Below the pieces are notes generated by a model. The model was not told where the DNA came from, made no database searches, and worked only from the letters and a program-made list of their open reading frames with translations. This document shows positions 1 to 64,000 of a stretch of 64,000 nucleotides of DNA, in pieces. The position numbers and the translations under genes were made by a program. The DNA comes from Massilia polaris (GTDB lineage Bacteria > Pseudomonadota > Gammaproteobacteria > Burkholderiales > Burkholderiaceae_D): contig NZ_JABBGG010000003.1 of the NCBI RefSeq assembly GCF_012927275.1, positions 310,001 to 374,000 on the forward strand, given 5' to 3'. How positions within the stretch are numbered: position 1 is the stretch's first letter; each line of letters starts with the position of its first letter.

Positions 1-2144
1 AGCACGCGCAAGGCAGTGCGGCCAGGCTGGCTGCCGGGCTCGCCGTCGTGGCCCGGCCGGGCGGCCAGGTGGCGCGGCAAATAAACCGAGAAGGTGCTGC
101 CGGCATCCTTGCCGTCGCTGACGACAGTCACGTGGCCGTCGTGCAGCGTGACCAGGCTGCGCACCAGCGCCAGCCCCAGCCCCAGCCCGCCTTGCGAGCG
201 GTCCGGCGAACGCTTGTGCTGGGTGAACAATTCGAAGACATGCGGCAGCAGGTCGGCGCCGATGCCGATGCCGTTGTCGCGCACGTGGATCTCCAGCGCG
301 CCCGCGTGCACGACCACGTCGAGCGCAATGCACCCGCCGGGCGGCGTGTACTTGGACGCATTGTGCAGCAGGTTGGTCAGCACCTGGACCAGCCGTTTGC
401 GGTCGCCCCACACCACCACCTCACCCTCCTCCGGCGCCTGCACCGTGATGCGGTGGCCGCGCTCCTGGATCAACGGCAGGGTCTGCTCGAGCGATTCCAG
501 CACGACCTGGTGCAGGTCGAGGATGTCCTTTTCCAGCACCACCAGGCCGGTATTGACGCGCGACACATCCAGCAGGTCGTTGATCAGGCTGTTCATGTGG
601 TTGACCTGGCGCTCGATGATGACGCTCGACTGCCTGACCCGCGCGACATTGTCGGGCGCCATGCCGAGCAGATGGGCGGCCGCACGGATCGGCGCCAGCG
701 GGTTGCGCAGCTCGTGCGACAGCATCGCCAGGAATTCGTCCTTGTGGCGGCTGGCCTCGCGCAGCGATTCCTCGGCGCGCTTGCGCGCGGTGACGTCGAT
801 CGACACGCCGCGGATCCAGCGCGGCACCCCGCCCGCATCGGCCACCACGGTGCCGTACACTTGCAGCCAGACCAGCTCGCCGCTGTCCGGGCGCACCAGC
901 CGGATGATGTCGCCGTAGGTGCCACTTCGCGCCAGTGCGCCCCGGCGCGCCTGGTCCAGGCGCTTCATGTCCTCGGGCACGACCGCGCCCCAGACCTGGT
1001 GCATATTGGTCCAGTTGGCGCCGAACAGTTCCGGCGCATTTTCCGAAAAGATGACCTCATTGGTGGCCAGGATCCAGTCCCACACCACCATCCGCGCCAC
1101 TTTCATGCCCTCGCGCAGGCGCAGCTCGCTGCATTCGAGGGCCTGCTTGGCGAGGACGCGCTCGGTGACGTCGAAGCCTTCGACGAAAATGCCGCTGACT
1201 TCGGCGCCGGTGAAGATCGGCTGGTACACGAAATCGCAGTACACCGGGGTCATCGGGGCCCCGGCGGTTTTGTGCAGCAACAGCGTCACATCGCTCGCGG
1301 CAAACGGCTTGCCCGACTGGTACACGCCATCGAGCAGTTCGTAGAAGCCCTGTCCCGCGACTTCGGGCAAGGCCTCGCGCACGGTTTTTCCGATCAGTTC
1401 GCGGTCGCCGATAAAGCGCGCATAGGCGGCATTGGCGAATTCGTACACCAGGTCCGGCCCGCGCAGGATGCACATGAATCCGGGCGCCTGCTGGAACAAG
1501 GCGCGCAGGCGTTCGCCTTCCGACGCATGCTGCCGGTCCAGCGCCTGTTCGGCCTCGATCAGTTGCGCCGCCTGCCGCGCTTCAAGGTGCTGCGCCTGCT
1601 CGCGCTGGGCGATCTGCTCGGTCAGCGCATGGTTGACCTGTTCCAGCTCGGCCTTGGCGTTGTGCTGGGCGGTGACGTCGTTACAGACCACCAGCACGCC
1701 ATGGACGCCATCGTTGTCCTCGACCGGGCTGTAGCCGTAGGTCCACCAGACCTCCTCGCGCTTGCCGTTGCGGGTGACGGGCACCAGCTGGTCTTCGTTC
1801 CAGGTCGCGCCTTTGCCGTCCATGACGAATTCGATCTGCGGGCCGATGATCGGCCAGATCTCTTCCCAGCACTCGCGCCCGGGCTGGCCCAAGGCACCCG
1901 GATGGCGCTCCGGCCCCATCGTGCGCGAATAGGCGTCGTTGTAGAACTGGACGAGGTCGGGTCCCCACCACAGGAACATCGGGTGGCTGGAGGAGAGCAT
2001 CACCCGAACGATGCTTTTGAGCAATGGAGGCCACGCTTCAGTCGGGCCGAGGAGGGAATCGTTCCAGTCCCTGGCGCGCATCTGCGCCCCCATTTCCCCG
2101 CCATGCGACAGGAAATTAAAGCTCGGACGCTGTGCATTTTCCAT
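1..2144 (-). CDS. PAS-domain sensor histidine kinase (3' end outside window)
   Basis: The minus frame begins MENAQRPSFNFLSHGGEM at the ATG at 2142-2144 and stays open to base 1, so the C-terminus is missing. The first 450 or so residues hold PAS-like sensor modules (phrases such as WWGPDLVQFYNDAYS and GPDLVYEFANAAYARF). They are followed by a HisKA H-box (EFLAMLSHELRNPLAP), an N-box (NLLHNASKYTPPGG) and G-boxes (DNGIGIG, GGLGLGLALVRSLV). By family knowledge this is a cytoplasmic autophosphorylating sensor kinase; no membrane segment is visible. Kinases of this architecture often carry a receiver domain after the ATPase domain, which could lie beyond the window. The signal sensed is unknown. 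The long plus-strand frame over the same bases is an antisense shadow. Confidence 0.9.
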   Translation of the reverse strand, partial: MENAQRPSFNFLSHGGEMGAQMRARDWNDSLLGPTEAWPPLLKSIVRVMLSSSHPMFLWWGPDLVQFYNDAYSRTMGPERHPGALGQPGRECWEEIWPIIGPQIEFVMDGKGATWNEDQLVPVTRNGKREEVWWTYGYSPVEDNDGVHGVLVVCNDVTAQHNAKAELEQVNHALTEQIAQREQAQHLEARQAAQLIEAEQALDRQHASEGERLRALFQQAPGFMCILRGPDLVYEFANAAYARFIGDRELIGKTVREALPEVAGQGFYELLDGVYQSGKPFAASDVTLLLHKTAGAPMTPVYCDFVYQPIFTGAEVSGIFVEGFDVTERVLAKQALECSELRLREGMKVARMVVWDWILATNEVIFSENAPELFGANWTNMHQVWGAVVPEDMKRLDQARRGALARSGTYGDIIRLVRPDSGELVWLQVYGTVVADAGGVPRWIRGVSIDVTARKRAEESLREASRHKDEFLAMLSHELRNPLAPIRAAAHLLGMAPDNVARVRQSSVIIERQVNHMNSLINDLLDVSRVNTGLVVLEKDILDLHQVVLESLEQTLPLIQERGHRITVQAPEEGEVVVWGDRKRLVQVLTNLLHNASKYTPPGGCIALDVVVHAGALEIHVRDNGIGIGADLLPHVFELFTQHKRSPDRSQGGLGLGLALVRSLVTLHDGHVTVVSDGKDAGSTFSVYLPRHLAARPGHDGEPGSQPGRTALRV

Positions 2145-2368
2145 GGTCTGTGCTCGTCAGGTAAGGGCGCCCACGTCGACTGCGTCGCGATGTCCGGGGA
2201 ATCGATACTAACATTATTCAAATAGCATTTGACAAGGAAAGTAGCGTAAAAGTGCCAGTATTTACATTTGTTCGTGCGTCACCTAACGGACCATCGGCGA
2301 TAGCGATGCCATGCTCGGCGCACGGGCGGCCCGCGCGCCTGTCTGGCGTCCCCTGGACTGTGCCGTCA

Positions 2369-2386
2369 TTCCCGCGAAAGCGGGAA
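2369..2386. repeat. Short palindromic element in the 2145-2410 gap
   Basis: The 18-bp sequence TTCCCGCGAAAGCGGGAA is an inverted repeat with 7-bp arms, preceded by GTCA. It resembles the abundant GTCATTCCCGCGnnnGCGGGAA intergenic repeats of betaproteobacteria (recalled, not searched). It is the only copy noticed in the window. The rest of the gap 2145-2410 shows no gene. Confidence 0.5.
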
Positions 2387-2412
2387 CCGCGCGGCAGTGG
2401 GGACAAAATGAA

Positions 2413-2446
2413 AACGGCCCGGGCGAGAATCTCGATCCGGGCCGTT
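2413..2446 (-). terminator. Rho-independent terminator of the amidohydrolase gene
   Basis: Arms AACGGCCCGG (2413-2422) and CCGGGCCGTT (2437-2446) form a perfect 10-bp stem with a 14-base loop. On the minus strand the stem is followed by TTTTCATTTTG, a usable U-tract. It lies about 20 bp past the stop codon of the minus gene at 2465. Confidence 0.8.
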
Positions 2447-2464
2447 GCATGCTACGGGACGCTG

Positions 2465-5400
2465 TTAGTGCTGGTCGGCGCCGTGGCTGTGCGTGTTCGA
2501 CTGCACCGGCGTATTCGCGCCGTCGGCCCCTTCGAAGAAGAACGGCTTGCGCTTCTTCGGCGTGGCGCCGACTTCGTTCATCGTCGCCGACTCATACAGG
2601 CGGCCGTTGATCATCACGTGGGTAATGCGGTCCGACTTGCGGATGTCGGCGACCACGTCGCCGTCGATGATCGACAGGTCGGCCAGCTTGCCCACTTCGA
2701 GCGAGCCGACGTCCTTGTCCAGGCCCAGGTACCGGGCGCCGTTCAGGGTCGCCGCGCGGATCGCTTCGAGCGAGGTCATGCCGCCGCCAACCAGCGACCA
2801 CATTTCCCAGTGCGCGCCAAGGCCTTCACGCTGGCCGTGGGCGCCGATGTTGACCGGCACGCCGACACGCTGCAACTCGGTCGCGGTACGGGCCACGCGG
2901 AACACGTTGAAGTCCTCTTCCGGCGCCGTTTCGCGGCGCACGCTGCGCGGTTCGAGCACCGACTTCGGCACGTAGCGCGACAGAATAGGATGCTTCCACA
3001 CATCAGTGCGGGCATACCAGTAGTGCTCGCCGTCGAGGCCGCCGTAGGACACCACCAGCGTCGGCGTGTAGCCAACCTTGGTCTGCGACCACAGCTGCCT
3101 GACGTCGTCGTACGCGTTCTCGACCGGAATCGAATGCTCGATGCCGGTGTGGCCGTCGACCACCATCGTCATGTTGTGCTGGAACAGCGAGCCGCCTTCA
3201 GGCACCACCATCATGCCGGTCTGGCGCGCAGCTTCGAGGATCTGCTGGCGCTGTTCGCGGCGTGGCTGGTTGTAGCTCTTGACGCTGATGGCGCCGCCGG
3301 CCTTCAGGCGGCGCACGTGGGTCATCGCGTCGTCCAGGCTGTTGACAGGCGCGGCGAAGTTACCCTTGGCGCCGTACAGGATGGTGCCGGTCGAGTAGAT
3401 GCGCGGGCCGACCAGCTGGCCGGTACGCTGCATCTCGCTGTGCGTGAAGATGGTGCCGGTGTCGTTGGATGGATCGTGCACCGTGGTCACGCCGAATGCG
3501 AGGCCGGCATAGTCGACCCAGCTCTGCTGCGGCACGATGCCGTCTTCGCCCATGGCGCCGTGCCAGTGCGCGTCGACCAGGCCGGGGATGACCGTCTTGC
3601 CGGCCGCGTCGATGCGGGTGGCGCCCGCCGGCGCGGCGACGTCGGACGCCTTGCCGATGGCGGCAATGCGGTTGTCCTTGATGACGATGCGGCCGTTGTC
3701 GATCACTTCGTCGCCCTTCATCGTGACGATGCGGGCGCCGTCGATCACCACCGTGCCGCGCGGTACCGATGCCTTGGCCGCGAAACCGATCTTCACGCCT
3801 GGCTGTTTCATCACGGCGTCGGCGCGCAGCTTCTCTTTCTTGGCATCCGGGTCGTTCGGCGCGAACGCCAGCTTCAGGTCGCGCGTGTACAGCTGGTCGC
3901 CCAGCGAGAAGTGCAGCGCGCTGCTGTCGCCATTCCAGTGCAGGTATTCGCCGGCGTCGACGTCGAGCTGGCGCATCGGCAGCTGCTCGGTCTTCTCGCC
4001 GATGGTGACGGCCTTGCCGGCCAGCGGCAGCGGCGTTACCCAGGTGTGGAAACGCTCGCCGTAAGCCAGCCATGCGCCGTCCGGCGACACCGCGAAGTTG
4101 GTCACGAATTCGCCCTTGGCGACCACGTTCTCTTCGTACTTGTCGAGGCGGATGCGTACCAGCGAGGTCATCGAATCGACTTCGTTCGAGCGGGCGACGC
4201 GGGTGACGTACACGTGGTTGCTGTCGCTGGCGAACTGCGGCGCGCGGCCCTCGTCCGTGATCAGCACAGGCTTGCCCTTGCCGCCAGTCTCGACCTTGTA
4301 CACGCCCGGCTCCAGGCCGTGCCATGGCGTCATCAGGTGGCGGCCCTCGCCCTTGACGTAGACGACTTCCTTGCCGTCCGGCGAGAACGACGGCTCGAGG
4401 TATTTGCCCGGCGCCGTGGTCAGCGTGGTTTCCTTGCCGCTGTTCAGGTCGATCGTACGGATCGAGCCGAGCTTGTCGTCGTCCCAGGTGGCGAACACGA
4501 CGCGCTTGCCGTCACGCGAAAACTTGGGGAAGTATTCCAGGTGGTCGGACTGCTTCGTCAGGCGTTTCGGCTCGCCGTTCGGCAAATCGCGCACGTACAG
4601 GTGGCCCAGCGCGGAGTAGACGACCTTGTTGCCTTGCGGCGCGACGTTGGTCCAGCGCAGCTGGCGCACGTCGAACGATTCCGGCGCGACCGCGTGGCTG
4701 AAACGCACCGCTTCGCGGATGTCGCGCGTGTCCTTGACGTGGAAGGCGATGTCCCTGGCCGACCTGGCGAACGGATCGACACGCCAGATCTTGCCCTTGG
4801 CCCAGACCACGATCTCTTTGCTGCCCGGCATCCAGCTGAAGGATGGATACACGCCGTGGATCGCCCAGGCTTCCTGCATGTCGCGTTCGAGCTCGCCCCA
4901 TACCGGCGTTTCCTTGCCAGTGGCCAGGTCTTTCAGGAACAGGGTCGACTGGTTGCGCACGCGGCGCACGAAGGCGAGGTACTTGCCGTCAGGCGAAGGC
5001 GTCGGACGCACCGCGCCGCCCGGACCGTCGACGAAGGCTTTGGTCTTCTCACCCTTCAGGTCGCGGCGGAAGATCTTGTAGATCTCGTCGTTCGAGTTTT
5101 TGTTGTACTGGAATACGGCGCCTGGCGTGGTGTCCTGCGAGTAATAGATGTACTGGCCGTCCGGCGAGAACGCCGGTTCCCCCAGGTCTTTCTGCCAGTT
5201 CGGTTTTTCGTTGAGCTGGACACCGCCGCCGCCCTGCACGTGGTACATCCAGATCTCGCCCGAACCCAGCGAGCGGGTGCCCGAATAGTGCTTGCGCGCG
5301 GCGATGTACTGGCCGTTCGGGTGCCATACAGGATTGTTCAGCAGGCGGAATTTTTCCTTGCTGACTTCGCGCGCGCCGGTGCCGTCGACGTTCATCACCC

Positions 5401-5755
5401 AGATGTTGTCGCCGCCCGCAGCGTCCGACATGTATGCCAGCTGCTTGCCGTCGGGCGAGAAGCGCGCCTGCATTTCCCAGGCCATCGAATGGGTCAGCGG
5501 CTTCGCCTCGCCGCCGCCGATCGGCAGGATGTACAGGTCGCCGAGCAGGTCGAACACGATGTTCTTGCCGTCAGGGCTGACGTCGACGCTCATCCAGGTG
5601 CCGCTGCGGGTATCGATGCTGACCTTGCCGGCCGCGCCCGGTGGGTTGTTGACGTCCCATTTTTTCTTGTCGTCAGCGGGCGCATCGGCCGCGGCTGCCA
5701 TGGACGCGGTGGACGCGAGGAATGCAGCGATGGCCGCTGCGCGCAATGTAAACAT
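2465..5755 (-). CDS. Exported beta-propeller amidohydrolase (Tricorn-like PD40 repeats + metal-dependent hydrolase)
   Basis: The protein has 1,096 residues. A Sec signal peptide (MFTLRAAAIAAFLASTASMAAA) is followed by repeated PD40/TolB-type propeller motifs (SPDGKNIVFD, SPDGKQLAYM, SPDGQYIYYS, SPDGKYLAFV and more) over residues about 50-640. An amidohydrolase domain then runs from about 670 to 1060, with the metal-ligand pair in VDAHWHGAMGEDG (near residue 733). Known relatives are periplasmic or secreted hydrolases of peptides or cyclic amides; the substrate cannot be read from sequence. It has its own terminator downstream and nothing co-directional close upstream, so it appears monocistronic. 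The end (HSHGADQH) is His-rich, which is common here and not a domain. Confidence 0.92.
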   Translation of the reverse strand: MFTLRAAAIAAFLASTASMAAAADAPADDKKKWDVNNPPGAAGKVSIDTRSGTWMSVDVSPDGKNIVFDLLGDLYILPIGGGEAKPLTHSMAWEMQARFSPDGKQLAYMSDAAGGDNIWVMNVDGTGAREVSKEKFRLLNNPVWHPNGQYIAARKHYSGTRSLGSGEIWMYHVQGGGGVQLNEKPNWQKDLGEPAFSPDGQYIYYSQDTTPGAVFQYNKNSNDEIYKIFRRDLKGEKTKAFVDGPGGAVRPTPSPDGKYLAFVRRVRNQSTLFLKDLATGKETPVWGELERDMQEAWAIHGVYPSFSWMPGSKEIVVWAKGKIWRVDPFARSARDIAFHVKDTRDIREAVRFSHAVAPESFDVRQLRWTNVAPQGNKVVYSALGHLYVRDLPNGEPKRLTKQSDHLEYFPKFSRDGKRVVFATWDDDKLGSIRTIDLNSGKETTLTTAPGKYLEPSFSPDGKEVVYVKGEGRHLMTPWHGLEPGVYKVETGGKGKPVLITDEGRAPQFASDSNHVYVTRVARSNEVDSMTSLVRIRLDKYEENVVAKGEFVTNFAVSPDGAWLAYGERFHTWVTPLPLAGKAVTIGEKTEQLPMRQLDVDAGEYLHWNGDSSALHFSLGDQLYTRDLKLAFAPNDPDAKKEKLRADAVMKQPGVKIGFAAKASVPRGTVVIDGARIVTMKGDEVIDNGRIVIKDNRIAAIGKASDVAAPAGATRIDAAGKTVIPGLVDAHWHGAMGEDGIVPQQSWVDYAGLAFGVTTVHDPSNDTGTIFTHSEMQRTGQLVGPRIYSTGTILYGAKGNFAAPVNSLDDAMTHVRRLKAGGAISVKSYNQPRREQRQQILEAARQTGMMVVPEGGSLFQHNMTMVVDGHTGIEHSIPVENAYDDVRQLWSQTKVGYTPTLVVSYGGLDGEHYWYARTDVWKHPILSRYVPKSVLEPRSVRRETAPEEDFNVFRVARTATELQRVGVPVNIGAHGQREGLGAHWEMWSLVGGGMTSLEAIRAATLNGARYLGLDKDVGSLEVGKLADLSIIDGDVVADIRKSDRITHVMINGRLYESATMNEVGATPKKRKPFFFEGADGANTPVQSNTHSHGADQH

Positions 5756-5811
5756 AGGACTCCCTAAACTCGTTTTGTTATGGCGGCAATAAATGCCGAT
5801 CTACATTCTAC

Positions 5812-5829
5812 TTCCGTACTGGAACGGAA
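5812..5829. promoter_or_regulatory. Inverted repeat upstream of the amidohydrolase gene
   Basis: TTCCGT and ACGGAA flank a 6-bp spacer about 60 bp upstream of the minus-strand start at 5755. The position suits an operator for that gene or for the divergent PilZ gene, but no regulator gene is adjacent. Only the symmetry is visible. Confidence 0.3.
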
Positions 5830-5988
5830 ATGAGATGCATACACGCAAAAATTCACGCAGGCGCGTCTTTTGTGCGTACATACGAGGGTGGCAAGCGCAA
5901 CCCCCATCTCGGAAGCATGGGTGGAACTGTTGCTAAATCGTTAAATCTTCTGTAGCATCCAAGCAACGCGTACAACAAGCACTCATCA

Positions 5989-6885
5989 ATGGCAGCTACA
6001 CAGCTCGTCTACCTATTTGCCAGCGACATCCCGGTCGGCGGCGCCCTGCCGTGGCCGGTATTCCTGGCCACCGGAGACCTGCTGGCGCCGGCAGGCTTTG
6101 TCGTGCCTGACGAGTTTGTCCAGCAGCGCCTGATCATGTCCACCCCAGTGCGGATCGGCACGGCAGCCGATCGCGGCAGGCCGGCGATCGACATGGACTC
6201 CGAGGAACTGAGCGCCAAGATCGCCTCGCACACCAGCGACCCGCTCAAATACTTCAAGCAGAACGCCGAGACCGTCGTGCTGACCTTCAAGCTGCCTGCG
6301 GAAGACGACAACCGCACCGTCAATGCCGACTTCTACGGCCGTATCGCGATGTCGTCGCTGATCGTGTCGGCGCCGGTGCTCGGCCTTGGCGACGAGCACA
6401 AGTGGAAGAACTTCGAAGGCATGCCGATGACGGTCCAGATCCTGTTCGGCCGCACCTTGTGCATGTTCAAGACCACGCTGATGCGCTACGCGGCGGTGCC
6501 GAACGGCCACCTGTTCCTGCGCTACCCGCAAAAAGTGGTGACCAAGGTGTTCCGCCAGGCGCTGCGCGTGACGGCGCGCCTGTCGGTATCCGTGACGCTG
6601 GACAATGGTTCTGTCCTGCCTGCGCTGATCACCAACCTGTCGGATTCCGGCTGCGCGATCGAGACCGGGCTCCTGCTTGGCGCAGCCGGGACCGCGTTGA
6701 CGGTGACCTTCCAGGCCCGGATCACCGACACGGCCCAGCTCATTTCGGTGCCCGGCGTGATCCGCAGCGTCAGGGGCCAGCTGTCGCAGCAGATGCGCTA
6801 CGGCGTCGAATTCGCCGGGCACATCGACGACTCCACTGCCAAGGCGCTGAAGTCGTTCCTCTACGAGCAACTGGCCGAAGCCTGA
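5989..6885 (+). CDS. PilZ-domain c-di-GMP receptor (YcgR-like)
   Basis: The protein has 298 residues. Two PilZ c-di-GMP contacts are present: RQALR (RxxxR, near residue 190) and NLSDSG (D/NxSxxG). An N-terminal region of about 180 residues resembles the extra beta domain of flagellar-brake proteins. It therefore probably binds cyclic di-GMP in the cytoplasm and acts on motility or exopolysaccharide; the target is not evident. It is divergent from the amidohydrolase gene and has no obvious operon partner. The window holds at least three GGDEF/EAL proteins that could set its ligand. The ribosome site before the ATG is weak. Confidence 0.9.
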   Translation: MAATQLVYLFASDIPVGGALPWPVFLATGDLLAPAGFVVPDEFVQQRLIMSTPVRIGTAADRGRPAIDMDSEELSAKIASHTSDPLKYFKQNAETVVLTFKLPAEDDNRTVNADFYGRIAMSSLIVSAPVLGLGDEHKWKNFEGMPMTVQILFGRTLCMFKTTLMRYAAVPNGHLFLRYPQKVVTKVFRQALRVTARLSVSVTLDNGSVLPALITNLSDSGCAIETGLLLGAAGTALTVTFQARITDTAQLISVPGVIRSVRGQLSQQMRYGVEFAGHIDDSTAKALKSFLYEQLAEA

Positions 6886-6886
6886 C

Positions 6887-7063
6887 TTATTGCGTGGTCA
6901 GCGTGACCTCGTCGATGACGAACGAGGTCTGCACCGTCGATCGGTACAGCGTGCCGGCATGGGTCGCGCCATAGCCGTTCAGCCACGCCTTCCAGCTGCC
7001 CGCATACGCCGCCTGGCCGGAGTCGGAGGTGCTGCCCCCGTTGCTTGCCGTCCATGATGCGGC
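6887..7063 (-). pseudogene. Remnant of a secreted protease C-terminal domain
   Basis: Directly after the PilZ gene, the minus strand reads ASWTASNGGSTSDSGQAAYA, then GSWKAWLNGYGATHAGTLYR, then STVQTSFVIDEVTLTTQ and stop (TAA at 6887-6889). This matches, from memory, the first and last parts of the C-terminal jelly-roll domain found on secreted proteases of these bacteria. The roughly 60-80 residues normally between them are missing. No start codon or upstream protease domain exists. It is read as a doubly truncated leftover. Confidence 0.6.
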
Positions 7064-7466
7064 TATGCATGACCGGAATATGACGCCACAAATTCGATTT
7101 AGCTATCGTATTAATATCGAAAAAATATTAATAAGGTAAATAGAATTTTCTACGTAGAAATGCCCTCCCCTATGAAAGATTTTCACCGCGGACAATCGGC
7201 GAACGAGCGCCGCGCCATCCGCTATTTTTCGCGTTGTGGCGGAGAACATGAAAATGTCTGGATATAGACGCTTATAGGCGAAACGTTAAAAAATGCAGCC
7301 GATCCGCAGCGCCGATCCATTTTTTACGCCAATGCAAGTAAATTTCTACAACATGCTGTAGTAATATTACATCCAGCATCACCGTTCCCGGCCTTCCCGG
7401 CGTCGCAAGAACGACGAATCAAGGACAAGGCGCCGCCAGCCGCACCTCACTCCAAAGGAGTCACAC
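7064..7466 (+). promoter_or_regulatory. AT-rich intergenic region upstream of pullulanase
   Basis: No gene is seen. Bases about 7080-7380 are much more AT-rich than the surroundings. They contain a perfect 10-bp palindrome GTAATATTAC (7361-7370), about 95 bp before the pullulanase start. This is a candidate regulator site for starch induction. The ribosome site is AAAGGAG, a few bases before the ATG at 7467. Confidence 0.4.
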
Positions 7467-10400
7467 ATGAAGTCTCTTGGTAGTATTACTTCGCGGCTGA
7501 CACAGATTCTGACTGCCGGCGCCGCTGGTGTCCTGCTGGCCGCCTGCGGCGGCAATACCGCGGAACCCGTCGCCCAGCCATCCCAATCATTCACGCAATC
7601 GGCCACACGCGGCGCCGTTGCCGCCCAGGCGCCCGGCACCATCCGGATGCACTTCCACCGAGCACAGGGAGACGAGCGCGACTGGGGCGTGTACTCGTGG
7701 TGGGGCCCGGCCAACCCGAGTTCGGCCTGGATCACCGACCGCTTCATGATGACCGGCAGCGACGCCTTCGGCGGCTACGTCGACATCCCGCTCGACACCA
7801 GCAAGACCTCGATCTGGTTCCTGGTCACCGATGGCTTCGGCAACAAGAACTGCGGCAACGACCAGGGCGTCGACCTGCGTTCGGACATCGCGACCGCCGG
7901 CCAGGAAATCTGGATGCTCGAAGGCGACTGCACGATCCACGCCTCGCCTCCGCCGATCAGCTACGGCAACCTGGCCAACGCGTCGGCGCACTGGCTGTCG
8001 GCCGGCACCCTCGCCTGGCCGGGCACGCATGCTACCGGCAGCTACAAGCTGTTCTATGCTGCCAATGGCGGACTTGGTTCGGCGCCGGAAGGCGTCACTG
8101 GCGCCGATGGCAGCATGGACCTGGCCATCGGCGGCGAACTGTCGCCCGAACTGAAAGCAAAGTACCCGCACCTAGCCGGCCTCACCGCACTGAAGCTGTC
8201 GGCCGCTGACGCCGCCGGCCTTGCTGCGAAGGCGAGCAGCCAGTTCGCCATCGCGCAGTACAGCGCCGCGGGCAAGCTGGTGCAGGTCACCTCGCTGCAG
8301 GCAAGCGGAATGCTCGACGCGGTGTTCGCCAGCGCCGCGGCTGACGCGAAGCTCGGCGTCACCTTCACCGCGGCAGGCGTACCTACCTTCCGCGTCTGGG
8401 CGCCGACCGCCAAATCGGTCTCGCTGAACGTGCATGCGGACGCCGCAAGCGCGACCCCAACCAGCGTGCCGATGTCGAAAGACGCGGCCAGCGGCGTGTG
8501 GCACTACACCGCGCCCGACGCGCGCTGGACCAACCGCGCCTACTACACCTACACCGTCAACGTGCTGTCGCGCTGGGCCGGCAACCAGGTGGTCAGCAAC
8601 ATGGTGACCGACCCGTACTCGCTCAGCCTGGACGCCAACGGCCAGCGCAGCTTCGTCGCCAACCTGGACAGCCCCGCGCTCAAGCCGGCCGGCTGGGACA
8701 GCCAGCGCATTCCGCGCCTCGACAGCCCGGCCGACATCGCGCTGTACGAGCTTCAGGTACGCGACTTCAGCGCCAGCGATACGTCGGTGCCGGCCGCGCA
8801 CCGCGGCAAGTTCATGGCCTTCACCGACACCGGCTCCAACGGGATGCAGCATCTGCGCATGCTGCAGCGCGCGGGCCTGACCCACATCCACCTGCTGCCA
8901 AGCTTCGACATGGCCAGCGTCAACGAGACCGGCTGCAGCACCCCGGCGGTGCCGGCCGCGGGCCCGAATTCGGACGCCCAGCAGGCCGCCGTGGCGGCAA
9001 GCGAAAACAGCGACTGCTTCAACTGGGGTTACGACCCGGTCCACTACACCGCCCCGGACGGCAGCTACGCAACCAACGCCGTCAACGGCGCTGTAAGGGT
9101 GCGCGAGTTCCGCGCGATGGTCAGGTCGCTGCACGACGAAGGCCTGCGCGTGACCATGGACGTGGTCTACAACCACACCAGCGGCTCGCAGCAGGGACCG
9201 ACCTCGGTGCTCGACCGCATCGTGCCGGCCTACTACTACCGCCTCAATGCCAAGGGTGACATCACCAACGACAGCTGCTGCGCCGATACCGCCTCCGAGA
9301 ACGCGATGATGGCCAAGCTGATGATCGATTCGGCCGTCACCTGGACCAGCCAGTACAAGGTCGACAGCATCCGCTTCGACATCATGGGCATGCACCCGCT
9401 GGCGCTCATCAAGCGCCTGCAAGCTGCGGTCAACAAGGCGGCCGGTCGCGAGATCTACCTGTACGGCGAGGCATGGAACTTCGGCGCCGCGGCCAACGAC
9501 GCGCGCTTCGTGCAGGCGCGTCAGTCGAACATGGCCGGCACCGGCATCGGCTCGTTCAACGACCGCCTGCGCGATGCGGTGCGCGGCGGCGGGTGCTGCG
9601 ACGGCGGCACCGCCCTGGTCAGCCAGCAGGGCTTCATCAACGGCGTGTACTACGATCCGAACGCGATGAGCACGCAATCGAAAGACGACCTGTTGCGCCT
9701 GGGCGATTTGGTCAAGGTCGGCCTGTCGGGGACCCTGCGCGAGTACAGCTTCACGGACCGTTTCGGCGCGCTGCGCAAGAATTCGCAGATCGACTACTTC
9801 GGCCAGGAAGCGGGCTTCGCTGCCAGTCCCGCCGAGACCATCAACTACGTCGAAGCGCACGACAACCAGACCCTGTTCGACCTGAACGCCTACAAGCTGC
9901 CGCAGTCGACCAGCCTGGCCGACCGCGTGCGCGTACAGAACCTGGGCGCGGCGATCAACATGCTGTCGCAGGGCGTGCCATTCTTCCATGCGGGCCAGGA
10001 GATCCTGCGCTCGAAGTCGATGGACCGCGACAGCTACAACGCCGGCGACTGGTTCAACCGCCTCGACTACAGCTACCAGGACAATAACTTCGGCGTCGGA
10101 CTGCCGATGGCTGGCCCGAACAGCGGCAACTGGGAGCTCATGTCGCCGATCCTGGCGAACCCGCTGGTCAAGCCGAACCGCGCCGCGATCCTCGGCGCGC
10201 GCGACTACTTCATCGAGCTGCTTGAAATCCGCAAGGACACCTCGCTGTTCCGCCTGCGTACGGCGCGGGACGTCATCGATCGCGTCCGCTTCCACAACAC
10301 CGGGCCGCAGCAGGTCGCGGGGCTGGTCGCGATGAGCATTGACGGCCAGCGCTACCCTGGCGCAAAGTACAAGAGCGTCACGACCTTCTTCAATGTCGAC

Positions 10401-10595
10401 AAGGTGGCGAAAGAACTCTCCATCGCCGACATGAGGGGCCGCAAGCTGGCGGTGCACAAGGTGCATCGCAAGTCCGGCAGCGACACACTGGCAAGGACTG
10501 CCAGCTTCGACGCGGCCACCGGCACCTTCCGCATTCCGCCGCGGACCACCGTGGTTTTCGTCGAAAACGGCAATGGCAGCGGCAACGACGACTGA
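7467..10595 (+). CDS. pulA: Pullulanase, lipoprotein, GH13 family
   Basis: The protein has 1,042 residues and cleaves alpha-1,6 branches of pullulan, starch and glycogen. A lipobox (LLAAC, Cys near residue 27) marks it as an outer-membrane or surface lipoprotein. Next come a pullulanase-associated (PUD) carbohydrate domain (IRMHFHRAQGDERDWGVYSW) and a CBM48-like module (TFRVWAPTAKSVSLNVHAD). The GH13 barrel carries the pullulanase signature FNWGYDP. It shows conserved regions VVYNHT, DSIRFDIMG (nucleophile Asp near 637), YLYGEAWNF (acid/base Glu near 666) and YVEAHDNQTLFD. The GH97 gene follows 85 bp downstream, which suggests a starch-degrading operon. Confidence 0.95.
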   Translation: MKSLGSITSRLTQILTAGAAGVLLAACGGNTAEPVAQPSQSFTQSATRGAVAAQAPGTIRMHFHRAQGDERDWGVYSWWGPANPSSAWITDRFMMTGSDAFGGYVDIPLDTSKTSIWFLVTDGFGNKNCGNDQGVDLRSDIATAGQEIWMLEGDCTIHASPPPISYGNLANASAHWLSAGTLAWPGTHATGSYKLFYAANGGLGSAPEGVTGADGSMDLAIGGELSPELKAKYPHLAGLTALKLSAADAAGLAAKASSQFAIAQYSAAGKLVQVTSLQASGMLDAVFASAAADAKLGVTFTAAGVPTFRVWAPTAKSVSLNVHADAASATPTSVPMSKDAASGVWHYTAPDARWTNRAYYTYTVNVLSRWAGNQVVSNMVTDPYSLSLDANGQRSFVANLDSPALKPAGWDSQRIPRLDSPADIALYELQVRDFSASDTSVPAAHRGKFMAFTDTGSNGMQHLRMLQRAGLTHIHLLPSFDMASVNETGCSTPAVPAAGPNSDAQQAAVAASENSDCFNWGYDPVHYTAPDGSYATNAVNGAVRVREFRAMVRSLHDEGLRVTMDVVYNHTSGSQQGPTSVLDRIVPAYYYRLNAKGDITNDSCCADTASENAMMAKLMIDSAVTWTSQYKVDSIRFDIMGMHPLALIKRLQAAVNKAAGREIYLYGEAWNFGAAANDARFVQARQSNMAGTGIGSFNDRLRDAVRGGGCCDGGTALVSQQGFINGVYYDPNAMSTQSKDDLLRLGDLVKVGLSGTLREYSFTDRFGALRKNSQIDYFGQEAGFAASPAETINYVEAHDNQTLFDLNAYKLPQSTSLADRVRVQNLGAAINMLSQGVPFFHAGQEILRSKSMDRDSYNAGDWFNRLDYSYQDNNFGVGLPMAGPNSGNWELMSPILANPLVKPNRAAILGARDYFIELLEIRKDTSLFRLRTARDVIDRVRFHNTGPQQVAGLVAMSIDGQRYPGAKYKSVTTFFNVDKVAKELSIADMRGRKLAVHKVHRKSGSDTLARTASFDAATGTFRIPPRTTVVFVENGNGSGNDD

Positions 10596-10680
10596 CAAGT
10601 GGCGCAGCAAGCGCCGCCCTCGCGGATACGGGGGCGGCGTGTTTAAGATGACCTCATTTAACGACGAAGAGAATCGACCC

Positions 10681-12723
10681 ATGCACATCAAAGCCGGCCT
10701 GATTTCGGCCATCCTTGCCGCCTCTTGCTTGGCGCCACCTGTATGGGCCGACGAGCTTGTCGCAAGCGCCGCCTCGCCTAACAATATCCTGAATGTCGAC
10801 GTCAGGATCGAAACCGGCGGCAAGCTGGCCTACGCAATCAAGCGGCGCGGCGAAGACGTCATCACCTGGTCGCGCCTCGGCTTCATCCTGACCAACGCGC
10901 CCAAGTTCGACGGCGGCTTCTCGCTCGAAAAAAAGACCCTGGCTTCGCATGACGACACATGGGAACAGCCGTGGGGCGAGCGCCAGTTCGTCCGCAATCA
11001 TTACCAGGAACTGCGGCTGGACCTGGTCCAGAAGGATTTCAGGAACCGCCGCATCGCGGTGGTATTCCGCGTCTACGACGACGGCGTCGGCTTCCGCTAC
11101 GAGTTCCCGAAACAGGAACAGCTGAAGGACGTGAAGATCAGCGACGAGCTGACCGAGTTCGTGGTCGCCAAACCCGGCACCGCCTGGTGGCAGGTTGCTG
11201 GCGAAGTAGCAGCACTCGAACACCCGGTGCTGAAAACCCCGGTACGCGAAGTCGGCACAGCCAACACGCCGATGACGGTGAAAACGGAGGACGGCACCCA
11301 CATCGCCTTCCACGAAGCGGCGCTGGTCGATTACGCGTCGATGTGGATGCGCCGGGTCGAAGGCCAGAAATTCCGCGCCCACCTGACGCCATCGGCGACC
11401 GGGCCGGCGGTCGAACGCCGCGCGCCCTTCTCGACGCCGTGGCGCACCATGCAGATCGCCGGCGACGCCGCTGGCCTCTACATGTCGGACCTGATCCTGA
11501 ACCTGAATGAGCCCAACAAGCTTGGCGATGTTTCATGGGTCAAGCCGTCGAAATTCGTCGGTGTGTGGTGGGAGATGCACCTGAATAAGAGCAGCTGGGG
11601 CAGCGGCGCGAAGCACGGCGCCACCACGGCGAACACGCGCCGCTGGATCGACTTCGCGGCTGCCAACGGCTTCCGGGGCGTACTCGTCGAGGGCTGGAAC
11701 ATCGGCTGGGACAGCAACTGGGCCGGCGGCGGAGCGGACTTCAGCTTCACCAAATCCTATCCCGACTTCGACCTGCCGGCGCTGAGCGCGTATGCGATCA
11801 GCAAGGGCGTTCGGCTGATCGGCCACCACGAGACCGGCGGTAACGTCGCCCACTACGAAAAGCAGATGGACGCGGGCTACAAGCTGTATGCGCGCCATGG
11901 CATCGACAGCATCAAGTCGGGTTATGTGACCGACGCCGGCGCGGCGCTGTTTGCCGGCCCGGGCAACAGCACCCACTTCGCGTTCACCGACTCGCAGGAA
12001 GCATCGCGCCACTTCCTGACAGCGGTGCGCGAGGCGGCCCGCTACCGCATCGCCATCGATACGCACGAACCGGTCAAGGACACCGGCCTGCGCCGCACCT
12101 ATCCCAACTGGCTGTCGCGTGAAGGCGCGCGCGGCATGGAGTACAACGCGTGGGGCAATCCGATCAACAGCGTCGACCATGAGGCGAACCTGGTCTTTAC
12201 CCGCATGCTGAGCGGACCGATGGACTACACGCCCGGCATCCTGAGCCTGGAAGGCGTGGACGGCAAGCCGATCCACTCGACGCAAGCGAAGCAGCTGGCG
12301 AACTTCGTGCTGATCTACTCGCCGATCGTGATGGCCGCGGACCTGATCGAGAACTACGAAAAGTACCCGGCAGCGTTCAAGTTCATCAAGGACGTGCCGA
12401 CCGACTGGGCCGACACGCGCGTGATCCACGGCGCGGTCGGCGAATACGCGACCATCGCGCGCAAGGACCGCCGCTCGGCCGACTGGTACGTGGGTTCGGT
12501 GACCGATGGCGCGGCCCGCACGCTGTCGCTGCCGCTCGGCTTCCTCGCGCCGGGCCAACGCTACGTCGCCGAGATCTACCGCGACGGCGACCAGGCCGAC
12601 TACCGCACCGCGCGCCGCTTCGACCTGGTGGCCGAACAGCGCACGGTGGATGCGAACGATGTGCTGCAGCTGAAGCTCGCTCCGGGCGGCGGCCAGGCGA
12701 TCCGCCTGAGCCCTGTTCCCTGA
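10681..12723 (+). CDS. Glycoside hydrolase family 97 (SusB-like alpha-glucosidase)
   Basis: The protein has 680 residues when started at ATG 10681. That start gives a clean signal peptide (MHIKAGLISAILAASCLAPPVWA) and clears the pullulanase stop, so a more upstream start is rejected. GH97 features include FVGVWWEMHL, a (beta/alpha)8 barrel and three glutamates: HHETGG (Glu384), DTHEP (Glu463) and GMEYN (Glu487). The 24-residue spacing of the last two equals that of Glu508 and Glu532 in Bacteroides SusB. This suggests the inverting, calcium-dependent subgroup acting on alpha-linked glucose oligomers in the periplasm. It follows pulA, which supplies debranched chains. Confidence 0.9.
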   Translation: MHIKAGLISAILAASCLAPPVWADELVASAASPNNILNVDVRIETGGKLAYAIKRRGEDVITWSRLGFILTNAPKFDGGFSLEKKTLASHDDTWEQPWGERQFVRNHYQELRLDLVQKDFRNRRIAVVFRVYDDGVGFRYEFPKQEQLKDVKISDELTEFVVAKPGTAWWQVAGEVAALEHPVLKTPVREVGTANTPMTVKTEDGTHIAFHEAALVDYASMWMRRVEGQKFRAHLTPSATGPAVERRAPFSTPWRTMQIAGDAAGLYMSDLILNLNEPNKLGDVSWVKPSKFVGVWWEMHLNKSSWGSGAKHGATTANTRRWIDFAAANGFRGVLVEGWNIGWDSNWAGGGADFSFTKSYPDFDLPALSAYAISKGVRLIGHHETGGNVAHYEKQMDAGYKLYARHGIDSIKSGYVTDAGAALFAGPGNSTHFAFTDSQEASRHFLTAVREAARYRIAIDTHEPVKDTGLRRTYPNWLSREGARGMEYNAWGNPINSVDHEANLVFTRMLSGPMDYTPGILSLEGVDGKPIHSTQAKQLANFVLIYSPIVMAADLIENYEKYPAAFKFIKDVPTDWADTRVIHGAVGEYATIARKDRRSADWYVGSVTDGAARTLSLPLGFLAPGQRYVAEIYRDGDQADYRTARRFDLVAEQRTVDANDVLQLKLAPGGGQAIRLSPVP

Positions 12724-12789
12724 CGGCGCCCCGCCCCACTCCCCCGGGCCACTGCTCCTCGAGGTGCCAATGCCGTCGACTGGAATCGC

Positions 12790-13778
12790 TGTCCGGCACA
12801 CCACGGGATTTGCGGCATCGCGGCTCCATTCGCACCAGCCGCCATCATAGACGGCAATGCGCTCCCAGTTCATCAGCCACGCATAGAAGAACGCCAGGGA
12901 CGCGCGCCAGCCGGTGCCGCAATAAAACGCCGTGCGGCGGTCGGCGTGAATGCCGGCGGCGGACCACATCCGGCAGATTTCCGCCATGGGTTTCATGCGT
13001 CCATCGCGGCGGTTGAACTCGGCCATGCAGTTGACGTCATCGCCAGCGCCTGCGCCTGCGCGCCCCCATCGGGCGCCGGGGATATCGCCCCTGGCGTCGA
13101 TGTAGCGGTATCCGGAAATCTTGCCACTACATTCGTTCCAGGTGCGGATGCTTGCCAGTGTGCCGTCGGGCTGGTCGATCAAGCTGCGTGCCTGGAACAT
13201 GTCCATCATGTATTCGGGGAGCCCCGGAAAGGGCGCCCCGGAAAGGCCGCGCCGAAATCGGCCGCTGCGTCGTAGGTCTGCGGAAGCCCCTGCGCAACTG
13301 CCAACCCTGCCCCGGTCCATGCGGCGAAGCCGCCGTCGAGCAGGCGCACGTCGACGACGCCGGCGTACCGCAGCAGGTGTGCGGCGCGGGCGGCCGCCAG
13401 GGAATTGCGGCTGTACAGAACCACGGTAACGTCGTGGCGGATGCCATGGCCTAACAAAAGCTGTTTCAGTTCGGCGTCGGGCACCTTGTTCCAGAGCGGA
13501 GCACGTTCGAGCTGCGCCGTATCGATGTAGCCGGCGCCGGGAATGTGACCGCGCGCGAACGCCTCCGCAGCGCCGAAACCGATTTCGAACAGTCGCCACT
13601 CGCCAGCGGGTGCCGCGGTGATTGGCGCGCCCGTGACCAGTCCGGCCACCCACGCAGACGGGACGAGCTGGCGCCAGCGCGGCAAATCGCGGCGAAAGCC
13701 AAAGGGAGCGATGATGGCGGCGCTGTTCAACTGGGCGGAGGTGTGGCGGGAATGCGGGTGCGGGCGCGCAAGCGCCAC
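12790..13778 (-). pseudogene. Tandem-rhodanese sulfurtransferase, disrupted by a 14-bp duplication
   Basis: The N-terminal rhodanese half (LFEIGFGAAEAFARGHIPGA, RLLDGGFAAWTG) reads from about 13680 and hits a stop at 13206. The C-terminal half continues in another frame (PEYMMDMFQARSLIDQPDG, IPGARWGRAG, active-site loop YCGTGWRAS, AVYDGGWCEWS). The break coincides with a direct repeat GCCCCGGAAAGG at 13221-13232 and 13235-13246, offset 14 bp. Removing 14 bp restores one frame of normal length. The C-terminal frame has no stop near the expected end and runs antisense into the GH97 gene. Intact homologues transfer sulfur from thiosulfate or mercaptopyruvate. The start is uncertain. Confidence 0.75.
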
Positions 13779-13808
13779 TCGGATGCAGCATTATATCGCG
13801 GAAAACAT

Positions 13809-13828
13809 AAGCTCCCTTGCTGGAGCTT
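13809..13828 (-). terminator. Short stem-loop after the TonB receptor gene
   Basis: AAGCTCC and GGAGCTT enclose a 6-base loop, 20-40 bp past the minus-strand stop at 13848. On the minus strand it is followed by ATGTTTTCC, a modest U-stretch, so it is probably a weak terminator. Confidence 0.45.
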
Positions 13829-13847
13829 TGCTCGTGATATTGGCGGA

Positions 13848-16223
13848 TTAGCCGCCGCCCGGAGGACCGCCCGGCCCCGGTCCGGCGCGTCCAGCGCCGC
13901 CAGGCCCACCAGGCCCACGCGCGCCGGCTCCTCCGAACGACCCGAAGCGATATGACAAGCCCGCAAACACCATCCGACCGTTAAAGCGCCGCAGGCTCTG
14001 CTCACGCAGGCTGGCCGTTTCGGTGACCGTCTCGATCTTCTGCGAATCGAACAGGTCGTTGACGTTCAGGACGAAGCTCAGCGCCTGGGTCAGGTTGCGG
14101 CGGTAGTTCAGGTCGGCGGTGCGGGTCGGCTTGCGGTAGCCCTCACCGAACAGCTGCTTGCCGGTTGCATTCAGGGACAGGCTGAGATTGTTCTTTGAAT
14201 CGATCTGGTAGCCGAAACGGGCGCGCCCCGTCACCGAGGCCGCGCTGCGGCGGCCGTCGCCACGGTTGTCGCTGCCCAGCACCGACTGGTCGCTGTAGCC
14301 GACATTCCCGCTCGCGTTGATGCTCAGTTTCTGGGTCGCCTTGCCGCTGAAGGTGAACTCGATGCCGGCAGAGCGGCTGTCGCCGGCGTTGTCGCGCGTC
14401 GTCAGCAGCACGTCGTCCTCGAGGAGGAAGCGCCGTTCCGAGATCAGGTCGGCATCGCGGCGCGCATACACGCGCAGGTTGGTATCCACCTTGCCCAGCT
14501 TGGTTTCCATGCCGAGTTCGAGCGAGTCGGTCCCGCTCGGCTTCAGGTTCGGGTTGCCCGACGAAACGTTCAACTCGTCGCGGTAGAGCACGAAGGGATT
14601 CAGTTCGCCCGCGTTGGGACGGCGGATGCGGTGTGCATAGCTCAGCCGCAGCGTGGTGTCGTCCGACAGGCCGTAGGTGACGAAGGCGCTCGGGATCAGG
14701 TCGGTGGAGCTGTTGGTGGCGTGGATGCCGCTCGTCACCTGATTTATGTCCAGTTCGTTGTACTCGGCACGCAGCCCGCCCAGCACGCTCCACTGGCTGT
14801 CGATGCGGTACTGGTAGGAACCGTACAGCGCGAGCGTGGTGTCGTCCAGTTCGAAGCGGTTGGTGCGCGTCCGGTTTATCGTCTCGGCCAGCGTGCCGGG
14901 ATCGGTGTTGAAGAACATGGTATCGAAGCTGTTGCCGGTGCGCGCCAGCTTGTAGCCGAGCTTGAGCAGGCCGGGGCCGAGCGGCCGCTCGTAGTCGCCG
15001 GTGAAGTCGGCCAGGGGGGTATCGGTCGCGTTGTCCTGGCGCGTCAGGCTGTCGAGCGCACCGGATGGACGCACGGCGTACCGGCTGGCGAAGCGGGCAT
15101 CGTTGTCGGCATCGGTACTGGACACGCGCAGGTCGACCTTGAAGACCTCGCCCGGCAGGCTGCCCTTGTGGTCGAGCCGTCCACCAAGGCTGTAGTTCTT
15201 GCTGACGCCTTCACGCGAACTCGCGCGCGCGTATTCGCTGTCGATCATGCCGCCTGCGCCGGCGCTGCGGTAGCGTTCGAGCGAGTCGCCATCGCTGCCG
15301 AATTCGCTGTAGCTGGCGGTCACTGCCACCACGTCGCGCTCGCCCAGGTTATAGCTGAGCGAGCCATTGAATCCAGTGGCATCGTTGCGGGACTCGCCTT
15401 GCGATGACTGGGTGCTGCGCGCCACTGCGCCAGTGACCGGGTCGATGCGCTCGCGCGCCGTCTCGCCAGTCGAGCCGCGGCTGTCGTGGCGTCGGTTGAT
15501 GCTGCCATGGAGGCTCATGCGCCCGGTCGTGTAGCTGCCGAAGGCCATGCTGTTATAGCGCCCGGACGTACCGAGGTTGACGTTGACGGTGGCAAAACCG
15601 CCCGGAGTACGTTCGCGCCGCATGACCAGGTTGATGATCGGACCGCCGCCCCCCTCGTTGCCAAACTGGGCGCCGGGATTGTTGATGACTTCGACCGATT
15701 CGAGGTCGCCCGCCGGCAAGGCGTTCAGCGCTGCGGCCCGGTTCTCGCCCTGCATCATGGCCGACGGCTTGCCGTCCACCAGGATCTGCACATTGCTCTT
15801 GCCGCGCAGCGTCACGTTGCCGTCCGGGTCGACCGCGAGCGAGGGCACCTTGTTCAGGGTATCGGCCACCGTGTCGTTTGACGTGGCCGGGTCGGCCTTC
15901 ACGTCGTACACTTGGCGGTCGATGCGGTTGGACTGCCTGGCTGCGGTGACCGTGACTGTGGCCAGTGGAGCGCCCTGTTCGGGCGCCTGCTTCGGCGCCG
16001 GCTGCGTCGTCGCGATTTGCTGCGCGTTCCGGGTTTGCTGGGCCATGGCCGGGGCGGCTGCCACGACGGCGCCGGCCAGCAGCGGAATCAATTGAGCAGT
16101 GTGACGAATGCGTGGCGTGACGATATCAGTTCTCCGGGAACGGGGGTCCGAACAAAGGGAATGCCTGCGCGCGGCGGCGCGCAGGTGAAACGAATCGGCC
16201 GGCGCATACGGCCGGACCAGCAC
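13848..16223 (-). CDS. TonB-dependent outer-membrane receptor with Gly/Pro-rich tail
   Basis: As framed the protein has 791 residues. The signal peptide (LIPLLAGAVVAAAPAMA) sits unusually deep, near residues 45-61, so the true start may be a later non-ATG codon; 16223 is the only ATG. A plug domain (residues about 85-210: VADTLNKVPSLAVDPDGNVT, LRGKSNVQILVDGKPSAMM, SVEVINNPGAQF) is followed by a beta-barrel of the type with no obvious metal ligand motif. The usual aromatic barrel end (GLSYRFGSF) is followed by an extra tail of about 28 residues, nearly all Gly, Pro, Ala and Arg. Its closeness to pulA and GH97 suggests oligosaccharide uptake, but the substrate is inferred only. Confidence 0.85.
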   Translation of the reverse strand: MLVRPYAPADSFHLRAAARRHSLCSDPRSRRTDIVTPRIRHTAQLIPLLAGAVVAAAPAMAQQTRNAQQIATTQPAPKQAPEQGAPLATVTVTAARQSNRIDRQVYDVKADPATSNDTVADTLNKVPSLAVDPDGNVTLRGKSNVQILVDGKPSAMMQGENRAAALNALPAGDLESVEVINNPGAQFGNEGGGGPIINLVMRRERTPGGFATVNVNLGTSGRYNSMAFGSYTTGRMSLHGSINRRHDSRGSTGETARERIDPVTGAVARSTQSSQGESRNDATGFNGSLSYNLGERDVVAVTASYSEFGSDGDSLERYRSAGAGGMIDSEYARASSREGVSKNYSLGGRLDHKGSLPGEVFKVDLRVSSTDADNDARFASRYAVRPSGALDSLTRQDNATDTPLADFTGDYERPLGPGLLKLGYKLARTGNSFDTMFFNTDPGTLAETINRTRTNRFELDDTTLALYGSYQYRIDSQWSVLGGLRAEYNELDINQVTSGIHATNSSTDLIPSAFVTYGLSDDTTLRLSYAHRIRRPNAGELNPFVLYRDELNVSSGNPNLKPSGTDSLELGMETKLGKVDTNLRVYARRDADLISERRFLLEDDVLLTTRDNAGDSRSAGIEFTFSGKATQKLSINASGNVGYSDQSVLGSDNRGDGRRSAASVTGRARFGYQIDSKNNLSLSLNATGKQLFGEGYRKPTRTADLNYRRNLTQALSFVLNVNDLFDSQKIETVTETASLREQSLRRFNGRMVFAGLSYRFGSFGGAGARGPGGPGGAGRAGPGPGGPPGGG

Positions 16224-16230
16224 GAGCCGG

Positions 16231-18432
16231 TCAGTTCATGCCAGCGACTGCCACTGCCGTCATGTTGACGATGCGCCGCACAGTCGCGCTCGGACTGAGG
16301 ATGTGCACCGGCTTGGCGGCGCCAAGCAGGATTGGTCCGACGGTGACGCCCTTGCCTGCCGCGACCTTGAGGACGTTGAACAGGATGTGCGCGGCATCGA
16401 GCGACGGCATCACCAGCAGGTTGGCGCTGCCGGCGAAGCCGCTGTCGATCTTGTAGATGTCGCGGATTTCCTGCGAAAGCGCGGCATCGCCATGGACTTC
16501 GCCGACCACCGACAACTCGGGCGCCACCTGCGCCAGCAGTTCGCGCGCTTCGCGCATGCGGCGCGCCGACGGGCGTTCGGACGAGCCTTGCGAGGAATGC
16601 GACAGCAGCGCCACCTTCGGCTCAAGGCCGAACTGGCGCAGCGTGGCGGCGGCCAGCTGCGTGATTTGCGCCAGTTCCGCAGCGGTGGGCTGGTCGTTGA
16701 CATACGTATCGGTGATGAACAGCGTCAGCTTGTCGAGCACCAGCGCATTCATCGCAGCCAGCACGTTGACGCCGGGCGCGGTGCCGATCTCGTTCTTCAC
16801 GTGCTCGAGGTGGCTGTCGTAGCCGCCCTTCATGCCGCAGATAAGCGCATCGACCGCGCCGGACTTCAGCAGGCGCGCGCCCTGCAGCGTGGTGTCGCCG
16901 TCGGCCTCCACCAGCGTGTAGTCGACATCGCGCCGCAGCCTCAGTCCCGCTTCGCTGATCGCGCGTTCGACGCTGGCGCCCTGCCCGATCAGCACCGGTT
17001 TGGCCAGCCCTTCGTCGACCACCGTCTGCACGGCGCGCAGGACGCGCCGATCGTCCGCCTCCGCGTACGCGACCCGGCGCGCTTGGGCCTTGGCCTTGGT
17101 GAACACCGGTTTCATGAAGAAACCGGTGTGGTAGATCATCTCCGCCAGCTTGTCGCGGTAGGCCGCCATGTCCTCGATCGGGCGGGCCGCAACACCGGAC
17201 GCGGCGGCGGCTTCCGCCACTTTCGGCGCGATGGCCGCCAGCAGGCGCGGGTCGAACGGTTTCGGGATGATGTAGTCGGGACCGAACGACAGGTCCTGGC
17301 CCTCGTAGGCCGAGGCCACCATATCGCTGGCCTCCGCTTCGGCAAGCTCGGCGATCGCGGTCACGCAGGCGAGCTTCATCTCGTCGGTGATGCGCGTCGC
17401 GCCGCAGTCGAGGGCGCCGCGGAAGATGTAGGGGAAGCACAGCACGTTGTTGACCTGGTTCGGGTAGTCCGACCGGCCGGTCGCAATGATGCAATCGGGC
17501 CTCGCCGCACGCGCGGCTTCCGGCCGGATTTCCGGTTCGGGATTGGCCAGCGCCAGGATCACCGGCTGCGAGGCCATGGCCTTGACCATCTCGCCGGTCA
17601 GCACGCCCGCCGTCGAGCAGCCCAGGAACACGTCGGCGCCGTCGACGATGTCGGCAAGCTGGCGCGCTTCGGTCGCCTGCGCATAGCGCGCCTTGTTGGC
17701 TTCCATGTTGGCCTCGCGGCCCACGAAAATAACGCCCTTCGAATCGGTCACGAAGATGTTTTCGCGCTTCACGCCCAGCAGCACCATCATGTCGAGGCAG
17801 GCGATCGCCGCCGCGCCGGCGCCCGATACCGCCAGCTTCACCTCGCCGATGTTCTTGCCGACCACCTTGAGCGCATTCAGCAGCGCCGCGGTCGAGATGA
17901 TCGCGGTGCCGTGCTGGTCATCGTGGAACACGGGGATATTCATCCGCTCACGCAGCTTTTTCTCGATATAGAAGCATTCCGGCGCCTTGATGTCTTCAAG
18001 GTTGATGCCGCCCACGGTCGGCTCGAGCATCGCGATGGCGTCGACCAGCTTGTCCGGATCCATCTCGTCCAGTTCGAGGTCGAACACGTCGATCCCGGCG
18101 AATTTCTTGAACAGGCAGCCCTTGCCCTCCATGACCGGCTTGGATGCCAGCGGCCCGATGTTGCCCAGGCCAAGCACCGCGGTGCCGTTGGTGATCACCG
18201 CGACCAGGTTGGCGCGCGAGGTGTACTCAGCGGCCATGTTCGGGTCGGCGGCGATTTCTTCGCAGGCATACGCAACGCCCGGCGAATAAGCGAGCGACAG
18301 GTCGCGTTGATTGGACAGCGGCTTGGTGGCGACGACCTCGATCTTGCCGCGCGTCGGGCTGCGGTGGTACTCGAGCGCATCCGCGCGCAGCTGGGTGTCT
18401 TTATCTTCGTTGTTGTTGCTTTCGATGCTCAT
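16231..18432 (-). CDS. maeB: NADP-dependent malic enzyme with phosphotransacetylase-like domain
   Basis: The protein has 733 residues from ATG 18432, which is preceded by GGAGAG; the longer upstream frame has no homology. The malic N-terminal part ([20 protein letters not shown]), the divalent-metal region ([11 protein letters not shown]) and the dinucleotide fold ([16 protein letters not shown]) fill residues 1-420. A phosphate acetyl/butyryltransferase-like domain fills about 430-733 ([35 protein letters not shown]) and serves in relatives for allosteric acetyl-CoA control. The enzyme decarboxylates malate to pyruvate with NADPH formation in the cytoplasm. It ends 7 bp before the receptor gene start. 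Full length with no defects seen. Confidence 0.95.
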
Positions 18433-18490
18433 GTTCTCTCCACGTGATTGCCAGGTTCTTTGACAGAATGATAGCAAACCTGGAGGCCGG

Positions 18491-20788
18491 CTACCTGGCG
18501 ATGTCCGCCATTGCCGGAAGGGAAGCAATCTGGAAGCGGTCGCGGCCCGCGCGCTTGGCGCTGTACATCGCCTGGTCGGCACGGCGGATCAGCTCGTCGG
18601 GGCCCATGCCGGGTTCGAAAAATGCGATGCCGATACTGGTGCTCACGGCAACGCAGCGCTCGCCGATCCGGAATGGTCGCCGCACTGCGTCGACCAGCTT
18701 CGAGCCGATGCGTTCGGCCTCCGCGCGATTCGGCAAGTCTTCCAGGATCAGCGCAAACTCGTCGCCGCCCAGGCGCGCGAAGATGTCCAGTTCGCGGACG
18801 GTGTCGGTGACCCTTTCCGCGAACGCGCGCAACAGCGCGTCGCCGGCATCATGTCCGTACGAATCATTGATGGCCTTGAAATGATCGACGTCGAGGTACA
18901 TCAGCGCCAGCGGTGCATGGCGGCGCCGGTTGGACACCGCGCGCTCCAGGTGGCTCAGGAAGAATGTCCGGTTGGCCAGGCCGGTCAGGGTGTCGTAGTG
19001 CGCGAGTTCACGCAGCTTGTTCTCCATCTTCTTTCGTTCCGTGATGTCCTCGTATAGTCCAAGCAAGGCAATGGTGTTGCCGTCCATATCGGTAAGCGGA
19101 ATCTTGCTGGTCCGCAGCCAGCTTGAGCTGCCATCTTCGCGATACTGGGGCTCCTCGTAGTTGACCTTCGCGATCCCGCTGCGCAAGGTTTCGATATCGT
19201 CCTGGCGGTACTGCGGCGCGCTCTCGCTCCAGGCCAGCTCGAAGTCGTTACGCCCGATGATGTCGTCCGGTTGGGCGACGCCGGCATCCGCCGCGGCGGC
19301 CTTGTTGCAGCCGAGGAAAGCGAAGCTGGTGTCCTTCCAGAACACGCGTTGCGGAATGTTGTCGATCACCAGCTGCAGCATCTTGCGCGACTCCTGCATA
19401 CGCCATTCACGCTGCTTTTGCGCAGTGATGTTCTGGGCGATCACCAGCACGCTGACCACCGCGCTGCCGGCCTTCACCGGGATCATGATCACGCTGATCT
19501 CCACTTGGGCACCGGCGCCGTCGATCACGGCCGAATTGTAGGAAACGGCGTTTCCGCGACTGGTCTCGTCGAACAGTTTGCGGGCGGCCTCCTGCTTGTC
19601 GCGCACGATGAAACGGTCGAATGCTGTGCCGATCAGGTCCGCCTTGTTGGCTTTGAATTCCTTCAATGCCTGGGCGTTGGTATTCAGGATCCGCCCCTCC
19701 AGGTCGATGGAACATACGGCCGCCGGATGGCCCTCGAACACGGTGTCGAACTCCAGCTGCGCTGTGCGCTCGGTCCAGCGCACCTGGGAACGGCGCGTCC
19801 AGTTCAGCATCATCGCCGCAAGCGCCGCAGACAAGGCGAAGCCGACCACCAGTATCGCCGCGCCGTTCCAGCTATCGTAGCGTTCCACATACACAGGCGT
19901 GGAATAGAACAGCAGCTGCCAGGTGCGGCCGGCAATATCGACGTTGGCCCGGTGCGCCAGCGGCAGGTCGGTAACCTTCAGCAGGGCATGCGCCCGTTGG
20001 TCGCCGTCGTACAAGATAGTTTCTGCGCGGACCTCGCCGTCATAGATTTCAAGATCGAACAGGTCGTGGAAATCCTTGCCCATCACCTGCTCGACCATTT
20101 CGCCGATGTAGTAGATCGAATAGATATATCCGCGCACGGCGATGCGGCGCTCGGCCACCGTCGAAGCGGGGAGCTTCTGGTCATAGATCGGCGTGAACAG
20201 GGCAATCACCGGGATGTGGGAAATCCCGGCGATCGGCAGGTGCCTTGCCGTTGCAACGCTGCGCCCGCTGTCGCGCGCCTGCTGGATCGCGCTCCAGCGC
20301 TCCGGGAGCGTGGCATAGTCCAGTCCCGCGAGGCTGCGCCCGCGCGTATTGTCGGGGAAGACGAAAAGGTAGGGGTAGGTGTACTCCCGATCCGGACCGC
20401 GACTGGCGCGGTTGCCCTGCGCGCCAGTGGTTGAAGCGGAGCGCTTGTTGGGCCGGATGTAGCCGATGTAGCTCATGCCAGGATTCTGGCGCAGTCCGTC
20501 GGCCGACCGCATGTAGGCTTCAAATGCCGCGACGCCGTCTTCGCCTGGGGCGGCGTCCAGTGCGCTGAAGTGCGCCGCCAGGCTGCGGTTCAGCGCCATG
20601 TAGGAGTCGATGCCCTGCTGCAGCGTGCGCTGGAACTGGGTCGCGGCGGCCGAGGCGTGCAGCGCGGCGCGGTCCTTCGCATGGCGCTGCTCGACCAGGC
20701 TGACCATGATCGTGAGGAGCATGCAGACCAGCAGGACAACGATGGCGGGCGCATGGGGACGCACCTTGGCAACTATGGAATGGTTCAT
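18491..20788 (-). CDS. Membrane CHASE-PAS-PAS-GGDEF diguanylate cyclase
   Basis: The protein has 765 residues from ATG 20788; a TTG five codons earlier is possible. A first transmembrane helix ([16 protein letters not shown]) precedes a periplasmic CHASE sensor ([20 protein letters not shown]). A second helix ([20 protein letters not shown]) leads to two PAS domains and a C-terminal GGDEF domain with the intact active site [11 protein letters not shown] near residue 673. It should make cyclic di-GMP in response to an extracytoplasmic ligand. No EAL domain is present. It lies 58 bp from maeB on the same strand, but a functional link is not evident. Confidence 0.93.
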
Positions 20789-20803
20789 CTGGACACCCAG
20801 CAA

Positions 20804-21197
20804 AACGCGTCGACGCGGGAGGCGGCGCAGGCGGCGCCGGGCTTCAACGAGGACAGTTATGAGTTGCGCGCCAGGATGCGATTTTTAGACAGGATTGGGG
20901 CAGCAAGTTGTGAACGCGCGCGGGCATGGTCCGTTTGTTGGGGAGGCGACCTGGAATAAATCCATTCGCAGCCATACCGGGCGGCAAGCGTTATAAGCGT
21001 ATCTTCGCACATCTGTTCAGATTATGCTTACCGGACGGCAATTTTGACAACGCGAATTGCCGTTCTGACAATGACTCCGTTGTATTTGCGGAAGCCGCGC
21101 CAGTTCGTCGGGCCCAGCTCCGCACTGCCCTTACCCCGATTGATCGACGACAGCGATGGTGGTTAATTTATGGTGTGCTCCTGATTGGTGGGTAAAG
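20804..21197. other. Intergenic region without a gene
   Basis: No supportable coding frame. It contains the promoter/operator-like structure at 21035-21072, described separately, and otherwise unremarkable sequence. Confidence 0.5.
21035..21072 (+). promoter_or_regulatory. Sigma70-like promoter inside a 9-bp inverted repeat
   Basis: ACGGCAATT (21035-21043) and AATTGCCGT (21055-21063) are perfect arms around a -35 box TTGACA (21044-21049). A -10-like GACAAT lies at 21067-21072 with a 17-bp spacer. It points rightward, into the antisense of the hydrolase at 21198-22127, where no plus-strand gene exists. It may drive an antisense RNA or be a leftover of a lost gene. Confidence 0.4.
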
Positions 21198-22127
21198 TTA
21201 GCGGTTCAGGAAGTCGACCAGCTTGGGGATGACAACGGTGGGCGCTTCTTCCATCAGCCAGTGACCGGCATCCTTAACGACCATGCCCTCGACATTGGTG
21301 GCGACCAGCTTGCCCTGGTTTACCAAGGATTCACCGGAGGCCTTCTCCCCCGCCAACACCAGCATCGGCATCGGCAGCGGCGTTTTGGCGAATACGGCAA
21401 ATTCCTTGGCATCCTGCTCGAAGTTGCGGAAATACTCCATGCCGGCTTTCATATGCCCGGGCTTGGCGTATTCCTTTGCATAAAAACGGCGGTCGGCCTC
21501 GGACAGGGACTTGGTCTTGTTGGCTGCGAAATCGTTCCAGAAGTGTTCGAAGTAGAGACGTTCTCGGCCCGACACAAGCGCCAGCGGCGTGGTGCCGTAA
21601 AAATGGAAGTGCCACAGGTCGCGCAGCAGCCAGACGTCCTTCCAGTTTCCGACGCCGGGCAAGAAAGCGTCCATCAGCACGATGCGTTTGACTTCGGCGG
21701 GATACTGCGCCGCGTAGGCGTAGGCCACCATGAGACCAATATCGTGTCCTACCAGTTTGACTGGACCGAGCTTCAGGGACGTGGCAAGCGCATGTATGTC
21801 CTTTGCCAGTGCGGCCTTGCCGTAGCCGTCCGCCGGGGCAGCCGACGATCCCGCGCCGCGCATATCCGGAGCAATTACCAGATGCGTTTTTGCCAACTCC
21901 TTGATCAGCGGACGCCACATGTGCGACGTCTGGGCGTATCCATGCAGCAGGACCATCGGCTCGCCCTTTCCTGCGACCAGATAGTGCAAGCGTACACCGT
22001 TGGCTTCAGCGAACTTGCTTGCAATCGCCTGCGCCGAGGCGCTTCCAGTGACGACTGTTGCAAGCAAAAACATCAGGCACGCGGCCATGCGGCTGCAGCG
22101 CTTTAGAAAGTTCAATGTACTCATCAC
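21198..22127 (-). CDS. Exported alpha/beta hydrolase, epoxide-hydrolase-like
   Basis: The protein has 309 residues with a hydrophobic signal segment (MAACLMFLLATVVTGSASAQA). The alpha/beta fold shows the oxyanion motif LLHGYAQTSHMW, an aspartate nucleophile elbow VGHDIGLMVAY and the terminal His in KDAGHWLMEEAP. An Asp in place of Ser in the elbow is typical of epoxide hydrolases and haloalkane dehalogenases, so it probably opens an epoxide or dehalogenates in the periplasm. The substrate is unknown. ATG 22127 is directly followed by a second ATG, and either may serve. About 240 bp without a gene separate it from the SDR remnant. Confidence 0.88.
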   Translation of the reverse strand: MMSTLNFLKRCSRMAACLMFLLATVVTGSASAQAIASKFAEANGVRLHYLVAGKGEPMVLLHGYAQTSHMWRPLIKELAKTHLVIAPDMRGAGSSAAPADGYGKAALAKDIHALATSLKLGPVKLVGHDIGLMVAYAYAAQYPAEVKRIVLMDAFLPGVGNWKDVWLLRDLWHFHFYGTTPLALVSGRERLYFEHFWNDFAANKTKSLSEADRRFYAKEYAKPGHMKAGMEYFRNFEQDAKEFAVFAKTPLPMPMLVLAGEKASGESLVNQGKLVATNVEGMVVKDAGHWLMEEAPTVVIPKLVDFLNR

Positions 22128-22364
22128 GGGGTCCCTGTAAAGTGACGGAGAGTGAGCGAGGCGATCAGGTTTGGCTGCAAGCAGGAACTGCGTCGCTGAA
22201 ATTCATTATCGTTCAGGCATCACCAATGCGCGAGTAAATCGGCTGACGAGCAGCGCGACAATGTCCAGCGCATTTTGTTTCCCTAACTTCCCACGCTCGG
22301 AGAGCGTGTGAGAGCTTGGAAGGGCCGCAAGTTTTCTGTGCCCCGCCACTCCCTATGGTAGCGA

Positions 22365-22989
22365 TTAGAGCTGACTCATACCGCCGTCGACGATTAACTC
22401 GGTACCGACGATAAACGCGGCGTCGGCAGAAGCGAGGTATAAGACGGCGCTCGCCACTTCTTCCGACGTACCAAAACGCTTAAGCGGAATTTGCTCCTGA
22501 ATAGCCGCAGCCATTTCATCCAGTTGCTGGGAAGGCATTCCAAGGCGTCCGTACAAGGGCGTGGCGACCGGACCAGGGCTGACCACGTTCACGCGCACGC
22601 CGCTGGCGAGCAACTCAGAGGACAGCGTTTTTGACAACGAAATGAGGGCCGCCTTACTTGCCGCGTACACCGAGGAGGTTGGCATGCCGATCCGGGCATT
22701 GATCGACCCGTTCAGCACAACTGAAGCTCCCTTGTTCAGGATCGGTGTCAGCGCCTGGATCAGGAAATAAGGTCCTTTGACATTCACATCGAAAGTGTCG
22801 TCCCACATCGTTTCAACGACGTCGGCAAACGGGGCGAACTTGGCGACACCAGCGTTGATGAATACGGCGTCGAGGGAAAGGCCCTTGGACGCCAGTGTCG
22901 CGGCAAGCAATTTGTCGTCGTCCACGTTACCCTGGTCGTTTCGCATAGCGAGCGTCTGCCCGCCGATGAGTTCCCTGGCGCTGTCGAGC
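22365..22989 (-). pseudogene. 5'-truncated short-chain dehydrogenase (SDR)
   Basis: Recognisable SDR sequence includes DAVFINAGVAKFAPFADVVE, the active-site region GSINARIGMPTSSVYAASKA (Tyr and Lys of YxxxK) and VSPGPVATPL, ending IVGTELIVDGGMSQL. The upstream frame extends only to LDSARELIGGQTLAMRNDQG. The first 50 or so residues, including the TGxxxGIG cofactor loop, are absent because at about 22990 the DNA changes to chemoreceptor sequence in another frame. An ATG at 22946 could start a 193-residue product, but it could not bind NAD(P) normally. Confidence 0.8.
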
Positions 22990-23740
22990 GTCGAAGGCGA
23001 TGCCGTCGATCAGGCCGATGATGTCCTCGATGCGCTTGCCGGCCTTGCTGATCGCGCCCATCGTCTCGCCCACCCGCGCCACGGCCTCGCCACCGCGCGT
23101 CGCCACCACCGTGGCCTGCAACACCAGCCCGCTCGTCACCTTGGCGTTGCCGGCGTTCTGGCGCACCGCCCGCGCCAACTGCTCCATGCTGGAGGCGGTT
23201 TCCTCCACCCCGGTCGCTGGCCGTTCCGTGCGCGCCGACAGATCCGTGTTGTCGGCAGCAATGTCGCGTGTCGCGGCCGACATCGTATCCACATTGCCGC
23301 GCACGTCGCCGATCATCGCCACCAGGTTCAGGTTCATCTGCCGCATGGCGCGCAGCAATTGCCCGACATCATCGCTGCGGGTCGTGCCGATCTGGCAGCT
23401 CAGGTCGCCGCCCGCGATGGCGCGCGCCGCCTGGATCGCCCTTTGCATCGGTATGCCGACCGAGTGCCGCACGGTGAATTCCAACAAGGCGATGACGACC
23501 ACGCCGAGCGCGCCGGCGCCGGCAAACAGCGCCCCAAGGGGCCCGCCGAGCAGCGTCAGGCCGGCCACGCCGATCGCTGCGAACAGCATTGCGATTGCCA
23601 CCAGGGCGCCCGCCACCCGCAAGCGCAGCGACGAGCCCAGCAAGCGGGATGCCAGTCCCGCCAGCCCGCTACGCACCAACTGTCCCTGGCGGAAGGCACT
23701 TCGTAAACGGAAGGGGATTCCCACTGCTGGCGTCTGATGC
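22990..23740 (-). pseudogene. Aer-like methyl-accepting chemotaxis protein, middle fragment
   Basis: The minus frame carries a membrane segment (VAGALVAIAMLFAAIGVAG), a HAMP-like part (AIQAARAIAGGDLSCQIGTT) and the start of the signalling domain (GVEETASSMEQLARAVRQNA, IEDIIGLIDGIAF). The sequence stops at about 22993, where intact receptors continue [20 protein letters not shown]. The kinase-contacting tip is therefore lost and replaced by SDR DNA out of frame. The start of the receptor lies separately at 24010-24123. The gene cannot give a working receptor. Confidence 0.75.
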
Positions 23741-23849
23741 CCCAGACGGAAGCCGGACTGAAAGTAGCCCAGCTTCTTATTCAATCCGCAGGATATCTCT
23801 CGACCTCGCCAAAGGCGACTGAGGATCGGAAAAAACGGTACAGGTGACT

Positions 23850-24009
23850 CATGCCCCAGCGCGCAATCGCATACTGAACCACTTATGGAGTTTGACCATG
23901 TCCCAACAACAAAGTTCAAAACATTTTTTCACTTGGACGGCTGCGGGCGCTACGCGCCCGGCTCCTTTCACTCCCTGCCCTGAAGGACAGGGTTTCTCGG
24001 AGCAATTCT
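23850..24009 (-). mobile_element. IS200/IS605-like right-end fragment (two hairpins, no transposase)
   Basis: Read on the minus strand, CCCTGTCC-TTCA-GGGCAGGG (23973-23992, one G-U pair) is followed by GGGCGC-GTA-GCGCCC (23945-23959). From memory, the first hairpin matches the conserved right end of tnpB-carrying IS200/IS605 elements, which is also the omega-RNA scaffold end. No tnpA or tnpB remains. The block sits exactly between two pieces of one chemoreceptor gene. The limit on the 23850 side is a guess. Confidence 0.5.
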
Positions 24010-24123
24010 GATGAAATACGGATTCACATAGGTGATCCGGCCTTTCAGGTCCGTTTTGGACACGATGTACCTGCCATCTGCCAGCGGGTACTCGACGGCG
24101 GTGACGGGAAGATTCTGTCGCAT
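24010..24123 (-). pseudogene. Aer-like chemoreceptor, N-terminal PAS fragment
   Basis: ATG at 24121-24123 reads MRQNLPVTAVEYPLADGRYI, then VSKTDLKGRITYVNPYFI. This is the typical beginning of the PAS sensor in Aer-like receptors. After PYFI, homology stops at the IS-like block and the frame ends at 23968-23970 after about 51 codons. Together with 22990-23740 it shows a single ancestral gene, broken by insertion and deletion. Confidence 0.7.
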
Positions 24124-24135
24124 GCTGCTCTCTTG

Positions 24136-25572
24136 TTATTTGGTTGAATGGATGATGCCCTGCTCCGGTGCGCCCGCGTCCGCGTCAGCCAGGCTGGCGC
24201 GCAGGCGCTGGAACTCGGCCGAGGAGCGCAACGCGGCGCGGCCCGCTTCCTGCAGCTTGTCCACCTGGACCGGCAGGATGGTCAGCGCGGTCGGCACCTG
24301 CAGCAGCGCCGAGCGCGCCTTCGGATCGTGGACGTCGCGCAGGCTGACGCTGATGATATGGATGTCGGCGTCCGCCGCGAACGGGCTGCCGGCGGTGCCG
24401 CGCACCGCTTCGAGTTCCTCGCGCCAGCGCTGGGCGCTGTCGCTCATGGCCTCGAGGGTTTCGCCGGTGGCGCGCGAACCGGCGCCGAACACCAGCGCAT
24501 CGAGCACCTGGCCCGTATCGGGCACGCGGGCGCTGCGGTCGATGCGGCTGCCGATGTCGCGCTCGGAATTGACGCTGATGAGCACGATCTTGCGCACCGC
24601 GCCGGCCGGCAGGTGCTGGAAGCTGGCGTCGAGCGAGCCGCCCGCTACGGTGCGCACCAGCAGGCCGCGCACGCCGAGGTTGTCGATCAGGCCGCCGTCG
24701 GCCAGGTGCAGGTAAGGTCGCTCGGCGGCGTCCAGGTAGCTCTGCACGCTCGCATGCAGCAGGCGCGCCTGCAGGTTGTCGGCGCCGCGCGCGGCCGCCG
24801 CGGCCTGACGCGACTGCGGGCAGCTGCCCGCATAGTTGCGCACGGTGACAGGGCTGAGCAGCAACGGCACCGACGAGGATGCGGCCACGGCAAACGACAG
24901 CGGCACGCTGTTCAGGTCCGAGCAGATCAGCGCGAACTGTTCCGGCGTGAATTCGAACGGGGCGCCGGTGGTCAGGTCGCTGGCCGTGACCAGCAGGCGC
25001 GGGCCAATCCGCCGCGACTGCAGGTCGGCGAAGGTCTTGCCGCGGTACAGCTTGTCCAGTTTTTCCGCCAGCAGGTTGCTGCGCCCGTACCACGGCGAGC
25101 TGATGCGGTACAGGGAGCGCGGCGACAGCGCATGGGCGATCAGGCCGGCCTGGAAGTCCTGCATCAGGAAATCCGGCTCGAAGCGGGTGAAGGTTTCGTC
25201 GCCGAAGGCCACGTAATAGGTTGCCAGCACGCTGCCGCCGGATACGCCGCTGACCAGGCCCATCTCGTCCATCAGGGTGGTCTGGCGCCCTTCCCACGCG
25301 AAGCCGGTGGCTTTCAGTTCCTTCAGCACGCCCAGGCCGAAGGCGGCGGCGCGCGCCCCGCCGCCGGACAGCGTGACGGCGCCGATGATCGAGTGCGGAC
25401 GGCCGTCCGCGCCGGCAGGCACCAGCGCCGCCGGCGCCGGCGAAGTGCCGGTGATCGGCTGGTTCAGCCAGGGGCGCGCCGTCGAGCAGGCGCCCAGCAG
25501 AACGGCAAGGCCGGCCGCCAGCAAGGTGCGCGCCAGGCGCGCCGCCGGAGTTTGCAGGAGGGGTCGCATCAT
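24136..25572 (-). CDS. Patatin-like phospholipase lipoprotein
   Basis: About 478 residues from ATG 25572, preceded by GAGGGATGGC; an upstream in-frame ATG would overlap the tolC-like gene. A signal peptide with lipobox LLGACST anchors it to a membrane. Patatin motifs are complete: the oxyanion glycine loop TLSGGGARAAAFGLGVL, the nucleophile elbow GLVSGVSGGSVLA and the catalytic dyad Asp in HLADGGLIDNLGVRG. It should hydrolyse acyl esters of phospholipids. It is the last gene of the efflux operon, 9 bp after the TolC-type gene, so it is probably co-transcribed with the pump. The reason for the pairing is unknown. Confidence 0.9.
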   Translation of the reverse strand: MMRPLLQTPAARLARTLLAAGLAVLLGACSTARPWLNQPITGTSPAPAALVPAGADGRPHSIIGAVTLSGGGARAAAFGLGVLKELKATGFAWEGRQTTLMDEMGLVSGVSGGSVLATYYVAFGDETFTRFEPDFLMQDFQAGLIAHALSPRSLYRISSPWYGRSNLLAEKLDKLYRGKTFADLQSRRIGPRLLVTASDLTTGAPFEFTPEQFALICSDLNSVPLSFAVAASSSVPLLLSPVTVRNYAGSCPQSRQAAAAARGADNLQARLLHASVQSYLDAAERPYLHLADGGLIDNLGVRGLLVRTVAGGSLDASFQHLPAGAVRKIVLISVNSERDIGSRIDRSARVPDTGQVLDALVFGAGSRATGETLEAMSDSAQRWREELEAVRGTAGSPFAADADIHIISVSLRDVHDPKARSALLQVPTALTILPVQVDKLQEAGRAALRSSAEFQRLRASLADADAGAPEQGIIHSTK

Positions 25573-25580
25573 GCCATCCC

Positions 25581-26942
25581 TCACAGCGCAAGCCACGGCC
25601 GCAGGCTGCGCAGGCTGTCTTCGTCCAGCTCGCCCGCCGCCAGCGCCAGCCGCAGGCGGCCCAGCAGATAGTCGGCGCGGCCCTGCACCAGCTCCAGCTC
25701 GGCCCCGTACAGGCGCTGCTGGGCGTCCAGCACGTCCAGCGCCGTGCGGCTGCCGACATCGCGCCCGCGCGTGGTGGCATCGAGCGCGCTGCTCGCCGAG
25801 GTCAGCGCCTGCTGCTGGGCGGCGATGCGCGATACCCCCGTGGTGACGGCCAGGTAGCCTTCCTGCACCTTCAGGCGCACATCGCGCCGCGCCGCCGCCA
25901 GTTGATTGTCGGCCTGGCCGAGGCGGGCCACCGCCTCGCGCTGGCGCGAGTCGAGCGCGCCGCCGGCGTACAGCGGCACGTTCAGCACCAGTCCGATCGC
26001 GCCGGTGCGCTCGCCGTCCGGCGCCACCAGCGGCGACAGTCCGCCGCTCTGCTGCTTGGCGCCGTAACTGGCCACCACATCGATCGTCGGGCGGCTTGCC
26101 AGGCGGTTCTTCGACAGCTCGGCATTGGCGATCGCCCGCTCCGACTGCCTTGTCAGCACCAGCGTGCTGCGGCTTTCGCCGCGCGCCTGCCAGTCGGCCA
26201 GCGCGGCCGGCTGCGGCAGCTGCGGCGCAAAGCTCGGCGACAGCGGCGCCAGGCCGTCCGGCGCAGCGCCGGTGGTTTCGCGGAACTGGGCGCGCCGCAG
26301 TTCGAGCATCGACTGGGCCGACACTTCGCGCGTCCTGACCCCATCCAGCCGCGCCTGCGCCTCTTGTACATCGGTGATGCGGTCCTGGCCGACGCTGAAG
26401 CGGGCCTTGGCGCGCTCGTGCTGGCTACCCACGGCGGCCAGCTCGGCCTGCACCACGCGCAGGGTTTCCTCGGCCACCAGCACGCCGAAGTAGGCTTCCG
26501 CCACGCGCAGCGCCAGCTGCTGGCGCGCGGCGGCGAACTCGGTCTGCGCCAGCGTGGTCTGCTCGCGCAGCTGGCGCCGGCCGGCCGTGGCGCCGCGGTC
26601 GTACAGCGGCTGTACCATCTGCACGGTGGCCTCGCGTGCGGTGCCGCTGCTCGATTCCGACAGCAGCTGCGACGCCGTCTCGCCGCTGTGGTGGCGCAGG
26701 CGGGTCACGCTGGCCTGCAGGTTGACGCGGGGGCGCAGCAGGGCGTCGCCCTGCACCGCTTTCTCGCGCCCGGCCTCGAGGGCCTGGTCGGCCGCCAGGC
26801 TGGACGGATCGTAGGCCAGCGCCTGGCGGTAGGCGTCCGACACATCCATGGCCCACGCCGGGCCGCCGTGCAGCGCCAGCAGCAGGACCAGCAGCGCCGG
26901 CAGCGTTTTCAGTTTCACGTTCAGTTTCATTTGCTTGTTCAT
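25581..26942 (-). CDS. TolC-family outer-membrane efflux channel
   Basis: The protein has 453 residues: a signal peptide (ALLVLLLALHGGPAWA) followed by two repeats of the outer-membrane efflux protein fold. These show long amphipathic helices (LREQTTLAQTEFAAARQQLA, VSRIAAQQQALTSASSALDA) and strands such as ASVTRLRH and LVLNVPLYAGGALD. It forms the outer-membrane exit duct for the RND pump encoded 11 bp upstream. Full length for the family with no defects seen. Confidence 0.92.
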   Translation of the reverse strand: MNKQMKLNVKLKTLPALLVLLLALHGGPAWAMDVSDAYRQALAYDPSSLAADQALEAGREKAVQGDALLRPRVNLQASVTRLRHHSGETASQLLSESSSGTAREATVQMVQPLYDRGATAGRRQLREQTTLAQTEFAAARQQLALRVAEAYFGVLVAEETLRVVQAELAAVGSQHERAKARFSVGQDRITDVQEAQARLDGVRTREVSAQSMLELRRAQFRETTGAAPDGLAPLSPSFAPQLPQPAALADWQARGESRSTLVLTRQSERAIANAELSKNRLASRPTIDVVASYGAKQQSGGLSPLVAPDGERTGAIGLVLNVPLYAGGALDSRQREAVARLGQADNQLAAARRDVRLKVQEGYLAVTTGVSRIAAQQQALTSASSALDATTRGRDVGSRTALDVLDAQQRLYGAELELVQGRADYLLGRLRLALAAGELDEDSLRSLRPWLAL

Positions 26943-26953
26943 TTATATTCTCC

Positions 26954-29900
26954 TCAGGCGGCTTGCGGGCGCGTGGCGCCGTAGCAGGCCGCGTACAGGG
27001 CGGGAAGGAAGATCAGGGTCAGTACGGTCGCCACGGCCAGGCCGCCCATGATGGCCCAGGCCATCGGGCCCCAGAACACCGAGCCGGTCAGCGGCACCAT
27101 CGCGAGGATCGCGGCCAGCGCGGTCAGCACGATCGGGCGCAGCCGGCGAACCGCCGATTCCACGATGGCATCCCACAGCGGCGCGCCATTGGCCACGTCT
27201 TCGTCGATCTGTACCACCAGGATCACCGAGTTCCGGATGATCATCCCGGCCAGCGCGATCACGCCGAGCATCGCCACGAAGCCGAATGGAATCTGGAACG
27301 CCGCCATCACGATGGCCACGCCGATCAGGCCCAGCGGCGCCGTCAGCAGCACCAGCCCCATCTTTTTCATGTCCTGCAGCTGGATCATCAGCAGCAGCAG
27401 CACGACCACGGCGGTGACCGGCATCACGGCAAACACCGAGGCCTGCGCCTTGGCGCTCGATTCCAGCGCGCCGCCGATCTCGATGCCGTAGCCGAGCGGC
27501 AGCGACTTGTTTAGCGGTTCCAGCTTGGCCCACACGGCGTTGGTGACGTCCGGCGCCTGGGCGTTGGCGATGTCGGCGCGTACCGTCAGCGTCGGGATGC
27601 GGTTGCGGCGCCACAGCACACTTTCCTCGCTGTCCAGGGTCAGGCGCGCCACCTGCGACACCGGCACGAATTTGCCTTCGCGCAGGTAGATCTTGGCGTC
27701 CTTCAGGTTGTTCAGGTCGGTGCGTTCGGAGGCCACCAGGCGCGCGGTGACGGCAATTGCCTGGTCATCTTCGCGGTAGTGGGTGATCGGCGTGCCCGAC
27801 AGCGACGCTTCCAGCGCCGCCTTGATCTGGACCGAGCTCACGCCGAGGGCGCGTGCCTTATCCTGGTCGACGTCGACGCGCACCCGCTTGACGCGCTCGC
27901 CCCAGTCCTGGTTGACCGCACGCACATGCGGGTTGCTGCGCACGATTGCGTTCACCTTGGCGGCGATTTCGCGCACCTTGACAGGATCGTTGCCGTACAC
28001 GCGGAACTGCACCGGATAGCCGACCGGCGGACCGTTTTCCAGCCGATTGACCCGTCCGCGCACATTGGCGAAACGCTGGTCGAGCAGCTTGCGCAGCTTG
28101 ACAACCACCCGCTCGCGCGCCTCGCCGCCCTTGGTCATCACCATCATCTCGCCCAGGTTCAGGTTCGGGGTCTGCGCGTCGAGCGGCAGGTAGAAGCGCG
28201 GTGCGCCTTCGCCGACGAAGCTGGTGACCGCTTCGATGTCCGGGTCGCCCTTCAGCTCGCGCTCCAGTTCGCGCACCTCGCGCTCGCTGGCCTCGAAGGT
28301 CGATGCCTCGGGCATCCACAGGTCCACCATCAGCTCGGGACGGTCGGAGGACGGGAAGAACTGCTGCGGCACAGTCTTGAACAGCGCCAGCGAACCGCAG
28401 AAAGCCACCAGCGTGATGCCAATCACCCAGCCGCGGCGGCGCAGGCAGAAGTCGACGACGTTGCGGAACTTGACGTAGAAGCCGCGCTGGTACACGGCGT
28501 TCTCGTCGTGGTGGGCGTGCGGTTCTTCCTTGAGCAGCTTGAAGCCGATCCACGGGGTGAACAGCACCGCCACCACCCACGACAGGATCAGCGCGATGCC
28601 GACCACCTGGAACAGCGAATACACATACTCGCCGGTGCCCGACTTGGCGAAGCCCACCGGCAGGAAGCCGGCCGCGGTGATCAGCGTACCCGTCAGCATC
28701 GGGAAAGCGGTGGCCGTGTAGGCATAGGTGGCCGCGCGGGTCTTGTCCCAGCCCTGCTCCAGCTTGAGCGCCATCATTTCCACGGCGATGATGGCGTCGT
28801 CCACCAGCAGGCCCAGCGCGATGATCAGCGCGCCCAGCGAAATGCGCTGCAAGTCGATCCCCAGCAGGTACATGGCGAGGAAAGTCATGCCGAGCACCAG
28901 CGGAATGCACAGCGCCACCACCAGGCCGGTGCGCATGCCGAGCGAGAAGAAGCTCACCGCCAGCACGATCAGCACCGCTTCGGCCAGGCTCTTCTTGAAT
29001 TCATGTACCGATTCCTCGACCACGCGCGGCTGGTCGCTGACCGAGTGGATCTGCACGCCGACCGGCAGGCTGGCCTGGATGCGCGCAACCGTCGCATCGA
29101 GCTGCTGGCCGAGGCGGATCACGTCACCGCCCTTGCGCATGCTGACCGCGAGGCCCAGCGCCGGCTGGCCGTTGAAGCGCATGCGCATCACGGCCGGCTC
29201 GACGAAGCCACGCCGCACTTCGGCAATGTCGCCAAGGCGGAAGGTGCGCTGTCCGGCGCGGATGCCGATCGAACGGATCCCTTCCACCGAATCGAATTCG
29301 CCGCTGACGGTCAGGCGCACCTGCTCGGCGCCGGTCTGTACGCTGCCGGCAGCATGCACCGCGTTGGCCTGGGCCAGCGTGGTGGCGATCAGCGCCGGGT
29401 CGACGCCCAGCGAGGCCAGCTTGGCGGTCGACATTTCGACATAGATTTTTTCCTCCTGCTTGCCGACCAGCTGCACCTTGTTGACGTCGCCCACGCGCAG
29501 GAATTCATTGCGCGCGTCGTCGGCCATCTTGCGCAGGTCGGCGTAGTTGAAGCCGTCACCGGTCAGGGCGTACATATTGCCGTAGGTGTCACCGAATTCA
29601 TCGTTGAAGAACGGCCCCTGCACGCCCTGCGGCAGCGTGTGCTTGATATCGGCCAGCTTCTTGCGGACCTGGTACCAGACGTCCGGTATTTTGGACGGCG
29701 GCACCGCGTCGCGCAGGTTGATCTTGATCTGGGTCTCGCCCGGCTTGACGTAGGTCGACATGTAGTCGATCTCGGCCACGCCCTGGAGCACGCGCTCCAT
29801 CGGGTCGGTCACCTGGTCGGCCATCTGCTGGGCTGCACTGCCCGGCCAGTTCGCCTGCACCACCATGGTCTTGATGGTGAAGTCGGGGTCTTCCTTCTGG

Positions 29901-30007
29901 CCCAGGCTGCGGTAGGCCAGGATGCCGGTCACCGTCAGCAGCAACAGCAGGAAGGCAATCATCTGCTGGTGCTTGAGCGCCCATTCGGACAGGTTGACGT
30001 TTTTCAT
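26954..30007 (-). CDS. RND-family efflux transporter, inner-membrane permease
   Basis: The protein has 1,017 residues with the twelve-helix RND layout: TM1 (MIAFLLLLLTVTGILAYRSL), two large periplasmic loops, and a central TM block with the proton-relay aspartates in GLLVDDAIIAVEMM. The second half mirrors the first (GVIALAGMIIRNSVILVVQI). It is proton-driven export of hydrophobic compounds across the envelope in a complex with the adaptor and TolC-type proteins. The overlap with the adaptor gene (30004-30007, ATGA) implies translational coupling. It belongs to the broad AcrB/MexB group by general features; substrates are unknown. Confidence 0.95.
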   Translation of the reverse strand: MKNVNLSEWALKHQQMIAFLLLLLTVTGILAYRSLGQKEDPDFTIKTMVVQANWPGSAAQQMADQVTDPMERVLQGVAEIDYMSTYVKPGETQIKINLRDAVPPSKIPDVWYQVRKKLADIKHTLPQGVQGPFFNDEFGDTYGNMYALTGDGFNYADLRKMADDARNEFLRVGDVNKVQLVGKQEEKIYVEMSTAKLASLGVDPALIATTLAQANAVHAAGSVQTGAEQVRLTVSGEFDSVEGIRSIGIRAGQRTFRLGDIAEVRRGFVEPAVMRMRFNGQPALGLAVSMRKGGDVIRLGQQLDATVARIQASLPVGVQIHSVSDQPRVVEESVHEFKKSLAEAVLIVLAVSFFSLGMRTGLVVALCIPLVLGMTFLAMYLLGIDLQRISLGALIIALGLLVDDAIIAVEMMALKLEQGWDKTRAATYAYTATAFPMLTGTLITAAGFLPVGFAKSGTGEYVYSLFQVVGIALILSWVVAVLFTPWIGFKLLKEEPHAHHDENAVYQRGFYVKFRNVVDFCLRRRGWVIGITLVAFCGSLALFKTVPQQFFPSSDRPELMVDLWMPEASTFEASEREVRELERELKGDPDIEAVTSFVGEGAPRFYLPLDAQTPNLNLGEMMVMTKGGEARERVVVKLRKLLDQRFANVRGRVNRLENGPPVGYPVQFRVYGNDPVKVREIAAKVNAIVRSNPHVRAVNQDWGERVKRVRVDVDQDKARALGVSSVQIKAALEASLSGTPITHYREDDQAIAVTARLVASERTDLNNLKDAKIYLREGKFVPVSQVARLTLDSEESVLWRRNRIPTLTVRADIANAQAPDVTNAVWAKLEPLNKSLPLGYGIEIGGALESSAKAQASVFAVMPVTAVVVLLLLMIQLQDMKKMGLVLLTAPLGLIGVAIVMAAFQIPFGFVAMLGVIALAGMIIRNSVILVVQIDEDVANGAPLWDAIVESAVRRLRPIVLTALAAILAMVPLTGSVFWGPMAWAIMGGLAVATVLTLIFLPALYAACYGATRPQAA

Positions 30008-31092
30008 TTCGCGCCTCCACCCAGCCGCACTTGCTGGTTCGGCTGCAGCATGTGCACGCCGGCGGTTACCACGGTCTCGCCGCCGGACAGGCCGGCCGTC
30101 ACCAACACGCTGTCGTTTTGGGCGCTGCCCAGCTTGACTTCACGCGCGGCCACGCGCTGCGACTTGGTATCGACCACCCACACGCTGCGCTTGCCGCCGC
30201 CGTCGACGATCGCCGTCAGCGGCAGGCGGATGGCGCGCTTGCCATCGACATCGGGCGCCAGCACCGACGCGGTCATGCCGAGGCGCAGCAGGGTCATGTC
30301 CGGCTGGGCGATGGCGACGCGCGCCGAATAAGTGCGGGTGACGCTGTCGGTGTCCGGCGCCAGCTCGCGCAGCGAGCCGCTCCAGCGTTTGCCCGGATGG
30401 GCCCACACCGACACGTCCAGCTGGCGCGCCTGGCGCAGCTCGTCGACGCGCGATTCGGGGATGCTGATGACCACTTCGCGTTCGCCATCGGCGGCCACGG
30501 TGACTACCTGCTGGCCGGCTGCGACCACCTGGCCCGCTTCCGCGTGCAGGGCGCTGACCACGCCGGTGCGGTCGGCCACCAGGGTGGTGTAGCCGCGCTG
30601 GTTGACGTTCAGCTGCTGGCGTGCCGAGGCCGCGCGCAGCTGCGCCTCGGCCTGCTGCAGCGCCAGGCGCTGGTGGTCGACTTCCACCTGCGAGGCGAAC
30701 TGGCGCGCCAGCAGGGTCTCGGCGCGTTGCAGGTCGACCTTTGCCTGCGCCACGCGGCTGCGGGTGCCGTCCAGCTCGGCGCTGGCTGCGGCCAGCTGCA
30801 GGCTTTCCTGCGCGGTATCGAGCTGCAGCAGCGGCTGGCCGCGCTGGACATGGCTGCCCACCTCGACCAGGCGCGCCACGATCTTGCCGCCGGTGCGGAA
30901 GCCGAGCTGGCTTTCATAGCGGGCGCGGATCTCGCCCGAATAAGTGGCGCCCACGGTGCCATCGCTCAGGCCGGCGACGACGGTGCGCACCGGGCGCACC
31001 TCCTCATGCTGGGCAGGCGGTGTCTTGGAACAGCCGGCGAGCAGGCTTGCTACCGCGATGGCAAGGGCGGCCTTTTTAAATTTCAGGTTCAC
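30004..31092 (-). CDS. RND efflux periplasmic adaptor lipoprotein
   Basis: The protein has 362 residues. The start is GTG at 31090-31092 with a good ribosome site (GGAGG). A signal peptide ends in lipobox LLAGCSK. Membrane-fusion features follow: lipoyl half-motifs (GGKIVARLVEVGSHVQRGQP and ADRTGVVSALHAEAGQVVAA), a coiled-coil hairpin (SAELDGTRSRVAQAKVDLQR) and a beta-barrel. It bridges the RND permease and the outer-membrane channel. It is the first gene of the four-gene operon. Its promoter carries a 21-bp palindrome, which suggests repression by a nearby TetR protein. Confidence 0.93.
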   Translation of the reverse strand: MNLKFKKAALAIAVASLLAGCSKTPPAQHEEVRPVRTVVAGLSDGTVGATYSGEIRARYESQLGFRTGGKIVARLVEVGSHVQRGQPLLQLDTAQESLQLAAASAELDGTRSRVAQAKVDLQRAETLLARQFASQVEVDHQRLALQQAEAQLRAASARQQLNVNQRGYTTLVADRTGVVSALHAEAGQVVAAGQQVVTVAADGEREVVISIPESRVDELRQARQLDVSVWAHPGKRWSGSLRELAPDTDSVTRTYSARVAIAQPDMTLLRLGMTASVLAPDVDGKRAIRLPLTAIVDGGGKRSVWVVDTKSQRVAAREVKLGSAQNDSVLVTAGLSGGETVVTAGVHMLQPNQQVRLGGGAK

Positions 31093-31104
31093 TTCAGATG
31101 TCCT

Positions 31105-31180
31105 CCAATGTCAGGTGAAACAGAATATACACCAAAACGACGTTGGTGTCATTATGACGGTTAATTCAAACTGACATTGG
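31105..31180. repeat. Widely spaced 10-bp inverted repeat around the efflux promoter
   Basis: CCAATGTCAG (31105-31114) and CTGACATTGG (31171-31180) are perfect inverted copies 56 bp apart, enclosing the promoter and the inner palindrome. They may be half-sites for looping or for a second regulator. The shared TGTCAG core also occurs in the operator at 32761-32780. Confidence 0.5.
31124..31152 (-). promoter_or_regulatory. Efflux operon promoter with palindromic operator in the spacer
   Basis: On the minus strand a -35 box ATGACA (31147-31152) and a -10 box TATATT (31124-31129) are 17 bp apart. The inverted repeat ACACCAA (31129-31135) and TTGGTGT (31143-31149) overlaps both boxes. This is the expected geometry for TetR repression of the pump. 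Confidence 0.65.
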
Positions 31181-31207
31181 GTACTTTTTGACGAAAAAAC
31201 GCAACAC

Positions 31208-31234
31208 GGCCGGCGCCCCGCAGGGGCGCCGGCC
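31208..31234 (-). terminator. Strong terminator after tetR 1
   Basis: GGCCGGCGCCCC (31208-31219) and GGGGCGCCGGCC (31223-31234) form a perfect 12-bp GC stem with a 3-base loop. On the minus strand it is followed by GTGTTGCGTTTTTTC. It separates the tetR transcript from the efflux promoter. Confidence 0.8.
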
Positions 31235-31276
31235 AGGTAGATCAGGGTGGGAAAGTAGGAAGGAAGGCGGGGTGAA

Positions 31277-31978
31277 TCAGGCGGCGGCGGGCGCCTGCGC
31301 GTCGGCGCGGGCCTGGGCGCGCGCCAGCAGCGAGTCGGCAGCCGGCGTCAGCTTGGGCAGCGGCCCCGCGGTCAGGCGCTCGGCCTCGGCCACGCCCATG
31401 CCGAGCATGCGCAGCATCGCGGCGGTAACCGCGTCTGGATAAGCCTTGCGGGTGCGCACGCGCGCCATGCGGTCCAGGGCGGCGATGCCGGCCCCGCCGA
31501 TCAGGTCCAGCGCAATCTCGAGCGGTACGTCGGCAAACACGCCCTGCTTCTGCCCCTCTTCCAGGTCGGCCGGCAGGTAGCGGAAGGTGGCCTGGTACTG
31601 CACAGTCATGCGCAGCCCGGCGGCGGCCAGGAAGCGCGCCAGCAGGCGGTGGCCGCGCGCCAGGTTCAGGTAGCAGCGGATGGCGGTAGCCACGCGCAGC
31701 GCCGGGTCGGCGATGTCGCCCACCACCGGCTCGATCAGCCGCACCATCTCGCCGCTCAGTTCATTGGCGACCGCCGCCAGCAACTCTTCATTGCTGCGGA
31801 AGTAGTTATAGAAGGAGCCCTGCGACACCTCGGCCGCCGCCACCACGTCGGGAATCACGCTGGCGCCAACGCCCTTTTCGGCAAATACGATCATGGCGCT
31901 TTCGATCAGGCGCTGGCGCATGCGCTCGCGCCGCTCGGCGGCCACGCGGGGACGATGGTCAAGGGACTTGGCGGGCAT
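31277..31978 (-). CDS. TetR-family regulator 1 (probable efflux repressor)
   Basis: The protein has 233 residues. The N-terminal helix-turn-helix is typical (RLIESAMIVFAEKGVGASVI, SQGSFYNYFRSNEELLAAVA) and the C-terminal ligand-binding domain is all-helical. It sits immediately upstream of the efflux operon on the same strand with a terminator between, and the operon promoter holds a suitable palindrome. Repression of the pump is therefore likely, by inference. The ligand is unknown. The Ala-rich C-terminus (AQAPAAA) is low complexity. Confidence 0.88.
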   Translation of the reverse strand: MPAKSLDHRPRVAAERRERMRQRLIESAMIVFAEKGVGASVIPDVVAAAEVSQGSFYNYFRSNEELLAAVANELSGEMVRLIEPVVGDIADPALRVATAIRCYLNLARGHRLLARFLAAAGLRMTVQYQATFRYLPADLEEGQKQGVFADVPLEIALDLIGGAGIAALDRMARVRTRKAYPDAVTAAMLRMLGMGVAEAERLTAGPLPKLTPAADSLLARAQARADAQAPAAA

Positions 31979-32029
31979 AGTCGGTCCGGTCTGTGGGAAA
32001 CGCCGCGATGATACCAGATTGCATGTGTG

Positions 32030-32710
32030 TCAACCGTTGAACAACTGGGTGCGCCGCAGCAGCGAGTCCGGCGGTAGTTCGAAGGCCGGCAGCGGCAGCG
32101 CCGCCAGGCGCGCCGCTTCCGCCTCTCCCAGGCCCAGCGCACGCAGCATGGCGCGCGCGCTGGCGTCCGGATAGTCCGGTTCGAGCGGCTCGCGCGCCAC
32201 CGAATACGCTGCGCTCAGCACCAGTCCCGCCAGCATGTCGCTGCCGACGCGCTGGCCGATGTCGCCAAAGCGGCCCGCCGCCATGCCCGCGGCCACGTCG
32301 CGCGCCAGGAAGTGCGTCCCCAGCAGGCTGTTATTCGCGGCCGGGAAAGGCAGGCGCGCCATGAAGCTGCCGTACAGCGGGAAGCGCCGCGCCGCGTGCA
32401 GCATCAGCCGGGTGCCGCAGGCAATCCGCTCGGCTGGATCGTCGCAGCGCAGCACCACCGGATCGATCGCGCGCAGCAGCTCCTCATTGATTTCCCCGGC
32501 CACTGCCGCCAACAGTTCTTCATTGGTGCGGAAGTAGTTATAGAACGACCCGCGCGCCATACCCGCGTGGGCGATGACGTCCTCGATGACCGCGTGCGGG
32601 CCCTTCTGCGCAAACACCAGCAGCGCGCTTTCCAGCAATCTGGCGCGGGTCTTCTCGCGCCGGCTGGCCGCTACGCGGGTGCGGTGATTCTCTTTATCTT
32701 CAGTATTCAT
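32030..32710 (-). CDS. TetR-family regulator 2
   Basis: The protein has 226 residues from ATG 32710 (MNTEDKENHRTRVAASRREK); a longer frame runs back through the promoter region and is rejected. The DNA-binding domain (LLESALLVFAQKGPHAVIED, ARGSFYNYFRTNEELLAAVA) is clearly paralogous to TetR 1 next door, and the C-terminal ends also match (PDSLLRRTQ versus ADSLLARAQ). It suggests tandem duplication. It is divergent from the VOC gene at 32836, and a palindrome sits on the shared promoter, so it probably represses itself and that gene. Confidence 0.88.
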   Translation of the reverse strand: MNTEDKENHRTRVAASRREKTRARLLESALLVFAQKGPHAVIEDVIAHAGMARGSFYNYFRTNEELLAAVAGEINEELLRAIDPVVLRCDDPAERIACGTRLMLHAARRFPLYGSFMARLPFPAANNSLLGTHFLARDVAAGMAAGRFGDIGQRVGSDMLAGLVLSAAYSVAREPLEPDYPDASARAMLRALGLGEAEAARLAALPLPAFELPPDSLLRRTQLFNG

Positions 32711-32745
32711 AATCGTCCTTGCGGTCCATTGTACGCAGATTCTTG

Positions 32746-32780
32746 TTGACACACCAGTCATGCTGACGATAATGTCAGCA
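32746..32780 (+). promoter_or_regulatory. VOC gene promoter with TetR-type operator
   Basis: TTGACA (32746-32751) and GATAAT (32768-32773) are 16 bp apart and point at the gene starting at 32836. The palindrome TGCTGAC (32761-32767) and GTCAGCA (32774-32780) covers the -10 box. This is a good candidate site for TetR 2, encoded divergently. Confidence 0.65.
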
Positions 32781-32835
32781 TCATAGACAAAACGGACGGC
32801 CTTTACTGTGCCGCCAAATGAGACTGGAGACCCCA

Positions 32836-33430
32836 ATGAATGACACTTCCCCGGCCGGGCTGCGCACGCCGCCGTCCTATCCGGAAAGCGCGCTGCCGCC
32901 CGGCATCCAGAAGCTGCAGCGGCCGACGGCGCTAATCAAGGCGCAGTCCCTGGCCTTCCTGATGTTCGAGAAGCCCGACCTGCCTGCCACGAAAGCCTTC
33001 CTGGACGACTTCGGCATGCTGCAGGTAGCCGGCGGCGGCGAGCAGCTGACCATGCGCGGACATGGCAGCGCCCCGGCGATTTACGTGGCCCGGCGCGGCC
33101 GCCGCGCGCGTTATATCGGCGCCGCGTTCACCGTCGCTTCAAAAGCCGAACTGGAACGCCTGCAGGCCGACGCCGGTGCACGCCGCCTGGACAGCGCCGA
33201 CATCCCTGGCGGCGGCAGCGGCGTCGAACTGATGGACCCGGCCGGCAACCTGCTGTGGCTGGTGACCGGCCAGCGCCCCTCCATCCCCCGGCCGCTGCGC
33301 GCCCCGCTGCACCCCTACGCCAACTGCCATGGCGAGGTGCGCCGCGTGAATGCCACCGTGCGCCCGCCGCTGGTGCCGGCCGCCGTGGTCGGCTTGGCCA
33401 CGTTGTGCTGCAGACGGTCGACTTTGCCGG
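32836..33430 (+). pseudogene. VOC-family (glyoxalase/extradiol dioxygenase-like) enzyme, truncated and frameshifted
   Basis: The start MNDTSPAGLRTPPSYPESAL at 32836 leads into a first VOC module (AQSLAFLMFEKPDLPATKAF, DPAGNLLWLVTGQ). The second module should begin VVGLGHVVLQTVDFAG. Here VVGL is in one frame and GHVVLQTVDFAG in the next, implying one lost G near 33396. About ten residues later, near 33430, homology ends abruptly. More than 100 C-terminal residues are missing. The gene was probably part of an aromatic or ring-cleavage function under TetR 2. The truncation point marks the left edge of the lower-GC accessory segment. Confidence 0.7.
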
Positions 33431-33735
33431 CTTGCGAAAAACGTCTTACGGCCTTTACGTTTTCGGACATGGCACCACGCCACGTTATCGACGCGACTGG
33501 AGAAGGGTTCACTCTGTCGCCAGAGCACATGGCATTCTCTCCGCTCAGCAGCAAGAAGCGGTGGACCAAAGCAGCTATCATTGACCTCTACAACAGCCAA
33601 AAGGGACCTGACCAATCAGATTATCCGGCCACATCCCTCGGCAATAAAAGCATGGAGAAGGTGGTCAAGGACATCGTGGAACTTCTCACCGCTCGAAGGA
33701 AGGTCGATGGCGCCACCGAGCGGGGAATAAGTTAA
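33431..33735 (+). other. Unidentified coding-like tail joined to the VOC fragment
   Basis: The frame continuing from the VOC start reads on as DMAPRHVIDATGEGFTLSPE and MEKVVKDIVELLTARRKVDG before the stop at 33735. I do not recognise it. It may be the 3' end of a foreign gene captured when the VOC gene was cut, so any 300-residue fusion product would be accidental. A small palindrome ATCGTTTATACGAT follows at about 33741-33754. Confidence 0.35.
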
Positions 33736-33899
33736 ATCGTTTATACGATATATGCCCCCCTTGCGAAGCGCGGTTAATCTTTCCAAAAAACCCGTGCGTC
33801 TTACGGAAGATACTGGCAATTTAAAACCACTGGTATCGCGTCGCACTGTTCAACCGTTACAATCACCCGTCTAAACGTAACGCCTTCCGATAAAAATCC

Positions 33900-34763
33900 A
33901 TGGCCAAGAAAAAGCAGTCCTTGTTCGAAGACATCGCCCATATTGCTGCCAAGCTGCCGTGGCAGGTTTCACTAATTCTAGCTAGCGCCGCGTACTTCGG
34001 GTTCCATCACGTTGCCGCCATGCCGCCAACACCAGTGCAGACTGGGACCGCCAACATTGGAGCCGCATTGACCGGCGTTCTGCTGCGAACTGCTGGAAGT
34101 GTCCTGCAGTACGTGGTGCCCCTTGCATTCGCTTTGGGAGCCATGATTTCGGTATTCAAACGGCGTAAGCATTCCGAACTTCACAACACGGTTGCCGCAG
34201 CGCCCCACCGGGGGGCGCTGGAGAAGATGTCTTGGCGTGAGTTCGAGGACCTAACAGCGGAAGTATTCCGGCGAAACGGTTTCAAGGTTATCGAGCGAGG
34301 TGGTGCGGGGCCAGATGGCGGTGTTGACGTCGAGCTGCGGATGGGGTCAGACAAATATCTAGTTCAATGCAAGCAATGGAAGTCACTGAAAGTTCGCGTC
34401 GCTACTGTCCGGGAGCTCTACGGAGTAATGGCGGCCGAAGGCGCCGTTGGCGGATTCGTCGTTGCGTCCGGAGACTTCACCAGTGATGCCCTCAGCTTCG
34501 CCGAGGGGCGCGCCATCAAGCTGGTGCACACGGCAGAGATGCTTAGGATGGTGGCTGAGACCCGAAAGGAGGAGACCTCGGGGCTGACGCCGGCGGTGAA
34601 GCCAAATCAGGGTAAGGCCCCAGCAGCGATAATGACTCCCCTCTGTCCAAAGTGCGGGGTGCCCATGGTTCTGCGGAGCTCAAAAAAAGGCGGCGCAGCC
34701 GGCAATGCGTTTTGGGGATGCTCGAAGTTTCCCGGATGCCGGGGCGTCTTGAAGGCGGCGTGA
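33900..34763 (+). CDS. Membrane-anchored Mrr-like restriction endonuclease with topoisomerase zinc finger
   Basis: The protein has 287 residues. Two N-terminal hydrophobic helices (VSLILASAAYFGFHHVAAM; YVVPLAFALGAMISVF) precede an Mrr/PD-(D/E)xK nuclease domain at residues about 105-215. Key residues are visible in FEDLTAEVFRRNGF, GPDGGVDVEL (Asp) and VQCKQWK (QxK). A C4 zinc finger (CPKCGVPMV to CSKFPGC) ends the protein. By family it is a DNA endonuclease, possibly acting on modified or foreign DNA at the membrane. It is the first intact gene of the accessory segment, with no partner methylase. Confidence 0.85.
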   Translation: MAKKKQSLFEDIAHIAAKLPWQVSLILASAAYFGFHHVAAMPPTPVQTGTANIGAALTGVLLRTAGSVLQYVVPLAFALGAMISVFKRRKHSELHNTVAAAPHRGALEKMSWREFEDLTAEVFRRNGFKVIERGGAGPDGGVDVELRMGSDKYLVQCKQWKSLKVRVATVRELYGVMAAEGAVGGFVVASGDFTSDALSFAEGRAIKLVHTAEMLRMVAETRKEETSGLTPAVKPNQGKAPAAIMTPLCPKCGVPMVLRSSKKGGAAGNAFWGCSKFPGCRGVLKAA

Positions 34764-34951
34764 AACCATTCGCGGAGATGGCTGTAGGAACTATATAGCG
34801 CGTAAAGTTCGCGTTATACGATGCTTACTCGCCTGGTTCCAAGTAATGGGAGAGCTAAAATTATGCATAAGAAAGCCGCCTTCAGTGGGCGCTTAGCGAC
34901 CTCACCAGTGGCACATCTCAATGCCAATCACTCAGCATCCACCATCGACTC

Positions 34952-36175
34952 ATGAGCACATACAAATGGCAGTTCGCCCCCCGCTTCCGCCGCAACGCCT
35001 TCGGCTGGAAATCGGACACGCCAATCCAACGCATCAAAGAAGCGCTCACTGAAATCAAAGCTGTCGCGAAGAAGGAGCCGGTCCTGGCCGCCGAGGGGGC
35101 CGTGCTGTTCCTAGAGAAGCTAGCGCCGGCGATTGAGCGAGTCGACAGCTCTTCGGGCGGCATTGGCTCTGCGGTCAACCGCGCCATCGAGACCCTCGTC
35201 CCAATCATTGCAAAGGCCGAGGTCAGCCGTGCGGTGCGAGAGAAATGGCTGGACCGTCTGTGGGACGCCCTTCAGGAGGACGACATCCCGTACCTTGAGC
35301 ACCTTGGAGAGCTTTGGGGCGACATGTGCGCGACGCCAGAAATCGCGGCACATTGGGCTGATTATCTGTCGCCGACGTTGACGACAATGTGGGAGCACTG
35401 CGCAAGCAGCAGCGAATATGGATATTTCAAGGGGACCACCGCCTGCCTAAGCGCGCTGTTCGCGGCCGGGCGTCACGACGAGCTGCTCGCATTGATAGCG
35501 AAGTCCGAGTACAAGAACAAATCCTGGCACTTCCGGATATGGGGTGCGAAGGCATTGGCTGCCGCCGGCAAGCCCACGGAGGCCATCCGCTACGCGGAGG
35601 GCTCAAAAGGGTTGAACGCGCCTCTGACGGCCATTGCGGCGTTCTGCGAAGCTGTTCTGTTGGACTCGGGGTTTGCAGATGAGGCGTATGCGCGATACGC
35701 CGTCGAAGCGACGTATGCGACGACCAACCTGGCGACATTCAAGGCAATCGTGAAGAAATATCCGCACATGCCACGGGAGACCATTTTGCGTGACCTAGTT
35801 GCAAGCCAGCCAGGGAATGAAGGCAAGTGGTTCGCTGCTGCCAAGGATGCGGGCTTTTTTGAGCTGGCCATCGAGCTCGCGAAGCGGAGCCCATCAGACC
35901 CGCGGACACTGATACGCGCCGCCAGGGACTTTGCCGAGGAACGACCGGAGTTCGCGCTCGCGGCCGGCATGACGGCGCTGCGAGGTATCGCGAATGGGTG
36001 GGGTTACGACATTACAGGCATCGACGTGCTGGATGCGTACGCGGCCGTGATAGCGGCGGCCGGCGCCGCGGGCGTGGATGTGGCGGTCGTTAAAGCGGAT
36101 GTGCAGGCGCTGATTGCGGCCAGCCGCGGTGGTGAGTTTATTGGGCGAGTGTTGGGGCGGCAGTTGGAATACTGA
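34952..36175 (+). CDS. Hypothetical all-helical protein
   Basis: The protein has 407 residues and I do not recognise it. It appears entirely alpha-helical with TPR-like spacing (AGRHDELLALIAKSEYKNKS, WGAKALAAAGKPTEAIRYAE), with no signal peptide or membrane segment. The C-terminus is Ala-rich (AYAAVIAAAGAAGVDVAVVK). It lies 190 bp after the Mrr-type nuclease on the same strand, and the next plus gene is the ohr remnant. Base composition is lower in GC than flanking core genes, consistent with acquisition. A scaffold or partner role is only a guess. Confidence 0.75.
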   Translation: MSTYKWQFAPRFRRNAFGWKSDTPIQRIKEALTEIKAVAKKEPVLAAEGAVLFLEKLAPAIERVDSSSGGIGSAVNRAIETLVPIIAKAEVSRAVREKWLDRLWDALQEDDIPYLEHLGELWGDMCATPEIAAHWADYLSPTLTTMWEHCASSSEYGYFKGTTACLSALFAAGRHDELLALIAKSEYKNKSWHFRIWGAKALAAAGKPTEAIRYAEGSKGLNAPLTAIAAFCEAVLLDSGFADEAYARYAVEATYATTNLATFKAIVKKYPHMPRETILRDLVASQPGNEGKWFAAAKDAGFFELAIELAKRSPSDPRTLIRAARDFAEERPEFALAAGMTALRGIANGWGYDITGIDVLDAYAAVIAAAGAAGVDVAVVKADVQALIAASRGGEFIGRVLGRQLEY

Positions 36176-36278
36176 AAAGGCGGACCTTCATAGTTGTAAA
36201 ATTTCGGTCGTCGAACCTCTACAAACGGGAAGTCTATGTTTGGGTGGCGTTGCAACCGCCCAACCCGCCGGAAACAAA

Positions 36279-36660
36279 TTAGGCAATTCGGGCATACGAC
36301 TTCAGCCATCCCAGTCCCTCTTCGATCTTTAAGTAGAGGCTTGCGTACCCTTTGCGCAGCAAACTGTCCGGCAGCGCCCAGTCCCATTTTTCGCGCTGTA
36401 GGTTCTTTGCGTCTTCCAGCAAGACGTCAAGTTCCGGCAGTTCATCCAAAGCCGCATCGAGAATTGCTTCGGCAATCTCGTCAGTGGTCGCTCCCATCTT
36501 GATGACTTCGATGCCTGGACCGGCCGCATAGGCGGTAAACCCTCTATGGCGGAGGATGCAGGCAATGGCGTCGTTGGCGGCATCGCCCAGCCACGTCATC
36601 AAGAGAACTTCGTATCCATGGTCGACTACGAAATCCTGAGCGAGGCCGCGGCAGCATAGT
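36279..36660 (-). pseudogene. C-terminal tail of a helicase-like protein
   Basis: The minus frame reads LAQDFVVDHGYEVLLMTWLG, then a stretch with REKWDWALPDSLLRKGYASL, and stops at 36279. From memory this resembles the extreme C-terminus of large DEAD/DEAH helicases (KWDWALPD motif); the assignment is tentative. An ATG at 36602 could express 107 residues. The frame is open upstream but runs straight into the IS5 transposase fragment at about 36660, so the gene was cut by the insertion sequence. Confidence 0.45.
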
Positions 36661-36976
36661 AAGAACGCGCTTCAGCCAAAAAGCGATTTGCCGTCGCATC
36701 CAAGAATGCTGGCTCTTGGTCAGACTCAAGCAGCTGGAATTCCATCTGCGCGTCGCTCAGGTTGAACAACTGCTGAATCAGCAGCACGCGCACCATTAAC
36801 TCGGTGGGAAACGGCGGGCGGCCGCCGCGTTCGCGGCCGGGTCGCGGTGCGGCGCGGTCGACTTCTGCCGCCAAGGCAGCAAAATCGACGTGCTCCGCCA
36901 TTACCCGCAGCGCGTCGCCAAGCTTGTTCAGCTTCGCTTCACGTTCCTGGTCGGCAAACAGACTGGTCTTGATCAT
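36661..36976 (-). mobile_element. IS5-family transposase N-terminal remnant
   Basis: MIKTSLFADQEREAKLNKLG begins a protein with GRERGGRPPFPTELMVRVLL and QQLFNLSDAQMEFQLLESD, the typical N-terminal region of IS5-group transposases. Homology ends near residue 80, and the catalytic DDE domain is gone. What remains is a 5' fragment lying between two truncated genes. No terminal inverted repeats could be paired. Confidence 0.75.
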
Positions 36977-37042
36977 GAAAAATCTACGTCAGATTCGAGG
37001 CAGCGATATCATGCCAGATTGGCGAGGGTTTTTCGAGGTACC

Positions 37043-37483
37043 CTACGATAACACGTCAGCTTCTATCGGCGGGACCAGCGTCGCCAGCTCATCCTTGTAA
37101 GCTAGGATTGGGTTGTAGAGTTTATGAAATGCGCGACCAATAGCACCGTAGAAAAGCAACAATTTAGGAGGATTTTCGCCTCCCATCAATACGTGCCGAA
37201 CGGCGATACCCGGATACGGGTCTACGTAGTAAATTCTTGAGATGCCAAGTTGATACGCCTTTTTCGAACAAAGTTCGCATGGACGGGCGGTCGTGAACAG
37301 CACACCCCCGAAAATTCCATGGCTTCCATATTTGGATAGCTGAAGAAAAGCATTCTCTTCCGCATGCAACGATCTCGTATGTACTTGATTCTTTTCCTCG
37401 GTAAGCGCGTTGTACTCGGATTTGAAGCAGTACGACAGATTCCTTCCCGTCTTCTTGATCGGGATATTAAAGGCGAAGCAAGC
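37043..37483 (-). pseudogene. Anti-phage dCTP deaminase-like C-terminal remnant
   Basis: The minus frame reads FNIPIKKTGRNLSYCFKSEY, then zinc-deaminase motifs HAEEN and PCELC, then GISRIYYVDPYPGIAVRHVL and GAIGRAFHKLYNPI. This matches, from memory, the C-terminal deaminase domain of the anti-phage dCTP deaminases that deplete dCTP on infection. A TAG precedes the frame at about 37484, and only a TTG at 37367-37369 could start it. The N-terminal nucleoside-kinase-like domain is missing. It is probably dead and is evidence of a former defence locus. Confidence 0.6.
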
Positions 37484-37516
37484 CTATCCTTTTGTCACCT
37501 GCACCAAGAGTGAACC

Positions 37517-37978
37517 ATGAAAAAGATCGACAAGGTTCTGTTGACCGGCAAGACCCGCACGTCCTCGCCAGACGGCCGAGTCATCGCCGGCAATCACGAG
37601 GGCAATGTCGAGATCAATCTCTCCGCGCCAGCCAATGGAACTGGCGGAGGCTATGCGTTTGAAGCCGTTGCACCGCACGCGGTGGCCGAGCAGCTGTTCG
37701 CCGGCGCGTGGTCGGCCTGCTATATGGCCGCAGTGTCGGCGTCGTGGCGCAGGAAAAGGTATGACTTCCAGGCAATACGGCGCTGGAGATCGAGGTGGAT
37801 CCTGGACTTGGCGGGGGGATTACCACCTCCAGAGCCGCATCAACCTGATCGTCCCGGGACTGGACAAAGCGTTGGCGCTGGAGATCGCCCATGCGGCAGA
37901 CGCGATCTGCCCCTATTCCAAGGCAACACGCGGCAACATCGACGTGGACCCGAGCGTCACCACCTATCAGCGCGTCAA
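37517..37978 (+). pseudogene. Organic hydroperoxide resistance protein, multiply frameshifted (ohr copy 1)
   Basis: It starts MKKIDKVLLTGKTRTSSPDG and reaches AVAEQLFAGAWSACYMAAVS with the peroxidatic Cys region. The following VVAQEK and LPGNTALEIEVD are in a second frame with a stop, and LQSRINLIVPGLDKALALEI and ICPYSKATRGNIDVD (second Cys) are in a third. At least two indels are needed to restore the roughly 142-residue Ohr fold. No ohrR lies adjacent and no CGATTnAATCG site is seen upstream. It is read as a decayed paralogue of the copy at 61238. Confidence 0.8.
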
Positions 37979-38193
37979 GTTGACGCCTGTAGCACGGCGG
38001 CTGGCGACGCGTGGGCCGAGTCATCGGACGCGTCCAGTTGCAAAGAAAGCGGAAGCCGCCAGGACACATCACCCCGGCTGGTTACCGGAAATGATTAGTT
38101 GACCGTCCACGTCCAAGGAAATACTATGTTATAACCCTCAACGTCATGGACCTAGTTCCAATGGAACCTCGATCGCAAACGAAATTGGATGCC

Positions 38194-38823
38194 ATGTCCG
38201 ATACTTGCGTTGTCGTGATCGACGATGACATGGCGTTTCGCGATTCGCTCGAAAGGCTCTTGCGCTCAGCCGGTCTGTATTCGCTCTCATTTGCTTCAGT
38301 CGCTGAATTTACCGAATCCGAATTGCCTGATGTTCCTACCTGTCTCATCCTGGATGTCAGGATGCCCGGGCGAAGCGGTCTGGAGTTTCAGCGCGATCTT
38401 GCTGCTGCCGGCACATCGCCCCCGATCGTGTTTATCACCGGATACGGTGATATCCCAATGACGGTGCAGGCAATGAAGGCTGGCGCCATTGAATTTCTCA
38501 CCAAGCCGTTTCGGGATCAAGATCTCCTGGACGCGGTCAACGTGGGGATTGATCGCGACCGCGAGCGCAGGGTGCAGGGACATTGCCTCACTGCGCTTAG
38601 TGCACGATTCGTTGAATTGACTCCTCGAGAACGCGCGATCCTCATACAAGTCGTACAGGGCCGCCTGAACAAGCAGATAGCAGGAGCCCTTGGCATTACC
38701 GAAACCACTGTCAAAGTGCATCGAAGTAACATGATGCACAAGATCGGGGCACAATCGCTCCCAGAACTGTGCCAATTCGCGGACCAGCTCAAGCTCTTAC
38801 AGAAAAAGCCCGAGCGCGCGTAG
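38194..38823 (+). CDS. FixJ-type response regulator (REC + LuxR HTH)
   Basis: About 209 residues from ATG 38194 (MSDTCVVVIDDDMAFRD); upstream ATGs at 38146 and 38161 would add an unconserved leader. The receiver has the acidic pair IDDD, phospho-Asp in LILDVRMPGRSG, Thr in VFITGYGD and Lys in LTKPF. The C-terminal LuxR helix-turn-helix is LTPRERAILIQVVQGRLNKQ, then ITETTVKVHRSNMMHK. It should be a DNA-binding regulator phosphorylated by the large kinase two genes downstream. A gap of about 160 bp containing a palindrome separates it from the next regulator. Confidence 0.92.
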   Translation: MSDTCVVVIDDDMAFRDSLERLLRSAGLYSLSFASVAEFTESELPDVPTCLILDVRMPGRSGLEFQRDLAAAGTSPPIVFITGYGDIPMTVQAMKAGAIEFLTKPFRDQDLLDAVNVGIDRDRERRVQGHCLTALSARFVELTPRERAILIQVVQGRLNKQIAGALGITETTVKVHRSNMMHKIGAQSLPELCQFADQLKLLQKKPERA

Positions 38824-38871
38824 TTGCAGCAGCAGGCGTATTTCCTTCAACGCGTCGCCAGGCGGGCTGAA

Positions 38872-38889
38872 CCTAAACCAAGGTTTAGG
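38872..38889. promoter_or_regulatory. Palindrome shared with the site downstream of the kinase gene
   Basis: CCTAAACC-AA-GGTTTAGG is an 18-bp near-perfect dyad between the two response-regulator genes. A related sequence AACCAAGGTTTAG recurs at 44886-44898, at the end of the kinase gene and about 210 bp before the epoxide-hydrolase start. Two copies bracketing the module suggest a binding site of the FixJ-type regulator. Confidence 0.5.
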
Positions 38890-38986
38890 GGTCGCTTTTG
38901 GCGAGGGTAGTATCATTCACGATGCGGTAGTGCTCACCAATGCTACCGGGTGGACTGTAAAGGCCGCAAGTGACGTACCGGAGGAT

Positions 38987-39382
38987 ATGTTGCCTGAGCA
39001 ATTCCATATCTATGTCGTCGATGACGACCCTTCCTTTGGCGACTCCATGCGACGGTTGCTGAAGTCGCACGGCTACTCGGTGTCGCTGTTCCGGTCCGCG
39101 GCCGAATTTCTTGGTGCGTCGCAATTGTCCGATAATGCCTGCCTGATTGCCGATATTCACATGCCGGGCATGACCGGTGTGGAGCTGTATGTAGCCGTGC
39201 GTAAGACGGGGCGTACCATACCGACGATTCTGATCACGGCGTATCCCGAAGAGACGGTCCGGCAACGCATGCTCGACCTAGGTGTCATTTCCTATCTAAA
39301 CAAGCCGCTCAACGAAGCGGTCTTGATCGACTGCCTCCGCCACGCGCTTGCTTGCAACCTGGCGAAACGAGCCCCCCGATGA
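38987..39382 (+). CDS. Stand-alone receiver domain response regulator
   Basis: About 131 residues from ATG 38987, which has GGAGG just upstream; a GTG at 38930 is less likely. Receiver residues are complete: VVDDD, phospho-Asp in LIADIHMPGMTG, Thr in ILITAYPE and Lys in YLNKPL. There is no output domain, so it may be an intermediate receiver, or a phosphate sink, for the kinase. Its stop codon overlaps the kinase start (ATGA, 39379-39382), which indicates translational coupling. Confidence 0.9.
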   Translation: MLPEQFHIYVVDDDPSFGDSMRRLLKSHGYSVSLFRSAAEFLGASQLSDNACLIADIHMPGMTGVELYVAVRKTGRTIPTILITAYPEETVRQRMLDLGVISYLNKPLNEAVLIDCLRHALACNLAKRAPR

Positions 39383-42300
39383 ACGCGCCGGGATTTCGAT
39401 TCGATGACGCTTGCCTCGAGGTATTGTGGGAAGGCGCCGACCGAAGATTTTGCAAACTGCGCCATGACGACGCCAAGGGCGATCAATACGCCTATATAGC
39501 CGGAAGCGCCGGCTCCGGCCATGAATCGCGGGCAGCCATCACCCGCCTGGCACACGAATACGAGCTCAAGAGCTCGCTCGATGAGGCGTGGGCGCTGCAA
39601 CCGCTGGAGCTGTTGCATGAAGGCGGACGCACTATTCTGCTTGTTCAGTACAGCACTGGTGCGCCACTCGACCAATTCATGGATCATCGCATGGCGACCG
39701 GCCCGTTTCTGCGTCTTGCCATTGAGTTGGCAGGCGCTTTGGGCCTGCTTCACGGCAAGGGACTCATTCACAAGGACCTCAAGCCGGCCAACATCGTCGT
39801 CGACCCCGTTGCGGCGAAAATATGGCTGACGGGGTTCGGCATCGCCGCACATGTTCCGAACAGGCGTGCGCTAAAAGTGACTCCCGAGACGATCACCGGC
39901 ACGCTGGCGTATATGGCGCCCGAGCAGACCGGACGGATGGATTGCGCTATCGATGCGCGCAGCGATCTATATGCACTGGGCGTGACTTTGTACCAAATGA
40001 TCACGGGCGTACTGCCATTTGCCGCGGAAGATCCCATGGAACTGGTGCACAGCCATATCGCGCGACAGGCAGTGCCCCCCGCCGAACGGACTGAAGGCGT
40101 GCCCGCTGCGGTGTCAGCAATCATCATGAAATTACTCTCCAAGACGCCGGAGGATCGATATCAAACCGCTGCGGGCCTGCACGCGGACCTGCGGCACTGC
40201 CTAGCCCTGTACCAGCTGACGGCTGACTTTGGTCCATTTGTGTTGTCCTCGCACGACATCCCCGATCTCTTGCGGATTCCCGATACCTTGTACGGGCGCG
40301 AGGACAGTGTCCTGGCGCTGTTTGCTGCATTCGAACGCGTGGCCAGTGGAGGCAGCTCTGAACTGATGCTCGTCTCCGGATATTCAGGCATAGGCAAATC
40401 GTCTGTCGTCAACAAGCTGCAAAAGACGCTGCACACGTCGCAGGGAATTTTTGCTGCAGGAAAATGCGATCCATTCAAGCAAGATATCCCATATGCCGCA
40501 CTGGCCCAGGCCTTGGGGGACCTGGTACACATGATCCTGCGCGCCAGTGAACCGGAATTGGCTCACTGGCGCGATGCCATTCAGGGCGCCCTGAATCCGA
40601 ACGGACAGCTCATCACCAGTCTCATTCCCGAACTTGAACTCGTCATCGGCAAACAGTGTCCTGTTCCCGACTTGCCGCCGCAGGACTCTGGCAACCGTTT
40701 TCAAATGGTGTTCCGAAACTTCCTCCAGGTTTTCGCGCGGCCGGAACACCCGCTGATCCTTTTTCTCGATGACCTGCAAAGCATTGACGAAGCGACCCTT
40801 GCACTGGTCGAAGAGCTGATCGGTCAGCGTGAGATAGGCCACCTGTTGCTGATCGGTGCCTACCGTGACAACGAGGTCGGGTCTTCTCACCCATTGGTAG
40901 CGGCGTTCGACGCGATGCGCCGAACCGGCACACCGGTAAGGGAAATAAAGCTTGCAACGCTTGCTCCCGGCGATCTGGGTCGGCTGATCGCAGGCGCCCT
41001 GCATTGCGACGAGCAAAGCGCGTATCCGCTCATGTGCCTAATAAACGAAAAGACGGGCGGAAACCCGTATTTCACGATCGAATTCTTGTCCGAGCTGACG
41101 ATCGAGTCGCTGCTGCACTTTGATGCTGGAACTGCGGCGTGGACGTGGGACGCCCCGCGCATCGCCGCCAAGGGATACGCCGATAACATCGTGCACTTGA
41201 TGGTGGGAAAAGTTAAACGTTTGCCCGTGGCCGCACAGCAGAGTTTGAAACAGCTCGCCTGCCTCGGCAACATCGCACAGTTTGCGACGCTCGCCATTGT
41301 GCGCAAGTGCCCCGAGGAACAGATTCACACAGCCTTTGAGGACGCGGCAAAGGCCGGCCTTATCGTCCGGCTTGGTGCTGCCTACCAATTTTCGCATGAC
41401 CGTGTACAGGAGGCCGCGTATGCGCTAATTCCGCCAGCGCTGCGCGCCGATGCCCACCTGCGAATCGGCCGCCATCTGCTTGCAGCGGGCGTAGCGGAGC
41501 CCACGGCCGAGTGGATCTTCGCCGTGGTGAACCAACTTAACTACGCCGTTGACCTGATCTCGGATGTGAACGAGAAAAACACACTGCGTGAACTGAATAT
41601 ATCCGCCGGGCTGCGGGCGAAGGCAGGGATCGCCTATGGCGCTGCGCGGGATTACCTCGCACAAGCTGCAGCGCTCACTGCCACAGACAGCTGGGCGCAG
41701 GCCAACGCAGCAACGCTCGAGCTTCACCTTCTCCTGGCCGAGAGTGAATATCTGGTCGGAAATTTTGCGGCGGCAGACCAGTTATTTAAGCTGATGCTCG
41801 ATAATGCCTGCTCCGATCTCGACCGCGCCCGCATCTACAGCCTGCGGATGAAGGTGTACCAGGTTGGCAACAGCTACAACCAAAGCTTCGAGTTCGCGCT
41901 TGAGGCGTTACGGCTTTTCGGGGTCGGCTTCCCGGAGTCGGACGAGGCGATCCAGACAGCGGCGGACGCAGAATTTCGTGCCGTACGCGAGAACCTGCGT
42001 GGACGCCAGATTGGCGAACTGCTCGACGCCCCGACTGCCGATTCCCCGGAGGTACGGGCCATCATCGACCTGCTCGTCGATGCCGTTCCCAGTGCCTACA
42101 ACGGCAGGCCGAAGCTGTTTCCGCTGGTGGTCATGCGGGCCGTGAACTATTCCTTGCAGTTCGGGCACACCGACCAGTCGAGCTACGCCTACGCAGTGCA
42201 TGCCCTGATGCTGGTTGGAGTCTACGGTGAAATGGCGCAAGCATTCGAATTTTCCGAAATGGCACTGCGTCTTAACGAAAAGTTCAAAAATGTGCGCCTG

Positions 42301-44886
42301 CGCGGAACCCTGCTGCATTTGCATGGCGATCATGTCAATTTCTGGCGCCGTCCGTTTGCAACTGGCATTCCGATCCTGGAACAGGGATTTCGCGCCTGTC
42401 TCGAAGTCGGTGACCTGGTCTACGCAGGCCATCTTGCGTTTCTGTCCGTCTGGCAAGCGATTGAACGGGGCGATGAAATCGGCGCGGTCAGCATGCTTGC
42501 TGCCGACAATTCCAAGTTTGCCCGTCAAAGCCACAACGACGCAGTGCGGGAAACCATCGAACTCGAGCTGCAATTTTTAGCATGCCTGCAGGGACGAACC
42601 AGCGCTCCGCTCATGTTCGACGCTGCCGGCTTTGACGAGTGCTGCTCGCTTGCCATACTTGAGAGAGCTGCGTTTGGCTGCGGGCTGGCGTTCCATCCGA
42701 TCATGAAACAAATGCTGGCCGTCGTGTTTGGCAGGCACAGCGAAGCGTTGATTTTCGCACGCCAAGCCGAGCCAATGCTCGCAGCAGCGATGGCGACCCC
42801 GATTGAGGCTTCCCACCATTTCTACTATGCCTTGACCGTCACGGCGCTTTATCCGGAGGCGCCGCTGCAAGAGCGGCAGCAGTTCACCAGTATCGTTAAA
42901 GACAAGCTCAAGAGGTTGAAACACTGGGCCGAGAACTGCCCCGAAAATTTTCAGGACCGGTACGCGCTGGTCCGGGCCGAAGTGGCCCGGATTGAAAACA
43001 GGCCGGACGAGGCCACTGAATGGTACGAGAAGGCGATCCGCTCCGCCCGCGACAATGGCTTCGTTCACATCGAAGCATTGGCGTCGGAACTGGCGGCCCA
43101 GTTCTACGCCGCACGTGGTTTCGAGACCATCGCACACGCCTACCTGCGGGAGGCGAGGTATTGCTATCATCGTTGGGGCGCCCAGGGCAAGGTCGAGCAA
43201 CTCGATCAATATTATCCGCACATCCGGTCAGACCATCGCCGAGCGGAACCGGCTACGACGGTGCAGGTGCAGATCGAGCACCTCGATCTGGCAACCGTGA
43301 TCAAAGTTTCCGAAGCTGTGTCGGGTGAGATTGTCCTGGAGAAGCTGATCGATACCTTGATGCGCATCGCCATCGAGCACGCCGGCGCGCAGCGCGGCCT
43401 GCTGATCGTACCGCGAGGCGATGAGTACCGGATCGAAGCGGAGGTCACGATCCGCGCCGACGCGGTGGACGTGGATCTGCGGCAAACGAGCGTGACTGCC
43501 GCCGATCTTCCCGAGTCGGTTTTCCACTATGTTGTACGCACCAGGGAAAATCTGGTGCTGGGAGATGCATCGGGTCTAAGCCCGTACGCGGCTGACGACT
43601 ACATTTTCGCTCGTCGTTCGCGCTCGGTGCTCTGTATGCCTATACTCAAGCAGGGCACCATGCTGGGCCTGCTGTACCTTGAAAACAGCCTGATGCCTCA
43701 CGCCTTCACGCCGGCGCGCATGGCGGTCCTCAAGCTGCTCGCATCCGCGGCGGCAAGCTCGATGGAAAACGCGCGGCTGTACCGCGACCTCGCCGTGCGC
43801 GAAGCAAGAATAAGGCGGCTGGTCGATGCCAACATCATCGGGATCGTGATAAGCGACACCGCAGGACGGATTCTCGAGGCGAACGATGCATTTTTGCGTA
43901 TCGTCGGCTACGACCGTGAGGATTTGGTCTCGCAACGCGTCCGCTGGACCGATATGACGCCGCCGGAGTGGCGCGAACGCGACAAACAGTACCTGGTGCC
44001 GCAGCTGAAAATGGCCGGCAGCCTGCAGCCGTTCGAGAAGGAATTCTTCAGGAAGGACGGCAGCCGCGTGCCTGTTCTGATTGGCGTGGCAAGCTTCGAA
44101 ACCGGCGGCGACCAAGGCGTCGCTTTCGTGCTCGATCTTACCGAGCGTAAGCAGGCCGTGGAGGCGCTGCGCGCTTTGCAGATGGACCTGGCTCACGCAA
44201 ACCGCCTGGCAACGATGGGGCAGCTTGCCGCCTCGATCGCCCATGAAGTCAATCAGGCAATTGGTGCGTCGCGCAACAACTCGCACGCTGCACTGCGATT
44301 CCTGTCCTCCGATCCACCGGATATCGGCGACGCCATCGAAGCGCTCGAGTGCGTGGTAGGCGATACCTACAGGGCTGGCGAAATTATCGGACGGATCCGC
44401 GACCAGGTCCGAAAAGTGCCGGCCCATATGGAGCAGGTCGCCCTCAATGACGCCATCAAGGAAGTGATCTCCCTTGTCAGGGGCGAGATGTCGAAACATC
44501 AGGTGACGGTGCGAATGCAGCTCGCCGAGGCAGTGCAGTCGGTTCGAGGCGATCGCGTTCAGCTTCAACAGGTCATGCTCAATCTCATCGTCAATGCGAT
44601 CGAGGCAATGGCCAGTGCCAATGCCGCATTGCGCACCTTGACGATCGTCACTGAGGCGGTGTCATCGCACGACTTGCTCGTGACCGTCAGCGACACCGGG
44701 CCCGGCATTGCAACGGAGAACCGCGAGCGCGCTTTTGAATCGCTCTACACCACCAAGGCGGGCGGACTGGGCATTGGTCTATCTATCTGCCGGTCCATTA
44801 TCGATGCCCACGGCGGCAAATTATGGATGGATCCTGCACTGCCACATGGCGCCGCCTTCAGGTTCACCCTCCCTCCCCTCCAATGA
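39379..44886 (+). CDS. Giant kinase-like/AAA ATPase/GAF/PAS sensor histidine kinase
   Basis: The protein has 1,835 residues. Domains are: Ser/Thr-kinase-like fold (about 20-285; LIHKDLKPANIVV near 129); P-loop ATPase (Walker A GYSGIGKSS near 332, Walker B LILFLDDLQ near 458); a long helical repeat region (about 620-1290); GAF (about 1310-1455); PAS (about 1475-1590); HisKA with phospho-His in SIAHEVNQ (near 1622); and HATPase_c (NLIVNAIEAM, DTGPGIA, GGLGIGLSIC). The DFG position reads TGFG and no VAIK lysine is evident, so the first domain is probably a pseudokinase, as I recall for this family. It works with the two preceding response regulators. Confidence 0.93.
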   Translation: MNAPGFRFDDACLEVLWEGADRRFCKLRHDDAKGDQYAYIAGSAGSGHESRAAITRLAHEYELKSSLDEAWALQPLELLHEGGRTILLVQYSTGAPLDQFMDHRMATGPFLRLAIELAGALGLLHGKGLIHKDLKPANIVVDPVAAKIWLTGFGIAAHVPNRRALKVTPETITGTLAYMAPEQTGRMDCAIDARSDLYALGVTLYQMITGVLPFAAEDPMELVHSHIARQAVPPAERTEGVPAAVSAIIMKLLSKTPEDRYQTAAGLHADLRHCLALYQLTADFGPFVLSSHDIPDLLRIPDTLYGREDSVLALFAAFERVASGGSSELMLVSGYSGIGKSSVVNKLQKTLHTSQGIFAAGKCDPFKQDIPYAALAQALGDLVHMILRASEPELAHWRDAIQGALNPNGQLITSLIPELELVIGKQCPVPDLPPQDSGNRFQMVFRNFLQVFARPEHPLILFLDDLQSIDEATLALVEELIGQREIGHLLLIGAYRDNEVGSSHPLVAAFDAMRRTGTPVREIKLATLAPGDLGRLIAGALHCDEQSAYPLMCLINEKTGGNPYFTIEFLSELTIESLLHFDAGTAAWTWDAPRIAAKGYADNIVHLMVGKVKRLPVAAQQSLKQLACLGNIAQFATLAIVRKCPEEQIHTAFEDAAKAGLIVRLGAAYQFSHDRVQEAAYALIPPALRADAHLRIGRHLLAAGVAEPTAEWIFAVVNQLNYAVDLISDVNEKNTLRELNISAGLRAKAGIAYGAARDYLAQAAALTATDSWAQANAATLELHLLLAESEYLVGNFAAADQLFKLMLDNACSDLDRARIYSLRMKVYQVGNSYNQSFEFALEALRLFGVGFPESDEAIQTAADAEFRAVRENLRGRQIGELLDAPTADSPEVRAIIDLLVDAVPSAYNGRPKLFPLVVMRAVNYSLQFGHTDQSSYAYAVHALMLVGVYGEMAQAFEFSEMALRLNEKFKNVRLRGTLLHLHGDHVNFWRRPFATGIPILEQGFRACLEVGDLVYAGHLAFLSVWQAIERGDEIGAVSMLAADNSKFARQSHNDAVRETIELELQFLACLQGRTSAPLMFDAAGFDECCSLAILERAAFGCGLAFHPIMKQMLAVVFGRHSEALIFARQAEPMLAAAMATPIEASHHFYYALTVTALYPEAPLQERQQFTSIVKDKLKRLKHWAENCPENFQDRYALVRAEVARIENRPDEATEWYEKAIRSARDNGFVHIEALASELAAQFYAARGFETIAHAYLREARYCYHRWGAQGKVEQLDQYYPHIRSDHRRAEPATTVQVQIEHLDLATVIKVSEAVSGEIVLEKLIDTLMRIAIEHAGAQRGLLIVPRGDEYRIEAEVTIRADAVDVDLRQTSVTAADLPESVFHYVVRTRENLVLGDASGLSPYAADDYIFARRSRSVLCMPILKQGTMLGLLYLENSLMPHAFTPARMAVLKLLASAAASSMENARLYRDLAVREARIRRLVDANIIGIVISDTAGRILEANDAFLRIVGYDREDLVSQRVRWTDMTPPEWRERDKQYLVPQLKMAGSLQPFEKEFFRKDGSRVPVLIGVASFETGGDQGVAFVLDLTERKQAVEALRALQMDLAHANRLATMGQLAASIAHEVNQAIGASRNNSHAALRFLSSDPPDIGDAIEALECVVGDTYRAGEIIGRIRDQVRKVPAHMEQVALNDAIKEVISLVRGEMSKHQVTVRMQLAEAVQSVRGDRVQLQQVMLNLIVNAIEAMASANAALRTLTIVTEAVSSHDLLVTVSDTGPGIATENRERAFESLYTTKAGGLGIGLSICRSIIDAHGGKLWMDPALPHGAAFRFTLPPLQ

Positions 44887-44898
44887 ACCAAGGTTTAG
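44886..44898. promoter_or_regulatory. Second copy of the AACCAAGGTTTAG motif
   Basis: It matches 13 bases of the palindrome at 38872-38889. It begins at the last base of the kinase stop codon and precedes the epoxide-hydrolase gene at 45108 by about 210 bp. It could link that gene to the two-component module. Confidence 0.4.
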
Positions 44899-45107
44899 TC
44901 CGATGCGCCGACCGTATAGGCGCACTGTCTGCTGATTGACGACGGCATGCGCCGCCCGCACTTTGCCTGGGCGTGTCAATACCACAGGGCCGAACCGTTC
45001 GACCAAGGCGCAATACAAGACAACCGTAACGTCCGGCATCCTTGTCCTGGGTTGTGAACGTTTGCAGTCACACCCTAACGCAACCAGTCGTTGCCAAGGA
45101 GTTTGCC

Positions 45108-46427
45108 ATGCAAGAGACGCCAGATGTCCTGCGCCGTCGCTTCTGCAGCGCTGCAGCGGTGACCGCTGCCAGTGCCGCAGGTCTTCTTAACCTGCCCGAA
45201 ACAGCATACGCCATGAGTCAACCCCGCGAGCGGGCGGGAACCGATGGCGTCTTAATTCGTCCATTCCACGTCAAATTCCCGGAATCGGACCTGGCCGATA
45301 TGCGCCGTCGCATCAAAGCGACCCGGTGGCCGGAAAAGGAAACGGTGTCGGACGCTTCGCAAGGGGTTCAGCTCGCGACCACGCAGGCGCTTGCGAAATA
45401 TTGGGCCAATGAATACGACTGGCGTAAAGTCGAGGCGCGCCTGAACGCCCTACCCAATTTCATCACCAATATCGATGGGCTCGACATCCACTTCGTTCAC
45501 GTGCGTTCGAAACACGCAAACGCGTTGCCTCTCATCGTCACCCACGGATGGCCCGGTTCAATCATTGAACAGATGAAAATTATCGGTCCGTTGACCAATC
45601 CCACTGCGCACGGGGCAAGCGCATCGGACGCATTCGATCTGATCATCCCTTCGATGCCGGGCTACGGGTTTTCTGGCAAGCCGAAAACGACGGGATGGGA
45701 ACCCACCCGCATGGCGCGCGCGTGGGCCGTGCTGATGACACGCCTTGGCTACAAGAAATACGTGGCCCAGGGCGGCGATTGGGGTGCGCTCGTCACCGAG
45801 ATGATGGGCGCGCAGGCGCCTCCAGGTCTGCTGGGAATTCACACCAATTTCCCTGGCGCCGTTCCCGCTGATATCGACATTGCTGCCGCGTCGGGCGCGC
45901 CGGCGCCGGCCGGCCTGGCAGGCGACGAACTGGCGGCATACGAACGGATCAAGGTGGTATATGCCAAGGGTATCGGCTATGCCTATCAGCTCGGTTTGCG
46001 CCCGCAAACGATGTACGGGCTTTCCGACTCCCCCGTCGGCCTCGCCGGATATCTGCTCGACCATGATGCGCTCAGCTACGGCCACATCGCAGAGCTGTTC
46101 GCCGGAAAATCTTACGGCGACCTGACCCGGGACGATATTCTGGACAATATTACGCTTACATGGTTGACCAACACCGGGATTTCTTCAGGGCGCCTGTACT
46201 GGGAGAACAAACTGACCTTTTGGAGGCCGAAGAATGTCGTCGTCCCGGTCGCCGTCAGCGCGTTTCCTGAAGAACTATTCCAATGCCCCCGCAGCTGGGC
46301 GGTGAAGGCGTATCCCAAACTGATTCATTTCAACAAAATGGACCGGGGCGGCCACTTTGCCGCCTGGGAACAACCGACCCTTTTCTCGGCCGAGCTGCGT
46401 GCCGGGTTCAAGTCGCTGCGCGGCTGA
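45108..46427 (+). CDS. Exported epoxide hydrolase (EHN family), Tat-like signal
   Basis: About 439 residues from ATG 45108, with AAGGAG 7 bp upstream. The N-terminus LRRRFCSAAAVTAASAAG looks like a twin-arginine signal. An epoxide-hydrolase N-terminal domain (RPFHVKFPESDLADMRRRIK, YDWRKVEARLNALPNFITNI) precedes the alpha/beta fold. The oxyanion motif is THGWPGS, the Asp nucleophile is in AQGGDWGALV and the catalytic His is in GGHFAAWEQP. It should hydrolyse epoxides to diols in the periplasm. It is about 150 bp upstream of a second, cytoplasmic paralogue. Confidence 0.92.
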   Translation: MQETPDVLRRRFCSAAAVTAASAAGLLNLPETAYAMSQPRERAGTDGVLIRPFHVKFPESDLADMRRRIKATRWPEKETVSDASQGVQLATTQALAKYWANEYDWRKVEARLNALPNFITNIDGLDIHFVHVRSKHANALPLIVTHGWPGSIIEQMKIIGPLTNPTAHGASASDAFDLIIPSMPGYGFSGKPKTTGWEPTRMARAWAVLMTRLGYKKYVAQGGDWGALVTEMMGAQAPPGLLGIHTNFPGAVPADIDIAAASGAPAPAGLAGDELAAYERIKVVYAKGIGYAYQLGLRPQTMYGLSDSPVGLAGYLLDHDALSYGHIAELFAGKSYGDLTRDDILDNITLTWLTNTGISSGRLYWENKLTFWRPKNVVVPVAVSAFPEELFQCPRSWAVKAYPKLIHFNKMDRGGHFAAWEQPTLFSAELRAGFKSLRG

Positions 46428-46580
46428 CGGGTTGCTTGAGGCTGCGCGGACCGACTGTCGTTCGCGCAGATTACGGCCTTGTTTGGCAGATATGCACTGC
46501 CTTTACACGGTCCAAATCAAGTCGGATCGCTTGCTCGGACCCGGTGTACAGTTTCCCAGCGATCCCGGGAGAAATGCAAT

Positions 46581-47732
46581 ATGGAACCTTTCCACCTCCA
46601 CGTTTCAAATGAAGTACTCAACGACCTGCAGACGCGGCTCAAGCTCACGCGCTGGGTCGACGACTTCGCCAACGAAAGCTGGCAGTACGGCACCAACACG
46701 GCCTACCTGCGGGAACTGGTTGCGTATTGGACCGACGGCTACGACTGGCGCAAACATGAGCGTGCGATCAATACGTATCCACAGTTCCGCACTGAAATCG
46801 ACGACATCCCAATCCACTTCATACATGTGCGCGGCAAGGGGCCCAATCCTAAACCGCTGATTCTGACGCACGGCTGGCCCTGGACGTTCTGGGAGTACCG
46901 TAAGGTCATCGCGCCCCTGAGCGATCCCGGCGCGTACGGCGGCGATGCTGCCGATGCATTCGACGTGGTGGTGCCATCCCTGCCTGGTTACGGATTTTCG
47001 ACGCCGCTGCACAAATCAGGGATCAATTTCTGGCGTACCTCAGAGCTGTGGGTCAAGCTGATGGAGCGGCTGGGTTACCCGCGCTTTGCGGCGCACGGCG
47101 CCGACTGGGGCGCACTGATCGCAGCTGATCTGGGACACCGCTTTCCCGAGCGTATGATCGGTGTGCACTTCCCGATGACGCTGCCGCTGGACCTGTTCAG
47201 CGGAGGCCTGCCCGCGCCCGAGGACTACGATCCGGACGAAGCGGCGATGGCCGCACGCCTGCAGGCCTTCTTCAATGGTGAAGCGGCCTATTCCTCCCTT
47301 CAAAGCACCAAACCACAGACGATTGCCGTAGGGCTCAACGATTCGCCGGCAGGGTTAGCATCGTGGATCATCGAAAAACAGCGCAGCTGGAGCGACTGCG
47401 GCGGCAACGTCGAGACCCGTTTCTCCAAGGACGATCTGTTGACCACAATCATGATCTACTGGGTCACCCAGAGCTACGGAACATCGGCGCGGTACTATTA
47501 CGAGGCCGCGCACCATCCTTGGACGCCAGTGCACAACCGCTCGCCCGTCGTCGAGGCGCCGGTCGGGGTTTCAGTCTTGCCAGAGGAGGTTTGCAGCGCG
47601 CCGCGACGCTGGGCCCAGCGCTACTACAACCTCCAGCAGTTGCGGCACCATCCTAGCGGCGGACACTTCGGGGCCTGGGAAGAACCGCAGGCGATGATCA
47701 CCGATATCCGGGATTTTTTCCGATTGCGCTAA
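46581..47732 (+). CDS. Epoxide hydrolase (EHN family), cytoplasmic
   Basis: The protein has 383 residues from ATG 46581 (MEPFHLHVSNEVLNDLQTRL), with GGGAGA upstream; the longer frame lacks homology. The order matches the gene before it: the EHN domain (YDWRKHERAINTYPQFRTEI), THGWPWTFWEY, nucleophile Asp in AHGADWGALI, and His in SGGHFGAWEEP. No signal peptide is present. It and the exported copy at 45108 are paralogues in tandem, which suggests the same class of substrate handled in two compartments. Its stop codon directly abuts the aldolase remnant. Confidence 0.92.
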   Translation: MEPFHLHVSNEVLNDLQTRLKLTRWVDDFANESWQYGTNTAYLRELVAYWTDGYDWRKHERAINTYPQFRTEIDDIPIHFIHVRGKGPNPKPLILTHGWPWTFWEYRKVIAPLSDPGAYGGDAADAFDVVVPSLPGYGFSTPLHKSGINFWRTSELWVKLMERLGYPRFAAHGADWGALIAADLGHRFPERMIGVHFPMTLPLDLFSGGLPAPEDYDPDEAAMAARLQAFFNGEAAYSSLQSTKPQTIAVGLNDSPAGLASWIIEKQRSWSDCGGNVETRFSKDDLLTTIMIYWVTQSYGTSARYYYEAAHHPWTPVHNRSPVVEAPVGVSVLPEEVCSAPRRWAQRYYNLQQLRHHPSGGHFGAWEEPQAMITDIRDFFRLR

Positions 47733-47984
47733 GTCGGCACGTCGCTGGATGCCGCGGATGACATTGTCCGTCCGCTGCAGGACCGGCTGGTGCGGGTTGA
47801 CATCGAAACATTGGCACTCGGCTATGCCGGCGTCTATTCCGGTTTCTTGCGCCGTGCGGAAGCTGCCTCTTCGAAATACGGCATCAAGACCGTGGACATC
47901 CTGGTGGAACTCGGCCGCCGCCGCTTGGTGGGCGGAAAGGAAGACCTGATCGTCGACGTGGCGCTGGATTTGGGCCGCCAGTAA
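47733..47984 (+). pseudogene. 3' remnant of 4-hydroxy-2-oxovalerate aldolase
   Basis: Directly after the hydrolase stop, the frame reads [20 protein letters not shown], then [20 protein letters not shown], then [20 protein letters not shown] and [10 protein letters not shown]. This is the C-terminal region of MhpE/DmpG-type aldolases of the meta-cleavage pathway. The catalytic N-terminal barrel is absent, and there is no start apart from an internal GTG. It points to a lost aromatic-degradation operon. Bases 47985-48170 that follow carry no clear gene. Confidence 0.75.
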
Positions 47985-48170
47985 GCCGGCCCTGAACGAC
48001 GGGCAGCACCACCACCAGGTCGGTCTCGCCGACCTGGATGTCCTGCTGGGCAAGCAATGTGGTCGCCTGACCTCGTTGCAGGGGCTGGTCGTTAAAGAAG
48101 TGCAAAGCCAGGCCGCCTGAATGCCAGCTGCCCGGCCAACCGAAGTCAGGATTCGCGATTGCATTTGCAT

Positions 48171-48339
48171 AGCTTGACAAACTGTATTTCACTGCGTATT
48201 CTACATCACATCCGATTCAATCGTGTTCGAGGCAATCTGATTAACTCGCCAAGAAAACGAACATGAACTCCAAATACGCCGCAGTAGCGGCAACCCTCGC
48301 CCTGTCCCTGTCCGCCCTCGTGACCGGCGCCCAGGCAGC
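48171..48339 (+). repeat. Imperfect duplicate of the bufA1 promoter and 5' end
   Basis: These 169 bp align with 48695-48863: TTGACA (48174-48179), 17-bp spacer, TATTCT (48197-48202), then the CGATTCAATCG core (48213-48223, outer arm degenerate), leader, start and signal-peptide codons. Differences are scattered point changes, so the duplication is not recent. It ends at GGCAGC within the signal-peptide region. Confidence 0.8.
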
Positions 48340-48391
48340 TATCGGCCGCCATACCATAACCTGCAGTACCTGTTTGAAGAATTACCTATGA
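48263..48391 (+). CDS. Chimeric small ORF: bufA1 signal peptide with new tail
   Basis: This is a 42-residue frame: [26 protein letters not shown], then IGRHTITCSTCLKNYL. The first 26 residues copy the BufA1 signal peptide. The rest is translated from what is the untranslated leader of bufA2 in the duplicate at 48338, giving a CSTC motif by chance or design. It has the promoter copy upstream. Its stop overlaps the next start (ATGA, 48388-48391), so translation could be coupled. Confidence 0.4.
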   Translation: MNSKYAAVAATLALSLSALVTGAQAAIGRHTITCSTCLKNYL

Positions 48392-48424
48392 ACCTCATCT
48401 CAACAACCCGCGATGGCCTGGCTG
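48338..48424 (+). repeat. Imperfect duplicate of the bufA2 leader and 5' end
   Basis: These 87 bp align with 50074-50159: GCTATCGGCCGCCAT, the leader, and the first codons MNLIS...GLAG of bufA2. They join directly to the bufA1-type duplicate at GGCAGC and to a redoxin fragment after GGCTGG. Confidence 0.8.
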
Positions 48425-48600
48425 GGATTAATTACCCAGTTGCGCAGGACAACCGCTACGACACCTGGGGCGCCTTCCACAATATGTACTGGCCTGCTGT
48501 GTACCTGATCGACAAGAAGGGCCGCATCGTCTACACCCACTTCGGCGAAGGCAAATATGCCGAGACCAAAGCGCAGATCCAGCGCCTGCTGGCCCAATAA
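48388..48600 (+). pseudogene. Chimeric ORF: bufA2 start fused to a thioredoxin-like tail
   Basis: The 70-residue frame begins MNLISTTRDGLAG, as in bufA2, and continues INYPVAQDNRYDTWGAFHNM, then VYLIDKKGRIVYTHFGEGKY. The latter is the C-terminal part of a TlpA/DipZ-like redoxin (cis-Pro region, then LIDxxGxIVYTHFGEG). The redox-active CxxC half is missing, so ordinary redoxin activity is not expected. It may be a scar or a novel small protein. Confidence 0.6.
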
Positions 48601-48601
48601 A

Positions 48602-48642
48602 CGGCACCGGATTGTATGCGCATGTATCTGTCGCCGGTGCCG
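48602..48642. terminator. Stem-loop after the chimeric ORF
   Basis: CGGCACCGG (48602-48610) pairs with CCGGTGCCG (48634-48642) around a 23-base loop, starting just after the stop at 48600. No U-tract follows, so termination is uncertain. Confidence 0.35.
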
Positions 48643-48670
48643 ATACACAGCGCTACAAAACGGGCGCAAA

Positions 48671-48750
48671 AATCGCATGCGATTGCATCGGAACAGCTTG
48701 ACAAACCGTATTTCACTGCGTATTATTAATCATATCCGATTCAATCGGAT
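48671..48750 (+). promoter_or_regulatory. bufA1 promoter with palindromic operators
   Basis: TTGACA (48698-48703), a 17-bp spacer and TATTAT (48721-48726) form a near-consensus sigma70 promoter. A perfect 17-bp dyad ATCCGATT-C-AATCGGAT (48734-48750) covers the probable transcription start, and a 14-bp palindrome AATCGCATGCGATT lies upstream (48671-48684). The core CGATTCAATCG is shared with sites near both ohrR genes. Confidence 0.75.
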
Positions 48751-48786
48751 CCGACATAATCTGCATTACTCTTCAAGGAAACGAAC

Positions 48787-49062
48787 ATGAGCTCCAAATA
48801 CGCCGCAGTAGCCGCAACCCTCGCCCTGTCCCTGTCCGTCCTCGTGACCGGCGCCCAGGCAGCCGACGCCCCGAAGCAGACCGAAAAATGCTACGGCGTG
48901 TCGAAGGCTGGCGCCAACGACTGCGCCGCCGGCGCGGGCACCTCGTGCGCCGGCAGCGCGACGGTCGACTACCAAGGCAACGCCTGGACCCTGGTCGACA
49001 AGGGCACCTGCGAAAAAATCAAGACGCCTAAGGGCTTCGGTTCGCTGAAAGAAAAAGCGTAA
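48787..49062 (+). CDS. bufA1: BufA1-type periplasmic bufferin (DUF2282)
   Basis: The protein has 91 residues: a signal peptide ([20 protein letters not shown], cleaved after AQA) and a short mature part with four cysteines (KCYG, NDCAAG, TSCAG, GTCEKI). These fit the DUF2282/bufferin family, whose cysteines are modified by a DUF692 (MNIO) enzyme to give copper-binding, exported metallophores. The ribosome site is AAGGAAA. The maturation genes bufB and bufC lie 1.4-2.3 kb downstream on the same strand, with a hydrolase and bufA2 between. A strong promoter and palindromic operator precede it. Confidence 0.88.
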
Positions 49063-49114
49063 TCGCTGCGCATCCGCTCCTTTCCGTCCAGCCCATTACT
49101 CAAGCGAATACAAC

Positions 49115-49879
49115 ATGAAAATGATCAAAATTGCAGCCCTCGCCGCCGCCATCGCCGCCCCGGCCATCGCGTCGGCGATTCCCTACGCTGTTACCGTCGG
49201 CGCCAAGAACGTGCTGCTGGTTGGCGGCTCCTATGTCGACGCCTCGTCGACCTGGCGCAATGTGCATGACCGCCTGTGGATCGACGGCTACAAAGTCACC
49301 ATCGTCCAGCAGTCGCATGACTCGCTCGACGAGAACGTGGCGGCCACCCGCGCCGCCATCGAAGCGCAAGACGGTCCCGTGGTCCTGGTTGGCCACGACA
49401 TCGGCGGCGCCGTGATCTCGATCGCCGGCACCAGCGACAAAGTGAAGGCGCTGGTGTACGTGGCGGCCATCCAGCCAGCCGTTGGCGAAAGCGTGGCGCA
49501 GCTGATGGCCTCCAAGCCAGCACTGCACAATGAACTGGAAATCGGCCGCGATGGCCGCCAGTCGATCAAGCCGCTCAAGTTCCAGGAAGTGTACGCCGCC
49601 GACATTCCGCCGAACCGCACCAACTTCCTGTCGGTGTCGCAGCCGCGCGTGTCGCCAGCGTCGCTGGCCACGCCAAGCTGGGAAGCCGCATGGCGCACCA
49701 AGCCGACCTACGCGATCGTCGCCACCGAAGACCGCATCATCAACCCCGAACTGCAGCGCTGGATGTACAAGCGCGCCGGTTCCAAGGTGACCGAGATCAA
49801 GGCCAGCCATGCACTGAACCTGGCCAAGCCGGAAGAAGTGGAAGACGTCATCAAGAAGGCCGCGCAAGCAGTCAAGTAA
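49115..49879 (+). CDS. Exported alpha/beta hydrolase within the bufferin cluster
   Basis: The protein has 254 residues with a signal peptide (MKMIKIAALAAAIAAPAIAS). The fold is of the small EstC/salicylate-esterase-like type: VLLVGGSYVDASSTW, nucleophile elbow VLVGHDIGGAV (Asp where serine esterases have Ser) and His in KASHALNLAKPEEV. It starts 52 bp after bufA1 and precedes bufA2 by about 240 bp, so it may be co-transcribed with bufA1. I know of no standard role for such an enzyme in bufferin clusters. Its substrate is unknown. Confidence 0.82.
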   Translation: MKMIKIAALAAAIAAPAIASAIPYAVTVGAKNVLLVGGSYVDASSTWRNVHDRLWIDGYKVTIVQQSHDSLDENVAATRAAIEAQDGPVVLVGHDIGGAVISIAGTSDKVKALVYVAAIQPAVGESVAQLMASKPALHNELEIGRDGRQSIKPLKFQEVYAADIPPNRTNFLSVSQPRVSPASLATPSWEAAWRTKPTYAIVATEDRIINPELQRWMYKRAGSKVTEIKASHALNLAKPEEVEDVIKKAAQAVK

Positions 49880-49916
49880 GCACCGCGCAAGCGTCGCGGC
49901 CCGGCAAACCGGCTTG

Positions 49917-49963
49917 TTTGTATCCGAGTTTGTCTGTCCCGGCAGTACATGTGGCGATACAAA
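49917..49963. promoter_or_regulatory. Inverted repeat upstream of bufA2
   Basis: TTTGTATC (49917-49924) and GATACAAA (49956-49963) are perfect 8-bp arms, about 160 bp before the bufA2 start. This may be a regulatory dyad or a weak stem after the hydrolase gene. It is unlike the CGATTnAATCG sites. Confidence 0.3.
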
Positions 49964-50121
49964 ACCCGCCCATGGCAGATATAAGCAAGACACAGTGCGC
50001 TCGTAAGCTGTAACACATGCGGCCGGTTCGCATCCGCCGCAGGCAGGGAGCGTTATTTTTTCGGCATGGGGCCGCTATCGGCCGCCATGCCATAACCCGC
50101 AGTACCTTTTTGGAGTAACCT

Positions 50122-50397
50122 ATGAACCTCATCTCGAAAACCCGCGTTGGCCTGGCTGGCGCAGCGGCACTGATCGCCCTGGCATCCATGGGCGCATCGA
50201 CCACGGCCTTCGCCGCCGACGCGCCTGAAAAGCCAACCCGCTGCTACGGCGCCAACAGCTGCAAAGGAAAAGGCCTCTGCGCTACCGCGAAGCACGACTG
50301 CAAGGGCCTGAACGAATGCAAGGGCCAGGGCGTCCTCGCCAAGACCCCGACCGAATGCAAGGCAATGGGCGGCTCGCTCACCGAGCTGGCTTCCTAG
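50122..50397 (+). CDS. bufA2: BufA2-type periplasmic bufferin
   Basis: The protein has 91 residues: a signal peptide (MNLISKTRVGLAGAAALIAL, cleaved after AFA) and a mature part with six cysteines (TRCYG, NSCKGKGLC, HDCKG, NECKGQG, TECKAMGG). This Cys-Lys-Gly-rich pattern is that of the BufA2 branch of bufferins. It lies 62 bp before bufB. The separate leader suggests its own promoter or processing, and the same leader is duplicated at 48338-48424. A likely role is copper or other thiophilic metal buffering in the periplasm after Cys modification. Confidence 0.88.
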   Translation: MNLISKTRVGLAGAAALIALASMGASTTAFAADAPEKPTRCYGANSCKGKGLCATAKHDCKGLNECKGQGVLAKTPTECKAMGGSLTELAS

Positions 50398-50405
50398 TCC
50401 TCTGG

Positions 50406-50425
50406 CCCCCCGTGCAAGCGGGGGG
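50406..50425 (+). terminator. GC hairpin between bufA2 and bufB
   Basis: CCCCCCG (50406-50412) and CGGGGGG (50419-50425) form a 7-bp stem with loop TGCAAG, followed 13 bases later by a short T-run (TTTTT). It is likely a partial terminator or mRNA stabiliser that keeps bufA2 more abundant than the maturation enzymes. Confidence 0.5.
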
Positions 50426-50459
50426 CTACGCCCGCGCATTTTTCCTAAAAAGGTGCATC

Positions 50460-51317
50460 ATGTCTGCGAAGTCACTACCACCCTCTTTCCACGGCTATGG
50501 CCTCGGCCTGCGCCGCGAGCATTACGCCAATTTCCTCGAGACCAACGTGCCGGTCGATTTTGTCGAGGTCATTTCCGAAAATTTCATGGTCGCCGGCGGC
50601 CAGCCGCGGCATATTCTGCGCCAGGTGCGCGAACGCCATCCGGTGGCCCTGCACGGGGTGTCGATGTCGATCGGCTCGGCCGACGGCCTCAATCCCGATT
50701 ACCTGAAACGCCTGAAGGCGCTGGTCGACGAGATCGACCCGCTGTTTGTCTCCGACCACCTGAGCTGGTCGCGCATCGACAACTTTAATTCGCACGACCT
50801 GCTGCCAGTCCCCTATACCATCGAAGCGCTCGATATCGTGTGCGCCCATATTTCGATGGCCCAGGACACGCTGGGCCGCGCCATGCTGTTCGAGAACCCG
50901 TCCAGTTATCTCGCCTTTGACGGCGCCGTGATGACCGAATGGGAGTTTTTGGCCGAGATGTCGCGCCGCACCGGCTGCGGCCTGCTGCTGGACGTGAACA
51001 ACGTCTTCGTCAGCGCAACCAACCATGGCTTCGACCCCTACGCCTTCCTGGCCGGGATTCCGGCTTCAAAAGTACGCCAGATCCACCTGGCCGGCCATAC
51101 CAGGGGCGCCGAGCTGTTGATCGACACCCACGACAGCCCCGTCTGCGCGGACGTCTGGTCGCTGTACGCGCACGCCGTTTCCCTGCTGGGCCCGGTCGCA
51201 ACGATGATCGAGCGCGACGCCGACATTCCGCCGCTCGAAGACCTGATGGCCGAACTGGACACCGCGCGCGCCATCGGCGCCGCCGGCCTGGCCGCACGCA
51301 GCAAGGAGGCGGCATGA
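50460..51317 (+). CDS. bufB: BufB, MNIO-family (DUF692) bufferin-modifying enzyme
   Basis: The protein has 285 residues from ATG 50460; the longer frame overlaps bufA2 and is rejected. The DUF692 TIM-barrel shows the expected metal-ligand segments: VDFVEVISENFM, VSDHLSWSR, FENPSSYL, LLLDVNNVFVSATNHGFDPY and IHLAGHTRG. By family knowledge it is a multinuclear non-heme iron oxidase that converts bufferin cysteines to thiooxazoles in the cytoplasm before export. Its stop overlaps the bufC start (ATGA), so it is translationally coupled to its partner. Confidence 0.92.
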   Translation: MSAKSLPPSFHGYGLGLRREHYANFLETNVPVDFVEVISENFMVAGGQPRHILRQVRERHPVALHGVSMSIGSADGLNPDYLKRLKALVDEIDPLFVSDHLSWSRIDNFNSHDLLPVPYTIEALDIVCAHISMAQDTLGRAMLFENPSSYLAFDGAVMTEWEFLAEMSRRTGCGLLLDVNNVFVSATNHGFDPYAFLAGIPASKVRQIHLAGHTRGAELLIDTHDSPVCADVWSLYAHAVSLLGPVATMIERDADIPPLEDLMAELDTARAIGAAGLAARSKEAA

Positions 51318-52066
51318 GGCTCGCCGACATGCAGCGCGATTTCCGCGCCTTCCTGAGCACCGCCTCGGTCGATGCGGCCAGCCGCCTGGCTGTCGACGGC
51401 GCCCCCGGCCTGGCAGTCTACCAGAACAATTACCGCGCCCAGCTGGTCGGCGTGCTGGAAGAAGCCTATCCGCACCTGCGCCGCTGGATCGGCGGCGACG
51501 CCTTCCACAACCTGGCCATCACCCATATCGACAGCTATCCGCCGCAGGCGTGGACGCTGGACCTCTACCCCGGGCAGTTCGAGCGCACGCTGGTCGCGCA
51601 ATATCCGAAGAACCCGGACCTGCACGAACTGGCCTGGATCGAATACACGCTGTCGGACGTCTTTGTCGCGCAGGACGCCGCGCCGCTGGCGCCGGCCAAG
51701 CTGGCCGACATCGACTGGGAAAGCGCGCGCCTGCTCGTGGCCCCGTCGCTGCGCACGCGCGCCGCCACCACCAACGCCGAACAGATCTGGTCGGCGCTGT
51801 GGAACGACAGCGTCTCTCCCGAAGGCGAGATGCTGGCGCAGCCGGGCGGGTACATCATATGGAGACGGGGCTTTACCTCCTCGCTCAACCAGGTCGATGC
51901 GCTGGAACTCGAAGCGCTGCTGCACCTGCGGCACAACGGCAGCTTTGCCACGCTGTGCGACCTGCTGGTCGAGCGCCTCGGCGACGAGGCGGGCGTAGCC
52001 CGGGCCGGCGAGCTGCTCGCCAACTGGCTTAGTAACGAAATGATCACCGGGGTCGACGCAGCCTGA
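51314..52066 (+). CDS. bufC: BufC, DUF2063-family partner of BufB
   Basis: The protein has 250 residues (MRLADMQRDFRAFLSTASVD). The N-terminal half is the DUF2063 helical domain (GLAVYQNNYRAQLVGVLEEA, YPHLRRWIGGDAFHNLAITH). The C-terminal half is a winged-helix-like domain (GYIIWRRGFTSSLNQVDALE). Such proteins act as substrate-recruiting partners of MNIO enzymes, binding the precursor leader. It overlaps bufB by 4 bp. The next gene follows after 40 bp. Confidence 0.9.
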   Translation: MRLADMQRDFRAFLSTASVDAASRLAVDGAPGLAVYQNNYRAQLVGVLEEAYPHLRRWIGGDAFHNLAITHIDSYPPQAWTLDLYPGQFERTLVAQYPKNPDLHELAWIEYTLSDVFVAQDAAPLAPAKLADIDWESARLLVAPSLRTRAATTNAEQIWSALWNDSVSPEGEMLAQPGGYIIWRRGFTSSLNQVDALELEALLHLRHNGSFATLCDLLVERLGDEAGVARAGELLANWLSNEMITGVDAA

Positions 52067-52106
52067 CCGCCGCGTCACCCCTACTTAACCCGAGGAGAAG
52101 AACACC

Positions 52107-53174
52107 ATGAACGAAACCCTGCCCACCCGCCGCCGCTTCCTGTTTTCCGCCGCCGGCGTTGCCGGCCTGGCGCTGGGCGCCGCGCCGCTCGCCGGCGCCG
52201 CGCCAGCCAAGAGCGGCAAGTACCTGAAGCCGCCGGTGCGCGTGCTGAGCAACCCGCAGCCGCTGGGCCCGATCAAGCAGGTGGAAACCGACCTGCTCGA
52301 CATCGGCTACTACGAAGCCGGCCGCCCCGAGGAAGGCCGTCCGGTCATCCTGCTGCACGGCTTCCCTTACGATATCCACAGCTTCGCCGATGTGGCGCCC
52401 ATTCTGGCGGCTCAGGGCTACTGGGTGATCATTCCGCACCTGCGCGGCCACGGCAGCACCCGCTTCCTGGACGCCGCCACCCCGCGCTCGGGCCAGCAGG
52501 CCGCCATTGGTCAGGACGTGATCGACCTGATGGATGCGCTGCACATTCCCGAAGCGGTGCTGGGTGGCTACGACTGGGGCGGACGCGCCGCCTGCGTGGC
52601 GGCCTTGATCAAGCCCTCGCGCGTGGTCGGCCTGGTGTCGGTCAACAGCTACCTGGTGCAGGACATCGCCAAGGCCGCCTTGCCGCTGGCGCCGCCGGTC
52701 GAACGGGGCTTCTGGTACCAGTTTTACTTCACGACCGAGCGCGGCCGCGCCGGCCTGACCAAGAACCGCGACGATATCGCGCGCCTGATGTGGGAAGGCA
52801 ACTCGCCATCATGGCGTTTCGACGGCCCGATGTTCGCCCGCTCGGCCAAGTCGTTTGACAATCCGGATTACGTGGAAGTGGTGATCCACTCCTATCGCCA
52901 CCGCCTGGGCCTGGCGCCCGGCTACCCGGCCTATGAAGCGCTCGAAAAGAAGCTGGCCGCGGTACCGCCGATCAGCGTGCCGACCATTACCCTCGATGGC
53001 GAGGAGGACGGCGTGGTGGCCGCCACCGACGGCACGGCCTCGGCCGCCAAGTTCAGCGGCAAGCGCATCCACCGCAAGGTGGCCGGCGCTGGCCACAACT
53101 TGCCGCAGGAAGCGCCTAAAGCCTTTGCCGACGCGATCATCGAGCTGGTGCGCGCCGGGGCATGGCGCACCTGA
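52107..53174 (+). CDS. Tat-exported alpha/beta hydrolase (epoxide-hydrolase type)
   Basis: The protein has 355 residues with a clear twin-arginine signal (TRRRFLFSAAGVAGLALGAA). Fold motifs are LLHGFPYDIHSFADV, a nucleophile elbow GGYDWGGRAA with Asp, and His in VAGAGHNLPQEAP. It starts 40 bp after bufC with the ribosome site GAGGAG, so it is probably in the bufferin operon. With 21198, 45108, 46581 and 49115 it is one of five Asp-elbow hydrolases in the window. The substrate is unknown. Confidence 0.88.
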   Translation: MNETLPTRRRFLFSAAGVAGLALGAAPLAGAAPAKSGKYLKPPVRVLSNPQPLGPIKQVETDLLDIGYYEAGRPEEGRPVILLHGFPYDIHSFADVAPILAAQGYWVIIPHLRGHGSTRFLDAATPRSGQQAAIGQDVIDLMDALHIPEAVLGGYDWGGRAACVAALIKPSRVVGLVSVNSYLVQDIAKAALPLAPPVERGFWYQFYFTTERGRAGLTKNRDDIARLMWEGNSPSWRFDGPMFARSAKSFDNPDYVEVVIHSYRHRLGLAPGYPAYEALEKKLAAVPPISVPTITLDGEEDGVVAATDGTASAAKFSGKRIHRKVAGAGHNLPQEAPKAFADAIIELVRAGAWRT

Positions 53175-53200
53175 TGATGGCCCCGCTCGGCCAGCAGCGG

Positions 53201-53662
53201 CTACTTGTCCTGCGTGTGCCGGACGAGGCTGTCGCGCAGGGTGACGACGGCTGTCTGAATTTTGGGGATGTCCTCGGCAGTGAGTCCGGAAGCCTTGATG
53301 AGGTTCACATCGAGCCCCTTCTCGCGCAGCGCCCGGCCGGCGTCCGTCAGGCTGACCAGCACCTGGCGCTCGTCCGTGGTACTGCGCTTCCGGTTCAGGT
53401 AGCCGAGCGACTCCAGTTTCTTGAGGATCGGCGTCAGGGTGTTGGACTCGAGGAACAGTTTCTCGCCCAGGCTGCTGACCGTCTGCATGTCTTCCTCCCA
53501 CAAAGCGATGATCGCGATGTACTGGGTGTAGGTCAGGCCCAATTCCTCAAGGATGGGACGGTAGGCCCGGCCGAAGGCCAGGTTGGCGGAATAGATCGCA
53601 AAGCACAGGAAATCGGCGAGCTTCGGGCTCTTTGGATCTACGGGGTCGGTCGGGTTCATCAT
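53201..53662 (-). CDS. ohrR: OhrR-type MarR regulator 1 (organic peroxide sensor)
   Basis: About 153 residues from the first of two ATGs at 53662. Near the N-terminus LADFLCFAIYSANLAFGRAY carries the conserved reactive Cys of OhrR. It is followed by the winged-helix domain (LFLESNTLTPILKKLESLGY, DERQVLVSLTDAG). Oxidation of that Cys by organic peroxides releases DNA in the family. It is convergent with the hydrolase at 52107 and divergent from doxX, with a dyad between. A close paralogue is at 60289. Confidence 0.88.
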   Translation of the reverse strand: MMNPTDPVDPKSPKLADFLCFAIYSANLAFGRAYRPILEELGLTYTQYIAIIALWEEDMQTVSSLGEKLFLESNTLTPILKKLESLGYLNRKRSTTDERQVLVSLTDAGRALREKGLDVNLIKASGLTAEDIPKIQTAVVTLRDSLVRHTQDK

Positions 53663-53711
53663 CGTCCAGTTGATCAGAGGGCAATGCCTCACATACTCAA
53701 ATTATATATCG

Positions 53712-53735
53712 AATGCGATGTAATCGGTTCGCATT
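53712..53735. promoter_or_regulatory. OhrR-like operator between ohrR 1 and doxX
   Basis: AATGCGA (53712-53718) and TCGCATT (53729-53735) are inverted, with CGATGTAATCG at 53716-53726. A minus-strand -10 TATAAT (53701-53706) lies alongside. The layout matches the ohrR 2 promoter at 60789-60816. Confidence 0.65.
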
Positions 53736-53781
53736 GACGCCCCACATTTAACACTCTTTCTACTTTGATTGGCACATTTTT

Positions 53782-54267
53782 ATGAAAACCACTAATTCGC
53801 CTTTGGCCTCTCTTGCTTTTCCGCCTAATAGCAAGGCGATTCCGACCGCGACGTTTTCACGTGTTTTGCCCGATGCGCTGCTGCTGCTGGTGGCCCGTTT
53901 TGGCATTGCCACCATTTTCTGGATGGCCGGCCGCACCAAGGTGCAGGGCTTCACCATACGGCCGCTAACGTATGAACTGTTCCGCTCCGAATACGCGCTG
54001 CCAGTGATTTCGCCCGAGCTGGCGGCCCAGCTGGCCACCGGCGCCGAGCACCTGCTGCCGCTGCTGCTGGTGCTCGGCCTGTTCACCCGCCCTGCCGCCC
54101 TGGCGCTGCTGGGCATGACGGCCGTGATCCAGCTGCTGGTGTACCCGTCGGCATGGCCGGCGCACCTGTCCTGGGCCGGCCTGCTGCTGCCGCTGATCGC
54201 CAAGGGCGGCGGCGCCTGGTCGCTCGACAGCCTGATCGCCCGCCTGCGTTCGGGAGCATCCAAATGA
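53782..54267 (+). CDS. DoxX-family membrane protein
   Basis: The protein has 161 residues with about four hydrophobic helices ([64 protein letters not shown]). It includes the DoxX-typical lines [12 protein letters not shown] and [13 protein letters not shown]. It is an integral inner-membrane protein, often encoded with bufferin and DUF692 genes; a redox or quinone-linked role is inferred only. Divergent from ohrR 1. The ribosome site before ATG 53782 is weak. Its stop overlaps the start of the acetamidase remnant (ATGA, 54264-54267). Confidence 0.85.
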
Positions 54268-55352
54268 GCAAGGCCGTCGCAGCGCGCGCCAGCGTGGGCC
54301 TGCTGCGGGTCGACAGCTACACCAACGGCCTGATCGGCCCCAGCCAGCCGATGCTCGGACCGCTGGCCGACGGCGCCAGGCTCATTACCGGCACGCCCTG
54401 GGCTGCTGGGGACCGATGATCACGTCCGCCTTCCAGGCTGCGATCCGCTGCAACAACTGCGGAGCCGAAGTGAGCGCCTTCCGCTTCGCCCACGGCTACG
54501 TGATCGTGCTCGATGCGGAGAACCAGGTCAGCCTGACCGTCAACCAGCAAGTGGCCGACCGGCTGGCGGGCAAGGCCTCGGCCATGTCGGCGCTGCCCGA
54601 ATTCGCGGCCCAGCACTGGATCCTGTCGCTGGCGCGCGCCGACATGCCGGGCGTGGCCGCGCACATGCGTCCCTTCCTCGGCAACATCCCCCCTCGCGCG
54701 ACCTGCCCGATTCGCACAACTGCGCCGATTTCGGCCAGTACCCGGTCGGCGCGTCGCACCGCTACGGCATGACGCACGACGAACTGCACGCCGCCAAGAC
54801 CGACGGCCACATGGACACCTACTCGGTGCGTGACGGCTGCATCCTGATCTGCCCGGTCAAAGTGCCGGGCGCCGGCGTCTACATGGGCGACATGCACGCG
54901 CAGCAGGGCAATGGCGAGATCGCCGGGCACGCCACCGACGTCTCAGGCGAGACCGAGCTGACAGTGGAAGTCATCAAGTGGCTCACTCAGGACGGCCCGG
55001 TGCTGCTGCAGAACTGGACGACCTGCCGCCAATGGCGCGACCGATGAATGCCGGACAGCGGCGCCGCATGGAAGAACTGGGCGCGTGCTGGGGCCAGAAG
55101 GAAATCGAGGCGAGTGGACCGCTGACCTTCATTGGCAGCGGCGCCAAACTGAACGCGGCCACCGAGAATGGCTTGCAGCGCGCAGCCAAGGCCACCGGCC
55201 TGGCGTATGACGAGGTGCTGAACCGGGCTACGATCACCGGCTCGATCGAGATCAGCAGGCTGCCGGGGACGGTCAGGGTCACGCTCCTGTGCCCGTTCAC
55301 GCTGGACCGGATGGGGATCGGGCACTTGGTGCGGGCGAAGTACGAGCTGTAA
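54264..55352 (+). pseudogene. Acetamidase/formamidase family gene, multiply frameshifted
   Basis: Pieces in different frames line up with one protein: YTNGLIGPSQPMLGPLADGA; GCWGPMIT then RCNNCGAEVSAFRFAHGYVI; ADMPGVAAHMRPFLGNIP; DSHNCADFGQYPVG; THDELHAAKTDGHMD with ICPVKVPGAGVYMGDMHAQQ; and finally GPLTFIGSGAKLNAATENGL. At least three indels, two at C/G runs, and an internal loss of about 60 residues after MITSAFQ are needed to explain it. Intact enzymes release ammonia from short amides. Translational overlap with doxX remains. Confidence 0.8.
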
Positions 55353-55421
55353 CAACCGAGCATGGCGGAAAAACGTGCGGCGAGCGTTTCCGCCATGCGG
55401 CCCGGGGTAGGCGATGCGTGA

Positions 55422-55889
55422 TCAGGGCGCCGATCCGAACTCCACGGCCAGTTGCCTCATCTGCGTGCGGACGCTCACCAGCTCCTCGAGCATGCTGTCG
55501 AGCTCGGCATTTGATGCGCCCTGGAGGTCCCGGCTCGCGCGTTCGAGCTTTTGCATCCCTGCGAGCAGGCCCTTGAAGCGCGCATCCTGTCCAGCGGACA
55601 CCCTCTTTTCGGCAATAAATTGCTCGGTCATGCTTGCGGCCCACGCAACTTCCTCATCGCGCTTGGCGCCTTTCGGTGCGTCCACGCCAGTCAGCCCGCT
55701 CACCAGCAGGGTCAGGTCGGTACCCAGCCGGCCGTAACCGTAAATGACTTTCCCCAACCTTTCGTCATCCACATCGACCTCGAGCGGGCCCGCCACGATG
55801 GATCCTGGGACGCCGGTGGCAGGCACTGTTGCCGTTTGCGCAAAGCAATAGCTTGAGAGCGACAGCAAACCGAGTAGTAGCACTTTCAT
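55422..55889 (-). CDS. Hypothetical exported protein
   Basis: About 155 residues from ATG 55889. A signal peptide (MKVLLLGLLSLSSYCFAQ) precedes a mature, probably helical protein (RDEEVAWAASMTEQFIAEKR, LLAGMQKLERASRDLQGASN). I do not recognise it. It is monocistronic on the minus strand between the acetamidase remnant and an AT-rich intergenic region. Nothing nearby indicates its role. Confidence 0.7.
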   Translation of the reverse strand: MKVLLLGLLSLSSYCFAQTATVPATGVPGSIVAGPLEVDVDDERLGKVIYGYGRLGTDLTLLVSGLTGVDAPKGAKRDEEVAWAASMTEQFIAEKRVSAGQDARFKGLLAGMQKLERASRDLQGASNAELDSMLEELVSVRTQMRQLAVEFGSAP

Positions 55890-55904
55890 CTTAGCCGGGT
55901 CCAT

Positions 55905-56490
55905 CCATCTGGATTAATCAGCCATTATCCGTGACGGTGCAACGTTGGATCGCTTACGCCATGGCGCTTACAAACTTGTGCTCGATGGGGATAGCTATCG
56001 TGCCCTGTCACCTGCGTCAGAAGCGTCCAAACCGCCAACCGAAAAGGGGCGCAAGGCGGCGCCGCTATGATTGTTGACTAACGATATAAATCGTTTATAT
56101 CGTTAATAAATATGAGGGGAGAGATTCGTTCCGGACCAAGCCGGCGTGAGTTACCCCTCTTTACCTTAGTCGGCTTCCGGGTTGGCTCCCAAAGCCCGAC
56201 TTCAGACAATCTGGGGCGCTTCCGACAACTCTTGGAACGACCGCTGTCCCCTTACCTGCCTCCCATCACTTTAAAATTGGCTGGCCGCTTCTTTTTACAC
56301 TGCAGACGTTGCTTTTTATGCCATTTTTAATCAAAACCCTTACTCAGGCAAGATTATCTGCTAGTCTCATTGCTGCGAGCACTTCGAAAAAATATCGTCT
56401 CGATTGGCTATTTCATTGCCTTGCGATCTGACGATTGATAGTCCAATTGCCAGTTAGGTGACATCTCACTGACTATGTAACTGGTGAAAA
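55905..56490. other. AT-rich intergenic region before the GGDEF-EAL gene
   Basis: No confident gene is present. A 72-codon frame at 56112-56330 has no ribosome site and is doubtful. The region holds the 25-bp dyad at 56080-56104, described separately, and falls steadily in GC toward the gene at 56491. Confidence 0.4.
56080..56104. promoter_or_regulatory. 25-bp palindrome overlapping a promoter
   Basis: AACGATATAAA and TTTATATCGTT are perfect 11-bp arms separated by TCG. TTGACT (56074-56079) just upstream could be a -35 box with a -10 inside the right arm. A related sequence ATCGTTTATACGAT lies at about 33741, at the other accessory region. It resembles an XRE or antitoxin operator, but no such gene adjoins. 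Confidence 0.5.
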
Positions 56491-59400
56491 ATGAACTCAG
56501 CTCCATTCCCGCATAACGAGAAAGAACGTCTTGCAGCACTGCAAGCGCTCGACATTCTTGACACGTCCCCCGAAGCCGAATTTGATGTATTGGTACGCAT
56601 CGCATCGATGACCTGCGGAGTTCCAATCTCATTGATCAGTTTGGTCGATACCGAACGACAATGGTTTAAAGCCAACATAGGTTTACCCGGCGTGTCCGAA
56701 ACACCACGCGATGTCGCATTCTGCGCGCACGCCATTCTGGGCAATGACCTGTTTGAAGTACCAGACGCGACGCAAGATAGTCGTTTCGCCGACAATCCCC
56801 TCGTCGCCGGCAACCCAGATATTCGTTTTTATGCCGGCGCACCGATTGTCTTGAGCGATGGCAATCGTGTCGGCACGCTATGCGTCATTGACCGGCAACC
56901 CCGGCAACTGGATGACAAGCAACGCGAGATTTTGCGCTGCTTGGCGCTTGCTGCAGCCGCATCGCTGGAAGGTCGACGTGCTGTGCGTCTGCTTCAACAA
57001 GCCACGCAAAATTTACAAGTCAGCGAAGATCACTTGCGCCAATTGTATGAAGCCACACCTGCCATGTTGCACTCGATCGATGCGCAAGGGAGAATGAAGG
57101 CTGTCAGCAATACATGGCTGTCTAGACTCGGGTATACCCGCGACGAAGTTCTGGGCCATTTTTCTTCAGAATACTTGACAAAAGAATCGCGTGAGTATGC
57201 GAAAAATGTGGTGTTACCCACATTTTTCAAAACAGGCCGCTGCGAAAAAATTGAGTATCAAATGGTCGCCAAAGATGGCGCAATAGTTGACGTGCTTTTG
57301 TCCGGCATTCTCGAATACGATGCAGAAGGTAAGCCCTATCATAGCCTCGCGATCATTGAAGATGTCACGCAACGCCGTATCATCGAGCGAAAGTTGGAAC
57401 AGAAGCATCAACGCTTGGCGCAAATTGTTGACAGCACCAACTCGGGTACGTGGGAATGGAATGTCCAGACAGGGCAAGTTGTTTTCAACGAGCGCTGGGC
57501 TGAGATCATTGGGGAATCCTTAGCCAATCTTGCTCCTTTATCGATTCAAACATGGATTGATAACACGCACCCTGAAGACTTGAAGCGTTCTGGCGCGTTG
57601 CTTGATTTACATTTTGCAGATCAAAACGTGCGTTATGAATGCCAAGTGCGCATGCGTCACCGTGATGGGCATTGGGTCTGGGTACGTAGTCGCGGTCGCG
57701 TCATGTCCTGGGATGCCGACGGCAAACCGGAATGGATGTTTGGTACCCATGAAGATATAACGGAACGTATTACTGAGCAGCAGGCATTGCAAAAAGCAAG
57801 GGAGCGCGTGTCTCTGGCGACAGACTCTGGACATATCGGTATTTGGGATTGGGATATCGCCGCCAACACTTTAGTTTGGGATCCATGGATGTATCACTTG
57901 TACGGTGTTACTCCACGCGACGAGGTCGCGCCGTACGACCTATGGTCGCAACACGTTCATCCAGAAGACCTCAAACAGGCTGAACAGGCATTGCAGGATG
58001 GTATATCCGGCGTGAAGCCGTTCGACACAGAATTTCGTATCGTTTTGGACGACGGCAGCATTCACCACCTACACGGCACAGGACGCGTCACCCGAGATGA
58101 TGCAGGACGCCCTCTGCGCATGGTTGGTGCCAATTGGGATGTCACCGAGGCGCGACGCTTGACTTCAGAATTGGCTGAGCAACACGAGCTGCTTCAAGTC
58201 ACCTTGCGCTCCATTGGGGATGCCGTCATCACTACCGATGCCGAAGGTAATGTAACCTGGCTCAACCCAGTGGCAGAACGCATGACGGGATGGCTTGCCT
58301 TGGAAGGACTGGGTAGGCCGTTAAGCCAAGTTTTTCGTATCGTCAATGAAGAAACACGCAAACCGACCGAGAACCCGGTTTTAGCCTGCCTGGAGCAGGA
58401 CAAGATTGTTGGTTTGGCCAACCACACCATACTGATTTCACGCAATGGTGATGAATTCGGCATCGAATATTCCGCCGCACCAATTCGCAATGCAAAAGGC
58501 GTGTTACTAGGTGAAGTGCTGGTGTTCCATGATGTCACCGAACAGCGTCGCCTTTCAAATGAAATGAGTTATCGTGCTACCCATGATGCACTCACGGGAC
58601 TGACCAATCGTGCAGAGTTTGAAACGCGGCTAAGCAGAACTTTACAAAAAGCGCATGAAGACCGCAGCGAACATTTTTTGCTCTACATCGATCTCGACCA
58701 GTTCAAACTGGTGAATGATTCTTGCGGGCATGTGATCGGGGATCAGCTTTTGCAACAAGTGTCCAAGTTGCTGTCATATTCTGTGCGTGATCGCGATACC
58801 TTGGCGCGGTTAGGCGGCGATGAGTTCGCCATCATTCTGGAACATTGCACTGCCGCACCAGCACAACGGGTGGCGCAACAGATTTGCGAACGGATGTTTG
58901 ATTTCCGCTTCATGCATGATGGCAAGCGGTTCCGGATCGGTACGAGTATTGGTTTGGTGCCAGTAGACAGCCGGTGGGCAACGACGGAATCCATCATGCA
59001 AGCTGCCGATACATCCTGTTATGCGGCAAAAGAAGCGGGACGTAATCGCGTGCATGCATGGTTTGACTCAGATTTGGCGATGCGGACACGGCACGGTGAA
59101 ATGCAATGGACTAACCGTATCGGCAAAGCATTGGATGAAGACTTGTTCGTGCTGTTTGCCCAACGGATTACACCACTAAACGATGCACCACAAGGCGTGC
59201 ATGCCGAAGTGCTGCTGCGTATGATTGATAGTGACGGCACTCTGATTCCTCCTGGTGCATTCTTGCCTGCTGCGGAACGATTTCATCTGGCGTCACGCAT
59301 TGACCGGTGGGTATTCAAACGTGCCGTCGATTGGATGAAAGCGCTGCCATCTTTGGATGCGATTGAAAACATCAGCATCAATTTGTCCGGTCAATCCGTT

Positions 59401-59868
59401 GGTGACCGCGCATTTCATCGATGGGCAATTGAACTATTGAATGAGGCTGGTTCCAAGCTTTGTCAGAAGCTGTGCATCGAAATAACAGAAACGGCAGCCG
59501 TGACTAACCTTGCTGATGCAGCATTGTTTATCGAACAGGTACATGCAGTAGGTATCAAAGTAGCGCTTGATGACTTTGGCGCGGGCGCATCTTCTTTCGG
59601 ATACTTGAAATCCTTGCCAGTCGATTTCTTGAAAATAGACGGGCAATTCATCCGCGATTTGGTAAGCGATCCGCTGGACGAGGCGTCCGTTCGTTGCTTC
59701 ACGGACGTCGCCAAGGTTGTAGGCGTTAAGACTGTTGCTGAATTTGTCGAAAATCAGGAAGTCCTTGAGCGATTACGCGTGATTGGCGTTGATTATGCAC
59801 AAGGATTTTTATTGCATCGACCTGCGCCGATTGACGAAATTTTGACAGCAACAATAGAGGTTAGTTAA
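56491..59868 (+). CDS. GAF-PAS(x4)-GGDEF-EAL c-di-GMP enzyme
   Basis: The protein has 1,125 residues. GAF (about 20-160: PISLISLVDTERQWFKANIG, GTLCVIDRQPRQL) is followed by four PAS/PAC units to about 690. GGDEF has an intact site ([11 protein letters not shown] near 774). The EAL domain has EVLLR near 905, ITETAAVTNLADAA, ALDDFGAGASSFGYL and FLKIDGQFI. Both synthase and phosphodiesterase sites look plausible, though EVLLR differs from canonical EALLR. No membrane segment is seen, so it is cytoplasmic. GC and codon use are visibly lower than in neighbours, consistent with horizontal acquisition. Confidence 0.93.
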   Translation: MNSAPFPHNEKERLAALQALDILDTSPEAEFDVLVRIASMTCGVPISLISLVDTERQWFKANIGLPGVSETPRDVAFCAHAILGNDLFEVPDATQDSRFADNPLVAGNPDIRFYAGAPIVLSDGNRVGTLCVIDRQPRQLDDKQREILRCLALAAAASLEGRRAVRLLQQATQNLQVSEDHLRQLYEATPAMLHSIDAQGRMKAVSNTWLSRLGYTRDEVLGHFSSEYLTKESREYAKNVVLPTFFKTGRCEKIEYQMVAKDGAIVDVLLSGILEYDAEGKPYHSLAIIEDVTQRRIIERKLEQKHQRLAQIVDSTNSGTWEWNVQTGQVVFNERWAEIIGESLANLAPLSIQTWIDNTHPEDLKRSGALLDLHFADQNVRYECQVRMRHRDGHWVWVRSRGRVMSWDADGKPEWMFGTHEDITERITEQQALQKARERVSLATDSGHIGIWDWDIAANTLVWDPWMYHLYGVTPRDEVAPYDLWSQHVHPEDLKQAEQALQDGISGVKPFDTEFRIVLDDGSIHHLHGTGRVTRDDAGRPLRMVGANWDVTEARRLTSELAEQHELLQVTLRSIGDAVITTDAEGNVTWLNPVAERMTGWLALEGLGRPLSQVFRIVNEETRKPTENPVLACLEQDKIVGLANHTILISRNGDEFGIEYSAAPIRNAKGVLLGEVLVFHDVTEQRRLSNEMSYRATHDALTGLTNRAEFETRLSRTLQKAHEDRSEHFLLYIDLDQFKLVNDSCGHVIGDQLLQQVSKLLSYSVRDRDTLARLGGDEFAIILEHCTAAPAQRVAQQICERMFDFRFMHDGKRFRIGTSIGLVPVDSRWATTESIMQAADTSCYAAKEAGRNRVHAWFDSDLAMRTRHGEMQWTNRIGKALDEDLFVLFAQRITPLNDAPQGVHAEVLLRMIDSDGTLIPPGAFLPAAERFHLASRIDRWVFKRAVDWMKALPSLDAIENISINLSGQSVGDRAFHRWAIELLNEAGSKLCQKLCIEITETAAVTNLADAALFIEQVHAVGIKVALDDFGAGASSFGYLKSLPVDFLKIDGQFIRDLVSDPLDEASVRCFTDVAKVVGVKTVAEFVENQEVLERLRVIGVDYAQGFLLHRPAPIDEILTATIEVS

Positions 59869-60288
59869 TCGTTGTTGCAAACTTCATTGGCTAAGGAATA
59901 ATCTTGCAATTTCAATTGCAGACTTAATGTTACTATATCGCGATTTGTCCGCTATGGTTTGATAGCCGGACATATTAAGCGTTATATTTTTATTGTTTTT
60001 ATGACTGCGAATGGGCCGACTGTTGTCGATTGTACTCGACTGCGGGCCATCCACTAAAAGTGGCTTCCTTGCCGTTCGCAGCATCCCGGCGCCGCTTCGG
60101 CTCGAGACCAAACGTCGGTCCCCCTGGGTAGCAATTTCACCGAAAAACGGCATTCGTGTCGAAAACGAAGTTGCAAAAACCGTCGAAATCGATCATTCTT
60201 GCAACCCAAGTTTGAGCTCCTGAAATCATTGGCCAACGTGGCGCCATTACGCCGAAAATGAGTGGAGCCTTAATGCCGGAAATTGACA
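59869..60288. other. Intergenic region without a gene
   Basis: AT-rich to about 60010, then mixed composition. No coding frame, RNA gene or clear repeat was found between the GGDEF-EAL stop and the ohrR 2 stop. Confidence 0.4.
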
Positions 60289-60747
60289 CTAGCCCTGCTG
60301 GGTCGACCTGACCAGGCTGTCACGCAGCGCCACCACCGATTGCTGCAGCTTCGGAATCTCATCCGCCGCCAGGCCGCAGACAGCGAACAGGTTCACGCCC
60401 AGCCCCTTTTCGCGCAGCAGCCGCCCGGCGTCGGTCAGGCTGACCAGCACTTGGCGCTCGTCGGCTTCCGCGCGGCGCCGCTCCAGGTAGCCCATCCCTT
60501 CCAGCTTTTTCAGGATCGGCGTCAGCGTGTTTGACTCGAGAAACAGTTTTTCGCCCAGGCTGCCGACGGTCTGGCTGTCATCTTCCCACAAAGCAATAAG
60601 CGCGATGTATTGGGTATAGGTCAGGCCCAGCGATTCGAGGATCGGGCGGTAGGCCTTGCCGAAGGCCAGGTTGGCCGAATAGACGGCGAAGCACAGGAAA
60701 TTCGACAGTTTCGGCGTGTCGGGGTCGTGCGGGTCGGGACGTTTCAT
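60289..60747 (-). CDS. ohrR: OhrR-type MarR regulator 2
   Basis: The protein has 152 residues. FLCFAVYSANLAFGKAYRPI carries the peroxide-sensing Cys, followed by LGLTYTQYIALIALWEDD and LFLESNTLTPILKKLEGMGY. It is a close paralogue of the regulator at 53201. It has an additional Cys (FAVCGLAADEIP), which could allow a disulphide as in two-Cys OhrR proteins. It is divergent from the ohr gene at 61238 with about 490 bp between. The ribosome site is AAAGAGG. Its own promoter contains a 15-bp dyad. Confidence 0.9.
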   Translation of the reverse strand: MKRPDPHDPDTPKLSNFLCFAVYSANLAFGKAYRPILESLGLTYTQYIALIALWEDDSQTVGSLGEKLFLESNTLTPILKKLEGMGYLERRRAEADERQVLVSLTDAGRLLREKGLGVNLFAVCGLAADEIPKLQQSVVALRDSLVRSTQQG

Positions 60748-60788
60748 GGTGAGGCCTCTTTATGACAAGACTGGCTTGCAAGGCCTCC

Positions 60789-60816
60789 ATTATACATCGA
60801 ACGCGATTTAATCGCG
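60789..60816 (-). promoter_or_regulatory. ohrR 2 promoter with OhrR-like dyad
   Basis: The minus -10 TATAAT is at 60789-60794. The perfect 15-bp dyad CGCGATT-T-AATCGCG is at 60802-60816, just upstream where the spacer lies. The shared string TCGAACGCGATTTAATCG parallels TCGAATGCGATGTAATCG at ohrR 1, pointing to one operator type. Confidence 0.7.
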
Positions 60817-60923
60817 ACTGCTTTACATTGACGCATATCTCAATAGGTCCACTGCGGGGCGCGTAGACTGCGCTTGACAGCGGATAAGACCGGCACTGGA
60901 GTGCCGATAACAGGAGGTGTTGG

Positions 60924-61028
60924 ATGCGAAAGATGGTCATCATGGCGCCGGCTGGATTTGTGTAGCGTAAGATCCAGTCCCGTATGGCGCGGCGCGCCAC
61001 GACCAGCAAGAAAATGCGCGGTTTCTAG
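60924..61028 (+). pseudogene. Small basic ORF with an internal amber codon
   Basis: AGGAGG lies 6 bp before ATG 60924. The frame reads MRKMVIMAPAGFV, amber (60963-60965), then RKIQSRMARRATTSKKMRGF and stop at 61026-61028. A TGG-to-TAG change would explain it as a 34-residue membrane-active or basic small protein. A strong terminator follows 9 bp later, so the unit has the full shape of a gene. Confidence 0.35.
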
Positions 61029-61036
61029 GCCGCAAC

Positions 61037-61068
61037 AAAGCTCCCACAGGGTATCCGGTGGGAGCTTT
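61037..61068 (+). terminator. Rho-independent terminator
   Basis: AAAGCTCCCAC (61037-61047) and GTGGGAGCTTT (61058-61068) pair over 11 bp with a 10-base loop and run into TTTTTT on the plus strand. The arms are symmetric enough to act in both directions. The only upstream plus-strand candidate is the small ORF at 60924. Confidence 0.8.
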
Positions 61069-61185
61069 TTTCATGTCCGTTGGCCTCTCCCACCCACGCA
61101 CTCCCCCGCCGCAGTTTTCCGAAAATCCCGAAAAAAAGCGCTTGACACCACCTCTCGGATGCCTCAAGACTAAATCAGTCGCACA

Positions 61186-61196
61186 CGATCAAATCG
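61186..61196 (+). promoter_or_regulatory. OhrR-like half-degenerate site before ohr copy 2
   Basis: CGATCAAATCG differs by one base from the CGATTnAATCG core and lies about 40 bp before the ohr start. A -35-like TTGACA is at 61143-61148. This is the expected place for OhrR to control ohr. Confidence 0.5.
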
Positions 61197-61237
61197 CAAG
61201 CTAAATAAAAACCCACCCATTTTTATAGGAATACATC

Positions 61238-61686
61238 ATGAGCAAAATCGACAAAGTCCTGGTCACCGGCAAAACCCACAGCACTGCGAACGACGCAGGC
61301 GGCCTTTCCCGCAGCCCGGAAGGCAAGCTGAACATCAACCTGAGCGGCACCGGAGGCGCACGCGAGCACGTGTTTGCCGACATCCCCCCCACCCGACCGC
61401 CGAACAATTGTTCGCCGGCGCCTGGTCCGCCTGCTACAGCGCCGCAGTCGGCCTGGTGGCAAAGGAAAAGAATGTGGTTCTGCCTGCGAATACGGCTATC
61501 GATATCGAAGTCGACCTGGGCGTGACGGGTAATGCCTACTTCCTGCAAGCGCGAATCAATCTCGTGGCACCCGGGCTTGACCAGGAAGTGGCTTACGCAA
61601 TCGCGCACGAAGCTGACCAGATTTGCCCGTACTCGAAAGCAGTTCGCGGCAACATTGGCGTGGTGCTGAAGGCAATCACCGCCTAG
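61238..61686 (+). pseudogene. ohr: Organic hydroperoxide resistance protein with a C7-tract frameshift (ohr copy 2)
   Basis: MSKIDKVLVTGKTHSTANDA and REHVFADIP read in frame 1. HPTAEQLFAGAWSACYSAAV (first Cys) through ICPYSKAVRGNIGVVLKAIT (second Cys) read in another. The shift falls on seven consecutive C at about 61384-61390. One C fewer or more in the right direction gives an intact Ohr of about 149 residues. Ohr reduces organic peroxides using lipoyl-dependent thiols in the cytoplasm. Everything else is intact, so slipped-strand variation or a sequencing error is as likely as true loss. ohrR 2 is divergent upstream. Confidence 0.85.
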
Positions 61687-62069
61687 CTCCTAGCGTTAAG
61701 AACGGCATGGCAAGCGGCTTCGAAACCTGCTTGCCATCTTCGTACGACTGGCCATCATTGAAGCATTTCTGTAACCGATAGATCAGAGATCCGGTCCAAG
61801 CCCTTGACCTGCTTTACGATCGTGGGCATTACCTCATCATTGTGTCCGATAAGACGTGCCCGCCCTCTTCAAAGCCGATGCCCCTGACTCCTGCAATTCC
61901 CTCCTCAGTGCGCGCGAGCGTAAGTACCGTACCGATCGTCATGGCCACTGAGCAGGCCCGTGCAGCGCACGTCAGCCGACGGAATACTGCGGTCTGGACG
62001 TCGGCCACCCGAACCTGTGCGTTCGTCCCGCATTTGCTATACTCAAATGACGGTTTCAGGAGCGCGCCG
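61687..62069. other. Intergenic region before the EAL gene
   Basis: It contains a 9-bp stem-loop ATGGCAAGC/GCTTGCCAT (61707-61737), possibly the ohr terminator, and a -10-like TATACT (62038-62043) before the next gene. Minus-strand frames here look partly protein-like, but I do not recognise any. Confidence 0.4.
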
Positions 62070-64000
62070 ATGTTTAACCATGCAATAGGAAATGGAAATG
62101 CTGCTCCGACTGTAGCAAACGGTTCGATATCGAATGCACTGGAGCGGAGCACTCGCGCTTTCAGAACGTTGAGCGCCGGCACCCGCACCTTGCTACGGGC
62201 GACCAATGAAGCGCAACTGTTGCAGGATATGTGCACTGTGATTGTCGAAACCGGCGGGTACCGGCGTGCCGGCGTGGCGTACGCCAGTGAGGACGAACAA
62301 AAATCCATGCGCTGGGTAGTCCAGGTCGGGATGAACAACGGCAAGGCGCAGCCGGTCGACGTGTCCTGGCTTAACGCCTTCGGTTTCACCTACGCCGATA
62401 TTCCTGCCGGCAGGACGGCGGTGGGGACGGCCATCCGGACGCGTGCGCCCTGTGTCGGCCGCGACATCCTGAACAGCCCGCTGTATGCCGAGCCGCAGCT
62501 TGCCATCTTCCGCCAGCAGGCCCTCGACGAAGGATATGCTTCGGTTACCGCCTTTCCACTGGTCGCCGATGGCCACGTGCTTGGGGCACTGTTCATGGCG
62601 GCCGCCGAGCCGGACGCTTTCCATGAGGAAGAGGTGCGCCTGCTCGCCGACATGGCCGACGATCTAGCCTTCGGCATTACTAGCCTGCGGATCCGGGAGC
62701 TGCATCGTGCGGCGCAGGCAACGATCGAGAAGCTCGCGTTCTTCGATACAGAATCCGGACTGCCGAATCGGACCCTACAGCTGCAGGCCATAACGGCTTT
62801 CCTCAAACAAGCGCGCGCCGAAAACGTCCCGTTGTCCTTGGTTCACCTGAAAATCAGCCGGTTCGAGGAAATCAGCCATGTGCTCGGCTACCAGGCAGCA
62901 GATCAATTGATGAAGGAGATTGCTCGCCGGCTGAGCGGCTGGGCCAGCCCCGAGCGTCCGCTAGCCCGCATCGGTGAAGCGTGCTTTAGCATGATCCTGC
63001 ATGGCGCCAGCATGGAAGATGCCACGGCCTTCGCGCATACGGTATTGCAGGCGCTGGATGACCCGATCGAAGTGTGCGGTGTGGCCCTCGATGCGCCGGT
63101 ACATGCCAGCGTCGCCTGCGACGTGGCCGCCGCGATGGCGCCGGAAACCTTGTTCCGGCATGCCAATGCCGCCCTCTACCACGGGACACCAGTGACCGAC
63201 CGTGTCAAAGTCTTTGCCAACGCGCGCGCTGCCGACTATGCCGGACGCCTCTCGCTGCTAGGTGACTTGCGGCGGGCCGTTGAGCGCAACGAGTTGCGAC
63301 TGTATTGCCAGCCGAAGGTCGACATGCGTTCCGGTAAAGTTACTGGCGCGGAAGCGCTCGTACGCTGGGCACATCCCAGGCTTGGCATGGTTCTCCCCTC
63401 GCACTTCATCCAACTTGCAGAGCAAAGCGGCATGATCACGCACGTCACCAACTGGGTGCTGAACGCAGCCTTCAGTCAGCTGCGTGCCTGGCCGGTGGAC
63501 GACACGCCCCAGACCTTGGCCATTAACATTTCCGCCTACGATTTCCGCAATCCAACGATCGTGCGGCAGATCGACAACCTGCTGTCCGCATGGCGCATCG
63601 ATCCGGCACGGGTCCAGTTCGAACTGACGGAAAGTGCCCTGATCGACGATCCGGGAGCGACCTTGGTGGCTCTTTCGGGCCTGAAGGCACTCGGCGTCGA
63701 GTTGCTCATCGACGACTTTGGCACCGGCTATTCCAGTTTGAGCTACCTGCAGAAGTTCCCAGTCGATGGCATCAAGATCGACCAGTCCTTCGTCATGCCC
63801 ATGCTTGACAGTCCGGACTCCGCAGCTATCGTGCGCTCCACCATCGAACTAGGCCATACCCTCAGCCGGCATATTGTTGCGGAAGGGGTGGAGAGCGAGG
63901 CGCTATGGGAGCGGCTTGCTGACGAAGGCTGCGATGTGGCGCAGGGGTATTTCATCGGCGAACCAATGCCTATCGAGGACTTTCCGCAGTGGCGTGCCGG
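62070..64000 (+). CDS. GAF-degenerate GGDEF-EAL phosphodiesterase (3' end outside window)
   Basis: ATG 62070 has AGGAG upstream and opens MFNHAIGNGNAAPTVANGSI; the frame is open to base 64000 (about 643 residues). A GAF domain spans about 50-205. The GGDEF domain is degenerate: the active-site loop reads ARIGEACFSM near residue 298. The EAL domain keeps its catalytic set: EALVRW (near 427), NISAYDF, ELTESALI, LLIDDFGTGYSS, GIKIDQSF, VAEGVES and QGYFIGEP. It is probably a cyclic-di-GMP phosphodiesterase with a regulatory GGDEF remnant, cytoplasmic. Confidence 0.92.
   Translation, partial: MFNHAIGNGNAAPTVANGSISNALERSTRAFRTLSAGTRTLLRATNEAQLLQDMCTVIVETGGYRRAGVAYASEDEQKSMRWVVQVGMNNGKAQPVDVSWLNAFGFTYADIPAGRTAVGTAIRTRAPCVGRDILNSPLYAEPQLAIFRQQALDEGYASVTAFPLVADGHVLGALFMAAAEPDAFHEEEVRLLADMADDLAFGITSLRIRELHRAAQATIEKLAFFDTESGLPNRTLQLQAITAFLKQARAENVPLSLVHLKISRFEEISHVLGYQAADQLMKEIARRLSGWASPERPLARIGEACFSMILHGASMEDATAFAHTVLQALDDPIEVCGVALDAPVHASVACDVAAAMAPETLFRHANAALYHGTPVTDRVKVFANARAADYAGRLSLLGDLRRAVERNELRLYCQPKVDMRSGKVTGAEALVRWAHPRLGMVLPSHFIQLAEQSGMITHVTNWVLNAAFSQLRAWPVDDTPQTLAINISAYDFRNPTIVRQIDNLLSAWRIDPARVQFELTESALIDDPGATLVALSGLKALGVELLIDDFGTGYSSLSYLQKFPVDGIKIDQSFVMPMLDSPDSAAIVRSTIELGHTLSRHIVAEGVESEALWERLADEGCDVAQGYFIGEPMPIEDFPQWRA

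What the first reader, a model, noticed from the sequence alone, without database searches (positions are those of the whole stretch)
48671..61196. Shared CGATTnAATCG palindrome links bufferin expression to OhrR-type peroxide sensors
The dyad core occurs at the bufA1 promoter (48737-48747) and its duplicate (48213-48223). It also occurs at ohrR 1/doxX (53716-53726, one mismatch), at ohrR 2 (60804-60814) and before ohr 2 (61186-61196, one mismatch). At bufA1 it sits on the likely transcription start of a TTGACA-N17-TATTAT promoter. Established: OhrR binds dyads near ohr and its own gene. Inference: the metal-buffering peptides are part of an organic-peroxide regulon here. I know of no description of OhrR control of bufferins.
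Basis: partly seen in the sequence, partly recalled or inferred. Interest (0 to 1): 0.75.

Follow-up and report, generated by a model that had tools for sequence, protein, structure and literature searches.

The report
Peroxide-sensor operators at metal-peptide operon
The promoter of a set of bacterial metal-binding peptides carries the same pair of DNA switches that the organic-peroxide sensor OhrR appears to use at its own genes, which suggests, without bench proof yet, that these peptides are made in response to peroxide damage and not only to metal.

Summary
Observation confirmed; interpretation supported in silico. The five dyads are as stated. A missed sixth (core 48680-48690) lies 57 bp from the bufA1 dyad; the two bracket TTGACA-N17-TATTAT. 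A 27-bp matrix from ohr/ohrR operators of another family ranks these six sites first in the window (31.9 to 20.2 bits; seventh 6.9). A model trained without bufferin sites puts the bufA1 operator first in the 4.52-Mb genome; every hit with E below 0.5 is at ohr/ohrR or bufA1. The operator marks ohr/ohrR genes in two families: in the second, 62 of 64 inspected loci, with 51 of 56 operator pairs 57 bp apart. Three other genomes carry such pairs at related bufferin operons (57, 57, 54 bp); in one, ohr-ohrR adjoins. Only 4 of 22 examined operons of this subtype have them, and none of 71 other bufA1 loci: a lineage-limited rewiring. The 48213 dyad is a duplication relic. Binding, peroxide induction, and which of four OhrR paralogues acts are untested.

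The parts
   Evidence: 28.6 bits with the ohr/ohrR matrix of another family, rank 2 in the window; genome scan E 0.045
48698..48726 (+). sigma-70-type promoter TTGACA-N17-TATTAT of bufA1
   Evidence: 11 of 12 consensus matches; 2 such sites found in the stretch, 1.5 expected, the other being the relic copy
48729..48755 (.). right OhrR-type operator of bufA1 (core 48737-48747; 17-bp perfect palindrome 48734-48750), over the likely transcription start
   Evidence: rank 1 in window and best hit in the 4.52-Mb genome, E 0.0024
48787..49062 (+). bufA1, bufferin precursor with DUF2282
   Evidence: Pfam PF10048 E 7.6e-25
49115..49879 (+). abh1, alpha/beta hydrolase
   Evidence: Pfam PF12697
50122..50397 (+). 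bufA2, second bufferin precursor
   Evidence: NCBIfam NF050166 82.6 bits over cut-off 60; no Pfam match
50460..51317 (+). bufB, MNIO maturase
   Evidence: NCBIfam NF050167 380.5 bits over cut-off 310
51314..52066 (+). bufC, DUF2063 protein
   Evidence: Pfam PF09836
52107..53174 (+). abh2, alpha/beta hydrolase
   Evidence: Pfam PF00561
53201..53656 (-). ohrR1, OhrR-type MarR regulator with the N-terminal Cys and no second C-terminal Cys
   Evidence: PDB 2pfb OhrR E 1.3e-33; alignment
53708..53734 (.). weaker OhrR-type operator between ohrR1 and doxX (core 53716-53726)
   Evidence: 20.2 bits, rank 6 in window; genome-wide E only 1.27
53782..54267 (+). doxX, in most of the related loci within the bufferin operon, here divergent from ohrR1
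   Evidence: Pfam PF07681; HvfX model 51.2 bits under its cut-off of 80
60289..60747 (-). ohrR2, OhrR-type regulator with N-terminal and C-terminal Cys
   Evidence: PDB 2pfb OhrR E 6.9e-37; alignment
60796..60822 (.). operator at ohrR2 (core 60804-60814)
   Evidence: 25.0 bits with the matrix of the other family
61178..61204 (.). operator before ohr2 (core 61186-61196)
   Evidence: 21.9 bits with the matrix of the other family
61238..61686 (+). ohr2, organic hydroperoxide reductase, reading frame interrupted
   Evidence: two ORFs in different frames; the downstream piece matches TIGR03561 with 82.9 bits (cut-off 88.85) or 89.2 bits in the genome search
48205..48231 (.). relic operator (core 48213-48223) in the duplicated bufA1 promoter
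   Evidence: 185-nt duplication; 25.7 bits against 31.9 in the intact copy; its left partner is lost

Best explanation
The bufA1 promoter is a repressed OhrR target. Two 27-bp operators (consensus ATCGnATnCGATTnAATCGnATnCGAT), 57 bp apart start to start, bracket the sigma-70 promoter; one touches the -35 and the other covers the likely start site. Reduced OhrR dimers sit on both and block RNA polymerase. An organic hydroperoxide oxidises the N-terminal cysteine, OhrR leaves, and bufferin synthesis rises together with ohr and ohrR. Shown here by sequence: likeness of these operators to ohr/ohrR operators, their near-exclusivity in the genome, their presence at bufferin operons of three other genomes, and an intact OhrR sensor cysteine. 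Inferred from the OhrR family: repression and redox release. Inferred from chemistry: capturing copper limits copper-driven breakdown of hydroperoxides into radicals in the envelope.
For: 17-site ohr/ohrR matrix without bufferin sites: bufA1 site rank 1 in window, 33.3 bits. Genome scan with a model of the same 17 sites: bufA1 site best of 4.52 Mb; the 11 distinct sites with E<0.5 are bufA1 (two) and its relic, C2 ohr/ohrR (three), C10 ohr/ohrR (three), ohrR2, ohr2; 7 of the 11 were in training, the bufA1 sites, the relic and C10:21299 were not. Matrix from 119 operators of 62 ohr/ohrR loci of another family: the six window sites are ranks 1-6. Exact paired-dyad pattern in 294 family genomes: 2 hits, the divergent ohr/ohrR promoter of G196 and the bufferin operon of G201; the reversed-pattern control gave 1, in G042. 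Model scan of the 294: of 28 distinct loci at E<=0.02, 19 ohr/ohrR (4 of them training loci), 2 bufferin, 7 other. Paraburkholderia sp. LEh10 genome: the three best loci are ohr, ohr/ohrR (training sites) and the bufferin promoter. Operator pairs at bufferin operons of G201 (57 bp), G166 (57 bp) and LEh10 (54 bp). G201 has ohr-ohrR adjoining the bufferin operon. ohr or ohrR near 7 of 22 composite bufferin loci against 0 of 71 other bufA1 loci.
Against: No binding or expression data. Only 4 of 22 composite bufferin loci carry the operator at the operon promoter; the second bufferin cluster of this very genome has none (L146). The ohrR1/doxX site is weak genome-wide (E 1.27). Control of bufA2-bufB-bufC from the bufA1 promoter is not certain: there is a 242-bp gap before bufA2 (no plus-strand terminator-like site reported in it) and a plus-strand terminator-like site at 50418-50435 between bufA2 and bufB (9 such sites found on both strands, 5.7 expected). 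The reversed control of the paired pattern was not zero (1 against 2). The 7-of-22 test ignores shared ancestry, and one of the ohr queries came from one of the counted loci.
Confidence: 0.86

Rival explanations
1. The operators are bound by OhrR-clade proteins, but the meaningful inducer is not an organic hydroperoxide (for example hypochlorite, sulfane sulfur or copper-derived thiol oxidation), so bufferins answer a general thiol stress.
For: Three of the four close paralogues lack the C-terminal Cys (OhrR1 and C2 in the alignment, C10 by eye), so their redox chemistry may differ. A held paper reports sulfane sulfur as an OhrR signal in P. aeruginosa (PMC9495516, listing and start of abstract only).
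Against: The same operators sit at ohr genes in two families, the classical organic-hydroperoxide target.
Confidence: 0.2
2. The dyad belongs to another regulator that controls both ohr loci and bufA1; OhrR itself binds elsewhere.
For: Binding was not tested. The OhrR core proposed for other bacteria is AATT-N-AATT (PMC4999210, passages), here GATT-N-AATC.
Against: Operators recur at ohrR and ohr promoters in two families with nearly constant spacing, and the OhrR proteins beside them share an HTH segment, FLESNTLTPILKKLE in 16 of the 17 close members aligned and Y for F in one. C. violaceum OhrR footprints contain the similar CTATT-A-AATAG, although the authors also offer ATAGTGCACTAT as the operator (PMC3469484, passages).
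Confidence: 0.06
3. The bufA1 operators are inherited baggage: the promoter came from an ohr locus, or the wiring is old, and OhrR control has no physiological value.
For: Lineage-limited distribution (4 of 22).
Against: Operators are retained in four genomes with different first genes (bufA1 in two, doxX in two), while in the duplicated relic the left operator is gone and the right one is weaker (25.7 against 31.9 bits).
Confidence: 0.06
4. Chance resemblance.
For: One-mismatch cores are common (181 sites with up to one mismatch in the genome).
Against: 0 sites of 15 bits or more in 1.03 Mb of other bufA1 loci; 200 simulated 64-kb windows gave 11 sites of 17 bits or more in all, highest 24.9, against six in the real window.
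Confidence: 0.01

Closest known systems
OhrR-ohr systems (Xanthomonas, Bacillus, Pseudomonas aeruginosa, Chromobacterium violaceum)
   Same: MarR-type one- or two-Cys sensor, ohr neighbour, palindromic operators overlapping the promoter; the P. aeruginosa OhrR footprint on ohr runs -39 to +48 (PMC4999210, passages), about the 84 bp spanned by the pair here
   Different: Core is CGATT-N-AATCG with outer ATCG/CGAT arms and not AATT-N-AATT; the targets include a bufferin operon
Bufferin gene clusters under ECF sigma-F (Caulobacter crescentus)
   Same: DUF2282 precursor, MNIO maturase, DUF2063, DoxX
   Different: Sigma-70-type promoter with OhrR-type operators and no sigma-F motif at bufA1; the Caulobacter genes measured, CC3255 and CC3252, were not induced more than twofold by t-butyl hydroperoxide (PMC3511200, passages)
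OspR of P. aeruginosa (OhrR homologue controlling gpx)
   Same: An OhrR homologue that governs a defence gene other than ohr (PMC4999210, passages)
   Different: Target there is a glutathione peroxidase, here a metal-binding peptide operon

Membership tests
OhrR regulators | MarR fold with closest solved relatives being OhrR | tested here: met
   2pfb, 2pex (OhrR) and 1z91 are the top three PDB sequence matches for both proteins
OhrR regulators | reactive N-terminal Cys and the nearby Tyr residues | tested here: met
   LCFAxYS..YRPIL..LTYTQY aligned to 2pfb; which residues are reactive is recalled
OhrR regulators | curated OhrR equivalog score | tested here: not met
   NF052638 (a Vibrio-type OhrR model) 127.8 and 125.9 bits under a cut-off of 200; 'OhrR-type' is therefore used
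OhrR regulators | neighbouring ohr gene | tested here: met
   ohr2 beside ohrR2 (frame interrupted); ohr beside the C2 and C10 paralogues; OhrR1 has a bufferin cluster and no ohr beside it
OhrR regulators | binds its operator only when reduced | not testable with these tools
   needs protein
OhrR operator class | 27-bp operator, usually in pairs about 57 bp apart at ohr promoters | tested here: met
   62 of 64 inspected loci, 51 of 56 close pairs at 57 bp; bufA1 pair 57 bp; the sites at ohrR1/doxX, ohrR2 and ohr2 are single
Bufferin gene cluster | BufA precursors, MNIO BufB, DUF2063 BufC, DoxX | tested here: met
   BufB and BufA2 over their NCBIfam cut-offs, DUF2282, DUF2063 and DoxX by Pfam
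Bufferin gene cluster | thiooxazole or other modification and copper binding of the peptide | not testable with these tools
   needs mass spectrometry
Sigma-F-controlled bufferin operon | GTAACC-N16-CGAA promoter at bufA1 | tested here: not met
   no exact match with N15-17 in the window and none between 48382 and 50114 with up to 2 mismatches

The most novel reading that the evidence does not exclude
Composite bufferin operons (two precursors, alpha/beta hydrolases) are an arm of organic-hydroperoxide defence, and metal capture is the means: they stop copper from turning envelope lipid hydroperoxides into radicals while Ohr reduces them. Regulation by OhrR, adjacency to ohr/ohrR, and ohr as the last gene of the second bufferin cluster of this genome would all follow.
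Probability: 0.4. Interest if true: 0.78.

Novelty: new variant of a known kind. Interest (0 to 1): 0.62.

Why it matters
Bufferins are a recently defined family of metal-binding peptides whose described control, in the papers I saw, is by metal-responsive ECF sigma factors. OhrR control would show that the same peptides can be called up by lipid-peroxide stress, which points to a function (blocking metal-driven radical chemistry) and gives a direct test of it. The work also defines a 27-bp, usually paired, OhrR-type operator shared by two families of one order.

Tried and rejected
Judging by one-mismatch cores: rejected, 181 sites in the genome with up to one mismatch, reversed control 18. 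Counting 48213 as independent support: rejected, it is in a duplication. The exact paired-dyad pattern in 399 genomes of the order gave 0 hits and in 294 of the family 2 hits against 1 for the reversed control: exact pairs are rare, so a scored model was needed. Three of the 8 exact genome sites (C1:365306, C5:76666, C28:45706) are not operators by the extended motif (none reaches 13 bits in the scan of their loci; C28 E 1.27). In LEh10, of 16 exact core sites (control 2) 8 were fetched as loci, and 6 of these 8 showed no ohr, ohrR or bufferin match. Seven of 28 family loci are not ohr/ohrR/bufferin: G011 (an msrA-like gene by eye), G199:C2, G154, G166:C11, G281, G053, G209; and 2 of 64 in the other family (L251, L276). 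The ohr/ohrR neighbourhood near bufA1 in Massilia sp. CF038, G204 and G184 has operators at ohr but none at bufA1. The word-start search for bufferin and OhrR seems to have matched mostly 'buffering' and was followed by whole-word searches. A sigma-F promoter at bufA1 was looked for and not found.
Full report
What was checked. A sixth, core 48680-48690, was missed. It and the bufA1 dyad (48737-48747) start 57 bp apart on either side of TTGACA-N17-TATTAT. The exact core is rare in the genome, 8 sites in 4,522,469 bases with 0 for the reversed control: three in this window, two beside OhrR paralogues with ohr genes close by on contigs C2 and C10, and three elsewhere. Sites with up to one mismatch are common (181, reversed control 18), so the extended motif was needed.

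Held-out tests. A 27-bp matrix was made from 17 operators that lie only at ohr/ohrR genes, none at bufferin genes; 7 are from this genome, two of them (60804, 61186) from this window. In the window it ranks 48737 first (33.3 bits), then 60804 (training), 48213, 48680, 61186 (training) and 53716 (17.2); the next is 10.9. A sequence-only covariance model of the same 17 sites was run on the whole genome. The best hit is the bufA1 site (E 0.0024). The hits with E below 0.5 fall on 11 sites: bufA1 (two), its relic, C2 (three), C10 (three), ohrR2 and ohr2; 7 of the 11 were in training, the bufA1 pair, the relic and C10:21299 were not. Then come C28:45705 and ohrR1/doxX (both E 1.27) and C25:45144 (E 1.54). 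The tool scored 150 of 1386 first-look candidates.

The operator class. The same model over 294 genomes of the family gave hits at E<=0.02 in 24 genomes (stricter filters, 25 candidates scored per genome, so a lower bound). I count 28 distinct loci, bufA1 and its relic as one: 19 at ohr/ohrR (4 of them loci that gave training sites), 2 at bufferin operons (this genome and G201, both untrained), 7 elsewhere. Over 299 genomes of a second family of the same order, which I take to be Burkholderiaceae from genome sizes alone (no call names it), 66 genomes had hits (listing truncated). Of 64 loci that I inspected, some overlapping, 62 carry ohr or ohrR. Their 119 distinct operators, picked at 20 bits or more with the 17-site matrix, give the consensus ATCGCATGCGATTAAATCGCATGCGAT; 51 of 56 close pairs are 57 bp apart, 3 are 56 and 2 are 63. 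A matrix from these alone ranks the six window sites 1 to 6: 48737 31.9, 48680 28.6, 48213 25.7, 60804 25.0, 61186 21.9, 53716 20.2; the seventh is 6.9. Controls with the 17-site matrix: 200 first-order Markov windows held 11 sites of 17 bits or more in all (highest 24.9), and 300 column-permuted matrices reached at most 21.2 in the window against 33.3. The exact paired-dyad pattern gave 2 hits in the 294 genomes, the ohr/ohrR promoter of G196 and the bufferin operon of G201, with 1 hit for its reversed control, and none in 399 genomes of the order.

Other bufferin operons. BufA1 relatives were fetched (79 named loci; 178 of 294 family genomes match, of which the best 30 places became loci). 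From these I took 22 loci of the same subtype as the window: bufA1, one or two alpha/beta hydrolases, bufA2, and bufB at 70% identity or more (in L146 no bufA2 match was found); further ones may exist below the capped lists. Four have operators at the operon's first gene: the window; G201 (7843 and 7900 in L142, both exact, 57 bp); G166 contig C3 (4903 and 4960 in L143, 57 bp, and a third, 4419, before bufA1); Paraburkholderia sp. LEh10 (7838 and 7892 in L026, one mismatch each, 54 bp). In the window and LEh10 the first gene is bufA1, in G201 and G166 doxX. In G201 a divergent ohr/ohrR pair with its own two operators adjoins the operon. G166 has an ohr/ohrR pair with two operators on another contig. 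In LEh10 the three best loci of the genome scan are ohr (C232), ohr/ohrR (C22, training sites) and the bufferin promoter (C202); the next other locus has E 0.86. The other 18 of 22 lack the operator at the bufferin promoter, including the second bufferin cluster of this genome, and 71 other bufA1 loci (1.03 Mb) have no site of 15 bits or more. By eye, composite loci of Pseudomonas and of genus g40 carry TGTATC..GATACA elements there, and the other, non-composite bufA1 loci of the family often TGTAACC..CGAATTA, like the sigma-F motif.

Neighbourhood. ohr (40% identity or more) or ohrR (50% or more) lies in 7 of 22 composite loci and in 0 of 71 others (Fisher 1.8e-5, not corrected for ancestry; one ohr query comes from one of the seven).

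The sensors. Both window proteins match solved OhrR structures best (2pfb, 2pex, 1z91) but miss the cut-off of the Vibrio-type NCBIfam OhrR model. Both have the N-terminal Cys; OhrR2 also has a C-terminal one, OhrR1 does not. The segment FLESNTLTPILKKLE is shared by 16 of 17 close members aligned (Y for F in the G166 protein) and differs in the two distant C1 paralogues, near which no site of 13 bits or more was found (the C10 and C3 paralogues were not in this alignment).

Mechanism. Two operators with the promoter between them fit repression by two OhrR dimers; the pair spans 84 bp (48672-48755), close to the 87-bp OhrR footprint reported on P. aeruginosa ohr, -39 to +48 (PMC4999210, passages). 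C. violaceum OhrR sites overlap -10 and -35 elements and include CTATT-A-AATAG, next to another candidate repeat (PMC3469484, passages). Release by organic hydroperoxide is taken from the family and was not shown here.

Known and new. Caulobacter bufferin operons use sigma-F; qRT-PCR of CC3255 and CC3252 showed no more than twofold change with t-butyl hydroperoxide (PMC3511200, passages). The bufA1 promoter here has no sigma-F motif. The survey of MNIO clusters names sigma factors and NrsF in Buf1 clusters, and its main text has no occurrence of OhrR or MarR (PMC12452194, passages). In the held library I found no paper that joins bufferins and OhrR: searches, judged from listings; subscription journals are mostly missing. 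Searches did not bring up this operator motif in what I saw, but I read passages of only two of the papers listed there.

Organism. The search tool places the genome in the same genus as G075, whose contig length equals that of Massilia sp. CF038; the genus is inferred from this.

Limits. All is comparative sequence evidence. Which of the four close OhrR paralogues acts, whether bufA2-bufB-bufC follow the bufA1 promoter across a 242-bp gap, and the inducer are open.

Noticed in passing
window 48155-48600: 185-nt copy of the bufA1 promoter and start (87%), followed by a copy of the bufA2 leader (48334-48425 against 50070-50159, 89%) fused to what looks by eye like a thioredoxin-type C-terminal fragment (ORF 48388-48600): a rearrangement relic.
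   Followed up: partly
window 61238-61686 and G000:C10:19727-20151: ohr2 and the C10 ohrR paralogue are each split between two frames; pseudogenes or assembly errors.
   Followed up: no
L146 (G000:C1:388000-403000): A second bufferin cluster of the same genome has an ohr gene after abh2 on the same strand, with what looks by eye like a response regulator further on, and no OhrR-type operator.
   Followed up: partly
L030:2598 and L191:1507: OhrR-type operators before a small, by eye exported, protein in Duganella guangzhouensis and, with similar leader sequence, in G199: a possible further regulon member.
   Followed up: no
L148:6247-6768 and L199 near 1507: An msrA-like gene (named by eye) lies between ohr and ohrR on C10 of this genome, and one seems to lie beside the operator of G011: a possible link to methionine sulfoxide repair.
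   Followed up: no
L147:7268-7428: Fragments of a bufA2-like gene, apparently in two frames, close to the C2 ohr/ohrR cluster.
   Followed up: no
L109-L113, L025, L027, L029: bufA1 promoters of other relatives carry a TGTATC..GATACA element by eye, probably for another regulator.
   Followed up: no
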